Part shown: positions 1 to 64,000 of the stretch, one piece after another | Numbering within the stretch: the stretch's first letter is position 1 | How the letters are laid out: the number at the start of each line of letters is the position of its first letter | Origin: Chitinophagaceae bacterium | Lineage (GTDB): Bacteria; Bacteroidota; Bacteroidia; Chitinophagales; Chitinophagaceae | Assembly (NCBI GenBank): GCA_019638615.1 | Contig: JAHBTL010000008.1 | Location: 166,274 to 230,273, forward strand | Direction: 5' to 3' | DNA length: 64,000 nt | Made by a program: the position numbers and the translations under genes | Notes under the pieces: generated by a model | Database searches by the model: none | The model's input: the letters and a program-made list of their open reading frames with translations, nothing else | Told to the model about the DNA's origin: nothing

Positions 1-336
1 TCCTCAGTTGCTATTTGGTAAGAAGTGCTTTGGGGCAGTCCGGGAATGCTGCATACATACATTAATGCAGACAGCATTTGCAATCGTATAAAATGGTGAT
101 GGTATTTTTTAGCAATGTGCACGCTCCGGTACAGGTTTTGGGTAACTTGGCTCTACCTGTCAAACATACTCAATATTTATGATCTTTTTCTATATAAAGT
201 TTATAGTCAGGCACACAAAAAAGTTGTGCGCAGCACCAACTGCGCACAACTGTACCCTTTAATACTGGTTTGCAGGTGTTTCTCATGGCCATAAACTTAC
301 TTATTATACTGCATCGATCGGCGGAAGTAACAGGAC
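1..336. other. Intergenic edge region, no gene seen
   Basis: No supportable coding sequence lies in the first 336 bases. The only structured element is the perfect hairpin at 222-251, listed separately. The left edge may belong to the upstream region of a gene outside the window. Confidence 0.6.
222..251 (-). terminator. Rho-independent-type terminator of the 337-609 gene
   Basis: A perfect 12-bp stem (AGTTGTGCGCAG at 222-233, CTGCGCACAACT at 240-251) encloses a 6-base loop. Read on the minus strand the stem is followed by a run of six T. It sits about 85 bases past the stop of the minus-strand gene, so it most likely ends that transcript. Confidence 0.75.
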
Positions 337-609
337 TTACGCAGCAACCTTCATCTGCGACGAAATAGCTTCCAGCATGTGCGCAATCTGCATTTCAACA
401 GATGGAGATATAGCCGGGTCCCGATCATCTTTCATAATGGCATAACGGTCAAGTTGCTCATTCCAACCAAAAATGAACACAGGACTATTATTTACGCTGA
501 CGCGAAAACGAAGTTGTTCACTTCCGTTCAAATAAGACGTTGCGTTTACTGTATAAGGTCTGTCTCCTGCTGTGATTTCAAATATTGTTCTTTTCGTTTT
601 CATAATCAT
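337..609 (-). CDS. Small conserved-type hypothetical protein, 90 aa
   Basis: I do not recognise this protein. It is 90 residues long, has no signal peptide or membrane segment, and its middle (residues 25-60) alternates hydrophobic and polar residues as in a small beta-rich domain. The C-terminal 25 residues look helical. The start is either the ATG at 609 or the in-frame ATG two codons later at 603. It is transcribed alone, away from mqo, and a strong hairpin terminator follows it. It is probably cytoplasmic. Coding status rests on the clean reading frame and the terminator; the opposite-strand frame across 379-624 is less plausible in composition. Confidence 0.6.
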   Translation of the reverse strand: MIMKTKRTIFEITAGDRPYTVNATSYLNGSEQLRFRVSVNNSPVFIFGWNEQLDRYAIMKDDRDPAISPSVEMQIAHMLEAISSQMKVAA

Positions 610-1024
610 GATTGTTTAGTTTGATTGATTTAGTTGCCCGATGCCAATTAATCCAATAAACAGGCCACAACACCTGCTTTTATTGTTAAAGAAAATAAAA
701 TTGCCTTTACAATCCTGTTGCTCAAATAGTTAAACATTAGGAACAGCAATGCTTTAGAAGAGCTGCTTACCTGAATGTTTGTACGGCAGGAACACAGTTC
801 ATCGTTTAAAAACAACAATAGAAATTAAAAAACGAAGCTTTATTCTTAAAAAATTCTGATCGCATTATTTCTGTTGTAACTTTGCGTATCCGGATAAGCA
901 ACACGTACAATCTGTTGTACCACTTCTGGCCGACCAGCCGCTGTAGGAAACGTTTTTAATTTTAAAAGCCATTGAATAACATACCATTTATTATTGCCTG
1001 CCATAACATTTAAATGTTTGGTTT
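610..1024. promoter_or_regulatory. Divergent intergenic region with mqo promoter candidate
   Basis: This 415-base AT-rich gap separates two divergent genes. A Bacteroidota -7 box TAACTTTG lies at 877-884, followed by C. No convincing TTG -33 element is found at the expected 19-21 base spacing. If it is used, the mqo transcript would carry a leader of about 130 bases. No other gene or RNA structure is recognised. Confidence 0.4.
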
Positions 1025-2542
1025 ATGAGTAAGTCATTTTTTAACAACGACAAGCCGGATGTTGTTTTGATAGGCGCCGGGATCATGAGCGCTACATTGG
1101 GTGTAATACTGAAAGAACTTCAGCCCGACCTTACCATACAGGTGCTGGAGCGTTTAGATACCGTTGCAGCGGAAAGTACGGACGCCTGGAATAATGCCGG
1201 TACAGGCCATTCTGCATTTTGTGAGCTGAATTATACTCCTGAAAAAGCGGATGGTACGGTAGACTGTTCCAAAGCTGTAAAAATAGCCGGGCAGTTTGAA
1301 CAAAGCCGCGAGTTCTGGACCTACCTCATCGATAGGGGCTATATACGCAATCCGCAGGACTTTATCCGCACGATCCCTCATATCAGCTTTGTGATAGGAG
1401 AAGAAAATGTGGCATACCTGAAAAAGAGATTTGAAGGACTTATCCAATACGATCTTTTTGATGGCATGCAGTATTCCGAAAACCCGGAACAGCTAAAAGA
1501 ATGGATACCGCTGGTAATGGAAGGACGTGATAACACCGAAAAGGTAGCAGCTACACGAATGGATATAGGCACTGATGTTAATTTTGGTGCGCTTACACGT
1601 AAATTATTCAGGTACCTGTTCGACTATTCCGATGTGAAGCTGCATCTTGCTCATGAGGTGCACGATCTTCAGCAGGATAAGAACGGGCACTGGAAAATAA
1701 AAGTAAAAAACCTTACTACCGGTAAAAAGAGAACCATTACATCTAAATTTGTTTTTATAGGCGCGGGTGGCGGTTCTTTACCATTGCTCGAAAAATCGGG
1801 TATACCGGAAAGTAAAGGCTATGGCGGGTTCCCGGTAAGCGGACAATGGCTGATATGCCATAACCCTGCTGTAATTGAAAGACACAACGCCAAGGTATAT
1901 GGCAAGGCTGCCGTGGGTTCTCCTCCCATGAGCGTACCGCATTTGGATACGCGTATGATTGACGGAAAAAAATCGCTGCTGTTCGGACCCTACGCAGGCT
2001 TTTCAACCAAGTTTTTAAAAAACGGATCGTTCTGGGATCTTCCGTCTTCCATTAAGATCAGTAATATAAAGCCGATGGTAATGGCAGGCATTCACAATAT
2101 GCCGCTTACCAAATACCTTATAGAGCAGGTAAGCCAGAGCCAGGAAGACAGGATGGAAGCATTGCGGGAATATTTTCCGGAAGCCCTTGCAGAAGACTGG
2201 GACCTGGAAGTTGCAGGACAAAGGGTACAGGTAATTAAAAGAGATGAAGAAGAAGGCGGCGTGCTTGAATTTGGTACGGAAGTGGTGAATGCCGCCGATG
2301 GCAGCATAGCCGCTTTGCTGGGCGCTTCTCCGGGCGCTTCCACTGCGGTATCTATTATGCTGGATCTGCTGAATCGTTGTTTTCCTGAAAGAATGAAAAC
2401 GGCTGAATGGCAGGATAAGATCAGGGAAATGATCCCGTCGTTCGGTAAATCATTAGCACAGGATACCGCTTTATGTAAACAAACCCGCGAAAGAACTGCC
2501 CTTGCTTTGAACCTGGCGGTTGAGCCGGAAGTAACGACATAG
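1025..2542 (+). CDS. mqo: Malate:quinone oxidoreductase
   Basis: This FAD enzyme oxidises malate to oxaloacetate and passes electrons to the quinone pool, as a membrane-associated peripheral enzyme of the TCA cycle. The 505-residue length is normal for the family. The N-terminal dinucleotide-binding motif [11 protein letters not shown] (residues 16-26) is intact, as is the family-typical [16 protein letters not shown] block near residue 57. The glycine-rich second FAD region ([14 protein letters not shown], about residue 247) and a C-terminal ASPGAST motif are also present. Family knowledge says this enzyme replaces or complements NAD malate dehydrogenase. It stands alone, with convergent tadA 43 bases downstream. 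fumC, the preceding TCA step, is elsewhere in the window at 21.6 kb. Confidence 0.97.
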
Positions 2543-2585
2543 AATACACGAAACAGCAAATTTACGGATAAGCAAGGCATTTCTT

Positions 2586-3038
2586 TTAGCGTCTGCTCCT
2601 GAAAAAATTTTTCATCAGCGCTGCGCATTCTTCCTGCAAAACGCCTTTTACCACAAGCGTTTTGGGATGAAAAGGGGTAGCGGTTGGGTGATCGCTGTAG
2701 GGCGGTTTGCTGATGCTTCCGTTTTTTTCGTCGGAAGCGCCAAAAACGACTTTTCCGATTTTACTCCAGTACAGTGCGCCGGCACACATCAGGCAGGGCT
2801 CAACAGTGATATAGATAGCGGCATCAGGCAGGTATTTCCCACCTAAATGGCTGAATGCCGATGTAACAGCGATCATTTCGGCATGCGCGGTAGCATCGTT
2901 TAGCTTTTCCACCTGGTTATAACCACGTGCAATGATCCTGTTGCTCATTACTATGACAGCGCCCACCGGCACTTCTCCTTCATCGTATGCCCTTTGCGCT
3001 TCTTTAAGCGCCTGCTGCATATAGTAAACGTCTGTCAT
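2586..3038 (-). CDS. tadA: tRNA-specific adenosine deaminase TadA
   Basis: TadA deaminates adenosine 34 to inosine in the tRNA-Arg(ACG) wobble position. With a start at 3038 the protein is 150 residues. The zinc/catalytic motif HAE is at residues 52-54, with the proton-shuttling glutamate at 54. The zinc cysteines are in PCLMC (C82, C85). A longer frame reaches 3065, but its extra residues do not resemble the family, so the start MTDVYYM is chosen. Guanine deaminases share this fold; the HAE plus PCLMC spacing and the length favour TadA. It is convergent with mqo. Confidence 0.93.
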   Translation of the reverse strand: MTDVYYMQQALKEAQRAYDEGEVPVGAVIVMSNRIIARGYNQVEKLNDATAHAEMIAVTSAFSHLGGKYLPDAAIYITVEPCLMCAGALYWSKIGKVVFGASDEKNGSISKPPYSDHPTATPFHPKTLVVKGVLQEECAALMKNFFRSRR

Positions 3039-3150
3039 AAGCCGAAGATATACAAAACAAGCCAAGCCGGCCGGTGATAATGACTCCCTGCCTAAAAATG
3101 CGGTAGATTATGCTAATTTGCGCTACTGTAAGCACGATAAAAAACATTGT

Positions 3151-4620
3151 ATGAGAACTGTATTTTACATGACTATTGCATGCCTGCTGCAATTGCATGT
3201 GCAAGCCCAGAGAGCAAAACCCAATATTATTTACATTTATGCCGACGATATGGGCATCGGTGAATTAGGCTGTTACGGCCAGCAAAAAATAAAAACACCT
3301 CATATAGACAGGATAGCCCGCGAAGGGATCCGGTTTACACAACACTATTCTTCGTTTCCGGTTTGTGCGCCATCGCGCTGCGCATTGCTTACAGGTCGTA
3401 ATGCAGGGCATTCTTACATACGGGGTAATTACGAGCTGGGTGGTTTTGAAGATGATAAAGAAGGAGGGCAGATGCCTTTGCCCGAAGGAGCTTTTACCAT
3501 TGCACATCTTATGAAACAGGCAGGGTATACAACCGGCGCCATAGGAAAGTGGGGACTGGGAATGTTTGATAATACAGGCAACCCTAACAAACAGGGGTTT
3601 GATTATTTTTACGGCTATGTATGTCAGAAGCAGGCGCACAATTTTTATCCCACCCATTTATGGGAAAACGGGAAATGGGATACGCTTAACAATCCATATA
3701 TCAAAGTTCATTCACCATTGCCTGCCGATGCTTCCGACAGCGACTTTGAAAAGTTTAAAGGCAAAGATTATTCGGTAACTAAAATGGCTGAAAAAACCTT
3801 TGCTTTTATACGACAGCACAAAAACAAGCCTTTCTTTCTTTACCTTCCCTATACAGGGCCGCACGTATCGTTGCAGGCACCGGAAGAAGCTGTTAAAGAA
3901 TACCTGGGCCGGTTCAACGAGCAACCGTATTACGGGAACAAAGGCTATGCGTCTGCAAGATATCCTTTGTCAACATACGCAGCAATGATAACCTATATGG
4001 ACAAACAGGTTGGATTGATCATGGATCTGCTGAAAGAACTGGAACTGGATGAAAACACCATCATAATGTTCAGCAGCGATAACGGCGCTACTTTCGACAC
4101 GGGTGGAGCAGATACTGAGTTTTTTAAAAGCACCGCCGGGCTGCGGGGCCGTAAAACAGATTTGTATGAAGGCGGCATCAGAGCGCCTTTTGTGGCCCGC
4201 TGGCCGGGGCATATACCGGCAGGTGCGGTTTCCGATCATATTTCGGCACAATTCGACCTGATGGCTACCCTGGCGGATATTACCGGCAATAAAGCACCGG
4301 CAAACGACGGCCTTTCTTTTTTACCTGCCCTGCTTGGAAAAAACAACCAACAGAAAAAACATCCATTTATTTATTTTGAGTTTCCCGAAAAAAGCGGACA
4401 GGTTGCGCTGCGGATCGAAAACTGGAAGCTGGTGAAAAGCAACATGAAAAAAGACCGGAATACGCCCTGGGAATTGTATGATCTGTCTAAAGACAGCGCC
4501 GAAACCACCAACATAGCGGCACAATATCCGGAACTGGTGAAAAAAGCGGATTCGCTGCTGGAGCAATCTCACCGTCTCGCTCATATACGCGACTGGGAGT
4601 TTGTAAACCCGAAGTTTTGA
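3151..4620 (+). CDS. Secreted type I (formylglycine) sulfatase
   Basis: The predicted enzyme hydrolyses sulfate esters. Residues 1-20 form a signal peptide ending VQAQ, so it acts in the periplasm or outside the cell. The sulfatase signature CAPSR is at residues 72-76; C72 is the residue normally converted to formylglycine. Metal-binding aspartates lie in YADDMG (residues 30-35), and SSDNG appears near residue 315. At 489 residues it has the usual length. The start at 3151 gives a clean signal peptide; 11 further in-frame codons upstream are not needed. Substrate is not predictable: arylsulfatase and glycan sulfatases share these motifs. No maturase gene, carbohydrate operon or SusCD pair adjoins it. 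Confidence 0.92.
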   Translation: MRTVFYMTIACLLQLHVQAQRAKPNIIYIYADDMGIGELGCYGQQKIKTPHIDRIAREGIRFTQHYSSFPVCAPSRCALLTGRNAGHSYIRGNYELGGFEDDKEGGQMPLPEGAFTIAHLMKQAGYTTGAIGKWGLGMFDNTGNPNKQGFDYFYGYVCQKQAHNFYPTHLWENGKWDTLNNPYIKVHSPLPADASDSDFEKFKGKDYSVTKMAEKTFAFIRQHKNKPFFLYLPYTGPHVSLQAPEEAVKEYLGRFNEQPYYGNKGYASARYPLSTYAAMITYMDKQVGLIMDLLKELELDENTIIMFSSDNGATFDTGGADTEFFKSTAGLRGRKTDLYEGGIRAPFVARWPGHIPAGAVSDHISAQFDLMATLADITGNKAPANDGLSFLPALLGKNNQQKKHPFIYFEFPEKSGQVALRIENWKLVKSNMKKDRNTPWELYDLSKDSAETTNIAAQYPELVKKADSLLEQSHRLAHIRDWEFVNPKF

Positions 4621-4639
4621 TATGAAGAGGCTATGAGCG

Positions 4640-4720
4640 GCCGGCTGTGGGTTTATAGTTTATAGTTTGTGGTTTTAACCATAAACAACAAATCTCAAAC
4701 CATAAACCTGAAACTTGCAC
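4640..4720. repeat. Intergenic word-repeat hairpin, copy 1
   Basis: The stretch between the sulfatase and rpiB contains GGTTTATAGTTTATAGTTTG followed by its approximate inverse built from the words ACCATAAAC, AACAAATCTC and CATAAACCTGAAAC. It can fold into an imperfect hairpin. The same words recur at 9.0, 10.3 and 60.3 kb. Confidence 0.6.
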
Positions 4721-4730
4721 AAGTCTTCCC

Positions 4731-4738
4731 TACATTTG
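4731..4738 (+). promoter_or_regulatory. -7 promoter box of rpiB
   Basis: TACATTTG, followed by C, matches the Bacteroidota TANNTTTG box. It lies 35 bases before the chosen rpiB start and supports starting at 4774 rather than at the long-frame start 4669, which would lie upstream of the promoter. Confidence 0.55.
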
Positions 4739-4773
4739 CAGTAAGCAATATTCTTCACCAGTTAATATACTTT

Positions 4774-5241
4774 ATGAGTAACATGTTGAGGTCTTCCTTC
4801 AATCTCTTTCTGCCTGTTGCCATTGGCTGCGATCATGCGGGTGTAGCGTATAAAGATGAAATAGTAAAGCAACTGAAAGCCGAAGGATTTAGCATTAGTG
4901 ACTTTGGGACTCATTCAAAGGATTCTGTTGACTACCCCGACTTTGCACATCCTGTGGCCAATGCGGTTGAAAAAGAAGAAGTGGCTTTAGGCATATTATT
5001 ATGCGGCAGCGGGAACGGCGTTGCCATTACTGCCAATAAACATCAACAAGTACGGGCAGCCATATGCTGGAGTGTAAATGTTTCCAAGCTGGCACGGCTG
5101 CACAACGATGCCAATATACTCTGTTTGCCGTGCAGGTTTGTATCGCTCGACCTTGCTTTGGAGATGGTGTGGAAGTTCATAGAAACAGAATTTGAGGGTG
5201 GCCGCCATGCAGACAGGGTAGGGAAAATAGCCTGCATGTAA
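4774..5241 (+). CDS. rpiB: Ribose-5-phosphate isomerase B
   Basis: This enzyme interconverts ribose 5-phosphate and ribulose 5-phosphate in the pentose phosphate pathway. From the start at 4774 it is 155 residues, close to the family norm of about 145-150. The substrate-binding GCDHAG motif is at residues 18-23. The catalytic cysteine is C77 in LCGSGNG, where family members usually show CGTG or CGSG. The longer frame from 4669 runs through repeat sequence and the -7 box and is rejected. Some RpiB-like proteins act on allose or galactose phosphates (RpiB/LacAB family), so sugar specificity is inferred. Confidence 0.93.
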   Translation: MSNMLRSSFNLFLPVAIGCDHAGVAYKDEIVKQLKAEGFSISDFGTHSKDSVDYPDFAHPVANAVEKEEVALGILLCGSGNGVAITANKHQQVRAAICWSVNVSKLARLHNDANILCLPCRFVSLDLALEMVWKFIETEFEGGRHADRVGKIACM

Positions 5242-5335
5242 TCCTGCACATATACGCGACGTCGCCATTTATCACATCTCTCTGAACATATTTTTATTAT
5301 GTTTGGAGATATTTTTATTAAACCTCTTCATGGTT

Positions 5336-6841
5336 ATGAAACAACTTATCTGCCTGGTGCTTTTTGTATCGGTTTCCTTTGCATACGGTCAACAAAAAGC
5401 AAACCCCAAACCATTTGCTAAAGAGATTTCTGTAGAAGATCTGGAAAGACACCTGTATATACTGGCAGGAGATGAAATGGAGGGAAGGGAAACTGCTACG
5501 GAAGGTCAGCGCAAAGCAGCCGGCTATATAGAAAATGAATTTAAAAAGCTTGGACTGGCGCCGGGCATGGGCAATGATTACCAGATGCCATTTCCTGTAT
5601 ACGCGGATTCGTTGTTAAACACGTCGCTGGCAGTAAACGAAAAATCATTCCTGGCCGGGGTTGATTTCAGTGTAAATATAATGGCTGCACACAATATCTC
5701 CTTCCGTTTTTCTGAAGTTGTATTCGCCGGTTTGGGTATTGTTGATTCTACACGGGATGACTACAGCAACCTGGACGCGCAGGGGAAACTGGTGGTTGTT
5801 TTGTCATCAAAATTCGGAGAGCATTTACCGGCCAATACTAAAAAGCAATTCAATCCTTACAAACAGCAGGAGGCAGCTATGCGGAAAGGTGCGGCGGCTT
5901 TACTGGTAATTGATAAAACCATTGCGCCAATCGTACCTAAAGGCAATATGTATGTAAATATGTACAGGAGCAGTTTCCGCATCAATACATTTACTATCGC
6001 CGAAACTGTGGCCCAGGCAATTTTGGGAGATGAATATGCTGTGGTAAAAGATGCTGCTTTAAAAAATGTCACAGCTTCCGGAAATTACAAAGCTGCGATT
6101 GATCTGGAGTTTACCAAAGCCATTGTTACAATGCAAAGCACCAACGTATTGGGGCTTTTAGAAGGAACTGATCTGAAAGATGAATATGTGGTGCTGACCG
6201 CACATTATGATCACCTGGGTGCCAGAAAAGATAAAATATGGTATGGCGCCGACGATGATGGCTCCGGAACAGTAGGCATACTGGAACTCGCCAAAGCATT
6301 TACAAAAGCCAAGGCGGCAGGCAAAGGTCCGCGCCGGAGCATTTTATTTATGACGGTAAGCGGTGAAGAAAAAGGGCTTTGGGGATCTGATTATTACGGA
6401 TCGAATCCCGCATTTCCATTGGAGAAAACTACCGTAAACCTGAATATAGATATGATTGGACGGATAGATCCCAGCCGCAAAAAGGGAGACTCGACTAATT
6501 ATGTTTATATAGTGGGGGATGACAAACTCAGCTCCGACCTGCGTCCCATCAGCGAAGCAAATAACAAAAAATACCTGAAACTGGAGCTGGATTATAAATA
6601 CAATGATCCCAAAGACCCGGAAAGAATTTACTATCGCAGCGATCATTATAATTTTGCTAAACACGGTGTACCCATTATTTTTTACTTTAACGGACTGCAT
6701 GCCGATTATCATCAACCTACCGACACTCCTGACAAGATCAACTATCCGCTCCTGCAAAAAAGAACCCGGCTGGTATTTTATACAGCCTGGGATATGGCTA
6801 ACAGGGATGCGATGCTTAAGCGGGACATCCCTTTAAACTGA
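5336..6841 (+). CDS. Secreted M28-family metallopeptidase with PA domain
   Basis: It is a zinc aminopeptidase-type enzyme, 501 residues from the start at 5336. Residues 1-19 are a signal peptide ending in AYGQQ. Residues about 120-225 fit a protease-associated (PA) insert. The M28 catalytic core follows with H290 (TAHYDH), D306/D307 (GADDDGSG), E344/E345 (SGEEKG) and D372 (NIDMIGR). A final zinc histidine lies in DYHQPTDT near the C-terminus. These are the standard dinuclear zinc ligands, so the enzyme should be active. Starts at 5303 (TTG) and 5330 are also in frame, but 5336 gives the best signal peptide. It stands alone. Confidence 0.92.
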   Translation: MKQLICLVLFVSVSFAYGQQKANPKPFAKEISVEDLERHLYILAGDEMEGRETATEGQRKAAGYIENEFKKLGLAPGMGNDYQMPFPVYADSLLNTSLAVNEKSFLAGVDFSVNIMAAHNISFRFSEVVFAGLGIVDSTRDDYSNLDAQGKLVVVLSSKFGEHLPANTKKQFNPYKQQEAAMRKGAAALLVIDKTIAPIVPKGNMYVNMYRSSFRINTFTIAETVAQAILGDEYAVVKDAALKNVTASGNYKAAIDLEFTKAIVTMQSTNVLGLLEGTDLKDEYVVLTAHYDHLGARKDKIWYGADDDGSGTVGILELAKAFTKAKAAGKGPRRSILFMTVSGEEKGLWGSDYYGSNPAFPLEKTTVNLNIDMIGRIDPSRKKGDSTNYVYIVGDDKLSSDLRPISEANNKKYLKLELDYKYNDPKDPERIYYRSDHYNFAKHGVPIIFYFNGLHADYHQPTDTPDKINYPLLQKRTRLVFYTAWDMANRDAMLKRDIPLN

Positions 6842-6920
6842 CAGATACCATAAAATGTTTTTTTTCGTTATAATCTTTTTAAAGTATTTTGTTTTAAAAT
6901 AGGCTCATTTTGACTAAAAA

Positions 6921-7268
6921 ATGAATGTAAACAGGATAAGATATATTATTTTGGAAACATTATGTTTAGTTGTAATAGGCGAAATCATTTCCTTACTGGC
7001 CAGTAAAAATTTTTCATGGGAGGTCAGCCTGTTAACCCTGGCTGAAGTGTTTATTTTGGCCATCTTTTCATTTGTTGCAAAAAAGGCGCCTTATAGTGCC
7101 ATTCTTTCCACCCTGGTTGTTTTTATTGCTATTTCAATAGTGTCTGCTGCTGTAAAACCTACCTACCTTGGGGGTAGCATCATTATCAAAATTTTTATAT
7201 TGATCTATCTTGTACGCGCTATTCCCGAAGCAAGAGAACAGCAGGCATTGGCGAAGGAAAAAAATTAA
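6921..7268 (+). CDS. Small integral membrane protein, unknown function
   Basis: I do not recognise a family. The 115-residue protein has four hydrophobic segments (about 10-27, 34-51, 58-78 and 86-100) and a short charged C-terminal tail rich in E and K. A repeat of the pattern of small helices suggests a compact four-helix membrane protein. It is convergent with rnhB, whose stop is 10 bases away. A regulatory or transport partner is not apparent. The long hydrophobic frame and acceptable codon use support that it is a real gene. Confidence 0.65.
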   Translation: MNVNRIRYIILETLCLVVIGEIISLLASKNFSWEVSLLTLAEVFILAIFSFVAKKAPYSAILSTLVVFIAISIVSAAVKPTYLGGSIIIKIFILIYLVRAIPEAREQQALAKEKN

Positions 7269-7277
7269 GTCCTCCTG

Positions 7278-7886
7278 TTATTTTTCATCCCATAAGCTCA
7301 TTTGTTCCACCGCCGTACACTGGAAACTTTTACGGTGATAACAGCTTAAGCCGTACGTACTTATTGCTTTGCGGTGTGCCGCAGTACCATATCCTTTATT
7401 GTTATCCCAGTTATAGTGAGGGTATTCTTTGTGCAGTTGCCGCATGTAATCATCCCTGTAAGTTTTAGCCAGTATACTGGCGGCTGCTATTGAGGCAAAA
7501 CGTCCATCCCCTTTAATCATGCAATGATGAGGCACTGAACCGTATTTTTTAAACCGGTTTCCGTCTATAAGCAACAGCTCCGGTGTTACTGCCAGGCCGT
7601 CCAGGGCTATGTGCATGGCTTTAAAAGACGCATTGAGTATATTAATGGAATCGATTTCTTCATGATCCACGCTCGCTACCTTATAAGCAATGGCATGTTC
7701 TTCTATATATAGGCGCAACACGTCGCGGTGGTGCGGCAATACCTGTTTTGAATCGTTCAGCATCGGATGGAAAAAATTGCGGGGCAGGATAACGGCTGCA
7801 GCAAATACCGGCCCGGCCAAACAACCCCGGCCTGCTTCATCGCAACCCGCTTCAATCAATACTTCCTGGTAAAATGACGCTAACAT
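7278..7886 (-). CDS. rnhB: Ribonuclease HII
   Basis: RNase HII cleaves RNA in RNA-DNA hybrids and removes single ribonucleotides from DNA. The protein is 202 residues, the usual size. The catalytic DEAGRG motif starts at D16-E17. A further acidic residue lies in LLIDGNRF (about residue 108) and another in AKTYRD (about residue 144), completing the DEDD-type site. The C-terminal YHRKSFQC resembles the family's YRxSFxP tail that positions the 2'-OH. It is convergent with the small membrane protein and divergent from ctaA. Confidence 0.96.
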   Translation of the reverse strand: MLASFYQEVLIEAGCDEAGRGCLAGPVFAAAVILPRNFFHPMLNDSKQVLPHHRDVLRLYIEEHAIAYKVASVDHEEIDSINILNASFKAMHIALDGLAVTPELLLIDGNRFKKYGSVPHHCMIKGDGRFASIAAASILAKTYRDDYMRQLHKEYPHYNWDNNKGYGTAAHRKAISTYGLSCYHRKSFQCTAVEQMSLWDEK

Positions 7887-7923
7887 ATTGATGCTGCAAT
7901 GTTAGGAATAAAAATCAGTACAA

Positions 7924-7931
7924 TACTTTTG
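7924..7931 (+). promoter_or_regulatory. -7 promoter box directly before heme A synthase
   Basis: TACTTTTG, followed by C, matches TANNTTTG. Only five bases separate the box from the ATG at 7937. Because transcription normally starts about 6-7 bases past this box, the message may be leaderless. No TTG at the standard spacing was found. Confidence 0.45.
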
Positions 7932-7936
7932 CATTT

Positions 7937-8980
7937 ATGAACAATTCGCTCACGCAACAGAACGACAGGCAGGTAGGATACTGGCTTTTAACCGGGGTTG
8001 GAATGATAATGATACAGGTGCTGTTAGGCGGTATTACAAGACTTACCGAATCAGGACTGTCCATTACGGAATGGAAACCTGTAATTGGCATGCTGCCTCC
8101 GTTAAATGAAGCCGCCTGGCAGGTGGAATTTGCCAAATACCGTCAAACAGACCAGTTTAAATTTATACATGCAGATTTTACCTTATCGGAGTTTAAATTT
8201 ATTTTTTTCTGGGAATGGTTTCACCGGCTGTGGGCCCAGCTGCTGGGGTTTGTTTTCCTGATCGGCTTTGTTTATTTCCTGGTAAAGCGAAAGTTCCGGA
8301 AAGAAATGATCGCGCCACTGGTCATTCTTTTCCTATTGGGTGGCGTGCAGGCCGCCATTGGCTGGATTATGGTGAAAAGCGGGCTGGTACCGGAAATGTA
8401 TTTTGTAGGACATGTTGAGCTTACCACGCATTTTATAGCGGCGCTTATATTACTGGTGTATACGCTATGGTTTGCATTGCAGCTTATTGTGCCGGCACAA
8501 CAGGTAGTATATAATAAAACGCTTTGGCGGTTTACATGGGTATTGTTGCTGGTGCTGTTTGTTCAGCTTACTTATGGCGGATTTATGGCAGGGTTACGGG
8601 CCGCTACGGTAGCGCCTACCTGGCCTACCATTAACGGGGAATGGTTTCCTGCTTCGCTGTTTAAAGAAGACGGGGGCGCCAATTACTTCAACAACCCGTT
8701 TATGGTACAGTTCATTCACAGGGGGCTTGCCTATATTTTAACTGTGTTATTACTGCTATGGTTTTTTAAAGCAGGCCGCGCTCAGGTTTCAGACTGGTTG
8801 AAAAGAACAAAATTTTTCCCGCTTTTGCTGGTGTGCGTGCAGGTAATATTGGGCATTTGCACGGTTGTATACTCACCATCGGCCAATGCATTGGTGTGGC
8901 TGGGAGTGATGCATCAGTTTACAGCCATGCTGCTGCTGGTGTCGCTTGTTTGGGTTTTGTACCTGGTGAAGCGTTCTTAA
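7937..8980 (+). CDS. ctaA: Heme A synthase (COX15/CtaA family)
   Basis: The enzyme oxidises the C8 methyl of heme O to the formyl of heme A for aa3-type cytochrome oxidases. It is a 347-residue membrane protein with about eight transmembrane segments in two homologous four-helix halves. Family marks visible are LLGGITRLTESGLSITEW (residues 30-47), the heme-ligand histidines in FHRLWAQ and GHVELTTHF in the first half, and FIHRG and MHQF in the second. The LTESGLS signature and length fit the type 2 (COX15-like) branch. No ctaB or cytochrome oxidase genes are adjacent, which is unusual but not rare. It complements hemH and hemL at 43-45 kb. Confidence 0.94.
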   Translation: MNNSLTQQNDRQVGYWLLTGVGMIMIQVLLGGITRLTESGLSITEWKPVIGMLPPLNEAAWQVEFAKYRQTDQFKFIHADFTLSEFKFIFFWEWFHRLWAQLLGFVFLIGFVYFLVKRKFRKEMIAPLVILFLLGGVQAAIGWIMVKSGLVPEMYFVGHVELTTHFIAALILLVYTLWFALQLIVPAQQVVYNKTLWRFTWVLLLVLFVQLTYGGFMAGLRAATVAPTWPTINGEWFPASLFKEDGGANYFNNPFMVQFIHRGLAYILTVLLLLWFFKAGRAQVSDWLKRTKFFPLLLVCVQVILGICTVVYSPSANALVWLGVMHQFTAMLLLVSLVWVLYLVKRS

Positions 8981-8984
8981 GCAG

Positions 8985-9100
8985 GTTTCGGGTATCAGGT
9001 TGCAGGTTACAGGTTTGTTTTTAGTTTACCTGCAACTTGTAACCTGAAACCTGCAACAACCATAAACTACAAACGATAAACTCCAAACCACTTCAAATTC
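8985..9100. repeat. Intergenic word-repeat hairpin, copy 2
   Basis: CAGGTTGCAGGTTACAGG at about 8997 is mirrored by ACCTGCAACTTGTAACCTG and ACCTGCAAC at about 9028-9057, giving a long imperfect stem. It is followed by ACCATAAAC and ACTACAAAC words. It lies between convergent ctaA and the ABC permease and could end transcription from both sides. Confidence 0.65.
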
Positions 9101-9105
9101 CTGTC

Positions 9106-10194
9106 TTATGCTTTTCCTTTCACATCCACTGCATCGCGCAGCCCGTTTCCCAGTAAATTAAAAGCCAGCACCAGCAGCATAATGCAAACGCCCGGCGCAA
9201 TGGCCAAAAGCGGATTGTTCGTAATAATAAAATTGTAGTTTTCCTTAATCATCAATCCCCAACTGGGTTGCGGAGGCTGAATGCCTACGCCTAAAAAGCT
9301 CAGCCCGGCCTCCACTACAATGGCAGTTGCAAAGTTAGACGCGGCCATTACCATTACAGGGCCCGTAACGTTGGGCAATATATGGTGTATGAGTATACGT
9401 GCATTGGTATAACCCAGCGCCCTGGCAGCCTCTATATATTGCAGCTCACGCAAGCTTAGCACCTGTGTGCGGATGATACGGGCAGTATTTACCCAAAGCG
9501 TCAATCCAACGGCAATGAATACCTGCCAGAAACCCTTGCCCAGCACCAGCGTTATGGCAAATACGAGTAGCAGCGTTGGTATGCTCCATATAACATTAAT
9601 AAACCACATTACCATGTTATCTGTTCTTCCTCCAAAATAACCTGCGACCAACCCCAGGATAATGCCAATGGTCAATGAAATAAATACTGCTATTAATCCT
9701 ACCGCCAGGCTCACCCTGACTCCTACGATCAGCCTGCTCAGGATATCCCTGCCAAATTTATCGGTGCCCAGCCAGAATTTTTTTTGAACTATCTTCAGGT
9801 CTGCTCCCGAGCCGGCAAAAAAAGCAAGCCGTTCACCTATGTTTTCGTCTACGTATTTGCTGGTTATAATGCTATCACCTACCCGTTGATACGAGTGAAT
9901 GGGTATATAATAGGCATCGTCCTCCTGGCCATTCAGCAGGCGGTTAAAAAAACCAGCGCGGGCTACCTTTTTTTCTTTAGGTACTACTACAAAATCCATA
10001 ACGAAGCCGGGTTTTTGGCCTCCTATTTCTACAATCATCCTGTTGGCATTGGGCGAATGATCGGGCGATACATAGTACGCGATCACACTTAAAACCAAAG
10101 CACATGCTATGATGACAACTCCGGCAAAAGCACCTTTATTTTTTAAAAGCCGCTTCCGGGCGTTGCTGAAAAAAGTAGAAGATTCATGTTGCAC
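9106..10194 (-). CDS. Peptide-type ABC transporter permease (DppC/OppC family)
   Basis: This is a membrane subunit of a binding-protein-dependent importer for peptides, nickel or similar substrates. The 362-residue protein has one N-terminal membrane segment (about 22-42), a long extracytoplasmic stretch (about 45-150) and five further helices. The cytoplasmic coupling (EAA) motif reads EAARALGYTNARILIHHILPN near residue 265. The C-terminal LSFLGVGIQPPQPSWG is diagnostic for the DppC branch. The N-terminal insert is longer than usual. No DppB-type permease, ATPase or binding protein adjoins it. Bacteroidota often scatter these subunits, so partners probably lie elsewhere. Confidence 0.9.
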   Translation of the reverse strand: MQHESSTFFSNARKRLLKNKGAFAGVVIIACALVLSVIAYYVSPDHSPNANRMIVEIGGQKPGFVMDFVVVPKEKKVARAGFFNRLLNGQEDDAYYIPIHSYQRVGDSIITSKYVDENIGERLAFFAGSGADLKIVQKKFWLGTDKFGRDILSRLIVGVRVSLAVGLIAVFISLTIGIILGLVAGYFGGRTDNMVMWFINVIWSIPTLLLVFAITLVLGKGFWQVFIAVGLTLWVNTARIIRTQVLSLRELQYIEAARALGYTNARILIHHILPNVTGPVMVMAASNFATAIVVEAGLSFLGVGIQPPQPSWGLMIKENYNFIITNNPLLAIAPGVCIMLLVLAFNLLGNGLRDAVDVKGKA

Positions 10195-10202
10195 GCTGTA
10201 AA

Positions 10203-10434
10203 GTACAGAAATTTGAGATGAGCTGTGGAGCTTTCAGCTGTTTGAGGTATCAGCGGATTGCTGATTTGAGATGTTTGTGGTCTATAGTTTATGGTTTATA
10301 GTTGGGGTATCCATTAACTCCAAACCCGAAACCTGTAACAGCTATCAGTCAGCTTTCAGTAATCAGCCATTCAATCTCAAATCTCAAATCCCCAAATCAG
10401 CAATCAGAAATCTTCCTTGTGACCTGCAATAAAA
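10203..10434. repeat. Intergenic nested-repeat region, copy 3
   Basis: The 230-base gap is made almost entirely of mirrored short words. GCTGATTTGAGATG is matched by ATCTCAAATC and AATCAGCAATCAG. CTATAGTTTATGGTTTATAG is followed by CTCCAAACCCGAAACCTG and by AGCTATCAGTCAGCTTTCAG. The arrangement allows a long imperfect hairpin of about 200 bases. No coding potential is seen. Confidence 0.65.
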
Positions 10435-12624
10435 CTACTCCATGCTTCCCATTTGACGGGTATACGCTTTAATGAACAGCGCGCCGAGGTTTTTATGGGG
10501 AGGAATATAATTGTCAAATCTTTCCTTGGCATCGCCCGACGTAAAGCGCAATGAAAGATCTCTCCAGATGGTTAACCACTCAACATTTTTTCCTTCTTTA
10601 AGATCATCGTTAATTTCTTTAAGGATGGGTTCGTTGATGAGCCTTGTACCTACTTCTTTAGAAGAAATGATGTGTGCATCGGGGCATGTTTTTAATACAT
10701 CATCCAGATTATGAAAACCACCGCATGAACCTAATATTACAATTTTAGAGGAAGGAGGCAGGTTCCGGATGGTGGAGCTTACCCAATAGCTGTGCCCCCT
10801 GTGTATGGTAATTGCCGGCTTCAGAGACCTTTTGTGCATAAATTCCTGCAGGCGGGTCTGCGCTACGGAATCCAGCCCCTTTTCGTAATCCAGCGGAAGG
10901 TTAGCATAAATAAATACGGGTTTGCCTTTAACAGACTTTATCTCTACCCACTCCGGTGTTTTACTCACTTTCCATTCACTGCCTGTGAACATGCTCATAA
11001 AGTTGGCATACGAATCTTTTCCGTCCTTATCTCCGTAAAAGAAAACCTGCTGCACCACGCGCCCGCTGTCGTCTACCAGGTTATTGTATTCAACTTTATA
11101 AACCGGGGGTATTTTCAGCTTTGCCGATATATCAATGGTACTATCCTGCGACGATTGAAATATGGTTTGCAGAATGTCGTATATCACAATGGTTCTGCGA
11201 TCGTCTTTTTCTTTTCCCAGCAAAAGATTTTTTTCAATTTCCTGGTCTATCAGTTTTGTAACCAAAGGGTTTTTTAAGCTTCCGTAAGAGTCTGCCACAT
11301 CCACTGCGTCTTCCAGGGTGCCGCTTTTTTCCAGCCCGCGCACAAATGCCATCATCAGCCTTTGTGAGCTGCTGTCGGGCATGGTTTGCAAAAATTCGTC
11401 CAGCTTGTTATAGCCGGCCGCCAGCTTAATGAATTTTTTAAACCTGTCGAACCTAACGCTCATCAATAAGCTGTCGCCTGCAGGAGTGGGCATTCGTTGC
11501 ATCATCCTGTTAAAAACGCCTTTATAGCTTGAGGTATAAATTACATCCTCGCCCAAAACAATTAAATAATACAACTCCTGGGGGGTAAGCTGATCCAGTA
11601 TTTTAAATCTCACATTGTCGGGGGAGTCGTGCAGGGCATTGATCTGCTCTATAAAAACATTCTTTGCACGATCCTGCAGCTTTGCCACCAGCTTATCATA
11701 TGCTAAAGGTGTATCCCTTTTTATCAACCGTTCAGTATAACTGGTTTGTATATGAACCAGCATTCTGTAATACTTGAGGTTGTCGTCCATCACATTAAAT
11801 ATATCTTCCAGCGTAAGTCTTCCGCTTACCAGCTCATCTAAGAACGGATAATATTGCTGGCCGCTTTTACTGTTAGCGATAGATACAATAACTTTTACAA
11901 GCGAATCGCTGCTCCTCCTGATCAGCTTACCTACATTGGTACGTGTGGCGGCGGCATAGTCGTATAGCTGATTGGGATTATGGTGCGCGGCTACCCGCAC
12001 CAGGCTGTCAGCAAATGGCACATCAGCATACTGCTCCAGCATCAATAAAATCTTGTCCGGGTTTTTTTCGCAATATTTTCGCAGGAGAATTTGCCGGGCA
12101 TTGGTGAACCCCTTATTCTCATACATGGCGCTGACGTTACCATTAATATTGATATTGCCCACTTCGTAGGAGGCGCTCTGTACAATAGAACTGATATCTT
12201 CCTGGTTGATATCTGCCTGCATCAACGCTTTATAATTATTAAGCAGTTCCTGACCCAATACAGGGCTAAACGATTTATTACGCCATCCTGCATTAAAGCC
12301 TTTTAGCAGGTTTTCTACACCACTCAGGTATTTAACTTTTAGCCTGTGATCTAATTTGGGGTTGTTCTCAATAGAATCTCTCAGGACATCTACCCCTTTG
12401 AAAAGGGCATCCGTTACAAACTGGTTAAGGTTGTTATTAGATGATACATTGATAACCTGTCCATTACCATGATTAAACTGAAGCGCCAGTTTTTGCTCTT
12501 TCTCAATATTGTCGTGATACCTGATCCGGGCAATGTCTATCTTTTTTTTAAGCGTATCTGCCTCAGCCCTGGATTTTATACCTACAACGCTTAATAATAA
12601 TATGAGTGTAACTATTTTATGCAT
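10435..12624 (-). CDS. Large secreted protein with possible clan CD peptidase-like C-terminus
   Basis: I do not recognise a named family. From the start at 12624 the protein is 729 residues, with a signal peptide at 1-20. A longer frame reaches 12681 but its extra 19 residues lack a signal. Residues 20-560 are mostly helical and may be a repeat-like scaffold. Near the C-terminus a strand-histidine motif ITIHRGHS (H608 or H611) is followed by the strand-cysteine motif VILGSCGGF (C634). That order and pattern recall the His/Cys dyad of clan CD peptidases (gingipain, caspase, CHAT). The His-Cys spacing of 23-26 residues is shorter than in typical members, so the assignment is tentative. It is transcribed alone. 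Confidence 0.7.
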   Translation of the reverse strand: MHKIVTLILLLSVVGIKSRAEADTLKKKIDIARIRYHDNIEKEQKLALQFNHGNGQVINVSSNNNLNQFVTDALFKGVDVLRDSIENNPKLDHRLKVKYLSGVENLLKGFNAGWRNKSFSPVLGQELLNNYKALMQADINQEDISSIVQSASYEVGNININGNVSAMYENKGFTNARQILLRKYCEKNPDKILLMLEQYADVPFADSLVRVAAHHNPNQLYDYAAATRTNVGKLIRRSSDSLVKVIVSIANSKSGQQYYPFLDELVSGRLTLEDIFNVMDDNLKYYRMLVHIQTSYTERLIKRDTPLAYDKLVAKLQDRAKNVFIEQINALHDSPDNVRFKILDQLTPQELYYLIVLGEDVIYTSSYKGVFNRMMQRMPTPAGDSLLMSVRFDRFKKFIKLAAGYNKLDEFLQTMPDSSSQRLMMAFVRGLEKSGTLEDAVDVADSYGSLKNPLVTKLIDQEIEKNLLLGKEKDDRRTIVIYDILQTIFQSSQDSTIDISAKLKIPPVYKVEYNNLVDDSGRVVQQVFFYGDKDGKDSYANFMSMFTGSEWKVSKTPEWVEIKSVKGKPVFIYANLPLDYEKGLDSVAQTRLQEFMHKRSLKPAITIHRGHSYWVSSTIRNLPPSSKIVILGSCGGFHNLDDVLKTCPDAHIISSKEVGTRLINEPILKEINDDLKEGKNVEWLTIWRDLSLRFTSGDAKERFDNYIPPHKNLGALFIKAYTRQMGSME

Positions 12625-12784
12625 AGCAAACTGCCACAAAGTTAATATAATAGGTTGAACGATTGTTTTTGTCCAATGCACCCTGTTTTTATTGAAGCCA
12701 ACGGAAACCTTACCACTAACGTTGCCTGACTGAATTTAGTGCCAGAATTGAAAGAATGGGTTAACAATTTCATAATCCTTTGTT

Positions 12785-12816
12785 TTGGGCGGGTATAGCC
12801 TGCCGGATTATTTTTG
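12785..12816 (+). promoter_or_regulatory. Promoter of the response regulator gene
   Basis: A TTG at 12785-12787 and TATTTTTG at 12809-12816 are separated by 21 bases, fitting the Bacteroidota TTG/TANNTTTG promoter. The box overlaps the alternative TTG start at 12814, which supports the ATG at 12835. Confidence 0.6.
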
Positions 12817-12834
12817 CGTAAACATATTGTTAAT

Positions 12835-13515
12835 ATGGATTTTAAAGGAAAGAAGGTGCTGATTGCCGATGATGAACCGGATATATTGGAAATTATTGGT
12901 TATAACCTAAGGAAGGAAGGCTATGAAACCATTATCGCAAAGGACGGGGATGACGCACTTCATAAATCCAAATTGTTTCAGCCCGACCTGATTTTACTGG
13001 ATGTAATGATGCCTCATAAAAACGGCATGGAGGTATGTAAAATCCTTAGATCTCAACCTGCTTATAACGATACACTGATTATTTTTCTTACCGCCCTCAG
13101 CGATGAAATATCGCATGTAAAGGGGCTCGAGTATGGCGCCGATGACTATATCAGCAAACCGGTTAGTCCTAAAATACTGGTAACCAAAGTAAATGCCTTA
13201 TTCAGGAGAATACAAAAACCCGAAAATGAAAAGGTAATTCAGGTAGGCAATATTATTATTGATCCTGTTAGGTTTATTGTAACGGTCAATAGCCAGGAAA
13301 TTGTTTTGGCTAAAAAAGAGTTTGAGTTGCTCCATTTGCTGGCAACCAAACCAGGCAGAGTATTTTTGCGAAACGAAATCCTTAGCCAGATATGGGGTAC
13401 AGAAGTGATCGTTGGGGATAGGACCATTGATGTGCACATCCGGAAAATACGTCAGAAACTTGAGGTAGATTGTATTACAACAGTGAAGGGAGTAGGCTAT
13501 AAAATGGTGGTGTAA
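12835..13515 (+). CDS. OmpR/PhoB-family response regulator
   Basis: This DNA-binding transcription regulator is 226 residues. The receiver domain (1-120) has the acidic pair D12-D13, the phosphate-accepting D56 in LLLDVMMP, and the conserved lysine in ISKP. A winged-helix DNA-binding domain follows (about 130-226) with the family motif VGDRTIDVHIRKIRQKL. It precedes the histidine kinase by 120 bases on the same strand, so the two form a cognate pair. The pair resembles PhoB/PhoR in domain layout. No phosphate-transport genes adjoin, so the signal cannot be deduced. Confidence 0.93.
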   Translation: MDFKGKKVLIADDEPDILEIIGYNLRKEGYETIIAKDGDDALHKSKLFQPDLILLDVMMPHKNGMEVCKILRSQPAYNDTLIIFLTALSDEISHVKGLEYGADDYISKPVSPKILVTKVNALFRRIQKPENEKVIQVGNIIIDPVRFIVTVNSQEIVLAKKEFELLHLLATKPGRVFLRNEILSQIWGTEVIVGDRTIDVHIRKIRQKLEVDCITTVKGVGYKMVV

Positions 13516-13635
13516 ATTCCTTATAAGGATTTCAGATTATATAATCTTTAACCCGCTTGTGCTGCAATATGTCATAATATCATTTGATCTTTACAGGATG
13601 ATATTATAGCATTATCGAAAACCTTTACACGGCAA

Positions 13636-14685
13636 ATGTTTAGTACCAAAAATACATCACCTCAGCAACTGGCTGGTTTCACTTCATTTATTATCAGTTT
13701 TTCTGTAGCCATCGGAATGTTTTTTCTAAAGCCTGAATGGTGGGTATTCCTGCTTGCTTTGCTGATCGTATTCCTGGGCAGTTACGTGCTGATTCTCTAC
13801 ACGCTTCAACGGTTTATTTATCGCAAAATCAAACTGATCTATAAATTTATTTACCAAACCAAAGCAAGTAAAAGAGAGGAGTTCTATTACAAAAACCTGC
13901 TTCCACAAAAAAGTATGGAAGAGGTAAGCTCGGATGTTGAAAAATGGGCTGAGCAAAAGAAAAAAGAAATTGAGGTGTTAAAAGCCAACGAAGCATATCG
14001 CAAGGAATTTTTGCAAAACCTGTCGCACGAGTTAAAAACCCCCATTTTTGCCATACAGGGCTATATTGACACGCTGTTGGAAGGAGCATTGGAAAATCCT
14101 GAAGTAAGCGCCAGGTTCCTGAATAATGCATCAAAAAATATTTCAAGACTGGCCAACCTGCTGCATGACCTGGATGAAATTACCCGCCTGGAGAGCGGAG
14201 AGCAAATATTGTACAAGGAAAATTTTGTTATACAGGACCTGATAAGAGAGGTTTTCGACTCTTTATCGGTGTTGGCCAGCAAACGCGATATCAGGTTAAG
14301 TATAAAAAAAGGCTGCGAGTTTCCTATTGTTATTTTTGCGGATAAAGAAAAAATCCGCCAGGTACTTATTAATCTTACCGACAATGCCATTAAATATGGC
14401 AAAATAAATGGGAATGTTACAGCGAGTGCATATATAACCGACGAAAAACATGTATTGGTTGAAATAAGCGATGATGGAATAGGAATTGCCGAAGAACATA
14501 TACCACGTATATCCGAACGCTTTTATCGTACAGATGCCGCGCGCAGCCGAAAAGAAGGCGGTAGCGGACTGGGCCTGGCCATTTGTAAACATATAATAGA
14601 GGCACATGGTCAAAGCATGCATATACGCAGCAAACCGGATGTAGGAACTACATTCGGCTTTATACTCAATGCCCGTAAAGAGTAA
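13636..14685 (+). CDS. Sensor histidine kinase, PhoR-like
   Basis: The 349-residue inner-membrane kinase has two transmembrane segments (about 14-31 and 35-55) with only a very short loop between them, so it lacks a large periplasmic sensor. A coiled linker leads to the dimerisation domain with the phosphorylated H131 in NLSHELKTP. The ATPase domain shows the N box TDNAIKYG, the G1 box SDDGIGI and the G2 box GGSGLGLAI. Family members with this layout sense through partner proteins or the membrane. It belongs with the upstream response regulator. Confidence 0.93.
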   Translation: MFSTKNTSPQQLAGFTSFIISFSVAIGMFFLKPEWWVFLLALLIVFLGSYVLILYTLQRFIYRKIKLIYKFIYQTKASKREEFYYKNLLPQKSMEEVSSDVEKWAEQKKKEIEVLKANEAYRKEFLQNLSHELKTPIFAIQGYIDTLLEGALENPEVSARFLNNASKNISRLANLLHDLDEITRLESGEQILYKENFVIQDLIREVFDSLSVLASKRDIRLSIKKGCEFPIVIFADKEKIRQVLINLTDNAIKYGKINGNVTASAYITDEKHVLVEISDDGIGIAEEHIPRISERFYRTDAARSRKEGGSGLGLAICKHIIEAHGQSMHIRSKPDVGTTFGFILNARKE

Positions 14686-15052
14686 GATCATTCCTGCATC
14701 CCGGAATTTTATCCACATTTAAATTTTTTCGATAAACGAAAACAAAACCAGGTTGAAAAGAGGACTTTAAGAGGTCTGGTTGCAATTTATCTTTTCGTCA
14801 AAAATATCCCTGTTGTATTTAATGAAAAGATTTTCAGTACTTAGTAAAAATCTTTAAAATACCGTAAAAATACTATCAAAACCCGTGCTAAAGTTGGCGA
14901 AGCAGTGAAAAATCTTGCAAAAACAAAAAAACATTGTAATTTAGCCCCAGTTTTCATAGGGTACGGATTAAAAACGGGCCAGGGTTTCCACCCCGGCCCA
15001 ACTTATTTAAGGCCAAATTTTATTAATTATTTCATTGCTGATTACAAGGTTC
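14686..15052. other. Intergenic region between kinase and deacetylase
   Basis: This gap of 367 bases is AT-rich and holds no supportable gene. Its one clear structure is the GC-rich hairpin at 14976-14999, listed separately. Confidence 0.6.
14970..14999 (-). terminator. Hairpin terminator for polysaccharide deacetylase
   Basis: GGGCC at 14976-14980 pairs with GGCCC at 14995-14999, and GGG at 82-84 with CCC at 91-93, around a six-base loop with one mismatch. On the minus strand a T-run follows. This fits termination of the gene at 15053-15682. Confidence 0.65.
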
Positions 15053-15682
15053 TTATAAATTAATTTTATCAAACCTGTAATCCTTCGATGTAAAATGCTC
15101 TAATACCCGTGGCAAAGTAAATGTCAATTTTTGCATCGCTTTTTCGCTGTCATGAAAAACAATAATGTTGCCAGTTTTTGACAAACCAATAACATTTTTC
15201 AAACATTTTTCCGGTGAGAGTTGTGGATCAAAGTCTGCACTCAATACACTCCACATAATGACGTGCATGTCAAAAGCTTCTTTTATATATTTTACCTGTA
15301 ACGCAGAAATCCTGCCATAAGGAGGCCTGAACAGGCTGGAATCGATGTATTTTTTTGCTTCAACCAGGTCTTCAAAATATTTCCTGTCATCTGTTTTCCA
15401 TCCATTCAAATGATTGTGTGTATGATTGCCTGTTCTGTGCCCTTCGTTCAGGATCCGCCTGTAGATATCAGGATATTCAACAACATTTTTTCCAATGCAA
15501 AAAAAAGTTGCATGCGAATTGTATTTTTTTAAGGTATCCAGCACGAAAGAAGTTGCTTCCGGATGAGGTCCGTCATCGAACGTGAGATACAAAACCTTTT
15601 CTTTACCTGGTATTTGCCACACGCATGATGCATATAACCTTCTTAAAATCCATGGAGTTCTTACCAAATAAAACATAGTCAC
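15053..15682 (-). CDS. Polysaccharide deacetylase (NodB domain)
   Basis: The enzyme likely removes N-acetyl groups from chitooligosaccharide or peptidoglycan. The 209-residue protein is essentially one NodB domain. Motif 1 TFDDGP has the catalytic and metal aspartates D36 and D37. Motif 2 has the metal histidines H87 and H91 in HTHNH. Motif 3 RPPYG starts at R119. The last motif IIVFHDS carries the catalytic histidine. No cleavable signal peptide is clear; the N-terminus has a short hydrophobic start. Bacterial homologues include PgdA-type and chitooligosaccharide deacetylases, and the substrate is open. Confidence 0.92.
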   Translation of the reverse strand: MTMFYLVRTPWILRRLYASCVWQIPGKEKVLYLTFDDGPHPEATSFVLDTLKKYNSHATFFCIGKNVVEYPDIYRRILNEGHRTGNHTHNHLNGWKTDDRKYFEDLVEAKKYIDSSLFRPPYGRISALQVKYIKEAFDMHVIMWSVLSADFDPQLSPEKCLKNVIGLSKTGNIIVFHDSEKAMQKLTFTLPRVLEHFTSKDYRFDKINL

Positions 15683-15809
15683 AGTTTTTAGAAATTCTCA
15701 ACCCCTCAGCCCGGCATATTAAATAGAACAGGGATTGCGAAATTCAAAACATCAGCGGTTGCCTGTTCACAACTAAGGTAACTCTTTCTAAACATTGGCT
15801 AAACCATCT

Positions 15810-15817
15810 TAATTTTG
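15810..15817 (+). promoter_or_regulatory. -7 promoter box directly before gltX
   Basis: TAATTTTG followed by C matches TANNTTTG. It ends six bases before the ATG at 15824 and overlaps the alternative TTG start at 15815. This supports the 15824 start and a leaderless or near-leaderless message. Confidence 0.45.
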
Positions 15818-15823
15818 CCGCCT

Positions 15824-17350
15824 ATGCATACTAACAAAGTTCGCGTGCGATTTGCTCCCAGTCCTACAGGCGGATTACATTTGGGAGGAGTAAGAACAGT
15901 TTTATACAATTATTTATTTGCCAGGCAACACAAAGGCGTTTTTATTGTAAGAATTGAAGATACAGACCAGAGCCGTTTTGTGCCGGGTGCTGAAGAATAT
16001 ATTTTTAATTGTTTGAAATGGGCCGGCCTGGAGCCTGATGAAAGCGTTGTGCAGGGAGGTAAGTATGGGCCTTACCGCCAAAGTGAACGCAAGCCGCTAT
16101 ACCGGAAATATGCGGAACAACTGGTTGCTGACGGACATGCTTACTACGCATTTGATACACCCGAAGAGCTCGATAAAATGAGAGCCGATTTCAAGACAGA
16201 ACAAAACCCTTCTCCGCAATACGATCAGCATATACGCGGCAGGATGCGCAATTCACTTACCCTTCCCCCTGAAGAAGTGAAACATTTGCTCGATTCCGGG
16301 GCGCCCTGTGTAATAAGAATAAAAATGCCGGCGGATGAGGTAGTTTCATTTACCGATATGATCAGGGGCGAGGTAAATTTTAATACTTCTGTAGTGGATG
16401 ACAAGGTGCTGCTGAAAGCCGATGGAATGCCCACCTATCACCTGGCCGTAGTGGCAGATGATTATTTGATGGAAATTACGCATGCTTTCAGGGGAGAGGA
16501 ATGGTTGCCAAGTGCGCCGGTGCATGTATTATTATGGAAGTATCTTTTTGGAATAGATAAAATGCCGCAATGGGCTCACCTGCCTTTAATACTGGGTCCC
16601 AATGGCAAGTTGAGCAAGCGTGATGGAGCTAAATACGGTTTTCCTGTTTTTGCCATGAACTGGACAGATCCTAAAACGAATGAGCTGACAGAAGGGTTCA
16701 AAGAAAAAGGATTTTTGCCCGAAGCGTTTATCAACATGCTTGCCCTGTTAGGCTGGAACGATGGAACAGGGCAGGAAATATTCACTAAAGACGAACTGAT
16801 AGAAAAATTTTCTATGGAGAGGGTGCATAGCGGTGGGGCAAAGTTCGACTATGAAAAAGCAAAATGGTTCAATCACGAATGGATCAAACAATCGGAGCCT
16901 GCAAAATTGCGGCAACAGGTAAAACAGGTGTTAGCGGCAAAGAATATACCGGCGGCAGATGATCTACTGTTAGACAAGGTGATATTACTGGTAAAAGAAC
17001 GATGTCACTTGCTGACCGATTTTGCAGAACAGGCTGCTTTCTTTTTTGTGGCACCCGAAACATACGACATGGATGCGGTAAAACCCAAATGGAATGAGAG
17101 CAAGCAATTATTCTTTACAGAAATAATCAGGAATTTTGAGTTGGCTATTGTGTGGAACGCGCCAGACCTTGAACATAATTTTAAAGAAATTGCAGCAGCC
17201 AATCATTTGAAACCCGGCGAAGTTTTATTGCCTTTCAGGATAATGCTGGTAGGGGGAAAATTTGGCCCACATGTGTTTGATATTGCCACCTTATTGGGCA
17301 AACAGGAAACGATCAGAAGGATAAAACATTTTTTATCCCTTTTACAATGA
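15824..17350 (+). CDS. gltX: Glutamyl-tRNA synthetase
   Basis: GltX charges tRNA-Glu with glutamate, which feeds both translation and C5-pathway heme synthesis (see hemL). From the start at 15824 it is 508 residues, the usual size. The class I HIGH-type motif appears as PSPTGGLHLGG at residues 11-21, and the KMSKS motif as KLSKRDG near residue 265. The middle stem-contact region and the anticodon-binding C-terminus are complete. It stands alone between the deacetylase and the universal stress protein. Nondiscriminating versus discriminating type cannot be told here. Confidence 0.97.
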   Translation: MHTNKVRVRFAPSPTGGLHLGGVRTVLYNYLFARQHKGVFIVRIEDTDQSRFVPGAEEYIFNCLKWAGLEPDESVVQGGKYGPYRQSERKPLYRKYAEQLVADGHAYYAFDTPEELDKMRADFKTEQNPSPQYDQHIRGRMRNSLTLPPEEVKHLLDSGAPCVIRIKMPADEVVSFTDMIRGEVNFNTSVVDDKVLLKADGMPTYHLAVVADDYLMEITHAFRGEEWLPSAPVHVLLWKYLFGIDKMPQWAHLPLILGPNGKLSKRDGAKYGFPVFAMNWTDPKTNELTEGFKEKGFLPEAFINMLALLGWNDGTGQEIFTKDELIEKFSMERVHSGGAKFDYEKAKWFNHEWIKQSEPAKLRQQVKQVLAAKNIPAADDLLLDKVILLVKERCHLLTDFAEQAAFFFVAPETYDMDAVKPKWNESKQLFFTEIIRNFELAIVWNAPDLEHNFKEIAAANHLKPGEVLLPFRIMLVGGKFGPHVFDIATLLGKQETIRRIKHFLSLLQ

Positions 17351-17493
17351 TAATATAGCACTGGCGATTTTATTCCAGGGTAATTTTGGGTGGGGTTCTT
17401 CCATATTTTATAACAAAGTATTTTGTATCTTACCCGTTTTATACTTATCGTAACTACGGTCAGCCATTTCCTTACTTATAAAAAACCACATGT

Positions 17494-18321
17494 ATGAAAA
17501 ATATTCTTGCCGCGGTTGATTTTTCTGATTCCTCAGCGAATGCAGCTTTGTATGCCTTGCATATGGCTGGCAGTATACAGGGCGCTTCCCTTACATTGTT
17601 GTATGTATATGAAAGCATTTCCGCCGGAAGTGACGGCACTCCTTTACTGGTAGACGCTGAAGCCAGACGGTCAATAGCGTTAACAGCCCTCCAGCATTTA
17701 AAAGAAAGGATTAGTGTTGGCTCGGCCTTACCGGTAGAAGCAGTAGCAGAAGAAGGAAGTTTAACGGCCAATCTTGAAAAGTATGTAAAAAGAAATGCAA
17801 TTGATCTTGTAGTAATGGGTATTACGGGCAGTACCAGGCTTGAGCAACTGATCGTGGGCAGCAATACATTAAATGTTATTAATAAAGACATCTGCCCGGT
17901 ATTAATAATTCCATCAACAGCAACATATAAAAAAATACAAACGGCGGTTTTTACCACCGATCTGCAAAGGGTGGAGGAAACTACTCCGTTAAAACCTTTG
18001 AAGGATTTCCTTGATACATTTCATCCAAAGTTATATGCTGTGCATGTAGCTACCGAACATGCCGCCGTTCCGGATGAATATAAAGAAGAGAAAGAAAAAC
18101 TGGCTGAATTGCTAAAAGAGTATCATCCGGCTTCTTATTTTTTGCTCGAACAGGATTTCACAGGCGCCGTATCAAAATTTACCGAATACTATAATGCAGA
18201 TATCATCATTACGGTTCCGCGCAGGCATTCATTTCTTAAAAATCTGTTCACCGAAAGCCATACCAGGAAACTTGCTTATCAGAGCACTCTTCCAATACTC
18301 GCCATCCATTCATGGGAGTAA
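17494..18321 (+). CDS. Tandem-domain universal stress protein
   Basis: The 275-residue cytoplasmic protein has two UspA-like domains (about 1-150 and 150-275). The first ends with the ATP-binding pattern G-x2-G-x9-G-S/T (GITGSTRLEQLIVGSNT, about residues 109-125). The second has a matching C-terminal strand (LPILAIH) but lacks the glycine-rich motif, so only the first domain is likely to bind ATP. This one-intact, one-degenerate arrangement is common in Bacteroidota tandem USPs. The function is stress-related but not specific. It is monocistronic. Confidence 0.9.
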   Translation: MKNILAAVDFSDSSANAALYALHMAGSIQGASLTLLYVYESISAGSDGTPLLVDAEARRSIALTALQHLKERISVGSALPVEAVAEEGSLTANLEKYVKRNAIDLVVMGITGSTRLEQLIVGSNTLNVINKDICPVLIIPSTATYKKIQTAVFTTDLQRVEETTPLKPLKDFLDTFHPKLYAVHVATEHAAVPDEYKEEKEKLAELLKEYHPASYFLLEQDFTGAVSKFTEYYNADIIITVPRRHSFLKNLFTESHTRKLAYQSTLPILAIHSWE

Positions 18322-18614
18322 TGATGAAACAATTATAAAGTATATCTGCTCTTATACTTCCTTATCAACCTTCCGGGGATAATTTTTCTTCCAGCCGGAA
18401 TGATCTGTGATATGCAGGTATTCAAAATCCAGCCTTCTCTTGCTATTGACTGGTGCTGCTCATAGCTTTTTGTAACCGGCAGCAGGCTTGTAATACGGTT
18501 GTAAACACTTTACATGCATATTTACGCGCTTCACTCAATTTTACCTGCGCTTCACTTAGATGTGTTTCGGGATAAGAAGCTCATTTTACATCTTTGCAGC
18601 GTCAAACAAATGAG

Positions 18615-19307
18615 ATGCGTGGCAAGGAGAAAAAAAATTGGAATACAGCAGCGGTGGTTAAGCAACTTTTATTTACAGTAGTAATAATGGCAAATGGACT
18701 TGCAATGCTGGCACAATCAAACAGTAGTTCCGTACCAGGTGTGTACAGCCTGTATGGTGTAAGCGAAGTTGCTTCGCAGTTATGGTTGAAAGAAGATGGC
18801 AGTTTCGAATTTTTTTTCTCCTATGGTGCGGTAGACAGGACTGGTAAGGGCAGATGGACAGTGAACGCAACCGATAGTGGCAGGCTGGTATTGAACAGTG
18901 AAACACGACCGTCCCGGGACTTTGCATTAACGGCAAGCTCAAAAACAAAAGACAGGCTCGTTACCATAAAAATCAATGACCCTAATACTGCTGTACTGCC
19001 CTTTGTTTTGGCAAGATTACATACCACTACGGGGGTAGTTGAAAAAAGAGCCGATAGTAAAGGTTATATAACTGTACCATTGCAGTCGATAAATAAAATT
19101 GAGATTGCCCTTGAACTATGCGCCGACCGGTTCTCAGTATTTGTACCGCAGAACAGCCAGGATAATTTTTTTGAATTCGGGTTTGAGCCGTGGATAGCTG
19201 AAGTGTTCTTCAACAACATTACACTGCAAAAAACCGCAGGTGGCTTAAAGGGATATCATCCGCTGCTGGAAGGATCAGAGTTTATATATGAAAAAGCCGG
19301 AAAATAA
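18615..19307 (+). CDS. Secreted beta-rich protein of unknown function
   Basis: The 230-residue protein starts at 18615; the seven in-frame codons upstream begin with a TTG and do not improve the product. Residues about 12-34 form a signal peptide ending near LAQS. The mature part is beta-rich. Its N-terminal half (GVYSLYG, then LWLKEDGSFEFFFSYGAVDRTGKGRW) follows a pattern I associate with small secreted domains of unknown function in which a graded strand pattern measures a scaffold of about 100 residues. The second half is also strand-rich. It overlaps the start of the next gene if that gene starts at 19288, so the two are likely co-transcribed. Confidence 0.65.
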   Translation: MRGKEKKNWNTAAVVKQLLFTVVIMANGLAMLAQSNSSSVPGVYSLYGVSEVASQLWLKEDGSFEFFFSYGAVDRTGKGRWTVNATDSGRLVLNSETRPSRDFALTASSKTKDRLVTIKINDPNTAVLPFVLARLHTTTGVVEKRADSKGYITVPLQSINKIEIALELCADRFSVFVPQNSQDNFFEFGFEPWIAEVFFNNITLQKTAGGLKGYHPLLEGSEFIYEKAGK

Positions 19308-19740
19308 AACATATAAATCAATATATATGACCAGTATGTCGGGCACAGGAAAATATTTTAAACAGCCTGCAGTAGCCATAAGTTTTGCATTGCTTACAAT
19401 AGCAGGCGGAAAACATATCCGGAATGGAAAACAACGTGCAGGACAGGAGCTTCTTAAATGGAAAGGTTGGCAGGTTCAGCCAGGAGCATATTTTTCAGGC
19501 GTTGGTTACAGCCCTGGCGCTATAGCATGGGAAGGTTATCCGGGTACAACAGAAATAATACCAGGCAGTACGGAACAGGCTTACGATGATCATAGCAGTG
19601 ATGAACAAATCGCCGGGATAAAAATATTTTCAGGTTTTCGCATGGATGGCGATGATACTTTGATGTCGCCCGAAGAGCGGCTACGAATCATTTTCAGGGA
19701 AAAACGCGGCTCTGCGGCACCTGCAGGTAACGCAATATAA
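19288..19740 (+). CDS. Hypothetical protein downstream of the secreted protein
   Basis: I do not recognise it. From 19288 the frame encodes 150 residues and overlaps the preceding gene by 20 bases. An in-frame ATG at 19327 would avoid the overlap and leave 137 residues. A hydrophobic segment (AVAISFALLTIAGG) near the N-terminus could be an uncleaved signal or anchor. The rest is low in secondary-structure signals, rich in G, and includes acidic DDHSSDEQ and MDGDDTLMSPEERLRI. A strong terminator follows at 19778. Function and even secretion are uncertain. Confidence 0.55.
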   Translation: MKKPENKTYKSIYMTSMSGTGKYFKQPAVAISFALLTIAGGKHIRNGKQRAGQELLKWKGWQVQPGAYFSGVGYSPGAIAWEGYPGTTEIIPGSTEQAYDDHSSDEQIAGIKIFSGFRMDGDDTLMSPEERLRIIFREKRGSAAPAGNAI

Positions 19741-19777
19741 TATTGATTTTATAAGGGATGTTTGGTTTCAGGGAAAT

Positions 19778-19801
19778 CCCCGCTCGGGCGGGGTTTTTTT
19801 T
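19778..19801 (+). terminator. Rho-independent terminator
   Basis: CCCCGC at 19778-19783 pairs with GCGGGG at 19788-19793 around the tetraloop TCGG, followed by eight T. This is a textbook intrinsic terminator for the 18615-19740 pair. Confidence 0.93.
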
Positions 19802-19888
19802 AACCATACAGCATCTAACAACGGTTGTTATTAAATGCCGCATTGCAGCTTAGTGTTCAATCTTAAACCAATTATACATAACAACATC

Positions 19889-20644
19889 ATGAAACGGATT
19901 TCTATTAATTTTATCAAACGCTTCTTTCAGCAAATATTTACAGCAGGTACGCTGTTTGCCATAAGTGTATACCTGTGGGTAAGAATATTATTGCATGATA
20001 TTCCCTTTGAAATAATGGAGGAAACCTCCATGCTACTTCAGATGATCTTCACCAGTTGCGCCATCGTAGCCCTTTGCACAGGCTCTTTTTATTCTATGAG
20101 CTTTATGGTAGCCAAAAGAAATAAAATTGTTGCAAAATTAAAGCCCATGAAGTACCAGTTGACACAGTTGCTTGTACCGGTTGTTATTGCCGGTGTGCTT
20201 GCTGGTTGTAATGCTTATGCGCAGGGGATTAAAAAAGACATGAATACCGGTATGGTTACCCACTACAAAGGGCTGGTTGTAGAAGATGCACAAATTGTAA
20301 TGAACAACGAAGTATTGGGGCATACGGATATCCCCATTGGCGAAAGCTTTGTTATAATCAATCAGGGGATAAAAGGGCTGGCGGTAAAAAACGACAAAGT
20401 TTCGGTAGGCTGCTCCCTGACCATTACCGATAAAAACGGGAATGTTCTTCTTTCAGAACCTGATCTTTTTAAAGGAAACGATGCGTTTGACAAAAACAAA
20501 GCTGAATACCTGAAATGTACAGTAAACACCGGTGCGCCCATGAAGTGGGAAGAAAAATACAATGTTAAAGTAGTGTTCACCGACAAATACGGGACAGGTA
20601 CTATTGAAAACAATATTACTATCCGCATGATCGATATGCCCTGA
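19889..20644 (+). CDS. Membrane protein with internal lipobox-like segment
   Basis: I do not recognise a family. From the start at 19889 the protein is 251 residues, with two membrane helices (about 15-35 and 48-70). A third hydrophobic segment (about 95-107) reads VIAGVLAGCNAYAQ and looks just like a lipoprotein or cleavable signal. The remaining 140 residues are a soluble beta-rich domain. An in-frame ATG at 20147 would start exactly at that signal (MKYQLTQL). So this is either one protein with three membrane segments, or two products from one frame. The longer frame to 19835 is rejected because it runs into the terminator region. The protein stands alone. Confidence 0.6.
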   Translation: MKRISINFIKRFFQQIFTAGTLFAISVYLWVRILLHDIPFEIMEETSMLLQMIFTSCAIVALCTGSFYSMSFMVAKRNKIVAKLKPMKYQLTQLLVPVVIAGVLAGCNAYAQGIKKDMNTGMVTHYKGLVVEDAQIVMNNEVLGHTDIPIGESFVIINQGIKGLAVKNDKVSVGCSLTITDKNGNVLLSEPDLFKGNDAFDKNKAEYLKCTVNTGAPMKWEEKYNVKVVFTDKYGTGTIENNITIRMIDMP

Positions 20645-20724
20645 TAGGAGGTAACTCCATTCATGCTGCTTCAATACGGGCGGGAAATACCGGTACGAAA
20701 ATAAAATGATGCAATTGTTTCATT

Positions 20725-20732
20725 TACATTTG
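20725..20732 (+). promoter_or_regulatory. -7 promoter box of the crotonase gene
   Basis: TACATTTG followed by C matches TANNTTTG and lies 16 bases before the ATG at 20749. No correctly spaced TTG was found. Confidence 0.5.
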
Positions 20733-20748
20733 CCTGAAACATTGGCTT

Positions 20749-21528
20749 ATGTATCAAACATTGCTTACAAGTAACGAGGGAGGCATACTCATCATAACCA
20801 TCAACCGCCCCGATAAGCTTAACGCGCTCAATAAAAAAGTCATTGAAGAGCTGGCGGCCGTGATCAATGATGTATATGCTGACCCCAATATACGGTCGGT
20901 TATTATTACCGGCAGCGGATCCAAAGCATTTGTTGCCGGGGCAGATATCAGTGAATTCAGCACATTAAACTCGCAGGGAGGTAAAGAGCTCGCGGAAAGA
21001 GGTCAAAACCTGGTATTTAATAAAATTGAAAACAGCCCCAAGCCGTTCATAGCGGCCGTAAACGGCTTTGCTTTAGGCGGCGGCTGCGAGCTGGCTATGG
21101 CGTGCCATTTCAGGGTGGCCAGCGACAATGCAAAGTTTGGTCAGCCGGAAGTAAACCTGGGGTTGATACCGGGATATGGAGGAACGCAGCGTTTGACCCG
21201 GTTAATTGGTAAAGGCAGGGCAATGGAACTATTAATGACCGGGGCATTGATTGACGCTAAAGCCGCCCTGGACTATGGACTGGTTAACTATGTAGTGCCA
21301 CCAACCGGTCTCCTCAACAAAACAAAAGAATTAGCGGAACTGATCAACTCCAAAGCACCCCTGGCTGTTGCCGGGTGCATTAATGCTGTAAATGCCGCAT
21401 TCGATAACAGCAAAAAGGGGTATGAGGTTGAAATATCCATCTTCGGTAATTTATTTGATACGGAAGATGCGAAGGAAGGAGCCGCCGCATTTATGGAGAA
21501 AAGAAAGCCTTTATTCTCCGGCCGTTAA
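20749..21528 (+). CDS. Enoyl-CoA hydratase/isomerase family protein
   Basis: The 259-residue cytoplasmic enzyme belongs to the crotonase superfamily and probably hydrates enoyl-CoA in fatty-acid or amino-acid breakdown. The oxyanion-hole region reads AGADISEF (about residue 64) and NGFALGGGCELAMAC (about residue 104). The catalytic glutamates fall in GCELAMAC and GQPEVNLGLIPGYGGTQRL, as in short-chain enoyl-CoA hydratases. The length matches. It lies 83 bases before fumC and may share transcription. Related 3-hydroxybutyryl-CoA dehydratases and isomerases cannot be excluded. Confidence 0.92.
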   Translation: MYQTLLTSNEGGILIITINRPDKLNALNKKVIEELAAVINDVYADPNIRSVIITGSGSKAFVAGADISEFSTLNSQGGKELAERGQNLVFNKIENSPKPFIAAVNGFALGGGCELAMACHFRVASDNAKFGQPEVNLGLIPGYGGTQRLTRLIGKGRAMELLMTGALIDAKAALDYGLVNYVVPPTGLLNKTKELAELINSKAPLAVAGCINAVNAAFDNSKKGYEVEISIFGNLFDTEDAKEGAAAFMEKRKPLFSGR

Positions 21529-21557
21529 ACCCTCAGCAAAAATGGCCATTTATATTT

Positions 21558-21565
21558 TATCTTTG
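21558..21565 (+). promoter_or_regulatory. -7 promoter box of fumC
   Basis: TATCTTTG matches TANNTTTG and lies 46 bases before the fumC start. It suggests fumC can be transcribed independently of the crotonase gene. Confidence 0.5.
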
Positions 21566-21611
21566 GCGCTCTGCAAATCAATAATACTCACTTTTTATAT
21601 TAAATACTGCC

Positions 21612-23015
21612 ATGAATTACAGGATTGAAAAAGACACAATGGGCGAAGTAAAGGTTCCCGCCGACGCCTATTTTGGAGCCCAAACACAACGAAGCATTGA
21701 TAATTTTAAAATAGCGCAGGACATTAACCGGATGCCTAAAGAAATTATACGGGCATTCGCATACCTGAAAAAAGCGGCCGCTATCACCAATCTTGAGGCG
21801 GGAGAGCTGTCCAAGGAAAAATCAGACCTTATAGGAAAGGTAAGTGATGAAATATTACAGGGAAAGCTGGATGAATATTTTCCGCTGGTAGTTTGGCAAA
21901 CAGGAAGCGGCACCCAAAGCAATATGAATGTAAATGAAGTAATCGCATACAGGGGGCATGTATTGAACGGCGGGAAACTGGAGGACAAGGAAAAATTCCT
22001 TCACCCTAATGATGATGTAAACAAATCACAATCAAGCAACGATACATTCCCTACGGCTATGCATATTGCCGCTTATAAAATACTGGTTGAAGTAACCATT
22101 CCGGGAATTGAAAAGCTGCGAAATACGCTTGCGCAAAAAAGCAGGGAGTTCATGCATGTGGTGAAGATAGGAAGAACCCATTTTATGGATGCTACGCCTT
22201 TAACCCTTGGACAGGAATTCAGCGGCTATGCATCACAACTGGATCATGGATTGAAAGCTATAAAAAATACGCTGCCTCATTTAAGTGAACTGGCGCTTGG
22301 CGGAACTGCTGTAGGAACAGGCATCAATACGCCCGAAGGATATGCTGAAAATGTAGCAAAGCATATTGCCGCTTTAACCGGTCTGCCCTTTGTTACGGCT
22401 CACAATAAGTTTGAAGCACTGGCTGCTCATGATGCGATTGTGGAAGCGCACGGAGCTTTAAAAACCGTAGCGGTAAGCCTTATGAAGATCGCCAACGATA
22501 TCCGCATGCTTTCGTCCGGGCCACGCAGTGGCATAGGAGAAATCTTTATTCCCGATAATGAGCCGGGATCATCTATTATGCCGGGTAAGGTTAACCCAAC
22601 CCAGTGTGAAGCTTTAACGATGATAGCCGCACAGGTTTTAGGGAATGATGTAGCCATTAATATTGGCGGGGCAACCGGTCATTTTGAATTGAATGTATTT
22701 AAGCCGGTAATGATATACAATTTCCTGCACAGTGCACGGCTGATTGGTGACGGCTGTGTGAGCTTTGACGAAAAATGCGCAGCAGGGATTGAGCCCATAG
22801 AAGCCAACATCAAAAAACACGTTGATAATTCGTTGATGCTGGTTACCGCGCTGAATACTAAAATCGGTTATTATAAAGCCGCGGAGATCGCACAAAAAGC
22901 GCACAGGCAGGGCACCACTCTGAAGGAAATGGCAGTGCAGCTTGGGTATGTGACGCCCGAACAGTTTGACGAATGGGTTAAACCCGCTAATATGGTAGGA
23001 AAGTTACCATCCTGA
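21612..23015 (+). CDS. fumC: Fumarate hydratase class II
   Basis: FumC is the iron-independent fumarase of the TCA cycle, a cytoplasmic tetramer. At 467 residues it is full length. The substrate-binding GSGTQSNMN motif is near residue 98. The catalytic histidine lies in [11 protein letters not shown] (about residue 185). The signature [15 protein letters not shown] (about residue 315) carries the catalytic serine loop. It forms the preceding step to mqo at 1 kb. The downstream hairpin at 23052-23080 can end the transcript. Confidence 0.97.
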
Positions 23016-23051
23016 AATATTTCTTTTAAAAGTACATACTGTAAATAAAAG

Positions 23052-23080
23052 CAAAAAGGCATCGTAGAGATGCCTTTTGC
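23052..23080 (+). terminator. Hairpin terminator after fumC
   Basis: GCAAAAAGGCATC is mirrored by GATGCCTTTTGC after a short loop, with one extra A on the left arm. No T-run follows, but the stem is long. It is the likely end of fumC transcription. Confidence 0.6.
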
Positions 23081-23661
23081 TTTAAACCAACTACAACATG
23101 AGAAAAAAGACGAAGCTTAATATTGTTAACCGGTATAAATACTGGTATTAATGTTGTTGTGTAAGCATTAAACGCAGCATAGAATGTAATATTATTTGTA
23201 TGTCGCAAATAAGTTTTCGATTGCAAAAAGTCATTTTCAATGCCGCAACCCGTAAAAAACACTGCCCGGATTTCGAATCAGCAAAACACCTGCTACAAAA
23301 GTTATTTATCATTTGATAAGACGAGTTTTAAACCCCGCAAACCAATTGCAATATTAAGATTATGAAGCACTTAATTTAAAGCGAAAACCTGCACAATAAA
23401 ATACTCCTTTGAGAGGAAACAATTTCATAGACTAATACACCCATGCCTGTCGTTTAATCACGCTGAACATCTGTAATAAACATACAACATTTATAGGTTG
23501 TATATTTTTCAGTCAATCGTTTATACACCCTAACCCTTAATAACAGGTTTCAGAAATGAACCTGGATTGTAAACGTACCCTGATCATGTTTGGCATGATC
23601 TTTTTAATCCATACCCCGGCAAAGATGTTAGGTGTTCACAACCTCAGCAGCTTTGTAAAAC

Positions 23662-23692
23662 AAAAAACCCTCCGTTACAGGAGGGTTTTTTT
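23662..23692 (-). terminator. Bidirectional terminator of the lipoprotein gene
   Basis: AACCCTCC pairs with GGAGGGTT around a six-base loop, with A-runs on one side and T-runs on the other, so it works on both strands. It lies 30 bases past the minus-strand stop at 23722. Confidence 0.85.
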
Positions 23693-23721
23693 GAATGGCC
23701 GAGAAAAGCCAACAACCCCCG

Positions 23722-24588
23722 TTATTTGCATTGATACTTAAATTTTGTAAGCCCGTCTACTATCAACATGCCGTCTACGGCATCTCCGTCCGCATACAGT
23801 TCCGTGATATTGCCATCAGAAGAAAACTTATAATTTTCATACGAGGTGGTATAAGTTCCCATTACGTCGCCCGATGCATTGAATGTTTTTACAACGATTT
23901 TTGTGAGCAAGTTTTTGGATTTTTTTCCAACGTTTACTGAAAGTATAAAAGGGGCAAGCTCATTGGCTTCGGGAAAGCAATAGATAAAATTATTTACAGT
24001 ATATGAAAAATCGTATTCCAGCTCAGCCGCAAGTGCCGTTCTTCTTGCGCCGGCAGCCTCTGTTGCCTCTACCTTTACAAGGTTCCCGTTTAACCAGGTG
24101 TAAGTATATACAAAGGAAGGGATTTCGGCAGATACGGAATGTATATACCAGCTTTTATTCTTCAGGTATCCCTCAGCGTCATATTGGTAGGTATATTTGA
24201 ATTTGTCTGATCCCGGATCCCCCGCAATTTCATAGGTGTTAAATTCGGTTATTCTTCTTTCCTGGTCCAGTATGAAAAAGCCGTTGTCTCCAACTTCCAT
24301 ACTATCTCCTTTATAAACGATATCGGTTTTATAATAACTGCTGCCGGAAGTGCTGTCGAACAATTCACTTTTTGTTGGCTTATCATCATTGCCCAATATA
24401 ATATAAAAAGATCCGTAACCTTTTCCAGTGACCGGGTCGCAGGGAACTATTCCGGTAACCAGGCAATCGCTTCCCGCCGGAACATCGATTGTTCCTCTTT
24501 CCTGGCTGTTTTCCTTGGAGCAGGAGATTACCGAGAACAAACCAAGTAGTATGCACACAATGATACTGGTATGTTTTACCATAAACAC
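23722..24588 (-). CDS. Predicted lipoprotein of unknown function
   Basis: The 288-residue protein has a signal peptide with the lipobox FSVISC, so the mature form begins with a lipidated cysteine near residue 23. The start is ATG at 24588 or 24582. Residues beyond 100 contain repeated strand-rich YD-like patterns (YTYQYDAEGYLKNKSWY, FVYTYTWLNGNLVKVEA) as seen in secreted Bacteroidota proteins with DUF4595-like or RHS-like repeats. No catalytic motif is seen. It is convergent to nothing on its right; lspA, which processes such lipoproteins, starts upstream in the same direction with 15 bases between them, so the two may form an operon. Confidence 0.75.
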   Translation of the reverse strand: MFMVKHTSIIVCILLGLFSVISCSKENSQERGTIDVPAGSDCLVTGIVPCDPVTGKGYGSFYIILGNDDKPTKSELFDSTSGSSYYKTDIVYKGDSMEVGDNGFFILDQERRITEFNTYEIAGDPGSDKFKYTYQYDAEGYLKNKSWYIHSVSAEIPSFVYTYTWLNGNLVKVEATEAAGARRTALAAELEYDFSYTVNNFIYCFPEANELAPFILSVNVGKKSKNLLTKIVVKTFNASGDVMGTYTTSYENYKFSSDGNITELYADGDAVDGMLIVDGLTKFKYQCK

Positions 24589-24603
24589 ACGTGCGGGGAA
24601 TAT

Positions 24604-25281
24604 TTATAACACCTGCACTTCATCATTTACGGTAGAATTGGTTTCCACCGTTGGGTTAGGGTCTTTCTTTTTACGGTCAAAAAAGCGTTTTTGAAAAAGA
24701 AGAATGGTCAGAACGCCTATGGAGATGGATGCGTCGGCTATATTAAACACCGGTCGGAAAAATAAAAACTCTTCCCCTCCCCATATGGGGAACCAACTGG
24801 GAAAACGGGATTCTATAATAGGAAAATACAGCATATCCACCACACGCCCATGCAGAAATCCCGCATAGCCCCCGCCTGCAGGAAAAATTTTAGATACATA
24901 CGGGTTGAAGATGTCGCCACTGTTTTCAAAGATCAATCCGTAAAACATACTGTCAATTAAATTGCCGATAGCTCCCGCATAAATCAGTGTGGCGCAGATG
25001 ATAAATCCTTTATGATACTGCTGTTTTATAATGAGCCTGAGATAATAAGTGCCGAATACCACAGCAAAAAGCCGGAACAAGGTAAGGATGATCTTACCCC
25101 ATTCACCTCCGAGCTTCCAACCATAAGCCATTCCCTCATTTTCAATAAAATGAAGCAGAAACCATGAACCAATCACTGATTTTTCTTCACCCAGATAAAA
25201 ATTCGTTTTTATCCAGATTTTAAAACCCTGGTCAATCAGAAGGATCAATAAGGTGAGAAATATTACCGATCTGAATTTCAC
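24604..25281 (-). CDS. lspA: Lipoprotein signal peptidase
   Basis: LspA cleaves the signal peptide of prolipoproteins in the inner membrane. The 225-residue protein has four membrane helices. The catalytic aspartates lie in GNLIDSMFYG and NIADASISIG, the two conserved LspA motifs. The region between these motifs carries an insert of about 40 residues, as is usual in Bacteroidota LspA. It sits directly upstream of a predicted lipoprotein gene. Several other predicted lipoproteins occur in the window. Confidence 0.95.
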   Translation of the reverse strand: MKFRSVIFLTLLILLIDQGFKIWIKTNFYLGEEKSVIGSWFLLHFIENEGMAYGWKLGGEWGKIILTLFRLFAVVFGTYYLRLIIKQQYHKGFIICATLIYAGAIGNLIDSMFYGLIFENSGDIFNPYVSKIFPAGGGYAGFLHGRVVDMLYFPIIESRFPSWFPIWGGEEFLFFRPVFNIADASISIGVLTILLFQKRFFDRKKKDPNPTVETNSTVNDEVQVL

Positions 25282-25492
25282 AATATAAGTTTAGGTGGCA
25301 AACCTACACGAAAAAGCTGATTTTTCACTCAATAATGCGCTTGTTCGTAGTTAGTCTGGTTCAGAAAGGATTAATAAACACTTAAAGTATAAAAATTTAT
25401 GAAATGTATGCACCATGCATATTATATCAGTCATAAAAACGTTAACATTCTTTAAATGATAGGTGAGTAACAGGTATTTTTCTATATTTGCC

Positions 25493-25500
25493 AAACTGCA
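25493..25500 (+). promoter_or_regulatory. -7 promoter box upstream of the small secreted protein
   Basis: TATATTTG followed by C matches TANNTTTG. It lies one base before an in-frame ATG at 25502, which suggests that the real start is further downstream, at the ATG at 25556. Confidence 0.45.
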
Positions 25501-25555
25501 AATGACAAACAGAAAAGCAACATACAGATCAAAACATCATGTTTACTGCATATTT

Positions 25556-25870
25556 ATGATGCTTACCCTGTTGTGGCTTACCGTTAGCACTCCTTTTATA
25601 ATAGATATCCAGCAAAAATTACGCAACTCAACTACTCACGTCTCCGCCGATGGCTCCCAGGGGCAGGCGATGGAGGAAACTGCCAATCCTTTTTCAGGGT
25701 TGAATGAGGAGAAATGCAGCGGCAGCAATACCTTATCAGAGTACCTGCATGAACCGCTTTCATTTGCAGTACCTGTTGATACCGAATTAGAACATACCAG
25801 TAAAGCCGGTGCATCGATTTATATTGCTTATTGCGGCGAACTCCTGTCTCCACCACCCGAACAGCTATAA
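25556..25870 (+). CDS. Small secreted or anchored protein of unknown function
   Basis: I do not recognise it. The frame can start as far upstream as 25463 or 25502, but the -7 box at 25493 favours an in-frame ATG at 25556. That leaves 104 residues starting MMLTLLWLTVSTPFIIDI, a good signal or anchor helix. The rest is polar and ends in YCGELLSPPPEQL, with two cysteines (one internal, one near the end). It lies 154 bases before the SulP gene on the same strand and may be co-transcribed with it. The function is unknown. Confidence 0.5.
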   Translation: MMLTLLWLTVSTPFIIDIQQKLRNSTTHVSADGSQGQAMEETANPFSGLNEEKCSGSNTLSEYLHEPLSFAVPVDTELEHTSKAGASIYIAYCGELLSPPPEQL

Positions 25871-26024
25871 TGTTCCATCTTAATGTATCGTTATCAAGTT
25901 TTTTCTCTCCGGAAATGAGGGGTCTGTAATGCTGTTAATTGCTCAAAGACCTTTATCCATTTTTTGAATAATCAAGCTGAATATTGCGAGGGAATAGTTT
26001 ACACATCCTTTCAATTTAATTGAC

Positions 26025-27641
26025 ATGAACAATCGTTCTCAATCTTATATAAAGAATATCGGGTCAGATCTGCCTGCTTCTGTTGTTGTTTTTTTAGTAG
26101 CCTTACCGCTTTGCCTTGGCATTGCATTAGGCTCTAATGCACCCCTGTTCAGCGGTATTATTGCCGGTATAGTAGGTGGTATTGTTATTGGTGCGCTTAG
26201 CGGGTCTCAACTTAGCGTAAGCGGGCCCGCTGCAGGTCTTACAGCAATTGTTGCCGGCGCCATCGCTTTGCTTCCGAGCTTTGAAGCATTTCTTTTGTCG
26301 GTAGTTATATGTGGTGCATTGCAGTTGGTACTTGGTTTTGCGAAGGCGGGTGTTATAGGAGACTATATTCCCAAAAGCGTTATAAAAGGAATGCTTGCCG
26401 CGATAGGCATTATTCTTATTTTAAAACAGGTGCCTCACCTGATAGGTTACGATAAAGACTATGAAGGCGACCAGGCTTTTTTACAATCCAATGGTGAAAA
26501 CACATTTACGGGTATTTTCAGCGCGCTGAACGCCTTAACTCCCGCAGCCATGCTGATAGGTTTTGTGTGCCTGGCATTTCAGTTTTTTTGGGGAAGCTAT
26601 GCAGAAAAAAAAGCAGGCTGGTTAAAACTCGTGCCTGCTCCTTTGCTGGTTGTATTGCTGGGTATAGGTATCAACGAGTTGCTTACATGGCAAACAGTGG
26701 CATACGGATTGAAAGCGGAGCATATGGTAAATATACCTGCCGCATCATCTCCCCGCGAGTTCTTTTCGTTCTTTACTTTCCCCGATTGGGGTCATTTAAT
26801 GAATAAACAGGTTTGGATGAGCGCTGTTACTCTTGCTCTTGTAGCGAGCATTGAAACTTTGCTGGGCATAGAAGCGGTTGACAACCTGGATCCTCAAAAA
26901 AGAATTTCGCCTACTAACCGGGAGCTGAAAGCGCAGGGTGTAGGTAATATGGTATCGGGTTTGCTGGGTGGATTGCCTTTAACCAGTGTGATCGTTCGTT
27001 CTTCTGCTAATGTAAACGCGGGCGGCAAAACAAAAATGGCAACCATTTATCACGGATTCTTTCTATTGGTCAGCGTTGCTTTTATTCCTAAAATATTAGG
27101 CATTATTCCCCTGTCTGCGTTAGCCGCAATTTTAATTTACACCGGTTTTAAGCTGGCAAGGCCGGAGCTGTTCAAAGATTTTTATAAAAAGGGATGGGAT
27201 CAGTTTATACCATTTGTGGCAACTATTGTTATTGTGCTTTTAACCGACCTGCTGATAGGTGTGCTTGCCGGGTTAGCCGTTGGGCTTTTCTTTTCTGCCC
27301 GAAGCAATTACAAAACGGCGGTATTCATTGTAAACGATGATAATAATTATCTTATCCGGCTGAGAAAAGACGTATCAATCCTTAACAAGCGTGGAATAAA
27401 AGACAGGCTGGACGCTATGCCCGAAAATTCGAATGTATTGATTGACGCTACCCGGGCCGATTTTATTGATAATGATATCATTGAAATGATCGAAAATTTC
27501 AGCAGGGAGGCGTATAAACGGAATATAAAAGTTGAATTAAAAACGAGCGCGTTTAACGAATCCAAATTTGAACCGATGATGAAACAGGATATCACCAAAA
27601 GCCTGAACGGAAAAGAAAAAGTTAAAGTGTCAGGCCATTAA
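26025..27641 (+). CDS. SulP-family anion transporter
   Basis: The 538-residue inner-membrane protein has the 10-14 helix SulP core with the marker sequences SGPAAGLTAI (about residue 66) and LLGGLPLTSVIVRSSANVNAGGKT (residues about 318-341). The C-terminal 100 residues look like a STAS-type regulatory domain with the NVLIDATRADFID strand-turn. SulP proteins carry sulfate, bicarbonate or other anions. Because the next gene, 27 bases downstream, is a carbonic anhydrase, bicarbonate uptake (BicA-like) is the likeliest role here. The small secreted protein upstream may belong to the operon. Confidence 0.93.
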   Translation: MNNRSQSYIKNIGSDLPASVVVFLVALPLCLGIALGSNAPLFSGIIAGIVGGIVIGALSGSQLSVSGPAAGLTAIVAGAIALLPSFEAFLLSVVICGALQLVLGFAKAGVIGDYIPKSVIKGMLAAIGIILILKQVPHLIGYDKDYEGDQAFLQSNGENTFTGIFSALNALTPAAMLIGFVCLAFQFFWGSYAEKKAGWLKLVPAPLLVVLLGIGINELLTWQTVAYGLKAEHMVNIPAASSPREFFSFFTFPDWGHLMNKQVWMSAVTLALVASIETLLGIEAVDNLDPQKRISPTNRELKAQGVGNMVSGLLGGLPLTSVIVRSSANVNAGGKTKMATIYHGFFLLVSVAFIPKILGIIPLSALAAILIYTGFKLARPELFKDFYKKGWDQFIPFVATIVIVLLTDLLIGVLAGLAVGLFFSARSNYKTAVFIVNDDNNYLIRLRKDVSILNKRGIKDRLDAMPENSNVLIDATRADFIDNDIIEMIENFSREAYKRNIKVELKTSAFNESKFEPMMKQDITKSLNGKEKVKVSGH

Positions 27642-27668
27642 TTCATAAATAATTAAAATATTATACAA

Positions 27669-28307
27669 GTGAGATCTTATCAAAAATTATTACTGGAGAA
27701 TAAAGCATGGGCGTTGGAGAAAACGGAATCAGATCCTGATTATTTTAGCAGGCTGGCCAAAGTGCAGAATCCTGAATTTTTGTGGATTGGATGCAGCGAC
27801 AGCCGAGTGCCTGCCAATGAAATTACAGGCACCAAGCCCGGCGAAATATTTGTGCATCGCAATATTGCCAATATGGTTATTCATACCGACGTAAACCTGC
27901 TGAGTGTATTGGATTATGCCGTTAATTATCTTAAGGTAAAGCACGTTATTGTATGCGGCCATTACGGTTGCGGGGGTATAAAAGCATCCATGACCAATAC
28001 AGATTATAAAGCTGTTTTAAATATGTGGCTGCGTGCCATTAAAGATGTATACCGGCATAACCGGGAAGAATTGGACGCCATTGAAAACCTGGATGAAAGA
28101 AGCGACAGGCTGGCAGAGCTGAACGTAATAGAGCAGGTAGTACGGCTGAGCCAAACTACCATTATACAAAACGCCTGGGAAAAAGAGAAAGCTCCGCATT
28201 TGCATGGTTGGGTTTACGGATTAAAGGACGGAATGATCAATCCTATTTTTGAACTGGCTGCAGGAAGCCCTATCGATCCTTTGTACAGGTACGACAAAAT
28301 TCTATAG
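27669..28307 (+). CDS. Beta-class carbonic anhydrase
   Basis: It interconverts CO2 and bicarbonate. The 212-residue protein starts with GTG at 27669. The zinc ligands C42, H98 and C101 lie in GCSDSR and HYGCGG, and the catalytic dyad D44-R46 is in CSDSR. All are intact. The SulP-CA gene pair is a recurrent bicarbonate-supply unit; the coupling is inferred from the context. The intergenic distance of 27 bases suggests one transcript. Gene symbols can/cynT would fit but the exact subgroup cannot be told. Confidence 0.96.
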   Translation: MRSYQKLLLENKAWALEKTESDPDYFSRLAKVQNPEFLWIGCSDSRVPANEITGTKPGEIFVHRNIANMVIHTDVNLLSVLDYAVNYLKVKHVIVCGHYGCGGIKASMTNTDYKAVLNMWLRAIKDVYRHNREELDAIENLDERSDRLAELNVIEQVVRLSQTTIIQNAWEKEKAPHLHGWVYGLKDGMINPIFELAAGSPIDPLYRYDKIL

Positions 28308-28327
28308 CCTGCCCCGTTCATAGTAAG

Positions 28328-28370
28328 CAATACCCGGTGGTAATGAGCCTATGTTTACGACCGGGTATTG
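28328..28370. terminator. Hairpin terminator between convergent genes
   Basis: CAATACCCGGT at 28328-28338 is mirrored by ACCGGGTATTG at 28360-28370 with a 21-base loop. It lies between carbonic anhydrase and lycopene cyclase, which converge here, so it can stop both. Confidence 0.6.
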
Positions 28371-28377
28371 TTGTTGA

Positions 28378-29529
28378 TCATAGGTTGATGATCTCCCGGG
28401 CGGCCACGGGCAAAAAAATGCGCGAAGGCATAGCCCTTAATATTTTAATTTCTTCCGAAAGCAGGGTTTCATTATCAAGGAATTTAAAAATCAGCCATGC
28501 GGGAACGCGCTGAAACAATCGCATAAAAATATCAGCACCCGTCATTTTTTCCCGACTGAGCACATTCAGCAATATGCTATCGTATAATTGAAATCGTGAA
28601 GATGTTTTTGCATTCCCTGGGATATTCTTTTTTCCACTCTTTATGATGGAGGCAAGCTGCATTGCCTGCTTTTGTATAAAATGAAAAGTATACCCGGTTG
28701 ATGGCTTTGTCTGTCCTCCGGCAGAACCTATATAAAAGATGCCGTTTTTGTATAACGGGAAGCGATGATTGGTCATGGGAATTGCTCCGTGCTCCGAATG
28801 TTCAATGGAATAGTCCTGTATTTCCAAAGCATGCTGAATGTACTTTCTCAATTCAGAATCATATTCTTCCTGCGCCAGCACCCCTGCTGAAAATACTGTA
28901 TACTCCACCAGCGCCCTGTCGGCTGATAGCGGCAATACATACGCGAAAGCCGCCGGGTAATCCTTCTGATCAACGGAGAAATCCATGAGCAAAGCCTGTT
29001 GCGGGTTAACTTCTGTGGGTGTTTTTATCAGCCAGCCTTTGAAATGCTGCAGCAGGTAATGTTTCCGGATATTTTTTACAGGCGCCTGAAAAACGGAGCT
29101 GAATACAAAACCGGCTTCCGCTTTAAGTATTCCACAATTTGTTATTATAGTAATTTGCCCGTCGAGGTTATTCACCTCCGACACGTCCCACTGCATATAT
29201 TCTATATTGCCGGACGAAGCGATCCTCCGGAAACAATAGCCGTAAAAATCTATTCCCCTGATCATTTTATACACATAGTCATTTAAATCAAGCGATAGCG
29301 TGGCCGATTCACTTTTTACAACAAGATCGTTCCAGCTTTTATGCACAATGCTTTCAAAGTACCCTTTTTCTTTTTCCCAGAAGCACCAGGTACGGTCGTT
29401 GTTTTCTTTTTTCTCTTTATCAATAAGAAGCACTTTTTTCGCAGGAAAGCCGGGATCGTCCATTAACCGCATAAGCAGGCTCAAACCTGCGCAACCCGCG
29501 CCAATGATAATATAGTCGTACTTTTTCAC
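28378..29529 (-). CDS. crtY: Lycopene beta-cyclase (CrtY-type)
   Basis: The enzyme forms beta-ionone rings on lycopene. The 383-residue protein starts with the FAD/NAD-binding motif IIIGAGCAGLSLL (residues 7-19). The CrtY motif DRTWCFWEKEKG follows at about residue 45, and the cyclase motif GAIPMTNHRFP and NIGSAGGQTKPSTGYTF-type stretch (IGSAGGQTKPSTGYTFHF, about residue 270) is intact. It overlaps the cruF-like gene upstream by four bases (ATGA), so the two are translationally coupled. Product colour depends on the other genes; no crtB or crtZ is adjacent. Confidence 0.95.
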   Translation of the reverse strand: MKKYDYIIIGAGCAGLSLLMRLMDDPGFPAKKVLLIDKEKKENNDRTWCFWEKEKGYFESIVHKSWNDLVVKSESATLSLDLNDYVYKMIRGIDFYGYCFRRIASSGNIEYMQWDVSEVNNLDGQITIITNCGILKAEAGFVFSSVFQAPVKNIRKHYLLQHFKGWLIKTPTEVNPQQALLMDFSVDQKDYPAAFAYVLPLSADRALVEYTVFSAGVLAQEEYDSELRKYIQHALEIQDYSIEHSEHGAIPMTNHRFPLYKNGIFYIGSAGGQTKPSTGYTFHFIQKQAMQLASIIKSGKKNIPGNAKTSSRFQLYDSILLNVLSREKMTGADIFMRLFQRVPAWLIFKFLDNETLLSEEIKILRAMPSRIFLPVAAREIINL

Positions 29530-30224
29530 GCCGGTAAAAATGTTCGTAAAACAAGAAAGAACATGAACTGGATGAGCAGCAGGTGTACCGCAAATGCATT
29601 TGCCTTATTAAAGCCCAGCAGTGAAAAAACGACCAGCAGTAAAACGCTTACAGCAAACCAGGTAATATAGTTCAGCACAGGAATAATCCCATCTTCCCAT
29701 TGCCAAAAGCCCAAAGCAAGGGCTGCAGGCTCCATGATCCAATCAAAAAGAACAGCCAGCAATGCTCCGTCTATCACAATGGAAACCCTGCTCCACCAGG
29801 TAAATGAAGCAAAAGCTTCAAGTGCGAGCCGGCTCCTGATCTTTTGCTGCAGCAGGTTCATGGCAGTGCCGCAGCAGTATATTACAATGAACCAGTTTAC
29901 GCCAATGAGTAATGGCACATTTTTCATCTTAAATCCCAGGGCGTCTCCATAGCTGTAGTTGCCAAAAAGCAGGCCTGAACGCACTCCGGCCGCTTCTGTC
30001 AAAAAACCAACGGCGTAGCATATCAATGCAAAAAAATAAAACACCGCGTTCTTCTGCTCCTGTGTCCAGCATATCAACGCAAGCATTACCAGCATATTCA
30101 GAGAAGTAAGCGAAGCGAATACTGCTGCATCAATCCACAATATGCCTGCCAGGCCAACAACATGAAAAAGTATCGCGACATAGGTGGCGATCCTGTATTT
30201 GTCTGTTATGATCTTCTTCCACAT
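29526..30224 (-). CDS. CruF-like carotenoid biosynthesis membrane protein
   Basis: The 232-residue protein has about seven membrane helices. It matches the carotenoid-biosynthesis family that includes CruF (C-1',2' hydratase) and archaeal bisanhydrobacterioruberin hydratase. Family-style residues are LTEAAGVRSGLLFGNYSYG (about residue 72) and NVPLLIGVNWF (about residue 100). Hydratase activity on a carotenoid end group is inferred from the family. The start overlaps nothing; the stop overlaps crtY. Family members in Bacteroidota often sit in crt clusters. Confidence 0.88.
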   Translation of the reverse strand: MWKKIITDKYRIATYVAILFHVVGLAGILWIDAAVFASLTSLNMLVMLALICWTQEQKNAVFYFFALICYAVGFLTEAAGVRSGLLFGNYSYGDALGFKMKNVPLLIGVNWFIVIYCCGTAMNLLQQKIRSRLALEAFASFTWWSRVSIVIDGALLAVLFDWIMEPAALALGFWQWEDGIIPVLNYITWFAVSVLLLVVFSLLGFNKANAFAVHLLLIQFMFFLVLRTFLPA

Positions 30225-30995
30225 GTAAAAGTGAAATTACTAAAAACAGCTCTTTAAGGGGGCATTTACCTTCGGTGAGAGGGTTCAGATTTTAGCATAG
30301 TTGTAACTCTGCAAGGAGATAATCCCGGACGGATTCCTCTCCCAAATGTTCGGGATACCAATACATATTTTACAACCAGCATTAAAATAAAATACCCAAT
30401 TACTCAACCTCTTACATGTCATTTCGACCGAGCCAATATGAACACTATAATTGAATCACCCTTCCGCAAGGGAGAAATCCGTTTGGCTTTTGTACTCAGC
30501 GTTAGTACTGTTCCCCAACAGATTTCTCAGGCACGCAACAGTTTGTTAATTCAAGCAACCTACTGTGCCATGCCAATGCAGATTATTCAGTTGACTGTTT
30601 ATCAATGAAGTATGAACTGCGGGTTTGTTACTTATAAAACTTGCTTTCTTTTCAACCACAATGCCTGGTGCTGTTTTCTTTGTTACTTTTTTTTAAAAAA
30701 AGTAACGCAAAAAGCCGCCGGGAAATGATTACCGCTATTTCCCGTCCCGCTTTTGCGGGATTGATTAGGCTTTCGTACTACTGTGAACTCAGCAACAGAA
30801 CCCTGATATATTTTCTCCAAATCAAGGCGTATGCAAAAACTATAAAAGAATACAACTTGTCACGACCCAATGATTGAGCACTCTAATCGTTTACTCGAAA
30901 TGACGGTTCATATCATATAAATACGAAAAATTGAAGTGTGTTTGTTCTTTGAAAGATGACGGGCAATTTGTATATTCAGGTGTACAATCACCGAT
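30225..30995. other. Repeat-rich intergenic region, no gene supported
   Basis: The 771-base gap holds no credible gene. It contains repeat structures: GTCATTTCGA at 30418-30427 mirrored by TCGAAATGAC at 30895-30904, GAGAAATCCGTT (30472-30483) near-mirrored by AACAGATTTCTC (30517-30528), a palindrome of GTTAC with T/A runs at 30682-30706, and the hairpin TCCCGC-TTTT-GCGGGA at 30745-30760. A 78-codon frame across 30641-30877 is judged spurious. Confidence 0.65.
30418..30904. repeat. REP-like intergenic repeat block
   Basis: A 10-bp inverted repeat (30418-30427 and 30895-30904) encloses 467 bases holding three smaller inverted repeats. The words GTCATTTCGACCG and GGAGAAATC resemble parts of a dispersed intergenic repeat that I recall from other Bacteroidota chromosomes; this has to be compared with other genomes to be certain. 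Confidence 0.5.
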
Positions 30996-31438
30996 ATGCG
31001 TTTTATCTTACTGGCTGTTTTTATATATGCAGGATTGATTTCCTACGCTCAAAATAAAGAAGCGCCGGGTTTTGTTCAATTTAAAGAGAAAGCGGATTCG
31101 CTTTCGCATGTAATAGACACTCATATCCATTTGCTTTATAAGAAAGATATTACAGGTATGCTCGATGATTATCAATTTAGGGGCAGGTATATTTGAACAG
31201 CGCGACCAATGAAATTTATAAAGCGTCTTATAGAGAAGATGCAGGGGAGGAAACAGGCGCTTACCGGGTATTTTACTACTATAAAAACAATCTTGTTAAG
31301 ATGGTAGTGTCAGATTCTGCCTACTATTCGTTTAATGGAAAGATCCTGAATCCGAAGGGCAATATAACAAATGAAATTTTTTCCGGTAATATGCTCACGT
31401 TTGAAAGCGATTGCCGCAAGCTGGTACTTAGGCTGTGA
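30996..31438 (+). pseudogene. Small secreted protein gene with single-base frameshift
   Basis: Two abutting frames (30996-31196 and 31193-31438) read as one protein of about 148 residues if one G is added to the GGGG run at 31180-31183. The joined sequence reads QFRGQVYLNSATNEIYK across the break, and both halves have similar style. Residues 1-19 are a signal peptide (LISYAQ). The rest is a small strand-rich domain of unknown function. The break may be a real frameshift or a homopolymer error in the sequence. It lies between cruF-like and crtI genes but is on the opposite strand. Confidence 0.75.
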
Positions 31439-31446
31439 TGATTGCT

Positions 31447-32928
31447 TTAGTGGAAATCCTTCGCATACTGTATGAGTTCTCCCACGATTTTCGCGCTCTT
31501 TAAGCAAAGAGGTATCCCGCCACCGGGATGCACGGTTCCGCCGCAGAAATACAGCCCGCTGATTTCTTTACTGAAATTAGGATGGCGCCAAAAAGCACCC
31601 GCTTTTGAGTTAGAGCTCGTTCCGTATATCGCGCCGCCTGCCGCACCGGTATTGGCTTCTATGGCAGGAGGATCCAGGATCATTTCCGTTTCAATATGCG
31701 GTTCTACATCTTCCTTCAGCATACCCCGGAGCTTTTTTAAAATCTGCTGCTTTACATAGGTGGTTGCTTCCTCCCAATTGCTGTTCCCCGAAGGAGCATT
31801 CACCATTACAAACCAGTTTTCTTTCCCGGCAGGAGCATGGCTGCCTTCCATTTTAGAAGTAATATTAATATAGATAGTAGGATCTTTATAAACGGTTTTG
31901 GTTTTAAACAAACTTTCAAACTCCGCCTTATACTCGCTGCTGAAGAATATATTGTGCAGTTGTAATTGGGGGAACTGCTTCCCTATGCCCCAGTAAAATA
32001 CAAGAGCGCTGCTGCTTTTTTCGCGCTTCTCCATTTTCCGTGCAGTCCGGTCATCATCCAGCAGCTTTTGATAGGTAAAACAGATGTCTGCATTGCTTAT
32101 TACAAGGTCAGCAAAAATATTTTCTCCATTAATAACAATGCCTCTGGCCTTGTTTTCCACACAAATGATCCTGTCTGCAGAAGCATTAAAAACAAACTGC
32201 ACTCCTTTTTTTACAGCCAGCCTGTATAATGCGTTGGTAATGCTGATCATCCCGCCCTTTGGATAATATACGCCCCCGTTAAGCTCTGTATGCGGAATGG
32301 TGCTGAGCATAGCAGGCGCACTATAGGGGCTGGAACCATTGTACGTTGCAAAACGGTTGAATATTTGTATGGCTTCGCCGGTTTTAAATTTCGACTCGTG
32401 GTATTCGTTCAGTGTGTCGTATATCATATAGGGGCGAACATCCTTCAGCGCTTTCAAAAAAGGTCTCTGGAACCAGGTGCTTCTCTTCTGCAGCGGATGG
32501 TTTAAAAAAACAGCGCCGATGGATTGATACAGCTTTTCTGCCTGGTGAAGATATGCTGTGACAGTTTCTGCTGGTTCATTCAGTTTTTCAGCAAATGCTG
32601 CCAGTAGTTTCTCCCGGTCTGCCCAGCTATGAAATATTTTTCCGTTGGCAAAGAAATATTTACAGCCGCACTCAACTTTGCTGTAAGAAATATATTCATC
32701 AATAGGCTCTCCGGCATAATTAAACAATTCCTCCAGTTCAGCAGGGTCGGTGAAAAGAGAGGGACCCGCATCGAACCGGAATCCGTCCTTTTCTTTTAAA
32801 GAAAGTTTCCCCCCGGGATAACTGTTCTTTTCATATACCGTAACCGAAAAATCCTGAACAGCCAGGCGTATGGCTGCAGCTATTCCGGCTACACCGCTTC
32901 CTATTATAATTGCCGACCGTGATTTCAT
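31447..32928 (-). CDS. crtI: Phytoene desaturase (CrtI family)
   Basis: CrtI-type enzymes desaturate phytoene to lycopene or similar. The protein is 493 residues from the start at 32928. The N-terminal Rossmann motif IIIGSGVAGIAAAIRLA (about residues 6-22) binds FAD, and the next segment EKNSYPGGKLS and DAGPSLFTDP are typical. The C-terminal motif YFCGGTVHPGGGIPLCLKSAKI is the carotene desaturase signature. A longer frame to 32979 adds non-family residues and is rejected. It lies just downstream of rplL on the same strand, but the hairpin at 32988-33013 separates the two. CrtI-like saturases and isomerases share these motifs. Confidence 0.94.
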   Translation of the reverse strand: MKSRSAIIIGSGVAGIAAAIRLAVQDFSVTVYEKNSYPGGKLSLKEKDGFRFDAGPSLFTDPAELEELFNYAGEPIDEYISYSKVECGCKYFFANGKIFHSWADREKLLAAFAEKLNEPAETVTAYLHQAEKLYQSIGAVFLNHPLQKRSTWFQRPFLKALKDVRPYMIYDTLNEYHESKFKTGEAIQIFNRFATYNGSSPYSAPAMLSTIPHTELNGGVYYPKGGMISITNALYRLAVKKGVQFVFNASADRIICVENKARGIVINGENIFADLVISNADICFTYQKLLDDDRTARKMEKREKSSSALVFYWGIGKQFPQLQLHNIFFSSEYKAEFESLFKTKTVYKDPTIYINITSKMEGSHAPAGKENWFVMVNAPSGNSNWEEATTYVKQQILKKLRGMLKEDVEPHIETEMILDPPAIEANTGAAGGAIYGTSSNSKAGAFWRHPNFSKEISGLYFCGGTVHPGGGIPLCLKSAKIVGELIQYAKDFH

Positions 32929-32980
32929 TATTAAAATTGACAGGCTTACCTGAAAATACCGCGCTGTGAATATATGCAAT

Positions 32981-33018
32981 AAAAAAAGTCATTCCATAAC
33001 GAAACGGAATGACCTTTT
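32981..33018 (-). terminator. Terminator of the rplKAJL operon
   Basis: GTCATTCC at 32988-32995 pairs with GGAATGAC at 33006-33013. On the minus strand the hairpin is followed by seven T. It lies 20 bases past the rplL stop and separates the operon from crtI. Confidence 0.9.
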
Positions 33019-33038
33019 TGTATGCGTTCAAAATCGAA

Positions 33039-33419
33039 TTAAGCGATTTCTACTTCAGCGCCGGCTTCTTTCAATTTAGCTGCGATTTCATCAGCTTCAG
33101 CTTTGGCAACGCCTTCTTTAATTGGCTTGGGAGCGCCGTCTACCAGGTCTTTAGCTTCTTTCAGTCCAAGACCGGTAAGATCCTTCACTATTTTAACCAC
33201 GCCCAGCTTGTTAGCGCCGGCAGCTTTCAACACTACATTGAAAGCAGTTTTTTCTTCAGCAGCAGCAGCGCCACCACCTGCAGCAGGACCAGCAGCTACA
33301 GCTACCGCAGCAGCAGCAGGCTCAATGCCATACTCATCTTTCAAAATAGTCGCTAATTCGTTTACTTCTTTTACAGTAAGGTTTACTAACTGTTCTGCAA
33401 ATGCTTTTAAATCTGCCAT
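33039..33419 (-). CDS. rplL: Large ribosomal subunit protein bL12
   Basis: bL12 forms the flexible stalk that recruits translation GTPases. The 126-residue protein shows the N-terminal dimerisation domain (1-33), the alanine-rich hinge (about 34-53, here [19 protein letters not shown]) and the compact C-terminal domain with [33 protein letters not shown]. It is the last gene of the rplK-rplA-rplJ-rplL operon and is followed by a terminator. The 172 bases to rplJ hold an inverted repeat. Confidence 0.98.
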
Positions 33420-33526
33420 TGTTTCAAATTTTTACCGCCTTCATTGCCTGTGCTCCGGCGGAGTCATTAAAAAAATTTGGTTGTTTATTATCCCTCAGGC
33501 TGGGACAATTAATTTGAAAATGGGCT

Positions 33527-33585
33527 AATTTGAGAATTTGAAAATGTTCATTTCACGATGATAATCACTTTCAAATTATCAAATT
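33527..33585 (-). repeat. Inverted repeat between rplJ and rplL
   Basis: AATTTGAGAATTTGAAA at 33527-33543 pairs with TTTCAAATTATCAAATT at 33569-33585 with one mismatch and a 25-base loop. It could adjust rplL stoichiometry by processing or attenuation, or be one more intergenic word-repeat hairpin. Confidence 0.6.
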
Positions 33586-33591
33586 GCCACA

Positions 33592-34119
33592 TTAATTCGC
33601 TCTTTCTTCCAGCGCTTTTACCAGGCTGGCAAGTTTGTTACCTGCATTAAGCGCGCTGATAACATTTTTAGCCGGCGACTGCAGTAATCCGATGATCTCA
33701 CCAATAAGATCCTGCTTGCTCTTAAGCGTTGTAAGCGCTGTTAACTGGTTGTCTCCTTCAAATACATCGCCATCAATAAAAGCAGCTTTTAATTCAGGCT
33801 TTTGTCCGTTGGTTTCTTTACGGAATGTGCTCAGGATCAAAGCAGGCTCTTTGGGGTTTTCAGAGAACAACAATGCGGTTACATTGTTCAGGGAGTTGTA
33901 TACTCCGTTGTAACGGGCGCTGTCTATAGACTCAAGTGCTTTTTTAATGAGCGTGTTTTTAGCTACCCTCATTTCTACTTTTTTGTCGAAACACGCGCGG
34001 CGCAATTTACCAACCTGCTCTACAGTGAGCGATTCGGTATCGGTAACGTAAAAGTTATTGTATTGTGAGAACTTGCCTTTCAGCAGCTCAATCACTTCGT
34101 TTTTTTCCTGTTTGGTCAT
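33592..34119 (-). CDS. rplJ: Large ribosomal subunit protein uL10
   Basis: uL10 anchors the bL12 dimers to 23S rRNA. The 175-residue protein has the N-terminal rRNA-binding fold (MTKQEKNEVIELLKGKF to about 110) and the C-terminal helix that binds bL12 (LASLVKALEERAN). Only 28 bases separate it from rplA, so it lacks the long leader seen upstream of rplJ in enterobacteria. Confidence 0.97.
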   Translation of the reverse strand: MTKQEKNEVIELLKGKFSQYNNFYVTDTESLTVEQVGKLRRACFDKKVEMRVAKNTLIKKALESIDSARYNGVYNSLNNVTALLFSENPKEPALILSTFRKETNGQKPELKAAFIDGDVFEGDNQLTALTTLKSKQDLIGEIIGLLQSPAKNVISALNAGNKLASLVKALEERAN

Positions 34120-34147
34120 ACAAAAAGATTTTTATGCCGTGAAAGCA

Positions 34148-34846
34148 TCAGTTCATTAATGATTTGGTGTCGATTGCAATGCCGGGGCTCATAGTGCTTG
34201 CCATGAACGCGCTTTTAAGGTAGGTACCTTTAGCGGTAGATGGTTTTGCTTTGATGATAGCATTGATAAATTCCTGGCTGTTTTCCGCGAGCTTGTCGGG
34301 CGTAAAGCTTACGCGACCGATAGAAGCGTGAATAATGCCCGCTTTATCAACCTTGAATGCTATTTTACCACCTTTTACTTCATTAACGGCTGCTGCCACA
34401 TCGTTGGTAACGGTGCCTGTTTTAGGGTTGGGCATCAGGTTACGGGGACCTAAAATTTTACCCAGCTTACCAATTTTAGGCATTACAGAAGGAGTGGCTA
34501 CAATTACATCTACATCTACCCAGCCGCCTTCGATTTTCGTTACAAATTCATCCAGGCCAACATAGTCGGCTCCTGCAGCTTTCGCGGATTCTTCTTTATC
34601 GGGAGTGCAAAGCACCAGCACTCTTTTTGTTTTACCTGTTCCGTGGGGAAGCGTTACTGTTCCGCGGATAGCCTGGTCTGCTTTTTTAGGGTCAACGCCT
34701 AAACGCAGATGGATATCAACGGAGCTGTCGAATTTTGTTGTATTCACTTCCTTTACGAGGGTAGACGCCTCCTTCAGGGAGTACACCTTGTTTTTATCTA
34801 TTTTAGCCAGTACGGCTTTTCTTTTCTTGCTGATTGCCATTTTCAT
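34148..34846 (-). CDS. rplA: Large ribosomal subunit protein uL1
   Basis: uL1 forms the mobile L1 stalk by the E site. The 232-residue protein has the family blocks [32 protein letters not shown] and [30 protein letters not shown]-type leader is not expected here. The start is [10 protein letters not shown] at 34846, with the alternative ATG two codons in. In many bacteria uL1 represses its own rplKA message. It is 23 bases from rplK. Confidence 0.98.
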
Positions 34847-34869
34847 TCAGTTTTTGGAAAGTGAAGATT

Positions 34870-35313
34870 TTAATTTTCCCATGGGGCTTTACCATCAACA
34901 GTAATACCCATACTGCGTGCCGTGCCGGCAACCATGCGCATAGCGCTTTCGAGCGTAAAACAGTTCAGATCGGGCATCTTGTCTTTAGCAATTGCCTCAA
35001 CCTGGCCCCAGTTTACTTTACCAACCTTGTTACGATTGGGCTCTTTTGAACCACTTTGCACTTTTGCAGCTTCCAATAACTGAACAGCGGCAGGAGGAGT
35101 TTTAATGACAAATTCGAATGATTTGTCGGAATACACTGTAATTAATACGGGAAGTACTTTTCCCATTTTGTCCTGCGTGCGTGCATTGAATTGCTTGCAG
35201 AATTCCATGATGTTCACACCCTTGGAACCCAAAGCAGGACCTACCGGGGGCGCAGGATTTGCCTGGCCGCCTTTTACCTGTAGCTTTACAAAGCCACTGA
35301 TTTCTTTTGCCAT
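34870..35313 (-). CDS. rplK: Large ribosomal subunit protein uL11
   Basis: uL11 forms the GTPase-associated centre with uL10. The 147-residue protein has the family start [44 protein letters not shown]-type residues (abbreviated here: [15 protein letters not shown] at residues 15-29) and the C-terminal rRNA-binding domain with GTARSMGI. It is the first gene of the operon. The usual secE-nusG genes upstream are absent; the neighbour is a divergent DUF1016 gene. Confidence 0.98.
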
Positions 35314-35336
35314 TTTTTACGTTTTTTGGTGATAGC

Positions 35337-35356
35337 GTCCCGATAGCTATCGGGAC
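35337..35356. repeat. 20-bp perfect palindrome in the rplK leader
   Basis: GTCCCGATAGCTATCGGGAC is a perfect 20-base palindrome located between the rplK promoter and the rplK start. In RNA it would form a strong hairpin with no loop. It could be a protein-binding site, a transcript feature or a repeated palindrome; sequences of this sort recur in Bacteroidota chromosomes in my recollection. Confidence 0.75.
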
Positions 35357-35388
35357 TCCCAAATTCAAAAAAGAACTTTTTGGGGCGG

Positions 35389-35418
35389 CAAAGGTACATT
35401 TCAAATCTGAAATTTCAA
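35389..35418 (-). promoter_or_regulatory. Promoter of the rplKAJL operon
   Basis: On the minus strand TTG (35416-35418) is followed after 19 bases by TACCTTTG (35389-35396), an exact fit to the Bacteroidota TTG-N19-TANNTTTG promoter. The predicted start is near 35382, leaving a leader of about 70 bases that contains the palindrome at 35337. Confidence 0.8.
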
Positions 35419-35428
35419 ATTTGAAATG
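35397..35428. repeat. 32-bp near-perfect palindrome within the rplK promoter
   Basis: CATTTCAAATCTGAAA followed by TTTCAAATTTGAAATG reads as a palindrome with one mismatch. It covers the -33 element and spacer of the rplK promoter, so it may be a regulator site, though it also resembles the word-repeat hairpins seen elsewhere. Confidence 0.6.
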
Positions 35429-35511
35429 AAAAAAGCCCAAATTATCCGGAAAGGATCGGCTTCGTGGATTTTGGGTGCAAGATACATGTTGAATATCAAT
35501 AATTTGAAAGT

Positions 35512-36537
35512 GTGGGCTTAAAGTATGATATAGCGCTGAGTGCAAGCCCGGAATATAAACAACTGCTTGACAATATTGGTTTGGCTATTGAAACAGCAAG
35601 GCAAAATGCTTTTAAGGCAATTAATACCGAACTTGTAAAGGCTGATTGGGAAATTGGCAGGCACATAGTGGAATATGAGCAGCATGGACAGGAACGAGCA
35701 GAATACGGAAGTGAGCTACTAATAAGGCTTTCCAAAGATTTGAAGCAGCGATACGGCAAAGGATTTGGCAGGCGGAACATTCTTGATATGCGGAGATTTT
35801 ATCTTGCCTATCAGAAATGGCAGGCAGTGCCTGCCAAATTGAGTTGGACACATTTTGTAACCCTGCTTGGCGTTTCAGACGACACGGCACGGAAGTTTTA
35901 CGAGAGACAGGCTGTTCTTGAAAATTGGGGCTATCGTGAACTTGAAAGACAAATTGATTCTTCTTTGTTTGAACGGCTTGTATTAAGCAAGGATAAAAAA
36001 GGCGTTTTGCAACTTTCAGAAAAAGGACATATTGTTTCCGAACCGGCAGAAGTTATTAAAGACCCTTATGTTTTGGGCTTCCTGAAAATTCCGCAAAGCC
36101 ACCGAATGACGGAGAAAGACCTTGAACAAAAAATTATTGACAACTTGCAAATGTTTTTGCTTGAATTGGGAAAAGGTTTTACTTTCTCGGCAAGACAATA
36201 CAAAATTTCACTTCGCAACAAGCACTATTATATTGACCTCGTTTTTTATCACCGAATTTTGAAATGCTTTGTGCTGATAGACCTTAAAATAAGAAAGGTT
36301 GAGCATGGCGACATCGGACAAATGAATCTTTACCTAAATTACTTCAAGACAGAAGAAAACGTTGAGGGCGACAATGAACCAATCGGCATTATTCTTTCGG
36401 TCGACAAAGACGAAGTGTTAGTAGAGTTTGCAACTGGAGGAATCTCTAATAAAATTTTTGTTTCAAAATATCAGCTTTACTTGCCAGACAAAAAACAATT
36501 GCAGAAAAGAATAAAAGCAATTATGGAGAATAAGTAA
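35512..36537 (+). CDS. DUF1016 (YhcG-type) PDDEXK nuclease family protein
   Basis: The 341-residue protein starts with GTG at 35512; no in-frame ATG is nearby. Residues about 20-165 form the helical DUF1016 N-terminal domain (QLLDNIGLAIETARQNAF, WEIGRHI, LSKDLKQRYGKGFGRRNI). The C-terminal domain (about 180-335) has the nuclease-fold core with YYIDLVFYHRILKCFVLIDLKI; the usual family motif ends in ELK or DLK. It is widely spread, patchily distributed, and its cellular role is not settled. It is inserted upstream of rplK, divergent from it, with AT-rich flanks containing palindromes, which suggests transfer. Confidence 0.9.
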   Translation: MGLKYDIALSASPEYKQLLDNIGLAIETARQNAFKAINTELVKADWEIGRHIVEYEQHGQERAEYGSELLIRLSKDLKQRYGKGFGRRNILDMRRFYLAYQKWQAVPAKLSWTHFVTLLGVSDDTARKFYERQAVLENWGYRELERQIDSSLFERLVLSKDKKGVLQLSEKGHIVSEPAEVIKDPYVLGFLKIPQSHRMTEKDLEQKIIDNLQMFLLELGKGFTFSARQYKISLRNKHYYIDLVFYHRILKCFVLIDLKIRKVEHGDIGQMNLYLNYFKTEENVEGDNEPIGIILSVDKDEVLVEFATGGISNKIFVSKYQLYLPDKKQLQKRIKAIMENK

Positions 36538-36652
36538 ATTACCGCACCAATTCAGGCACATAAACCCGGTACACAGGGGCCGATCTTATAAAAAAGTCTG
36601 CTGTGTTCTCACGCTTTCGGAAAACACTATTTTAAACAAGATAGCATCATTT

Positions 36653-37798
36653 CTATTTCCCCAGCACCTCTTCCAGCCTGGCATGCAACTCCGCCCCCCT
36701 GAGGTTTTTGCTGATGATTTTGCCACTGGGATCGAGCAGCAGGTTTTGCGGAATAGACTGGATGCCATATAGCTTTGCCACCGCGTTGTTCCAGAACTGC
36801 AAATCGCTCACATGGGTCCAGGTCAGGTTATCGTCGTGTATAGCCTTTATCCAGGCGTCTTTCCCCCCGGGCCTGTCTAACGATACGCCCAGCACATAAA
36901 ACCCTTTATCCTTATACTTATGATAGGCGCTCACCACATTCGGGTTTTCCTGCCGGCAGGGGCCACACCAGCTTGCCCAAAAATCAACCAGCAAATATTT
37001 GCCTCTTAACGAAGAAAGCTTTACCGGGTTATCCAAAGTATCGTTTTGTGTAAAATCGGCGGCTAACTGGCCAATAGCTGTGCGCTTGGTAATATCTATC
37101 CGTTCTTTCAATGCGGCGGCGGATGGATATTGCCTTACTTCGGGCGATAAGCTATTGAAAAGAGGCTCCACCTGGTCTATATCAATGTCATAGCCACCTG
37201 CATATTGTTGCAGCGCCATTAATGCAACAGGCGATGAGCTGTTGTTTTTAATAAAAGGAAGAAGCACTGTTTCTTTGACGTTTTTTTCCAGGGTTTCTGC
37301 TTTTGCTTCAATCAGCCTCATGGTGTTCATATCATTCGCCTGTCTTGCTTCGCCATACTGCTGGTAATAAGACTGCATGCTGTCGCTGAACGGGCGGGTA
37401 AGCGTTTCAAATTTCTTATATATGTCGTGGGCAGCAGCCCCTTTAACGATAATATTGGAAAAAGAATCGATATTAGTGATGCTGATGCCGGCTGGCTGAA
37501 GAAACAGCGTGGCAAAATCGCGGGGAACCACGCCGGGAGCCATCGTGCCTTTGTATTTTGCTCTCAGCCTTGAAACGGTAGGTTCATTTATTTCACCTTT
37601 AAAGGTGTATTTCCCTTTTACCACTTTTGTACTGTCTGTAATCCTGTTGTTATTTGCTATATAATAAAGATAAACCCACTCAACGGTATCTTTCATTTGC
37701 TTAAAGCTGCCTGTTATGGTAAATGCCGTTGGTTTGCCGGTTTGAGCCAGGGAGAGCAGCGGCAGGCATACAGCAAAAACCAGGGACCCTTTCTTCAT
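36653..37798 (-). CDS. Secreted thioredoxin-like protein with DUF4369 domain
   Basis: The 381-residue protein has a signal peptide (1-19, ending SLAQ). Residues about 22-130 fit the DUF4369 domain common in Bacteroidota. A central helical stretch follows, and the C-terminal TlpA/ResA-like domain (about 240-381) has the redox motif WCGPC (C278, C281) with the following RQENPNV. This family acts in the periplasm in thiol-disulfide exchange or cytochrome-c-related redox tasks; the specific partner is unknown. It stands alone, opposite to rny. Confidence 0.93.
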   Translation of the reverse strand: MKKGSLVFAVCLPLLSLAQTGKPTAFTITGSFKQMKDTVEWVYLYYIANNNRITDSTKVVKGKYTFKGEINEPTVSRLRAKYKGTMAPGVVPRDFATLFLQPAGISITNIDSFSNIIVKGAAAHDIYKKFETLTRPFSDSMQSYYQQYGEARQANDMNTMRLIEAKAETLEKNVKETVLLPFIKNNSSSPVALMALQQYAGGYDIDIDQVEPLFNSLSPEVRQYPSAAALKERIDITKRTAIGQLAADFTQNDTLDNPVKLSSLRGKYLLVDFWASWCGPCRQENPNVVSAYHKYKDKGFYVLGVSLDRPGGKDAWIKAIHDDNLTWTHVSDLQFWNNAVAKLYGIQSIPQNLLLDPSGKIISKNLRGAELHARLEEVLGK

Positions 37799-37978
37799 AC
37801 AAAAATTTTAAAGCTGCAATTTACTGAAAAGCGCCATGCTTTGTTCCGTTGAAGTGCCACTCCGTAAATTCCTTCTTATGCAATCGGCTTGTTTTGTATC
37901 TTCGCCCATTACAACTTACTATGATTGTAAGAAGCATAGAAAGGGAAAATATAAAAGAACAGTTTAAATCAAAAATTC

Positions 37979-39544
37979 ATGGAACTGAATGTCTTGTCCA
38001 TTATAATACCGGTTGCAGCGCTGATAATAGGTATAGTTGCCGGGAAGATTATATTTGCTGCCAATACCAAAAAGCAGATCGAAGAAGCTGAGTCACAGGC
38101 AAAAAAAATCGTTTCTGATGCACAAACAACGGCCGAAACACTGAAGAAGGAAAAAATACTGGAAGCCAAAGAGCAGATCGTGCAATTGCGGGCAGAACAC
38201 GACAAAGTAGTGCTGGAAAAAAACAAAAAGATCAACGAATCAGAAACACGGACCCGTCAAAAAGAGCAAAGCCTTACGCAAAAGCTTGAGAATATTGAAA
38301 AGCAGTCGAAAGAAAACGATGCCATAAAAGATAACCTGAACCGGCAGATAGAAGTAGTCAGCCAGAAACGTACTGAGCTGGAAAAACACCAGGAAGAGCA
38401 TATCCGCCGCCTGGAAAAAATAGCGGCTTTAACAGCCGATGAAGCCAAAGCACAATTGCTGGAGACCCTGAAGCACGAAGCCCAAACGCAGGCGCTGACC
38501 ATGCAGCAGGAAATTATTGAGGAAGCAAAGCTCAAAGCCAACAAAGAAGCCCGCAAGCTGGTAATACAAACCATACAGCGTACTGCTGCCGAACAAACCA
38601 TTGAAAATACGGTTACGGTCTTTAACCTTGAAACCGACGAAATAAAAGGGCAGATCATTGGCCGGGAGGGAAGAAATATCCGCGCTATTGAAGCCGCCAC
38701 GGGAGTTGATCTTATTGTAGATGATACGCCGGAAGCGATCATATTGTCTTCTTTTGATCCATTGCGCAGGGAAGTGGCGCGCCTTGCCTTGCAAAGGCTG
38801 GTAACAGACGGACGAATACACCCGGCGCGTATTGAAGAAGTGGTTGAAAAAACCCGTAAGCAACTGGAAGAGCAGGTACTGGATATAGGCGAAAGAACAG
38901 TTATAGAGCTGGGCATACACGGTTTGCACAAAGAGCTGGTAAGAATGGTGGGGCGCATGCGTTTCCGTTCTTCGTACGGTCAGAACCTCTTGATGCACAG
39001 CCGCGAAACAGCCAATTTATGCGCTACCATGGCAGCAGAGCTGGGACTCAATCCCAAGCTGGCTAAAAGGGCGGGACTTTTACACGATATCGGAAAAGTG
39101 CCTGATGAAGAAAGCGAGCTGAGCCATGCGCTGCTGGGAGCCAAGCTGGCTGAAAAATACGGTGAAAATCCAGCCGTGGTAAATGCTATAGGCGCTCACC
39201 ACGATGAAATGGAAATGCAATATGTTATTTCCCCCATAGTGCAGGCTTGTGACGCCATCAGCGGCGCCCGCCCCGGCGCCCGCAGGGAGATCATGCAGCA
39301 ATACCTGCAGCGTATTAAAGAGCTGGAAAACCTGGCATTGGCCTATCCCGGAGTAGAAAAGGCTTATGCCATACAGGCGGGCCGCGAACTAAGGGTAATT
39401 GCCGAAGCCGATAAACTAAGTGATGCCGACAGTGAAAAGCTCAGCTTTGAGATAGCCCAGAAAATACAAACAGAAATGACCTATCCCGGGCAGATCAAAG
39501 TAACCGTTATCCGGGAAAAAAGAGCGGTGAATGTAGCGAGATAA
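37979..39544 (+). CDS. rny: Ribonuclease Y
   Basis: RNase Y is a membrane-anchored endoribonuclease that starts mRNA decay. The 521-residue protein has a membrane helix (7-25), a long coiled coil (about 30-200), a KH domain (about 205-270 with [15 protein letters not shown]) and the HD metal-binding phosphohydrolase domain whose HD is in LLHDIGKV with H-S and D ligands nearby ([19 protein letters not shown]). The start gives a clean membrane anchor. It precedes rplS with about 145 bases between them; the word-repeat hairpin at 39545-39630 separates the two. Confidence 0.96.
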
Positions 39545-39632
39545 TTTGTGATTGCCGATTTCTTGATTGCTGATTTGAGAGAACAGGTTCACTAAATCAG
39601 AAATCTCTACATCACAAATCAGAAATTCACGA
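39545..39632. repeat. Intergenic word-repeat hairpin, copy 4
   Basis: GATTGCTGATTTGAGAG is mirrored by ATCAGAAATCTCTACATCAC and CACAAATCAGAAATTC between rny and rplS. It shares words with the 10.3 kb copy. Confidence 0.55.
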
Positions 39633-39637
39633 AACAT

Positions 39638-39668
39638 TTGGTATTTAACCATTCGCTTGTTACCTTTG
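39638..39668 (+). promoter_or_regulatory. Promoter of rplS
   Basis: TTG at 39638-39640 and TACCTTTG at 39661-39668 are separated by 20 bases, an excellent match to the Bacteroidota promoter. It ends 22 bases before the rplS start at 39690 and overlaps the long-frame start at 39657, which is therefore rejected. Confidence 0.75.
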
Positions 39669-39689
39669 CGTCCCTTAAAATTTGTAGTC

Positions 39690-40046
39690 ATGAACGCAGC
39701 AGTACAATTTGTTCACGAACAATTGACCCCTGGTAAATCTTTCCCCAGCTTTAAAGCGGGTGATAATGTTACCGTTAATTATAAAGTTGTGGAAGGTAAT
39801 AAAACCCGTATACAGGGTTTTAAAGGCGATGTGATCAAACGCCAGGGTACTGGTCATACTGCAACTTTTACAGTACGCAAAATATCGGATGGAGTAGGCG
39901 TGGAAAGAACATTTCCTTTGTTTTCGCCTAATATTGATTCAGTTACCCTGAATAAAGTAGGTAAGGTACGTCGTGCCAAACTGTACTTTTTGCGCAGCCG
40001 CAGCGGTAAAAGCGCCAGGATCAAAGAAAAAAGAGCAAGTATTTAA
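39690..40046 (+). CDS. rplS: Large ribosomal subunit protein bL19
   Basis: bL19 lies at the 30S-50S interface. From the start at 39690 it is 118 residues. Family blocks are [19 protein letters not shown] (about residue 20), [10 protein letters not shown], the [13 protein letters not shown] block and [23 protein letters not shown]. The start is set by the promoter at 39638-39668. Usual neighbours rimM and trmD are not adjacent. Confidence 0.97.
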
Positions 40047-40066
40047 GATTTTTAATATCAATTGCG

Positions 40067-40100
40067 CAAACGGAAACCGGAATATCCCGGTTTCCGTTTG
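40067..40100 (+). terminator. Terminator of rplS
   Basis: CAAACGGAAACCGG (40067-40080) and CCGGTTTCCGTTTG (40087-40100) form a perfect 14-bp stem around a six-base loop. It lies about 20 bases past the rplS stop. Confidence 0.85.
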
Positions 40101-40164
40101 TTGTTAAACGAGGGTTAAGTATACAGCGTATTTTATAAATTGGCTTATAAAACAATTAAAACTG

Positions 40165-40172
40165 TACCTTTG
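40165..40172 (+). promoter_or_regulatory. -7 promoter box of tatA
   Basis: TACCTTTG matches TANNTTTG and lies 26 bases before the tatA start. A TTG at 40140-40142 is 22 bases upstream, close to the usual spacing. Confidence 0.55.
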
Positions 40173-40198
40173 TTTACTCATCTTTAAATTTTTGTACG

Positions 40199-40423
40199 AT
40201 GTTGTCAAATTACAATTCTCTGTTGATATCAATGCCTGGTGGTACCGAGTGGGTTCTTATCATTCTTGCAGTGCTCATTCTTTTTGGCGGAAGGAAAATC
40301 CCTGAATTTATGCGCGGGATAGGAAAAGGCATCCGTGAGTTCAACGATGCTAAAAGCAATGTGAAGAAAGAGATTGAAGAAGGTATGAATGAAAAAGAGA
40401 CCAAGCAGCAGCAACAGGCGTAA
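40199..40423 (+). CDS. tatA: Twin-arginine translocase subunit TatA/E
   Basis: TatA forms the protein-translocating pore for folded substrates. The 74-residue protein has a short N-terminal membrane helix (about 16-31, ending LFGGRKIPE), the family hinge FMRGIGKGIREF and a charged C-terminal amphipathic helix. A start at 40232 (MPGGTEW) is also possible. tatC is not adjacent. The downstream hairpin CTGCCGGCA/TGCCGGCAG at 40457-40498 can stop transcription. Confidence 0.92.
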   Translation: MLSNYNSLLISMPGGTEWVLIILAVLILFGGRKIPEFMRGIGKGIREFNDAKSNVKKEIEEGMNEKETKQQQQA

Positions 40424-40524
40424 CGATCATTTGTTTTGAAACAAGAAACAATATTTCTGCCGGCAGGTGTGAAGATTTTTGCTTTGCGTTGCCGGCAGTA
40501 TTATTTTACCAAACCTGCCTTTCC

Positions 40525-41256
40525 TTATACCTTGCTCCTTACCCATTTCCTGAACAGGGGAAAATAATGCATTGCTTCCAGGATGCCTTCTGTTCCTTCG
40601 GCTTTGGCCTGGTAAATGTACTCATTGTCTGATGTAGCTTTCAATAGCCCCTCTTCTGCATTGCCCACAACAACTCCTTTATACCCGGCATTGAACAGGG
40701 AAAGGTCGTTAAAGGTATCGCCTGCAGTAAGCACTTCGCCGGGCGCAAATTCAAGGTAATTTACCAATGCATTCAGGGTAGATCCTTTATTCACTCCTTT
40801 GGGCAGAACGTCGGCGAATTTTCCGGCAGAGAGAATAAGCTCACATTCAAGTTGCGTCACTGCCCGTTTTAGTTTTTCAATATCGGTTTTGTCATTAAAA
40901 AAGAATGAACACCGCCTTTGCTGGGGAACCCGTTGGGGCTCAAGTCCCTCTATTCCCTCTATTGCTTTCAGTACTTTGTCGCTTCCAACCCATCTGTCGT
41001 CAATAGGCGATTGAAGGTTGACAACAGGGGTCATCGTATTGCCGTTTAAAATGGTGGCGCCCACATCACAAATAATATAGTTGGGGCGGGGTACAGGCAA
41101 TTCATGTGCAAATAAAGGCAGGATGCTTTCCATCCCCCTCCCTGTTACGAAAACCAGTTGTATACCAGGATGTTCGTTTATAATAGAATAAAGCTTTTGC
41201 CTGTATTGTAAATCGCCCGCTAAAAAAGTGCCATCAAGGTCTGTAGCCAGTAACAT
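40525..41256 (-). CDS. HAD-family phosphatase (Cof/S6PP-like)
   Basis: The 243-residue protein starts at 41256; the 66-base extension to 41322 looks unrelated. The HAD motif 1 DLDGT holds the nucleophile D6 and acid D8. Motif 2 VTGRG follows at about residue 45. The later motif GDTFNDLSLF holds the metal aspartates. The cap type and family style (LVFVTGRGMESILPL) resemble sucrose-6-phosphate phosphatase-like and mannosyl-3-phosphoglycerate phosphatase-like subgroups. The natural substrate, probably a sugar phosphate, is not predictable. It is convergent with tatA. Confidence 0.87.
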   Translation of the reverse strand: MLLATDLDGTFLAGDLQYRQKLYSIINEHPGIQLVFVTGRGMESILPLFAHELPVPRPNYIICDVGATILNGNTMTPVVNLQSPIDDRWVGSDKVLKAIEGIEGLEPQRVPQQRRCSFFFNDKTDIEKLKRAVTQLECELILSAGKFADVLPKGVNKGSTLNALVNYLEFAPGEVLTAGDTFNDLSLFNAGYKGVVVGNAEEGLLKATSDNEYIYQAKAEGTEGILEAMHYFPLFRKWVRSKV

Positions 41257-41355
41257 ATGATTGAATAATTTGTTCTTTAGATAACACGATACCTGTGCAA
41301 AAATAAAAATACAGCATAACAATTAGCATACCGGTAGCTTTTGTAGCTTGTATAT

Positions 41356-41459
41356 CAATGTCGTTTCCTTAAGATGTTGGTGAAAACACCAACATCGGCG
41401 GTCGCCGTTGCGGGTGTTTTCACCCGCAACTACACAGAAACGTTAAGGAAACGACATTG
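41356..41459. mobile_element. MITE/REPIN-like nested palindromic element
   Basis: A 17-bp terminal inverted repeat (CAATGTCGTTTCCTTAA at 41356-41372 and TTAAGGAAACGACATTG at 41443-41459) encloses two perfect hairpins. The first is GATGTTGGTG-AAAA-CACCAACATC (41373-41396), the second TTGCGGGTG-TTTT-CACCCGCAA (41408-41429). A short GGCG-GT-CGCC lies between them. The same 8-mer TTGTATAT flanks both sides (41348-41355 and 41462-41469), as a target duplication would. It encodes no protein, so if mobile it would depend on a transposase elsewhere. Confidence 0.75.
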
Positions 41460-41541
41460 GTTTGTATATACCAAAAATCACATTGAATCGTTTGATAAAA
41501 AGGTATAATCTTCTCATCCAGAACAAAAGTTATTGTGTACT

Positions 41542-41703
41542 ATGAAAAAATTGATTTTCTATGCAGCATGCAGCCTTGTGTTCATGTCGTATATGTACGG
41601 ATGTTCTCCCAAGTACGGTTGCCCGGCCGATGGGAAAAGTGTGGGCGCCGAACGAATTCTCAGCGGAGAAAAAGCGCCTAAGGCTAAGTCGTTTAAGGAT
41701 TAG
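41542..41703 (+). CDS. Small predicted lipoprotein, 53 aa
   Basis: The 53-residue frame starts at 41542. It has a signal peptide MKKLIFYAACSLVFM followed by MYGCSPKYGCP, a lipobox-type cysteine near residue 21. The mature part (about 30 residues) contains PADGKSVGAERILSGEKA, a pattern I recall from small Bacteroidota lipoproteins. It ends 23 bases before the next gene and may be co-transcribed with it. It is short, so the call is moderate. Confidence 0.65.
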   Translation: MKKLIFYAACSLVFMSYMYGCSPKYGCPADGKSVGAERILSGEKAPKAKSFKD

Positions 41704-41726
41704 TTTAATTTCTAAAATTAACCCAT

Positions 41727-42029
41727 ATGAACCTTACCCTTCGTAACGATTATGGCTGTGTAGAAGCCGTAATCGATGAAAACTGCGGTTTTGATAAATT
41801 TTATGGCATTGCAGGTTTACTTACAGATAAGCTGCAGGTAAACTTTACCAATAAAATTGATGATCTTGATACCTCATACTGGGATTTTAACTTCAGGGGG
41901 CACAAGCTTACATTGCATTATAATATCTACGACGGGGTATCTATATTCCCGGTACGACATAAAGATGCCGTTCAAAAAGACAATGAGGCCATAAAAGAGC
42001 TTGCCCATTTACTGGAAAATTTGCAGTAA
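41727..42029 (+). CDS. Conserved-type hypothetical protein, 100 aa
   Basis: I do not recognise it with certainty. The 100-residue soluble protein has a beta-rich centre (LQVNFTNKIDDLDTSYWDFNFRG, LTLHYNIYDGVSIFP) and a helical C-terminus (EAIKELAHLLENLQ). No signal or membrane segment is seen. It follows the small lipoprotein gene and converges on rsgA. The clean frame and composition support a real gene. Some Bacteroidota small domains of unknown function look similar. Confidence 0.65.
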   Translation: MNLTLRNDYGCVEAVIDENCGFDKFYGIAGLLTDKLQVNFTNKIDDLDTSYWDFNFRGHKLTLHYNIYDGVSIFPVRHKDAVQKDNEAIKELAHLLENLQ

Positions 42030-42064
42030 AGCAGTATGAGCCCAGGTATTCCTGGTGAGGTAAA

Positions 42065-43006
42065 TTAATAGTGTTTTCCGCCTATCGACTCAAGGATATT
42101 GTAGTAACTCACATAGCGGTCTTCATTTATCTTTCCCGCTGCTACCGCTTCTTTAACGGCGCATCCCGGCTCATTTGTGTGTAAACAGTTGTTGAACTGG
42201 CATTGTGGTAAAACGTCTCTCATTTCAGGAAAATAATGAGATAACTCCTGCCTGGAAATATCTACCAGGCCAAATTCCCTGATCCCCGGCGTGTCAATGA
42301 TCCTTCCACCCCCGGGCAGATCATACATTTCTGCAAAAGTTGTAGTATGCAAACCCTTACCGCTCCAGCCGCTTACTTCCTGCGTTTTGAGTGCAAAAGA
42401 AGGTACCAGCCTGTTGATGAAGGAAGATTTACCTACGCCCGAATGTCCGCTGACCAAAGTGGCTTTGTCTTTTAAAGCTTCTGCAACAGCGTCCGCTCCT
42501 TCATTTTTTGCAATGCTCGTCAGCAATACTTTGTAACCAATGGCTTCGTACATTTCTCTCCACTGGTCATATTTTTCCGCCTCTTTTTTCCTGTACAGGT
42601 CAGATTTATTGAATAGCAGGATCGCGGGAATATGATAGGCTTCGGCTGTAATTAAAAAGCGATCTATAAAACCCTGTGAGGTCCTCGGTTCCTTTAAGGT
42701 ACATATCAGCAGTATCTGGTCAACATTGGCCGCAATAATATGATGCAGGTGCTTGTGCGAGGGCGACTGCCGGTTAATATAATTCCGCCTGGCATGAATG
42801 CTTGTTATGATAGCAGTACGGGCATCTTCTTCTTCCGGCTCAAAGGAAATAATATCGCCGACAGTAACAGGGTTAGTGGAGGTAATATCAGCATCAATTT
42901 TAAACCTGCCTTTTATACGTGCATTGTATACTTCTCCCCCGGTTGTTTTTACAATATACCAGCTTCCTGTTGATTTATATACCAGGCCTTCCATAACATC
43001 AGGCAT
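42065..43006 (-). CDS. rsgA: Ribosome small-subunit maturation GTPase RsgA
   Basis: RsgA helps the final 30S assembly steps. The protein is 313 residues from the start at 43006 (MPDV); an ATG at 42994 (MEGL) is also possible. The N-terminal OB fold (about 1-75) is followed by a circularly permuted GTPase: G4 NKSD, then G1 GHSGVGKS, then G3 DTPG. A C-terminal zinc knuckle CQFNNCLHTNEPGC is intact. The frame extends to 43108 inside hemH and is rejected. It follows hemH by 17 bases and is likely in the same operon. Confidence 0.95.
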   Translation of the reverse strand: MPDVMEGLVYKSTGSWYIVKTTGGEVYNARIKGRFKIDADITSTNPVTVGDIISFEPEEEDARTAIITSIHARRNYINRQSPSHKHLHHIIAANVDQILLICTLKEPRTSQGFIDRFLITAEAYHIPAILLFNKSDLYRKKEAEKYDQWREMYEAIGYKVLLTSIAKNEGADAVAEALKDKATLVSGHSGVGKSSFINRLVPSFALKTQEVSGWSGKGLHTTTFAEMYDLPGGGRIIDTPGIREFGLVDISRQELSHYFPEMRDVLPQCQFNNCLHTNEPGCAVKEAVAAGKINEDRYVSYYNILESIGGKHY

Positions 43007-43023
43007 TATAACCCTAAATATTT

Positions 43024-44097
43024 TTATTGATATACAGGTTCTTTCAAGAGCATTTTCGTTTCGCCGGCATTGTACCCTTTGATCCACCCTGCAATGGTTT
43101 CTACCCATAAAGGATGGGTGTTCAGGCAGGGTATAAATGTATACGATTGCCCCCCGGCATGCATGAACGTTTCTTTTCCCCTCATGGCTATCTCTTCAAG
43201 CGTTTCTAAGCAATCGCTTACAAATGCCGGGCACAGGATCAGTATTTTTTTTATTCCTTCTTTAGGCATTTCTTCCAGGCGGATATCTGTAAATGGCTCC
43301 AGCCATCCTTTTCCCAGTCTTGACTGAAAGGATATACTGTGCTTATTTGCAGGGATACCCAGCTTTTCTGCAATGAGCCTTGTGGTTTCAAAGCATTGAT
43401 ACCGGTAGCAAAATTCCCGCCCCGGAGAAGGCGTTTGGCAGCATTCCTGCGAACCTGATCTGTGACTTCCGGTGGGGTCTCCTTTAACCAGGTGCCTGGC
43501 AGGTATACCGTGGTAACTGAATAAAATATGATCAAAGCCGCCTGCCGAAACAAAGGGTTTCATACTTTCCGCCATAGCATCTATATAACCGGGATCGTTG
43601 TAGAATGGCTTTATAAAATGCAGTTTGAAGGGATATTTTCCCTTCCGGTGAATTTCCTTTGCATGTTGAACCGCTGTTTCATACGACGACATGGCATAAT
43701 GCGGGTACAGTGGCACGGCAATGACCTCTTCAAGCCCATCCGCTTTTTGCATCAGGCTGTTGAATGCATGCTGCACGGTAGGATTTCCGTAACGCATGGC
43801 AATTTCTACCGGCTCGCTTACCTGTTGTTGCACTGCCTGCTGCAATTGCCTGGTAAGCACGATCAAAGGCGAACCTTCTTTGGTCCATATTTCTTTGTAA
43901 GCGTGGGCAGATTTGGGTGCGCGAAACGGTACAATAATGCCTCCAACAAGCGGCAAACGCAGCAGGTAGGGCTTGTCAATCACTCTTTTATCCATCAGGA
44001 ACTGCATCAGGTACCTTCTCACATCTTTTACTTCAGTAGAATCAGGAGATCCCAGGTTCATTAAAATTATCCCTCGTTTTACCGGCTTCATTGTCAT
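43024..44097 (-). CDS. hemH: Ferrochelatase
   Basis: HemH inserts Fe2+ into protoporphyrin IX in the final heme step. The 357-residue protein starts MTMKPVKRG at 44097. The family start GIILMNLGSPDS is at about residue 9, the active-site histidine lies in LFSYHGIPARH (about residue 195), and QSRLGKGWLEPFTD (about residue 260) is the family signature region. The cysteines in CCQTPSPGREFCYRYQC could be typical for some ferrochelatases that bind a 2Fe-2S centre, but this is not certain. It follows hemL with a hairpin in between. Confidence 0.96.
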   Translation of the reverse strand: MTMKPVKRGIILMNLGSPDSTEVKDVRRYLMQFLMDKRVIDKPYLLRLPLVGGIIVPFRAPKSAHAYKEIWTKEGSPLIVLTRQLQQAVQQQVSEPVEIAMRYGNPTVQHAFNSLMQKADGLEEVIAVPLYPHYAMSSYETAVQHAKEIHRKGKYPFKLHFIKPFYNDPGYIDAMAESMKPFVSAGGFDHILFSYHGIPARHLVKGDPTGSHRSGSQECCQTPSPGREFCYRYQCFETTRLIAEKLGIPANKHSISFQSRLGKGWLEPFTDIRLEEMPKEGIKKILILCPAFVSDCLETLEEIAMRGKETFMHAGGQSYTFIPCLNTHPLWVETIAGWIKGYNAGETKMLLKEPVYQ

Positions 44098-44127
44098 AAT
44101 GAGTAATAAAATATGCTTCTGTTAAAT

Positions 44128-44158
44128 AGTAAAAGGTCACGCATGGTGACCTTTTACT
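44128..44158 (-). terminator. Hairpin between hemL and hemH
   Basis: AGTAAAAGGTCAC (44128-44140) and GTGACCTTTTACT (44146-44158) form a perfect 13-bp stem with a five-base loop. It lies just past the hemL stop, so it may partly terminate hemL transcription before hemH. Confidence 0.7.
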
Positions 44159-44169
44159 GATATGATGGA

Positions 44170-45444
44170 TCAAAAACGGGACGCAGCTTCTATAGTACGG
44201 TCCAGGTCTTGATAGGAAATGGCGTTACTGATAAACCATGTTTCAAATGCTGACGGTGGCAAATATACGCCGGAATTTAACATATGATGGAAGAATTTAT
44301 TAAACAGGGGGATATCTGCTTTAGAAGCGGTTTTAAAATCTTTTACCGGGTGTGTGCAGAAATGTACGCTGATCATGCTGCCAATACGGTTGATAATATG
44401 AGGATACGGTTTGTTTTTAAAGGCATTTTTCAGTCCTTTTTCAAGATATAATCCTTTTTCATCCAGCTCTTTATAAACCGACGGATTGCTTTTAAGCATC
44501 TCCAGGAGTGTATACCCTGCTACCATTGCCAGGGGGTTGCCGCTCAATGTGCCGGCCTGGTAAACACTGCCCAGCGGGGCGATATGCTGCATAATTTCCT
44601 TTCTTGCCGCAAACGCACCTACCGGCATGCCTGCGCCAATGATTTTTCCATAGGTCACAATATCCGCATCTGTTTTTAGTCTTTCCTGGGCGCCGCCCGC
44701 TGCCAGCCGGAAACCGGTCATTACTTCGTCGAAAATAAGCAAGATGCCTTCCCGTGTACATAGCGCTCTTACTCCTTCCAGGAATGACTTTTCCGGTAAA
44801 ATGCATCCCATATTGCCGGCCACAGGTTCAATAATAATCGCTGCAATTTCATTTTTATGCGCTGCTGCCAGCTGTTCTACAGCCGGTAAGTCGTTGTAAG
44901 CGCAGGTAAGCGTATCGCCGGCTACACCTGAAGTAACTCCCGGTACGGTTTGAATGTTAAAAGTAGCTACACCACTGCCTGCTTTTACCAGGAAGCAGTC
45001 TGCGTGCCCGTGATAGCAGCCCTCAAATTTTATAAATTTATTCCTGCCGGTATATCCGCGGGCCAGCCTTATAGCGCTCATACAGGCCTCCGTGCCGCTG
45101 TTTACCATACGTATCAGGTCTACATTGGGAACCATACTTTTAATAAGTTCCGCTATTTCAACTTCCAGCGCTGTAGGGGCGCCAAACGAAGTGGAAAGCA
45201 TGGCTTTATCCTGTATGGCTTTGATCACCGGCTCATAGGCATGGCCCAGTATCATGGGGCCCCAGGAATTGATGAAATCAATATACTGATTGCCGTCTGC
45301 GTCGTACAGGTAGGCGCCTTTTGCCCTTGAGATAAACAGCGGGTTACCGCCTACACTTTTGAATGCTCTTACAGGGCTGTTCACGCCGCCGGGAATGGAT
45401 TGCTGCGCCCGGGCAAATAAAGACTGACTTGTATGTGTGTTCAT
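44170..45444 (-). CDS. hemL: Glutamate-1-semialdehyde 2,1-aminomutase
   Basis: HemL makes 5-aminolevulinate from glutamate-1-semialdehyde in the C5 heme pathway, the step following GltX and HemA. The 424-residue PLP enzyme starts with the family sequence [11 protein letters not shown] (about residue 18). The PLP-binding lysine lies in [15 protein letters not shown] (about residue 266). FDEVMTGFR holds the aspartate that contacts the pyridine nitrogen. The set of family motifs is complete. A -7 box TAGCTTTG lies on the minus strand at 45519-45526, giving a leader of about 70 bases. Confidence 0.97.
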
Positions 45445-45610
45445 ATTTTAATGCCGGCAAACCGGATTTTATGAGGTAAGAATGCAAAATAACCGTCCTT
45501 GCATTTTTTTCAGAAGTGCAAAGCTACGCATGAACCGCGTGGTAAATGTCGATAAACAGTAAAATATGCCGCTATTGTGTTCAGCCTGGCAGCGCTTTAC
45601 GGCCTCCCTG

Positions 45611-46804
45611 CTAAACTTTGATGTAGATTTTCTTTTTATCGAGCCACCAGGCGATGCCCCAGAAAATAAGTACGTGAAAAACGGCATACAACAGCGAACC
45701 GTTCATATTACCGAACGCGGGAGCGAATAAATGATCATACATCCAGTTCCCCAGGCTTTTGTATACAGGCATTCCGTTTTTTGTACCGTCTTCAATCCTG
45801 AATAGCCCGTACAGCCTCACCCATACACCGCTTAACACAAAAATGAAAAGCGGATTTTTACCAAACACATCAAAAAAATGCGCCCATGCTCCTTTTTGCC
45901 GGTATATTTCAACAATATGAATAATAACGGCCAACACAACCATTGCCAGCCCGGATGTGTATACTACATAGGAACTGGTCCATATTTTTTTGTTCAGCGG
46001 AAAAGCGGTGCTCCAGCATAAGCCGATAAAAATGAACAGCACGGCTATCGTAAATAAATTAGCAATAACAGGGTAGTAAACATTCGCATTTTGAACGCCT
46101 GGCAGAGACGTGGCAATGATTTTTGTTTTTTGTATGATATAATCGCCCGCTAAAAAACCAAATATTACCTGCACAATTGCCGGCAGTGTGCTGGCAATCC
46201 CTTCGGGGTCGAAGGCCACTCCTTCGCCATGATACATATGGCCTTCACCCAGCAACAGCAAGTCTGTTTTGGTTCCGAACCAGCCTTGCAGGCTGTAAAG
46301 ATCACCCGGACTGCCCCATACGATGCAAAACACCCAGTACAATAAAAGCAACAGGATGCTCATTGCGAAAATTTTTACCGGCTTCAGGTAGTAAATAATA
46401 ACAGAAGCAAAAAAGTAGCAAATGGCTATGCGTTGCAAAACACCCGGAATACGGATCGTATCCCAGGTTTTGGCGACCAGTTGTCCGTCGGCATTGTATT
46501 TTACAAAGGGGAACCAGTTGAGCAGGAGCCCGGTAAGAAAGATCAGCAATGTCCTGCGGATCGTTTTTTTCCAAAAGACAGCATCGCCTGCCTGCCGCAG
46601 CTTCGGCATTACAAAAGCCATTGAGTTGCCTACGGCAAAAAGAAAGAAAGGGAATACGAGATCCGTAGGCGTACACCCGTGCCAGGCGGCATGATCCAGT
46701 GGCGGGTAAACATATTTCCAGCTGCCGGGATTGTTTACCAATATCATGAGCGCAACGGTGGCTCCCCGGAATATATCTAAAGGATAAAAACGCTGTTTCA
46801 ACAA
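45611..46804 (-). CDS. DUF5009 / heparan-glucosaminide acetyltransferase-like membrane protein
   Basis: The 397-residue inner-membrane protein has about ten helices. The start MLKQRFYPLDIFRGATVALMILVNNPG and the following TPTDLVFPFFLFAVGNSMAF block are diagnostic of the COG4299 (NagX-like) family, which is related to lysosomal HGSNAT. These are thought to acylate N-acetylglucosamine-type sugars across the membrane. The catalytic histidine of HGSNAT-type enzymes may lie in HAAWHGCTP. The presence in a sulfatase- and deacetylase-encoding organism fits glycan metabolism, but no link to a locus is seen. Confidence 0.9.
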   Translation of the reverse strand: MLKQRFYPLDIFRGATVALMILVNNPGSWKYVYPPLDHAAWHGCTPTDLVFPFFLFAVGNSMAFVMPKLRQAGDAVFWKKTIRRTLLIFLTGLLLNWFPFVKYNADGQLVAKTWDTIRIPGVLQRIAICYFFASVIIYYLKPVKIFAMSILLLLLYWVFCIVWGSPGDLYSLQGWFGTKTDLLLLGEGHMYHGEGVAFDPEGIASTLPAIVQVIFGFLAGDYIIQKTKIIATSLPGVQNANVYYPVIANLFTIAVLFIFIGLCWSTAFPLNKKIWTSSYVVYTSGLAMVVLAVIIHIVEIYRQKGAWAHFFDVFGKNPLFIFVLSGVWVRLYGLFRIEDGTKNGMPVYKSLGNWMYDHLFAPAFGNMNGSLLYAVFHVLIFWGIAWWLDKKKIYIKV

Positions 46805-46911
46805 TAAGAGGTTATAAATACTAAAGTTAGTTACAATTCATTCAAATTGCCTGTAAGGGAAAGATTTTACTGACCGGGAAATAACCTGCATTATTCCCGG
46901 TTGACTATATG

Positions 46912-48699
46912 CTATCTTTCGGGCAATGCTTTCCATCTTTTTATAATGGTTGTATACAACAACACGAAAATAAAACCTGCTGCTAATAATAAGCAGCTGA
47001 GATTTTCGCCCAATATATCAAATATAAAATCCGGCTTTTTCTTATAGTATAAATCTCCCAGTATTTTTTGATAGTAATTTTCCTGGTGCTGGTTTATTAT
47101 CAGTAAAATAAGGAGGATATATGGCACAATACCAGCCAGGGTTATATTGATGAATACAGCCTGCACCTGTTTCTTCACCTGTTTAAGAAAAAGCAACGGC
47201 ATCAGTAAGATAGCAGTACCTGCTGTAAATACAATATAGAATATAGATAATGCATCATTAATGCTCAGGCTCATTGTAAGTAAAGTAATGAGGATAGATA
47301 TAACAATGGCAGTTATAATTGAAAAAAGCAGCGGTGAAAGCCCTGAAGTTCTGAAAATGAATAACAGTATGGATAAACCGAAAGCGAGCCAGCATTGAAA
47401 ATGAAATAGAAAATCCCGGTAATTATGCAATTTTATAGACACAATGTTCCCGAAAGCGGTATCAAGCCCGTCGGCGTCAAAATAAAAGCCTGTTTTCCGG
47501 TCCCTGTAAAACTGCTGTTGTTTGCTTCGGTTTTCCGGGGTGTTCCTGATCGTATCCATCGGTAATCCGGCTATCGCATCATCAGCTACCATTTCAGTCA
47601 GTCCTTCTGTTTCCGGGTTCCCTTGTTCATCTATCTGCATTTTGCTGTTTTCAATGAATTTCTCCACGGTAAAGCTGTCCCTGTTTATTAATGACAGCCA
47701 ATTATCAACGCTAAGGTTTGTTCTTATATTGAGTTCTGCCGCAGCGTTTAAAAATGACGTTAATAACCGTTTAAGCTCACTGGCATCGTTGCGTTTTAAA
47801 AGCTCATACACCTCTTTGTTCAGGGAAATGCCACCTGAATCTTTTCCATGATATCCTTCCCTGTAGCTTCGCCCCCGGGAGAAATAAACCTCTCCTCCTA
47901 AGTGCTGGTCAAATAAAATACGGGAGTAATTGTAATAGCTGACCTCGGTATTTGCAATTGAGGAAACGTCCACAACCTCTCCCCTGTATGCAAACATTAC
48001 CAGCGAGTCGGATATATTTTCCTGGTAAATGCTATTGATATAAGCATTGCCTAGGTTTTTATAGTTTGAAGCGGGTACGAGTTTTTTAACAACGGTATAA
48101 AACTGGTATTCGTCATTAAACCGTTGTAAATAAGGCTTGTTGAAGTCTATCTGCTCTTCCTTTGTTTCACAATAGAGTGAGTCAAAAGGAGAAGGGTATT
48201 TTCGGTTGTCAATTGTATAGTCGGCCGGGTTAACAGACAAAAAAGCTGCTGCCAGGTTAGCGGTGTTGATTTGTTCGGTGAGTTTGGCGTCAGGATATTT
48301 TTTATTCAAATAAAGTGTATATCCCAATGCATACGAAGTGTAAAAAGTAGTGGACAAAAAGAATAGGATGAAATAAATGGCAAACGATCCAAATAATTGC
48401 CACCGGCTGGTAGGGTAGTAATTTTTGAAACTGTTATGCCTGAATAATAATATTAACCAAACAACTATTATTAATACGGAACAAACAATGCTGAAAAGCA
48501 GCGTGCCGTTATGAGCGTATATTTCATAGGCAAAATATTCCTGCAAAAGCTCGGGTTTCCGAAAAACATTTATGCCCAATATAAAAAAGATTAAATGTAC
48601 CAGCGCCGTAATCAACACCATCCATAGCAAACGGGTATTCCATATCAAAGGTAATTTTTCAAGGAGGGTTTTATTTATGTTCTGAACAATGGATTTCAT
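46912..48699 (-). CDS. ABC exporter-type permease with large extracytoplasmic domain
   Basis: I recognise the type, not a family. The 595-residue protein has three N-terminal membrane helices (about 25-45, 67-88 and 103-124), a soluble stretch of about 300 residues (125-425), then about five helices to the C-terminus. The stretch is polar, contains strand-turn and helix signals, and should face the periplasm. It lies 18 bases downstream of the ABC ATPase on the same strand and is the obvious membrane partner. It is larger than common ABC-2 permeases. Substrate unknown; export of a peptide or envelope component, or a mechanotransmitter role, is possible. Confidence 0.75.
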   Translation of the reverse strand: MKSIVQNINKTLLEKLPLIWNTRLLWMVLITALVHLIFFILGINVFRKPELLQEYFAYEIYAHNGTLLFSIVCSVLIIVVWLILLFRHNSFKNYYPTSRWQLFGSFAIYFILFFLSTTFYTSYALGYTLYLNKKYPDAKLTEQINTANLAAAFLSVNPADYTIDNRKYPSPFDSLYCETKEEQIDFNKPYLQRFNDEYQFYTVVKKLVPASNYKNLGNAYINSIYQENISDSLVMFAYRGEVVDVSSIANTEVSYYNYSRILFDQHLGGEVYFSRGRSYREGYHGKDSGGISLNKEVYELLKRNDASELKRLLTSFLNAAAELNIRTNLSVDNWLSLINRDSFTVEKFIENSKMQIDEQGNPETEGLTEMVADDAIAGLPMDTIRNTPENRSKQQQFYRDRKTGFYFDADGLDTAFGNIVSIKLHNYRDFLFHFQCWLAFGLSILLFIFRTSGLSPLLFSIITAIVISILITLLTMSLSINDALSIFYIVFTAGTAILLMPLLFLKQVKKQVQAVFINITLAGIVPYILLILLIINQHQENYYQKILGDLYYKKKPDFIFDILGENLSCLLLAAGFIFVLLYTTIIKRWKALPER

Positions 48700-48717
48700 T
48701 GTATTTGTTTTATGAGG

Positions 48718-49875
48718 TTATGCTATGAAATATTTGCGGGTAGAGTTAGATATGTTCCTGATATAGGTGGTGGAGACATTATTAGCGCCCAGCGTTGACA
48801 GCACGTCGCTAAAAGATACCTGGTTTGAGAAATAAGCAATGTATACGCCGCCATTGTAAGTAATTTTTTCAATCGCCAGGTTTACAAATGCCGCAGAGAG
48901 CTGTTCTCTGCCTGCCGTGGTTTCTATTTCTACAATGAGGGTTTCATCGGATGCTGTTCTGCCGCCGGTAAAGCTGGCGTCGGTATATTGCCCGTTCTTA
49001 AGGTAGATCACTTTGTCGGACACTTTTTCTACTTCGTATAATTGTTGCGAGCTGAGTATGAGCGCAATAGGATTGTTTACAGAGTTGGCAATGGATTTCA
49101 GGTCTTCCAGTATGATCTGCTGGGCAAGTACATCAAGGTTGGCCAGTGGCTCATCCAGCAATAAAAGCTCCGGCTTTCTTAGCAAGGTACGGGCTAATTC
49201 GAACCGCATTTTGTAGCCCGATGATAGCTCACTCCACTTCAGGTGCCTGTAATTCCATAAGCCCAGTCTGGCTATCATAAACAAAACCCTTATTTCATTT
49301 TCCTGTGCAGGGATGTTATAAGAAGACAATACCAGCTTTAAATTGTCTTTGAGGCTGCCATACCATTTTTTTGTGCGTTGGGGAATGTAAACGAGCTTTG
49401 TGCGTAAATCAAAATCATCTTTCGCAGGGTTCGTAAAACTATATTGCAGACTGCCCGAATTTTCCTGCAATTCCCTGGCAAGTATGCGCAACAATGTTGT
49501 TTTGCCATTGCCGTTTTCGCCCACAAGACCATACACCTGCCCTTTTCTTATGCCCAGCGATATAGGACCCAAAGAAAAACCGCTTCTTCCGTATTGCTTG
49601 CATATATCAGCGGCATTTACAACGGCGTTGGATGTATCATATCCGTTCAGTGTGATTTTTCCTGCTTTCAACAACAGGTCAATCGCTTTCTGGATCAGCG
49701 CCTGCTGCTCCTGCGGGTTTTGTTCCTTCCACCCGGTTAGTTCAACAGCCTCTTTATAAAGCTGCATATCCTGGGTGTCGGCTACGCAATCCAGCAGTCT
49801 CCGGAAGCCGAGGTTGATATCGTTATTTTCCAGGAAGCCCAGGGTTTGTCTGGCGCGCATTTGTTGATTTTCCAT
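48718..49875 (-). CDS. ABC transporter ATP-binding protein with N-terminal extension
   Basis: The 385-residue ATPase has Walker A GENGNGKTT at residues 119-127, the signature LSSGYKMRFELA (about residue 215) and Walker B LLLLDEPLAN. The first 90 residues are an extension of helical character that is not part of standard ABC ATPases and could bind its partner or RNA. A C-terminal 80-residue tail (TLIVEIETTAGREQLSAA) is likewise extra. The gene is followed by the membrane protein at 46912. A -7 box TACATTTG lies at 49892-49899 on the minus strand. Confidence 0.85.
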   Translation of the reverse strand: MENQQMRARQTLGFLENNDINLGFRRLLDCVADTQDMQLYKEAVELTGWKEQNPQEQQALIQKAIDLLLKAGKITLNGYDTSNAVVNAADICKQYGRSGFSLGPISLGIRKGQVYGLVGENGNGKTTLLRILARELQENSGSLQYSFTNPAKDDFDLRTKLVYIPQRTKKWYGSLKDNLKLVLSSYNIPAQENEIRVLFMIARLGLWNYRHLKWSELSSGYKMRFELARTLLRKPELLLLDEPLANLDVLAQQIILEDLKSIANSVNNPIALILSSQQLYEVEKVSDKVIYLKNGQYTDASFTGGRTASDETLIVEIETTAGREQLSAAFVNLAIEKITYNGGVYIAYFSNQVSFSDVLSTLGANNVSTTYIRNISNSTRKYFIA

Positions 49876-50252
49876 CGGTTGTATATTTTACCAAATGTAA
49901 ATGACTGTTTACATAAAACCAGGTATCGGTATAATCTTTAAAAATGAATGACCATAATAGCCACATACAAAAATGTAAAAAGGATGATTATATTGCCTTT
50001 TGCTGCCATTTGTTGTGGCGGAGCCAATTTAATTTATGCAATTAACCTTACGGATTGACTGATACGTTAACAAAATCAAAAATATTCAGGTTCATTAACA
50101 TTAAACCACTGGGTGAAGATGGAACGCAGTTGAAAACAGGCTACCTTCGCAACTCTAAGCATAAACCCCTGGTAAGCTATATTTTGCAGTGGAGATTTTA
50201 ACCCTTAACTAATCCGGTTAGCTATTGTATTGTTCAATCCAAATGCTCAGCA
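49876..50252. promoter_or_regulatory. Divergent intergenic region of ABC exporter and receptor
   Basis: The 377-base gap holds a minus-strand -7 box TACATTTG (49892-49899) for the ABC gene and a weaker plus-strand TACCTTCG at 50142-50149. No gene or structured RNA is seen. Confidence 0.45.
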
Positions 50253-52799
50253 ATGAAGTTTTTTTTACTGCCAGTTATTCTATTTTGCTTTATAAATGCA
50301 GACGCTCAAACAGAACGCGAAAACCAGCAGCCTGTTGAAATGTCTGTGCTGCAGTTTAAGTCGAGCAGGTTATACGGCAAGGTAATAGATCCTAATTCAG
50401 ATAAAGGGCTTGAAGCGGCATCGGTTCAGTTGTATTTGCATCCAAGAGACAGCCTGGTAGATGGATTGTTTACGAAAACAAACGGAGATTTCAGCTTTAA
50501 AAATCTTCGGCCCGGAACAACCTACCTGCTTATTATTTCAGCGCTGGGGTTCGAACCTTATGAGCAGATTATACATACAGACACGTTGAAAAGAAACAAT
50601 GAGGCTTCATTTGAAAGAGATCTGGGAAATATAATATTGCAAACCCAGGTAAAAGAGTTAGCGAATGTCAAAATCGTTGCAACCAAACCTGCGTTTGAGA
50701 TGAGCATAGACCGCAAAGTGTTCAATGTTTCGAAAAGCCTTACTGCTACCGGCGGAACAGCGGTAGATGTAATGAGGAATATTCCGTCGGTTTCCGTGGA
50801 TATTGACGGGAATGTGCAGCTTCGTAACAGCCCCCCGCTCATTTTTGTAGATGGGCGACCTACTATTCTTACACTGGACCAGATTCCGGCAGACAATATT
50901 GAACGGGTAGAGCTGGTTACCAATCCTTCTGCCAAATTCGATGCGGCTTCTTCTGCCGGCATTATTAACGTGGTTTTGAAAAAAGATAAACGCATAGGGC
51001 TTAACGGGATCGCCTCTGCTTCAATAGGTGTTCCGAAAGTATTGAACGGCAGCCTGAATATGAACCTGCGTGAAGGAAAAATTAATTTCTTTCTAAGTGC
51101 AAGCGCTAACCGGTCTGGCGGAAAAGCAAGAGGTGAAACGGAAAGGGAAAATAAAAAAGATGGGGTTACCCGCGACTTTTTTAACCAGGTTTCTTCCAAT
51201 GATCGTTTGCGGCGGTTTACTTCGCTTAACTATGGATTCGACTATTTTGTTGACAACCGAAATACCATTACAATTGCACATAGCGCAGGAGGCGGCCGTT
51301 TCAACAACAATGAACTACAGCAACAGGAATACCTGAACAATGTAAAAAATCCTGAGTATTATGGAAAACGTACCAGCATAGGCAATTCTGGTTTTAACTG
51401 GAACAATGTCCGGCTGAACTACAAGCACACGTTTCCTGAGAAAGGACGTGAATTGACTGCAGATGTTACTTATAATTTTGTAAAAGGCCATTCCAATTCC
51501 GAAATTGTAAACACATATAGTGCGCCTGACGGATCTGAATATAAACCGTCGGCAACAGTTAGGAACGATGGTAAGAATAGGAGCCCGCAATTAACTTTCC
51601 AGGCAGATTATGTTCACCCGGTGAATGAAAACTCAAAGTTTGAGGTGGGCCTAAGGAGCTATTACAAAAAATTCAGAAGCTTCTTTAATGTTTTTGAAGT
51701 AGGGAACAATGGGAGTGAAACAATATTACCGTTGAGCAATAACTACGAATACACGGAAAAAATCAATGCAGTATATGGCACCTATTCGCAGAAAATCGGA
51801 GGCTTTTCCTATCAGGTAGGATTGCGTGCGGAACATTCAAAATTTGATGGCTTACTGGTTGACAGCGCGTATAAATTCGGGTACCAGTATCCAACCGGCA
51901 TAAAAAATTTGTTTGACGGATTTTTTCCGAGCCTGTTCTTAACACAGGCGTTAACTGAAAGCGACCAGATGCAATTTAACTTTTCAAGAAGAATACGCCG
52001 TCCTGATTTCTGGCAGCTAAACCCGTTTATTGAGATAAATGACCCGGTTAACCTTCGCCAGGGTAACCCCGAGCTGCAGCCCGAGTTTATCAATTCGTTT
52101 GAAGTGAATTACAGTCATAACTACGACAAAGGAAATATGCTGGGTGTTTTGTACTGGCGTAATAATCCGCGCGATATTACTCAATACAGCGATACCATTA
52201 CCGCTGAGCAATACAACCAGTTACAAAATGCAGCGGTTGACCCCAATGCCATTTTAAACACCTTTGTGAATGCCAGTACAACCAACCGCTATGGTGCCGA
52301 GTTTACGCTGCAGTATAAAGCAGCCGGTAATTTCGACTTAACGCCATCGGTTAATATGCAATACAGGAGCGTAAATGCCAATATCAATAATGTTGACCTG
52401 AGCAATGAAGGCTTTAACTGGAATGCGAAACTGATTGCAAATTATAAGCTGAAAATAGAGAATAATGTAGTGCTCCACAATCTTAGCTTCCAGCTGACAG
52501 GACAATATGAATCTTCCCAGGTTATTCCCCAGGGCAGAAGACTTCCGCAGTATGGGGTGGATTTTGCCCTGAGGAAAGATTTCCTCAAAAACAACAGAGC
52601 CACGGTTACATTTGGAATCAACGACGTATTAAACTCACAGCGCTGGGGAACGATATATGATACTGAAAACTTTTACCAGGATTCATACCGTCGCTGGAAC
52701 GTGAGGAATTTCCGCCTTACGTTCAGCTATAAGTTTGGAAAGGCCGATTTCTCGCTCTTAAATATGTTAAGAGGACACCAGAACGATGAGGATTCTTAA
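50253..52799 (+). CDS. TonB-dependent outer-membrane receptor, OMP_b-brl_3 type
   Basis: The 848-residue protein has a signal peptide (1-18, ending ADAQ). Residues about 35-125 fit a carboxypeptidase-regulatory-like domain that opens many Bacteroidota receptors. A plug domain follows (about 140-245, with SVDIDGNVQLRNSPPLIFVDGRP). The rest is a beta-barrel with alternating pattern that ends NFRLTFSYKFG. It lacks a paired SusD gene and is not obviously regulated by a sigma/anti-sigma pair. The substrate is unknown; family members may also act in export or surface processes. The stop overlaps the csbD stop by four bases. Confidence 0.93.
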   Translation: MKFFLLPVILFCFINADAQTERENQQPVEMSVLQFKSSRLYGKVIDPNSDKGLEAASVQLYLHPRDSLVDGLFTKTNGDFSFKNLRPGTTYLLIISALGFEPYEQIIHTDTLKRNNEASFERDLGNIILQTQVKELANVKIVATKPAFEMSIDRKVFNVSKSLTATGGTAVDVMRNIPSVSVDIDGNVQLRNSPPLIFVDGRPTILTLDQIPADNIERVELVTNPSAKFDAASSAGIINVVLKKDKRIGLNGIASASIGVPKVLNGSLNMNLREGKINFFLSASANRSGGKARGETERENKKDGVTRDFFNQVSSNDRLRRFTSLNYGFDYFVDNRNTITIAHSAGGGRFNNNELQQQEYLNNVKNPEYYGKRTSIGNSGFNWNNVRLNYKHTFPEKGRELTADVTYNFVKGHSNSEIVNTYSAPDGSEYKPSATVRNDGKNRSPQLTFQADYVHPVNENSKFEVGLRSYYKKFRSFFNVFEVGNNGSETILPLSNNYEYTEKINAVYGTYSQKIGGFSYQVGLRAEHSKFDGLLVDSAYKFGYQYPTGIKNLFDGFFPSLFLTQALTESDQMQFNFSRRIRRPDFWQLNPFIEINDPVNLRQGNPELQPEFINSFEVNYSHNYDKGNMLGVLYWRNNPRDITQYSDTITAEQYNQLQNAAVDPNAILNTFVNASTTNRYGAEFTLQYKAAGNFDLTPSVNMQYRSVNANINNVDLSNEGFNWNAKLIANYKLKIENNVVLHNLSFQLTGQYESSQVIPQGRRLPQYGVDFALRKDFLKNNRATVTFGINDVLNSQRWGTIYDTENFYQDSYRRWNVRNFRLTFSYKFGKADFSLLNMLRGHQNDEDS

Positions 52800-53002
52800 G
52801 CGGCTTTGCCTGAATTGCCGGAAATGCTTTCTATCAGCATGCGAACCTGTTGTTTGGAGCGTTTAAGCTTACGGCTGAGGCGTTCAAGCAATTCATCTTC
52901 CCTGCCCTTTTCATACGCGAGGTCTTCGTCTGTAAGCGTATGATCGTTTTCTTTGAGTTTTTCCTTTACCTCGTACCAGGGGGCTTCAATTTTTAATTTC
53001 AT
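52796..53002 (-). CDS. CsbD-like stress protein
   Basis: The 68-residue protein matches the Bacteroidota CsbD-like variant with APWYEVKEKLKENDHTLTDEDLAYEKGREDELLERLSRKLKRS (blocks at residues 7-14 and 24-45). Such proteins are small, helical, and accumulate under stress in some bacteria; the molecular role is unclear. It is convergent with the TonB receptor, and the stop codons overlap by four bases, so transcription of one crosses the other. Confidence 0.85.
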   Translation of the reverse strand: MKLKIEAPWYEVKEKLKENDHTLTDEDLAYEKGREDELLERLSRKLKRSKQQVRMLIESISGNSGKAA

Positions 53003-53087
53003 AACAAACGGTTTATATCATCTCTTTATCAATAATCAGTCCGTTTGTATGCCTGGTGCCGTGCCGATAGGCGGGTATTTAATTATT

Positions 53088-54500
<1,413 letters not shown>

Positions 54501-54634
54501 TTAAAAGTATTGCGAATATATTTAAATTATTCCAACATAATGTGAAAACATAGTTGAAAAGCTTACATTTTTCGAAACACTCAATGTCCGCGGGCTTTCC
54601 AGACCGTCCGCAATCGTTTGTGCGGATGTTTACC

Positions 54635-55888
54635 CTAACTATGTAAGATTTTTTTGAAGACAGATGTTGCAGTATGCCCGCCAAATCCAAAGGTATTGTT
54701 GACAACATATTCCAACGGGCGCTCTGCGGCTTTCCCGGTAATAATTTCAATACCCTCCGGCACTTTTTCATCCAGTACTTCTGTGTTGATAGTAGCAGGA
54801 ATAATATTGTGTTTTAGCGACAGGATACTTATGATACTTTCTACCGCACCGGCCGCTCCCAGCAAATGACCGGTCATGGATTTGGTGGCACTAACGGTGG
54901 CGGGTATGTTGCCAAATACTTTTTTGATGCCCTGCAGTTCACTCATATCGCCCAACCCTGTTGAAGTAGCATGCGCGTTTACATACCCCACTTTTTCGGG
55001 CCCCACCTGCGCCTCCTTCAATGCTTTGGATACACCTAAAGCAGCGCCGCTGCCGTCCGGCGGGGTGCCGGTTAAATGATAGGCGTCCGCAGCCATAGCG
55101 CCACCTGCCAGTTCGGCATGAATATGTGCGCCTCTGTTTACTGCATGTTCCCATTCTTCCAGTATCAAGGCGCCTGCGCCTTCGCCTATTACGAATCCAT
55201 CCCTGTTTTTATCGAACGGGCGGGACGCTTTTGCCGGATCTTCATTGTGTTTTGAAAGCGCCTGCGCTGCTCCAAATCCTCCCACAGAAGAAGGAGTAAT
55301 AGCCGCTTCTGACCCCCCGGCTACCATAATAGTAGCCTTACCCAGCCTGATCGTATCGAAGGCGCTGATGATGGCTGTATTGGATGATGCGCATGCTGAT
55401 ACGGTGCAATAATTGGGACCCTGCAGTTTGTGCCTTATAGAAATAACACCCGCTGCAATATCAACGATCATTTTAGGAATGAAATAGGGATTAAAGCGGG
55501 GTGTGCCATCCCCGGCATGAAATTCTCTTAACTGTTCCTCAAATGTGCCGATGCCTCCGTTGCCCGAAGCCCATATAACGCCTGTTTCAGCCAACTCGTT
55601 TTCATTCATTCTTGTAAAATCAAGTCCTGCGTCTTTTATAGCCTGGTCGCTCGCTGCGATGGCATACTGTGTAAACAGGTCGTATTTTTTTAGCTCTTTT
55701 TTGTCGATGTAGGCTTCGGGGGTAAAATTTTTTACCTCGCAGGCGAAACGCGTTTTGAATTTGGAAGCGTCAAATTTAGTGATAGGCCCGGCACCGCTTT
55801 GACCGTTTACAATATTTGTCCAGAATTCAGTTACAGTATTGCCTAAGGGACTAATAACTCCCATTCCTGTAATAGCTACTCTTTTCAT
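54635..55888 (-). CDS. fabF: Beta-ketoacyl-ACP synthase II
   Basis: FabF elongates acyl-ACP chains. The 417-residue protein has the cysteine active site in TVSACASSNTA (about residue 163), and the two histidines in NAHATSTGLGD (about residue 302) and TGHLLGAAGAVE (about residue 340). The start MKRVAITGMGVISPLG is canonical. The C-terminal NNTFGFGGHTATSVF completes the fold. Its usual neighbours acpP and rnc are absent here. FabB-type activity is less likely given the length and motifs. Confidence 0.97.
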   Translation of the reverse strand: MKRVAITGMGVISPLGNTVTEFWTNIVNGQSGAGPITKFDASKFKTRFACEVKNFTPEAYIDKKELKKYDLFTQYAIAASDQAIKDAGLDFTRMNENELAETGVIWASGNGGIGTFEEQLREFHAGDGTPRFNPYFIPKMIVDIAAGVISIRHKLQGPNYCTVSACASSNTAIISAFDTIRLGKATIMVAGGSEAAITPSSVGGFGAAQALSKHNEDPAKASRPFDKNRDGFVIGEGAGALILEEWEHAVNRGAHIHAELAGGAMAADAYHLTGTPPDGSGAALGVSKALKEAQVGPEKVGYVNAHATSTGLGDMSELQGIKKVFGNIPATVSATKSMTGHLLGAAGAVESIISILSLKHNIIPATINTEVLDEKVPEGIEIITGKAAERPLEYVVNNTFGFGGHTATSVFKKILHS

Positions 55889-56067
55889 GTGTTCATTTAT
55901 TCTTGAGCTGCAATAATATCTTAAAAAAGCGATCCGCCAATATTTGTGAGATGGGCACCTATATAATTGTTACTAAAAAAATAGCCGCCGGCATGTTTGT
56001 ATTTCGGGCAAACTACCAACGGCTGCAGCTTGTGTTACCGGCTTCGCAGAAAAGCCAGGTGTATCTT

Positions 56068-57954
56068 TTAAAAGGAAAGACGAATTCCCCCGGTGAAGTT
56101 AAACCGTGTGGCGCTATAACCATACACTTCGTTGAAGCGGGTATTGCCGATGTTTTTTGCGTCTGCAAATAATTTAACACGATTCCCCGCGAAAGCATAT
56201 TCCGCATAAGCGTTCCATAAAGTATACGCGGCAAGCGTAACGGCTTTTTGTGAATAGCTGCTCATGTCGTAATACAGGTCGCTCCTTTTTGAGTAATTGC
56301 TGAGTTGTGTGCTGATGTAAAACTGCGGCGTTACCTGGTAACCGATATTGGCGCCAAAACTGTGTTTGGGGCGGCGTATCAAATTAGAATAAGTAGAATC
56401 TTTACCGCTATTTTGTGTAGTCACTTCCCCGTCTGTATAAGCGTAAAATAATTTAACAGTAAGCGCCTTATTGATATACAGTGTCGGCTCAATTTCAAAG
56501 CCATGATCTTTTTGCTTATCAAGATTGATCATTTGAAAGCCGGGTCCATAGACGATCACATTTTTAATTTGCCTGGTGAAATATACTGCTCTTATGTCCA
56601 GTAGCTTACCCAGGCTTGCCTGGGCTCCTCCTTCCAGGGTGAATGATTCTTCGGGTTGGAGGTCGGGGTTAGCGCTGTACATACCATAGAGTGAGGTAAG
56701 CGAAGGTGTTTTGAACGCAGTGGCATAGTTGGCGAATATTTTCACTTCTTTGCCGAAAGCATAGGATGGGTTGATGCTATAGGTAAAATTGTCGCCATAT
56801 TTTGAATGTTTATTATAACGCCCTCCCAGTTCCAGGTTAAAGCCCTTTATATCGCGGAGAAAAAATGACAGGTACGGGCTGGTGAGCTCCGCAACAGGAT
56901 TTTTAGGCGTAGCCGTGGTGTCATTCATTTTCTGTTTGTTGTAATGTATGCCTCCCAAAAGCTGAACATGGTTTCCAATGGAATAATTGGCATACAGCTC
57001 TACTGTTTTTTTAGTGCCGGCATAAGGATAAACACCATATTCATCCGAAAAGCTCCTGTTGATCTCATTATAATCATAAAAAGCAGTTACGGCCCCGCCT
57101 GAAAAGCTATACTGGGCCTGTGAGCCGGTAGTAAGCAACTGCGCATTGTACTTACCATTTCCGTCGGTAAACGATCCGCCATCATAATCTCCCTTGAAGT
57201 AAGAGTACCGGAAATAGGGTTTGATGTGCAGTCCCCGGGCAATGCGTACGTCAAAATCGGTGTTGAATGCATTTTGTGTAAAGCCATCTTTATCAAAGCT
57301 TTTTGCAGCAGTGGTATCTTCCGCTTCAGAAAAGCCGTTCGTTTTATAATGCGTAAATCCAATATTGTATGAAGCGTTTTCTGCGGAGCCGTTCACTCCT
57401 GTGTTTGCTTTTATGGTGCTGAAGCTGCCGAACGACAGTCCTCCATACACCTGTGCGGGTTGGTCTGCTCCTTTTTTTGTGATGATGTTAATGATACCGG
57501 CTATCGCATCTGAGCCATACAGTGTAGACTGAGCACCTTTCAGGATTTCTATTCGTTCTACCTGTTCTACAGGGAACAGCCTGATGTCAAAGGCGCCGCC
57601 GGCGCCTGAAGGATCGCTTACCGGTATGCCATTGATTAAAATAATGGTATAATCGGCTTTCGCGCCCCGCAAAAAAATACTTTTATCTTTACCCGGATTA
57701 CTATAAGCGCTGTTGATAACGAGCCCCGCCTGCTCGTTCAATACCTGCGACAAATCTTTACCTGCACTGTGCTCTATTTCTTTCTTACTGATGATGCTGA
57801 TCACTTTTCCTGTTTCGCTTACTTTTTTAGGAAACCGGGTGGCCGTTATTACTATTTCGTTCAGGGAGGTTGACCGGGTAGTATCTTCCTGCGCCATAGC
57901 TGTATTGCCACACAATAAAATCAGGGTTACCCATGCAAAATTTCTACTGTTCAT
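56068..57954 (-). CDS. btuB: BtuB-like vitamin B12 TonB-dependent receptor
   Basis: The receptor imports cobalamin across the outer membrane. From the start at 57954 it is 628 residues. Residues 1-22 are the signal peptide (NTAMAQ). The TonB box and plug domain (about 35-150, with EIVITATRFPKK and GAQSTLYGSDAIAGIINIITKKG) are typical of BtuB. The barrel ends in GGIRLSF, with a C-terminal aromatic. The cobalamin riboswitch directly upstream (58081-58283) makes the substrate call strong. Surface-exposed BtuG or BtuFCD partners are not in the window. Confidence 0.93.
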   Translation of the reverse strand: MNSRNFAWVTLILLCGNTAMAQEDTTRSTSLNEIVITATRFPKKVSETGKVISIISKKEIEHSAGKDLSQVLNEQAGLVINSAYSNPGKDKSIFLRGAKADYTIILINGIPVSDPSGAGGAFDIRLFPVEQVERIEILKGAQSTLYGSDAIAGIINIITKKGADQPAQVYGGLSFGSFSTIKANTGVNGSAENASYNIGFTHYKTNGFSEAEDTTAAKSFDKDGFTQNAFNTDFDVRIARGLHIKPYFRYSYFKGDYDGGSFTDGNGKYNAQLLTTGSQAQYSFSGGAVTAFYDYNEINRSFSDEYGVYPYAGTKKTVELYANYSIGNHVQLLGGIHYNKQKMNDTTATPKNPVAELTSPYLSFFLRDIKGFNLELGGRYNKHSKYGDNFTYSINPSYAFGKEVKIFANYATAFKTPSLTSLYGMYSANPDLQPEESFTLEGGAQASLGKLLDIRAVYFTRQIKNVIVYGPGFQMINLDKQKDHGFEIEPTLYINKALTVKLFYAYTDGEVTTQNSGKDSTYSNLIRRPKHSFGANIGYQVTPQFYISTQLSNYSKRSDLYYDMSSYSQKAVTLAAYTLWNAYAEYAFAGNRVKLFADAKNIGNTRFNEVYGYSATRFNFTGGIRLSF

Positions 57955-58080
57955 TCTTTTTCCAGAAGGATGTTTAATTGAAAAATAGGCCTGAAGTGAT
58001 GAGGAAATAAAGATGCCTGTCTGCATAAGACATTTTCATCTCCGGCCTTTCACCCGAAAGCCTTTTGATAAACAATTGTA

Positions 58081-58283
58081 TAGTGGCAGGTCTTCTGGCT
58101 TGGTAATCGCTGAATACCTTCCCGTCTGACTTTAATAGCAAAACAGTGGTATGAAGATCCAGCAAAATGAAGCGTTGTCCATCAATCATGATCAGGACTT
58201 TGCTTTCACTACCTCACAGCTACGGGGATAGCGCCGGTTTTTCACCGGACTTCCCTTTTAATGGCGCCCAGGGCGCCAACCAA
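58081..58283 (-). promoter_or_regulatory. Cobalamin riboswitch (B12 element)
   Basis: The B12 box is intact on the minus strand (AAGCCAGAAGACCTGCC at 58085-58101). Upstream lies the conserved core GGGAAGTCCGGTG, with AACCGGCGCTATCCCCGTAGCTGTGAG-type residues in the + strand at 58210-58252. A downstream hairpin in the 130-base leader before 57954 likely serves as the expression platform. Adenosyl- or methylcobalamin would repress btuB when abundant. Confidence 0.95.
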
Positions 58284-58364
58284 ATACGCTGCAAAGATGA
58301 TAGTAGAATATGAAAAAAACAAAATGGAAATTTTAAAACGAACAAAGCATAGGAAAATCTCAAT

Positions 58365-58432
58365 TGACGGTTGATAATTGACGGTTGACGATGATTTTTC
58401 ATTCTCCATTGTCAACTGTCAATTTTCCATTG
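58365..58432. repeat. Intergenic word-repeat hairpin, copy 5
   Basis: ATTGACGGTTGAC is mirrored with one mismatch by GTCAACTGTCAAT in the gap between the riboswitch and the kinase gene. It can serve as the terminator of the kinase gene. Confidence 0.6.
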
Positions 58433-58975
58433 CTATGCTCCCAACAACTCGTCTACCGCCCGTTTGGCTTTCTCAAATCTTTCCTGGTAATTGCCGCTGA
58501 TGTCTGCCCACGGAGTACGCTGGTTGATCATGATGTCTTTATAAATATTGTAAAGCTTTTGTCTTGAAACAAGATCAGGATATTCCCTCAGCTCGTCTTT
58601 CACCCAGGGCAGGTCAGTATTACAAAGCAAATAAAGATCGTATTGCCGGATCACTACCTGATCTAATATCCAGTTATGGCATTTGTCAAAAACAAATTCG
58701 CACCATACTTTCATTACATACATATCGGTATCGATAAAAAGAAAGTTTTTATTATCGGCAATAGCTTTGTTGGCCGCCTTTTCTTCCAGTTCAACCTGCC
58801 CTTTGGCAATAGTAAGCAGGTTGTCAAAAGTATAGTTTGTTCCATGCCGCAGCAGGTATTCCCTGGCATATTCGCGGCACCAATCGGTGTTATAATAAGC
58901 GGCGAGCTGTTCACACAGGGTACTTTTCCCGGTAGATTCAGGTCCGATAACTACTATTTTTTTTAGTGCGGCCAT
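58433..58975 (-). CDS. NadR-like ATPase/nicotinamide-nucleoside kinase
   Basis: The 180-residue P-loop protein has Walker A GPESTGKSTL at residues 11-20. The start, the CREYAREYL motif (about residue 33) and the later YDLYLLCNTDLPWVKDELREYPD block match the ribosylnicotinamide-kinase domain of NadR. It lacks the NMN-adenylyltransferase and DNA-binding domains. The likely role is phosphorylation of nicotinamide riboside in NAD salvage. PnuC, its usual partner in Bacteroidota, is not adjacent. Confidence 0.85.
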   Translation of the reverse strand: MAALKKIVVIGPESTGKSTLCEQLAAYYNTDWCREYAREYLLRHGTNYTFDNLLTIAKGQVELEEKAANKAIADNKNFLFIDTDMYVMKVWCEFVFDKCHNWILDQVVIRQYDLYLLCNTDLPWVKDELREYPDLVSRQKLYNIYKDIMINQRTPWADISGNYQERFEKAKRAVDELLGA

Positions 58976-59052
58976 ATTTGAGCCAAGATAAATAATTCCG
59001 TTTGAATTAACCGATATGCCTGCAGCGGTAACGGGGATACGTACTAAATAAA

Positions 59053-59060
59053 TATCTTTG
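59053..59060 (+). promoter_or_regulatory. -7 promoter box of the 59081 gene
   Basis: TATCTTTG followed by C matches TANNTTTG. It lies 20 bases before the start at 59081. Confidence 0.5.
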
Positions 59061-59080
59061 CCGCTCTTAAAATTGTCTAC

Positions 59081-60208
59081 ATGAAAATTGCTGTTCTGGG
59101 TGCAGGGATGATTGGAAGAACGATTGCCGCTGACCTTGCCGCCTCATTTGAAGTTACGTCTATTGATAAAAGTCAACAATCCTTAGAGATACTTTCGTCG
59201 GGTAATAATAAGATTGCTACCAAAGTGTATGACCTGGCAAATGCTGACGGCTATAAAGGGTTGTTGTCAGGGTTCGACCTGGTTGTAACAGCCGTTCCTG
59301 GTTTTATGGGCTATGAAACGCTTAAGCAGGTAATAGCTGCTGGTAAAAATGTAGTAGATATTTCTTTTTCGCCCGAAGATGTATTGCAACTGGACGGCTT
59401 AGCAAAGGAGAAGAACGTTACGGCTATTGTTGACTGTGGTGTGGCGCCGGGCATGAGCAATCTTGTATTGGGAAGGTACAATGAGGAAATGGAAGTAAGC
59501 AATTTTGAATGTTATGTAGGCGGATTGCCCAAAGAACGCATAAAACCCTTTGAGTATAAAGCGCCTTTTTCGCCCATAGATGTGATTGAAGAATATACAC
59601 GGCCGGCAAGGCTAAAGGAAAATGGCCGGATAGTAACCAAACCTGCCCTCACCGAAATTGAGTTGATGGACTTTGATGAAATCGGTACACTCGAATCATT
59701 CAATACCGATGGGCTCAGGTCTATATTACATACCATGAGTCATATTCCGAATATGAAAGAAAAAACGCTTCGTTACCCGGGGCATTGTGAGCTTATCATA
59801 GCTTTACGGCGGAGTGGTTTTTTCAGCAGCGAACCTGTTACGGTTAACAATATTCCTGTTTCACCTCTTGCATTTTCTTCTGCTGTTCTTTTCAGGGAAT
59901 GGCAACTGCATCCCGGAGAAGAAGAATTTACGGTAATGAAAATAACTGTACAGGGAGAAAAAAACGGTATTTCGAAAACAGTTGAATATAACCTGCTCGA
60001 CCGGTATGATGTGCTTACACAAACCAGTTCCATGGCAAGATCTACCGGTTATACCTGCACGGCCGCGGTGCAGCTCATTGCTGAAAACTTATTTTCTCAG
60101 AAAGGCATATTCCCGCCCGAGAGAATTGGTAATGATAAAGTTTGCTTTGATCACATGCTGGCATACCTGGCCGCAAGGAATGTAAACTGGAAGAAGAAGG
60201 TGTATTGA
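59081..60208 (+). CDS. Saccharopine dehydrogenase-like NAD(P) oxidoreductase
   Basis: The 375-residue protein has a Rossmann motif GAGMIGRTIA (residues 7-16) and the SDH-type blocks VVDISFSPED and VDCGVAPGMSNLVLG (about residues 92 and 120). It resembles saccharopine dehydrogenase (lysine-forming) and lysine 6-dehydrogenase/lys9-like enzymes. Substrate and cofactor are not certain. A lysine catabolism or biosynthesis role is plausible. It stands alone, with a word-repeat region on its right. Confidence 0.85.
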   Translation: MKIAVLGAGMIGRTIAADLAASFEVTSIDKSQQSLEILSSGNNKIATKVYDLANADGYKGLLSGFDLVVTAVPGFMGYETLKQVIAAGKNVVDISFSPEDVLQLDGLAKEKNVTAIVDCGVAPGMSNLVLGRYNEEMEVSNFECYVGGLPKERIKPFEYKAPFSPIDVIEEYTRPARLKENGRIVTKPALTEIELMDFDEIGTLESFNTDGLRSILHTMSHIPNMKEKTLRYPGHCELIIALRRSGFFSSEPVTVNNIPVSPLAFSSAVLFREWQLHPGEEEFTVMKITVQGEKNGISKTVEYNLLDRYDVLTQTSSMARSTGYTCTAAVQLIAENLFSQKGIFPPERIGNDKVCFDHMLAYLAARNVNWKKKVY

Positions 60209-60440
60209 GGCTATCGGCGGTCAGCTATCGGCTTTTTTGAACCACAAAGCCACGAAGGCACAAAGGTACACCAAGGATATTCCGGCTGTCAGCTATCAGT
60301 TTATTATTTATAGTTTTTAGTTTGTGGGTAACCATAAATAACAAACTCGAAACTTCAAACTATAAACCCGGATTTAACAAACCTGCGACCTGAAACCTGC
60401 AACAGCTAACTGCTGATGGCTGACAGCCCATAGCCGATTC
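60209..60440. repeat. Intergenic word-repeat region, copy 6
   Basis: CTATCGGCGGTCAGCTATCGGC and GGCTGTCAGCTATCAG are mirrored by CTGATGGCTGACAGCCCATAGCCG. ATAGTTTTTAGTTTGTGG is mirrored by ACCATAAATAACAAACTCG and CAAACTATAAACC. This is the richest example of the word family. Confidence 0.65.
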
Positions 60441-60471
60441 CACGTATCTTCGCGCGATATACAGTTTTATT

Positions 60472-62385
60472 ATGGCAGAACGCAAAGGAAGATATACACC
60501 GGGAGGAAATGAGGAAACGCCGAAGACAAAGATATCCCGGGAAAATCTCAGGCAGGCATTGGTGCTTTTTTCTTACATTAAGCCATACCGGGCAAAGTTT
60601 TTTGGCAGCCTTATTTTTATTGCACTGTCTGCATTTACCACCAGTTTATTTCCCCTGTTTTTGGGCAAGATGATAGACGCTGCCGCGCCGGCTGGAACGA
60701 ATATCACCGGTAGTACGCCCGCCGCTTCAGGTTTTGGGGTCAGCCTGAATGATATTCACTGGAGTTTGAATACAACGTTGCTGCTTATTTTTTTGCAGCT
60801 GACTGCACAAACCTTTTTTTCGTACATGCGTGTGTATCTGCTTACTTATGTAGGCGAGCACGCGCTGGCTGATATGCGCAAAGATGTATACAGCAAGCTG
60901 ATTGCAATGCCTATGTCCTTTTTTTCGGAAAAAAGAGTAGGGGAATTGAGTAACAGGATTTCTTCTGATCTGTCGCAGATACAGGAAGCCGTTTCCTTTA
61001 CACTTGCTGAGTTTTTGCGGGGCGTATTTACCATGCTGATTGGTTTGGTTTTTATTTTCTGGATCAAAGCGAAACTTGCGCTGGTCATGTTGAGCGTTGT
61101 GCCGGTAATTGCCATACTGGCCGTTGTATTTGGAAAGCGCATCCGGAAGATGGCTGCCAGAGCCCAGGACCAGTTGGCGGAAAGCGGCACCATTGTAAAT
61201 GAAACCTTCCAGGGTATAACGGTAGTTAAAGCGTTTACCAGCGAGTTTTTTGAAATAGGTCGGTATATAAAAAGCATTTATGCATCTGTTAATACATCTA
61301 TCACCAACGCCAGATACAGGGGCGCATTCATCGCGTTCATGATCTTTAGTGTGTTTGGCGCTGTTGCTTTTGTAATATGGTATGGCGCCAATATGATCCA
61401 ATCAGGCGAATTGACTTTTGGTTCGCTGGTAATGTTTGTTGTGTTTTCAGGCTTCGTCGGAGGCACTTTTGCCGGCTTTGCCGATATGTTCAGCCAGCTG
61501 CAAAAAACATTGGGAGCCACGCAAAGCATCCGGCATATTTTAAGAGATAAAGGGGAAGACGTGCAGCTCGTGCAGCCTGTGGCAGACGATCGGTATAAGC
61601 TGAATGGGAATGTAAGGTTCGAACATGTTGCCTTCAGCTATCCTTCGCGTAAGGATGTACAGGTATTGAAAGATGTGTCCATGACGGCCGCTAACGGGCA
61701 GCAGATAGCGATTGTGGGACCCAGTGGCGCAGGAAAAAGCACGATAGCCGCATTGTTGCTGCAGTTCTATGCTCCTGAAAAGGGTACATTGTATTTTGAT
61801 GAACGACCGGCTTCTTTTTTTCCTTTATCGCAGCTAAGATTACAAATGGCGCTGGTTCCCCAGGAGGTGATGCTGTTTGGAGGAAGTATTAAAGAAAATA
61901 TTGCTTATGGAAAGCCGGGAGCCGGCGATGAAGAAATTATGGCAGCCGCTGTCAAAGCCAACGCGCATGATTTTATAACATCATTCCCCGAGCAATACAA
62001 TACCATCGTAGGTGAGCGGGGTATTAAATTAAGCGGCGGACAACGCCAGCGGGTAGCCATTGCGAGAGCCATCCTGAAAGACCCTGCTATTCTCATCCTG
62101 GATGAAGCCACTTCTTCACTGGATAGTGAAAGCGAGCAACTGGTGCAGGACGCGCTGGAGAATTTGATGCAGGGACGAACCTCGTTTGTAATAGCCCATC
62201 GTTTATCCACCATCCGCAATGCAGACAAAATAGTAGTGATTGATAAAGGCATTGTAGTGGAAGCGGGTACCCATCCGGAATTGATGAATGGAAACGGGCT
62301 TTATAAAAAGCTCAACGAAATGCAGTTTGAATTTGGCGAGGTTACCCAATCGCCCGTGCATCGCGACCTTGATGTGACCGGCTGA
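60472..62385 (+). CDS. MsbA-like ABC exporter (fused TMD-NBD)
   Basis: The 637-residue half transporter has six transmembrane helices in 40-340 and a nucleotide-binding domain in about 380-600. Walker A GPSGAGKSTIAALL, the signature LSGGQRQRVAIARAI, Walker B ILILDEATSSLD and the H-loop AHRLSTI are intact. It should act as a homodimer that exports lipids, drugs or peptides; family members cover MsbA and multidrug transporters. A weak -7 box TATCTTCG lies at 60445-60452. It is followed by a pseudogene. Confidence 0.93.
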   Translation: MAERKGRYTPGGNEETPKTKISRENLRQALVLFSYIKPYRAKFFGSLIFIALSAFTTSLFPLFLGKMIDAAAPAGTNITGSTPAASGFGVSLNDIHWSLNTTLLLIFLQLTAQTFFSYMRVYLLTYVGEHALADMRKDVYSKLIAMPMSFFSEKRVGELSNRISSDLSQIQEAVSFTLAEFLRGVFTMLIGLVFIFWIKAKLALVMLSVVPVIAILAVVFGKRIRKMAARAQDQLAESGTIVNETFQGITVVKAFTSEFFEIGRYIKSIYASVNTSITNARYRGAFIAFMIFSVFGAVAFVIWYGANMIQSGELTFGSLVMFVVFSGFVGGTFAGFADMFSQLQKTLGATQSIRHILRDKGEDVQLVQPVADDRYKLNGNVRFEHVAFSYPSRKDVQVLKDVSMTAANGQQIAIVGPSGAGKSTIAALLLQFYAPEKGTLYFDERPASFFPLSQLRLQMALVPQEVMLFGGSIKENIAYGKPGAGDEEIMAAAVKANAHDFITSFPEQYNTIVGERGIKLSGGQRQRVAIARAILKDPAILILDEATSSLDSESEQLVQDALENLMQGRTSFVIAHRLSTIRNADKIVVIDKGIVVEAGTHPELMNGNGLYKKLNEMQFEFGEVTQSPVHRDLDVTG

Positions 62386-62497
62386 TGTTAGCCGCCGGCA
62401 GTGTTTCTTTCTTTTTCACAAAGAACAGGCTCAATGTGTCCGGCATCCTGTAGCTGAATGGTAGAATTATACTTGTCCAAAACTGTGTAAGCTTGTA

Positions 62498-63042
62498 ATG
62501 TAAAAGCTGGTAGGACGATACGAAGAAAAGAAAATACTTGCCGCGGCACTTGCTTCGGGAGCGCCTGAACTGGTTGCCATTTATGGCCGGCGGCGCATCG
62601 GCAAAACCTTTCTTGTCCGGTCTTTTTATAAAGAGCGGATGCTGTTTAACTTTACCGGGATTCACGATGCGGATTTATTCACCCAATTGTGAAACTTTAG
62701 CACAGCCTTACAAAAGGCTATGTCAGGGCTGTTAAGCTGGATCATTACCAGGTCTGCAAATTTATATGGCGATGGGCGGAGTGCCTCAATACCTTTCAGG
62801 GATAGTGCCGGGTGAAAGCGCGGCGCAGAACATAGACAGGTTGTATTTCTCAAAAACGGCGCCATTGAGAAGAGAGTTCGGCAATTTATATGAATCGTTA
62901 TTTACGAATACCCAACATCATAGCTAAAACAAAGAAAACGCTTTTTCTTACCATGATCACAACTTATGGTATTAAAAGGAATATGTATGCGACCGGGCTC
63001 GTACAGAATGAAATAAAGATGGATGACTTATTCCGGCCGTAG
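62498..63042 (+). pseudogene. Decayed AAA ATPase gene (DUF234/archaeal-ATPase type)
   Basis: Fragments of one family protein lie in order on the plus strand. First, KLVGRYEEKKILAAALASG followed by IYGRRRIGKTFLVRSF (Walker A) and FTGIHDADLFTQL, then stop TGA in a position where E is expected. Next, in another frame, YMAMGGVPQYLSGIVPGE, then NIDRLYFSKTAPLRREF up to a stop at QHHS. Finally TKKTLFLTMITTYGIKR and TGLVQNEIKMDDLF in a third frame, ending at 63042. At least two large parts (sensor region and a stretch before the last motif) are missing. The start codon is followed at once by TAA. Confidence 0.85.
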
Positions 63043-63063
63043 GTTTCATACATGAGGTGGGGG

Positions 63064-63819
63064 CTACTTATCACTTGCTTTCTTTGTCCGCTCATACAAC
63101 AGGAAATGCTGGATCGGTAAAAAATCACCCTTATAGTATAAGCTAAACCCATTGGCTTCCATTTCCTTGTTCAACTGGGCAACGGTCATTTTATGCAATG
63201 CTTTGATGGGGATCGATGGGTCTTCGCCGCGGTATTCAATGAATAAAACTTTCCCGTCCGGCTTTAAACACTTTTTGATAGATTGCATCATTTCATGAGG
63301 ATATTCCAGTTCGTGGTATACATCCACCATCAGCACCAGGTCTAGCGTATTTGCCGGCAGTTTAGGAGATTTTTCAGTGCCTTTTACTACTTCTACTACT
63401 GAATCATTTTTGGATGCTTTTTCGCGGGCTAAAGCGGCAATCATTTCGTCCTGCACCTCCACCGCGTATATTTTTCCCTTTGGAACTTTTTTCGCCAGCC
63501 TGAAGCTGTAATACCCGCTGCCTGCGCCTATATCTGCTATTACACCCGTTGGGGCGATTTCTATCTTCCCGATGGCCAGTTCCGTATTTTCCTCCGCATT
63601 TCTTTCGGGCCGGTTCAGCCATTCCATACCGGCCGCTCCCATCATGTGGGCGATCTCCCTTCCATGGTAGAACTTACCTATGCCATCGCGACTGGCGGTT
63701 GTGTATTCATATACTTTTTCCTGCTCTTTTCTTATGTTCTTTTGCGCCTGGTTATCACCGCAGGCGCCCAACATTGCCGGAAACAGGAAAATAAGAAAGC
63801 GGAATGAGCATTTCATCAT
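63064..63819 (-). CDS. Lipoprotein-type class I methyltransferase
   Basis: From the start at 63819 the protein is 251 residues. It has a signal peptide with the lipobox MLGAC, so it is predicted to be a lipoprotein. The start at 63837 is rejected because it overlaps the -7 box CAAATGTA (63835-63842) on the minus strand. The methyltransferase domain (about 75-230) shows motif I VIADIGAGSGYYSFRLA and a later LVLMVDVYHELEYP block, both intact. SAM is not usually available outside the cytoplasm, so the site of action is puzzling. The substrate is unknown. Confidence 0.85.
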   Translation of the reverse strand: MMKCSFRFLIFLFPAMLGACGDNQAQKNIRKEQEKVYEYTTASRDGIGKFYHGREIAHMMGAAGMEWLNRPERNAEENTELAIGKIEIAPTGVIADIGAGSGYYSFRLAKKVPKGKIYAVEVQDEMIAALAREKASKNDSVVEVVKGTEKSPKLPANTLDLVLMVDVYHELEYPHEMMQSIKKCLKPDGKVLFIEYRGEDPSIPIKALHKMTVAQLNKEMEANGFSLYYKGDFLPIQHFLLYERTKKASDK

Positions 63820-63834
63820 ACTATCAAATGTAAA

Positions 63835-63842
63835 CAATTAGG
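63835..63842 (-). promoter_or_regulatory. -7 promoter box of the methyltransferase gene
   Basis: On the minus strand TACATTTG (63842 to 63835) matches TANNTTTG and lies 15 bases before the start at 63819. Confidence 0.55.
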
Positions 63843-64000
63843 TTGCAAATTTGCCGGATATGCAGGGTAAACACCTGCTTTGGCAGACACGAATCTTGTT
63901 AATATGATCACACAACAATTATAACAGTGCATTTAGCTCAGGTGAAAGAATCCATTTTTTACATGTGCCTGGGTAAAAGAGGGGGAATGACCAAAAAGGT

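Follow-up and report, generated by a model that had tools for sequence, protein, structure and literature searches.

A 104-bp folded repeat in a Chitinophagaceae genome, very probably an IS4-derived MITE

What kind of element is a 104-bp unit of nested palindromes, bordered by direct repeats, in the genome of a Chitinophagaceae bacterium, and what moved it there? The unit lies in the window, by which we mean the whole stretch of DNA that was analysed (64,000 nucleotides of contig JAHBTL010000008.1). The first-pass annotation suggested a small non-autonomous transposable element or a REPIN pair. We conclude that the unit is very probably a MITE derived from an IS4-family element, and that its movement was presumably in trans. 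The window copy lies in non-coding DNA, and no ORF of at least 80 aa overlaps it. Its parts are as follows.

41346..41355, no strand: left target-site duplication, 10 bp, GCTTGTATAT; 9 of 10 positions equal to the right copy
41356..41372, plus strand: left terminal inverted repeat (TIR), CAATGTCGTTTCCTTAA; perfect inverted repeat
41373..41396, plus strand: internal hairpin 1, 10-bp stem, loop AAAA; its counterpart in a second MITE family is a related stem that covaries
41397..41406, no strand: centre GGCG-GT-CGCC separating both large hairpins; GGCG..CGCC is mostly retained in both MITE families
41407..41430, plus strand: internal hairpin 2, 10-bp stem, loop TTTT (copies L011 and L013 have AAAA)
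41431..41442, no strand: spacer TACACAGAAACG, 12 nt, unpaired, confined to the right side
41443..41459, minus strand: right TIR; perfect complement of the left TIR
41460..41469, no strand: right target-site duplication, 10 bp, GTTTGTATAT

The perfect 17-bp TIRs were found as first described, as was hairpin 1 with its 10-bp stem and AAAA loop. The TTTT loop of hairpin 2 was also described correctly, and its stem is 10 bp rather than 9 bp. The octamer TTGTATAT is indeed identical on each side (41348-41355 and 41462-41469). The octamers belong to a 10-bp duplication that contacts both element ends, so the 8-bp repeat length and the two-base gap on the right that had been reported are replaced by a 10-bp duplication (GCTTGTATAT and GTTTGTATAT, 9/10) abutting the element.

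The RNA fold of the 104 nt has an energy of -61.4 kcal/mol (z -11.6), and none of 200 dinucleotide shuffles was equally good. A small third hairpin forms within GGCG-GT-CGCC, between the two large hairpins. The junction of this RNA fold thus has four arms, and the cloverleaf proposed earlier holds as a multi-branched structure, not as a three-way one. Folding with DNA parameters retains both large hairpins and the TIR stem and loses the small centre. In aligned copies read in the same orientation, the loop of hairpin 2 is TTTT in six and AAAA in two (L011, L013), a difference that suggests inversion of the hairpin top.

Searching the bacterium's own genome (G000, 7.18 Mb in 87 contigs) with the unit identified 12 places at E <= 4.4e-17, the window among them; one of the 12 matches the right part only. 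The unit is therefore not the single copy without homologues that the first-pass annotation had named as a reason to doubt mobility. Eight other two-ended copies are 86-98% identical to the window copy, which points to several rounds of spread. The same 17-bp end also borders elements of 70, 156, 368, about 284, and 816 bp in this genome (the about-284-bp elements at five places, with one end decayed in one). Among the 98 genomes searched, own genome included, the unit was found elsewhere only in G010 of the same genus, decayed or mosaic; the remaining matches at E <= 0.001 are hairpin-only or end-only. The 17-bp end itself (at most 1 mismatch) is present in 6 of 12 genomes of the genus, own genome included. 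The unit thus has the features of a MITE: it is short and multicopy, with TIRs and a target duplication, and carries no transposase gene.

The length of the duplication is clear from 16 two-ended elements of the own genome (the one-ended or decayed copies L014, L017, L018, L025, L026 and L027 are omitted from this count). When flanks are taken as 10 bp, 132 of 160 positions agree; flank lengths of 5-9 and 11-14 bp give only 25-46% agreement. Six of the 16 elements match at 10 of 10 positions, 11 match at 8 or more, and five have 7 or fewer matching target positions. Left and right flanks cross-paired between elements, as a control, reached at least 8 of 10 in 7 of 240 pairings. The expectation of many copies with differing flanks was borne out, with duplications of 10 bp in place of the expected 8 bp.

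An empty site was identified in G002, a genome of the same genus. The window flanks are present there (left 77%, right 85% identical) and the element is absent. The site reads AGCTTTTAAC-GCTTATATAT-ACCAAAATTG, with GCTTATATAT as the single 10-bp target copy, and its counterpart in the window is AGCTTTTGTA-GCTTGTATAT-[104 bp]-GTTTGTATAT-ACCAAAAATC. One target copy is what a single insertion with a 10-bp duplication predicts. The site thus provides an insertion polymorphism for the MITE, and answers the concern that the same flanks might occur in all relatives. Insertion of the element is as well demonstrated as sequence allows. The target consensus is AWTNNNNAWT, derived from 113 distinct ends that are partly related, as many are copies of one element in one genome.

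A candidate source of the transposase was identified by scanning contigs with the 17-bp end. The scan gave at least 108 matching stretches, of which 80 loci were listed, so counts from it are lower bounds. Among the matches listed is L146, a 1444-bp IS in the MAG Bacteroidetes GL140_5. Both of its ends are identical to the 17-bp TIRs of the MITE (the left one being CAATGTCGTTTCCTTAA), and it is flanked by the duplication AATTATCAAT (10/10). It encodes a 391-aa transposase, P0001, that matches PF01609 (E 3.4e-15) and the NCBIfam IS4 model NF033592 (148.8 bits, cut-off 115) and contains the motif YHYRWNVEENYKLFK, read by eye as Y-2-R-3-E-6-K. A PDB sequence search with P0001 gave three matches (E 0.17-1.2), none of them a transposase. 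L146 supplies what the first-pass annotation had proposed to look for, a full-length transposase gene bounded by identical 17-bp ends. Together with the dispersed copies with differing flanks and duplications, and the empty site, it upholds the reading of the unit as a small non-autonomous transposable element.

L146 and ten relatives make up the 11 long two-ended candidates; the ends of the relatives differ from those of the MITE by at least 1 base. Duplications are 10/10 in three (L146, L206, L221), 9/9 in L214 and 11/11 in L220, and six of the 11 have no clear duplication. In G014, at four loci, the exact TIR lies directly past the transposase C-terminus (read in L216). One further locus from the scan, L160, was dropped, as it contained masked stretches and, by eye, a different kind of transposase ORF.

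Both the element and the MITE ends fit the IS4 family, subgroup IS4, as far as their sequences can be compared, so that a repeat first thought to match no named family can now be assigned. For this subgroup, Table 1 of De Palmenaer et al. 2008 (PMC2266710) gives ends of the form -AATR--------WTW, a size of 1400-1650 bp, the YREK motif and direct repeats of 10-13 bp. The MITE ends (CAATGTCGTTTCCTTA) match this pattern, the 10-bp duplication of the MITEs and of L146 is within the 10-13 bp given in that table, the 1444 bp of L146 are within its size range, and P0001 has YREK (PMC2266710, Table 1). The 104-bp unit differs from elements of the subgroup in having no transposase and an interior other than that of the IS. 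Compared with known members, P0001 is 31% identical over its whole length to an ISPa1635-type transposase, and 21% identical over 313 aa to InsG of E. coli IS4. IS4 itself ends in TAATGCCGATCAGTTAAG and has a 12-bp duplication in MG1655, compared with 10 bp for the MITE. The ISPa1635-type gene has CAATGTCATCAACTT upstream; a matching right end was not found at that locus. The P0001, ISPa1635-type and IS4 transposases are too distant from each other to belong to one IS. The 17-bp end sequence had no match in the main texts of the literature searched.

L146, the cognate autonomous element, is from another lineage; within the genus only IS ends were seen, in G004, and no complete autonomous partner. 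In G004, 16 of 18 TIR matches (at most 1 mismatch) belong to IS ends that lie at contig breaks, nine copies of one end type and seven of the other, and the last base of the TIR is A or G. The second end type codes for a C-terminus similar to that of P0001 (score 81, compared with a maximum of 40 in 1000 shuffles). The interior of this IS was not found in the G004 assembly using one IS end as the query, and three weak matches of the query in other genomes have no transposase among their ORFs. At E 1e-10 the transposase is present in 16 of 394 genomes of the family. The own assembly has no match to the L146-type transposase at E <= 1e-10, which we count against present mobility. Five PF01609 matches in the own genome were considered as helpers and rejected, being without such ends (at most 4 mismatches) in the fetched loci. 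Among these is a 1.3-kb IS4-family IS with a DUF4372 and a DDE domain, present in two copies (L029 and L030, at G000:C1:257151 and C16:49660). Their ends are CATTAGTGTCCGG and their duplications 9 bp (by eye), and this IS is only a cousin of the helper type of the window element.

For the IS4-derived MITE we propose the following route. A transposase supplied from elsewhere would bind both CAATGTCGTTTCCTTAA ends, and the 104-bp unit would be moved by cut-and-paste, a mechanism taken from the family. Insertion would be through a 10-bp staggered cut, mostly at AT-rich sites resembling AWTNNNNAWT, leaving the adjacent 10-bp duplication. The core is inherited together with the MITE. From the identical ends, the helper was probably a transposase of the L146 type. 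Transposition in trans is itself inferred, and the supplying IS was probably once present in this lineage, given the IS ends with this TIR at contig breaks of G004. A previously unnamed repeat of the genus is thus placed as an IS4-derived MITE whose helper is of a known kind, and it now has precise boundaries, a defined duplication and a target-site preference.

The interior of the unit raises a different possibility. It consists of two inward-facing REP-like hairpins around GGCG..CGCC, and the unit could be a REPIN, in which two REP hairpins travel together as single-stranded DNA through the action of a RAYT (a Y1 HUH transposase). Hairpins of this kind also occur alone in the own and related genomes, and seven matches to Y1 transposase genes were identified in the own genome. 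In G016, such a hairpin lies some 130 bp upstream of one Y1 gene (L251), and where window-family copies retain the TACAC spacer, GTAG adjoins hairpin 2 (by eye). GTAG was seen neither beside hairpin 1 nor in the second family described below (by eye); the foot common to both hairpins is GGCG / CGCC, not a GTAG/CGTC tag. The hairpin was present at only one of 24 Y1 loci from five genomes, the L251 locus, and at none of the seven Y1 loci of the own genome; the L251 gene is followed by a different palindrome. The copies, moreover, are bordered by IS4-type TIRs and 10-bp duplications, and movement by a RAYT is not known to leave such ends and duplications. These ends and duplications leave the REPIN unsupported as the mobility mechanism, and we regard it as highly improbable. 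What survives of the REPIN suggestion is an interior resembling a REP pair; a link to a RAYT was not found.

Other folded repeats offer partial parallels. NEMIS, ERIC and RUP resemble the unit in being short, TIR-bounded and strongly folded, and differ from it in ends and hosts. These three are named as bacterial MITEs in PMC3733652, which also describes REP dimers inside long palindromes in A. variabilis. The unit resembles the REP dimers and REPINs of that source in its two inverted hairpins, with bases conserved at one foot (PMC3733652). It differs from REPINs in having no GTAG or CGTC tag common to both hairpins and both families, and in its IS-type ends and target duplication.

If IS4-type ends account for movement of the MITE, what is the palindromic core for? 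GGTG-loop-CACC hairpins followed by GGC(G) occur singly or paired in relatives and in the own genome. The pattern hairpin-GGCG..CGCC has 41 matches in 13 of 98 genomes; 34 of the matches fall within the genus, and the reversed pattern has 2 (one core may match on both strands). Among these matches is a second MITE family whose ends are of the GGGTGCATT(n)AAATTGTCG type and whose layout is that of the window family (end, hairpin, GGCG..CGCC, hairpin, spacer, end), with the spacer on the same side (by eye).

Second-family members L312, L306, L287 and L315: G004, G002 and G000:C13 (about 51450-51560); L287 and L315 represent one insertion shared by two genomes

Duplications of 8-9 bp were found at 4 of 11 second-family loci, those with both ends passing the filter, and two of the four represent a single site present in two genomes. 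The ends of the two families are not alike. Their cores are related in sequence (score 22, compared with a maximum of 5 for 5000 random sequences of the same fold). In this genus, one core type thus occurs within two kinds of ends, IS4-type with 10-bp duplications and GGGTGCATT-type with duplications of 8-9 bp. That two differently ended MITE families share a related folded core was unexpected.

The core may be a passenger palindrome, an RNA signal, or a cruciform that unites the ends of a very short element. One possibility is that it is a selected functional unit (a structured RNA, a terminator or insulator, or a protein site) for which the IS ends are merely a vehicle. In its favour, related cores with covarying stems occur in two MITE families of unrelated ends, and the RNA fold is strong on both strands. 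In an alignment of 18 cores (17 distinct; the pattern misses L035, L289, L308, L291, L303 and L279 and the poor fits L044 and L286 are omitted), 97.5% of 408 cells are paired. Cells changed on both sides number 48, compared with 18.1 when shuffled, and the covariation score is 0.344, compared with 0.128 after shuffling and no more than 0.078 after sliding. For two of the five covariation measures, the observed values are no better than those of shuffles: pairs with double-sided change (8 of 24, mean 6.8, equalled by 61 of 500 shuffles) and further pair types (observed number reached in 211 of 500). Most double changes separate one family from the other and so represent few independent events. 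Rfam searches of five loci gave two matches (E 0.33 and 0.69) far below gathering scores, which we take as chance. Only one weak terminator-like site was found, where shuffles yield 0.5. The window copy has a minus-strand ORF (40525-41322) on one side and plus-strand ORFs on the other, and is upstream of both neighbours, which also counts against this reading. We consider a selected functional core unlikely.

Alternatively, the core could aid transposition, if a cruciform unites the TIRs for synapsis in an element whose length is below the persistence length of DNA. Other MITEs with IS4 ends bear on this. In records from Flavobacterium, Pinibacter, Niabella and Desulfobacteraceae, the interiors look unrelated in sequence and are often palindromic (by eye). 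In 40 IS4-end MITEs from several genera, interiors without TIRs are more strongly palindromic than the flanks, with z < -3 in 22 of 40 compared with 3 of 76 flank segments; the 40 were hand-picked, with several near-identical copies omitted, and are neither complete nor independent. The trend with size is weak (15 of 25 at 200 bp or less, 7 of 15 among longer elements, with related copies among the 40), and L127, L134, L145 and L162 are short elements without interior structure. Palindromes may also simply be frequent passengers. We consider a role of the core in synapsis unlikely.

Equally unlikely is a broader proposal, that palindromic REP-like cores are separate units wrapped by unrelated transposon ends and kept because a cruciform lets short elements join their ends, which would make palindromic cores a design rule for short bacterial MITEs in general. 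Occurrence of a core without ends was examined for one core, the palindrome of Flavobacterium sp. ZT3R18. It is present at 14 sites (23 matches, at most 1 mismatch), nine of them near at least one IS4-type end (at most 4 mismatches) and five without. This palindrome has no match in the own genome or in the Pinibacter genome. Whether structured MITE interiors are junk, RNA signals or transposition machinery is a neglected question, made testable by the related core of the two families and by the palindrome excess within the IS4-end MITEs examined.

Several other repeats and mobile elements were observed. A 284-bp MITE family in the own genome (L021, L022, L023, L028, L027) has the same IS4-type ends, a CTTGAGGCAATCAACAACTTAA-like interior sequence, and duplications of 7-10 of 10 in the four members with both ends. 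The 816-bp element at L024:1095-1910 (G000:C12:286694-287509) has the same kind of ends and a 9/10 target duplication. A transposase was not found in it; a DKNYY domain (PF13644) is encoded by one of its two overlapping ORFs, and the element looks like a passenger-carrying mobile insertion cassette. Mosaics with a GGGGCTGACCAAAAAGG-like module in place of one hairpin arm were identified in three genomes of the genus (L019:1064-1431, L050:1501-1730, L303). A RAYT-like Y1 gene (L267, G000:C12:250336) is flanked by CGAAGTC-loop-GACTTCG palindromes, which are perhaps the REP system of the own genome. Another dispersed repeat, with GGTTGTTGGTGAAAACAC..CAACAACGGC beside a AACAATACTATGCAGC-like stretch, is present in the own genome (L273, L274, L276, L280) and in relatives (L039, L042, L048).
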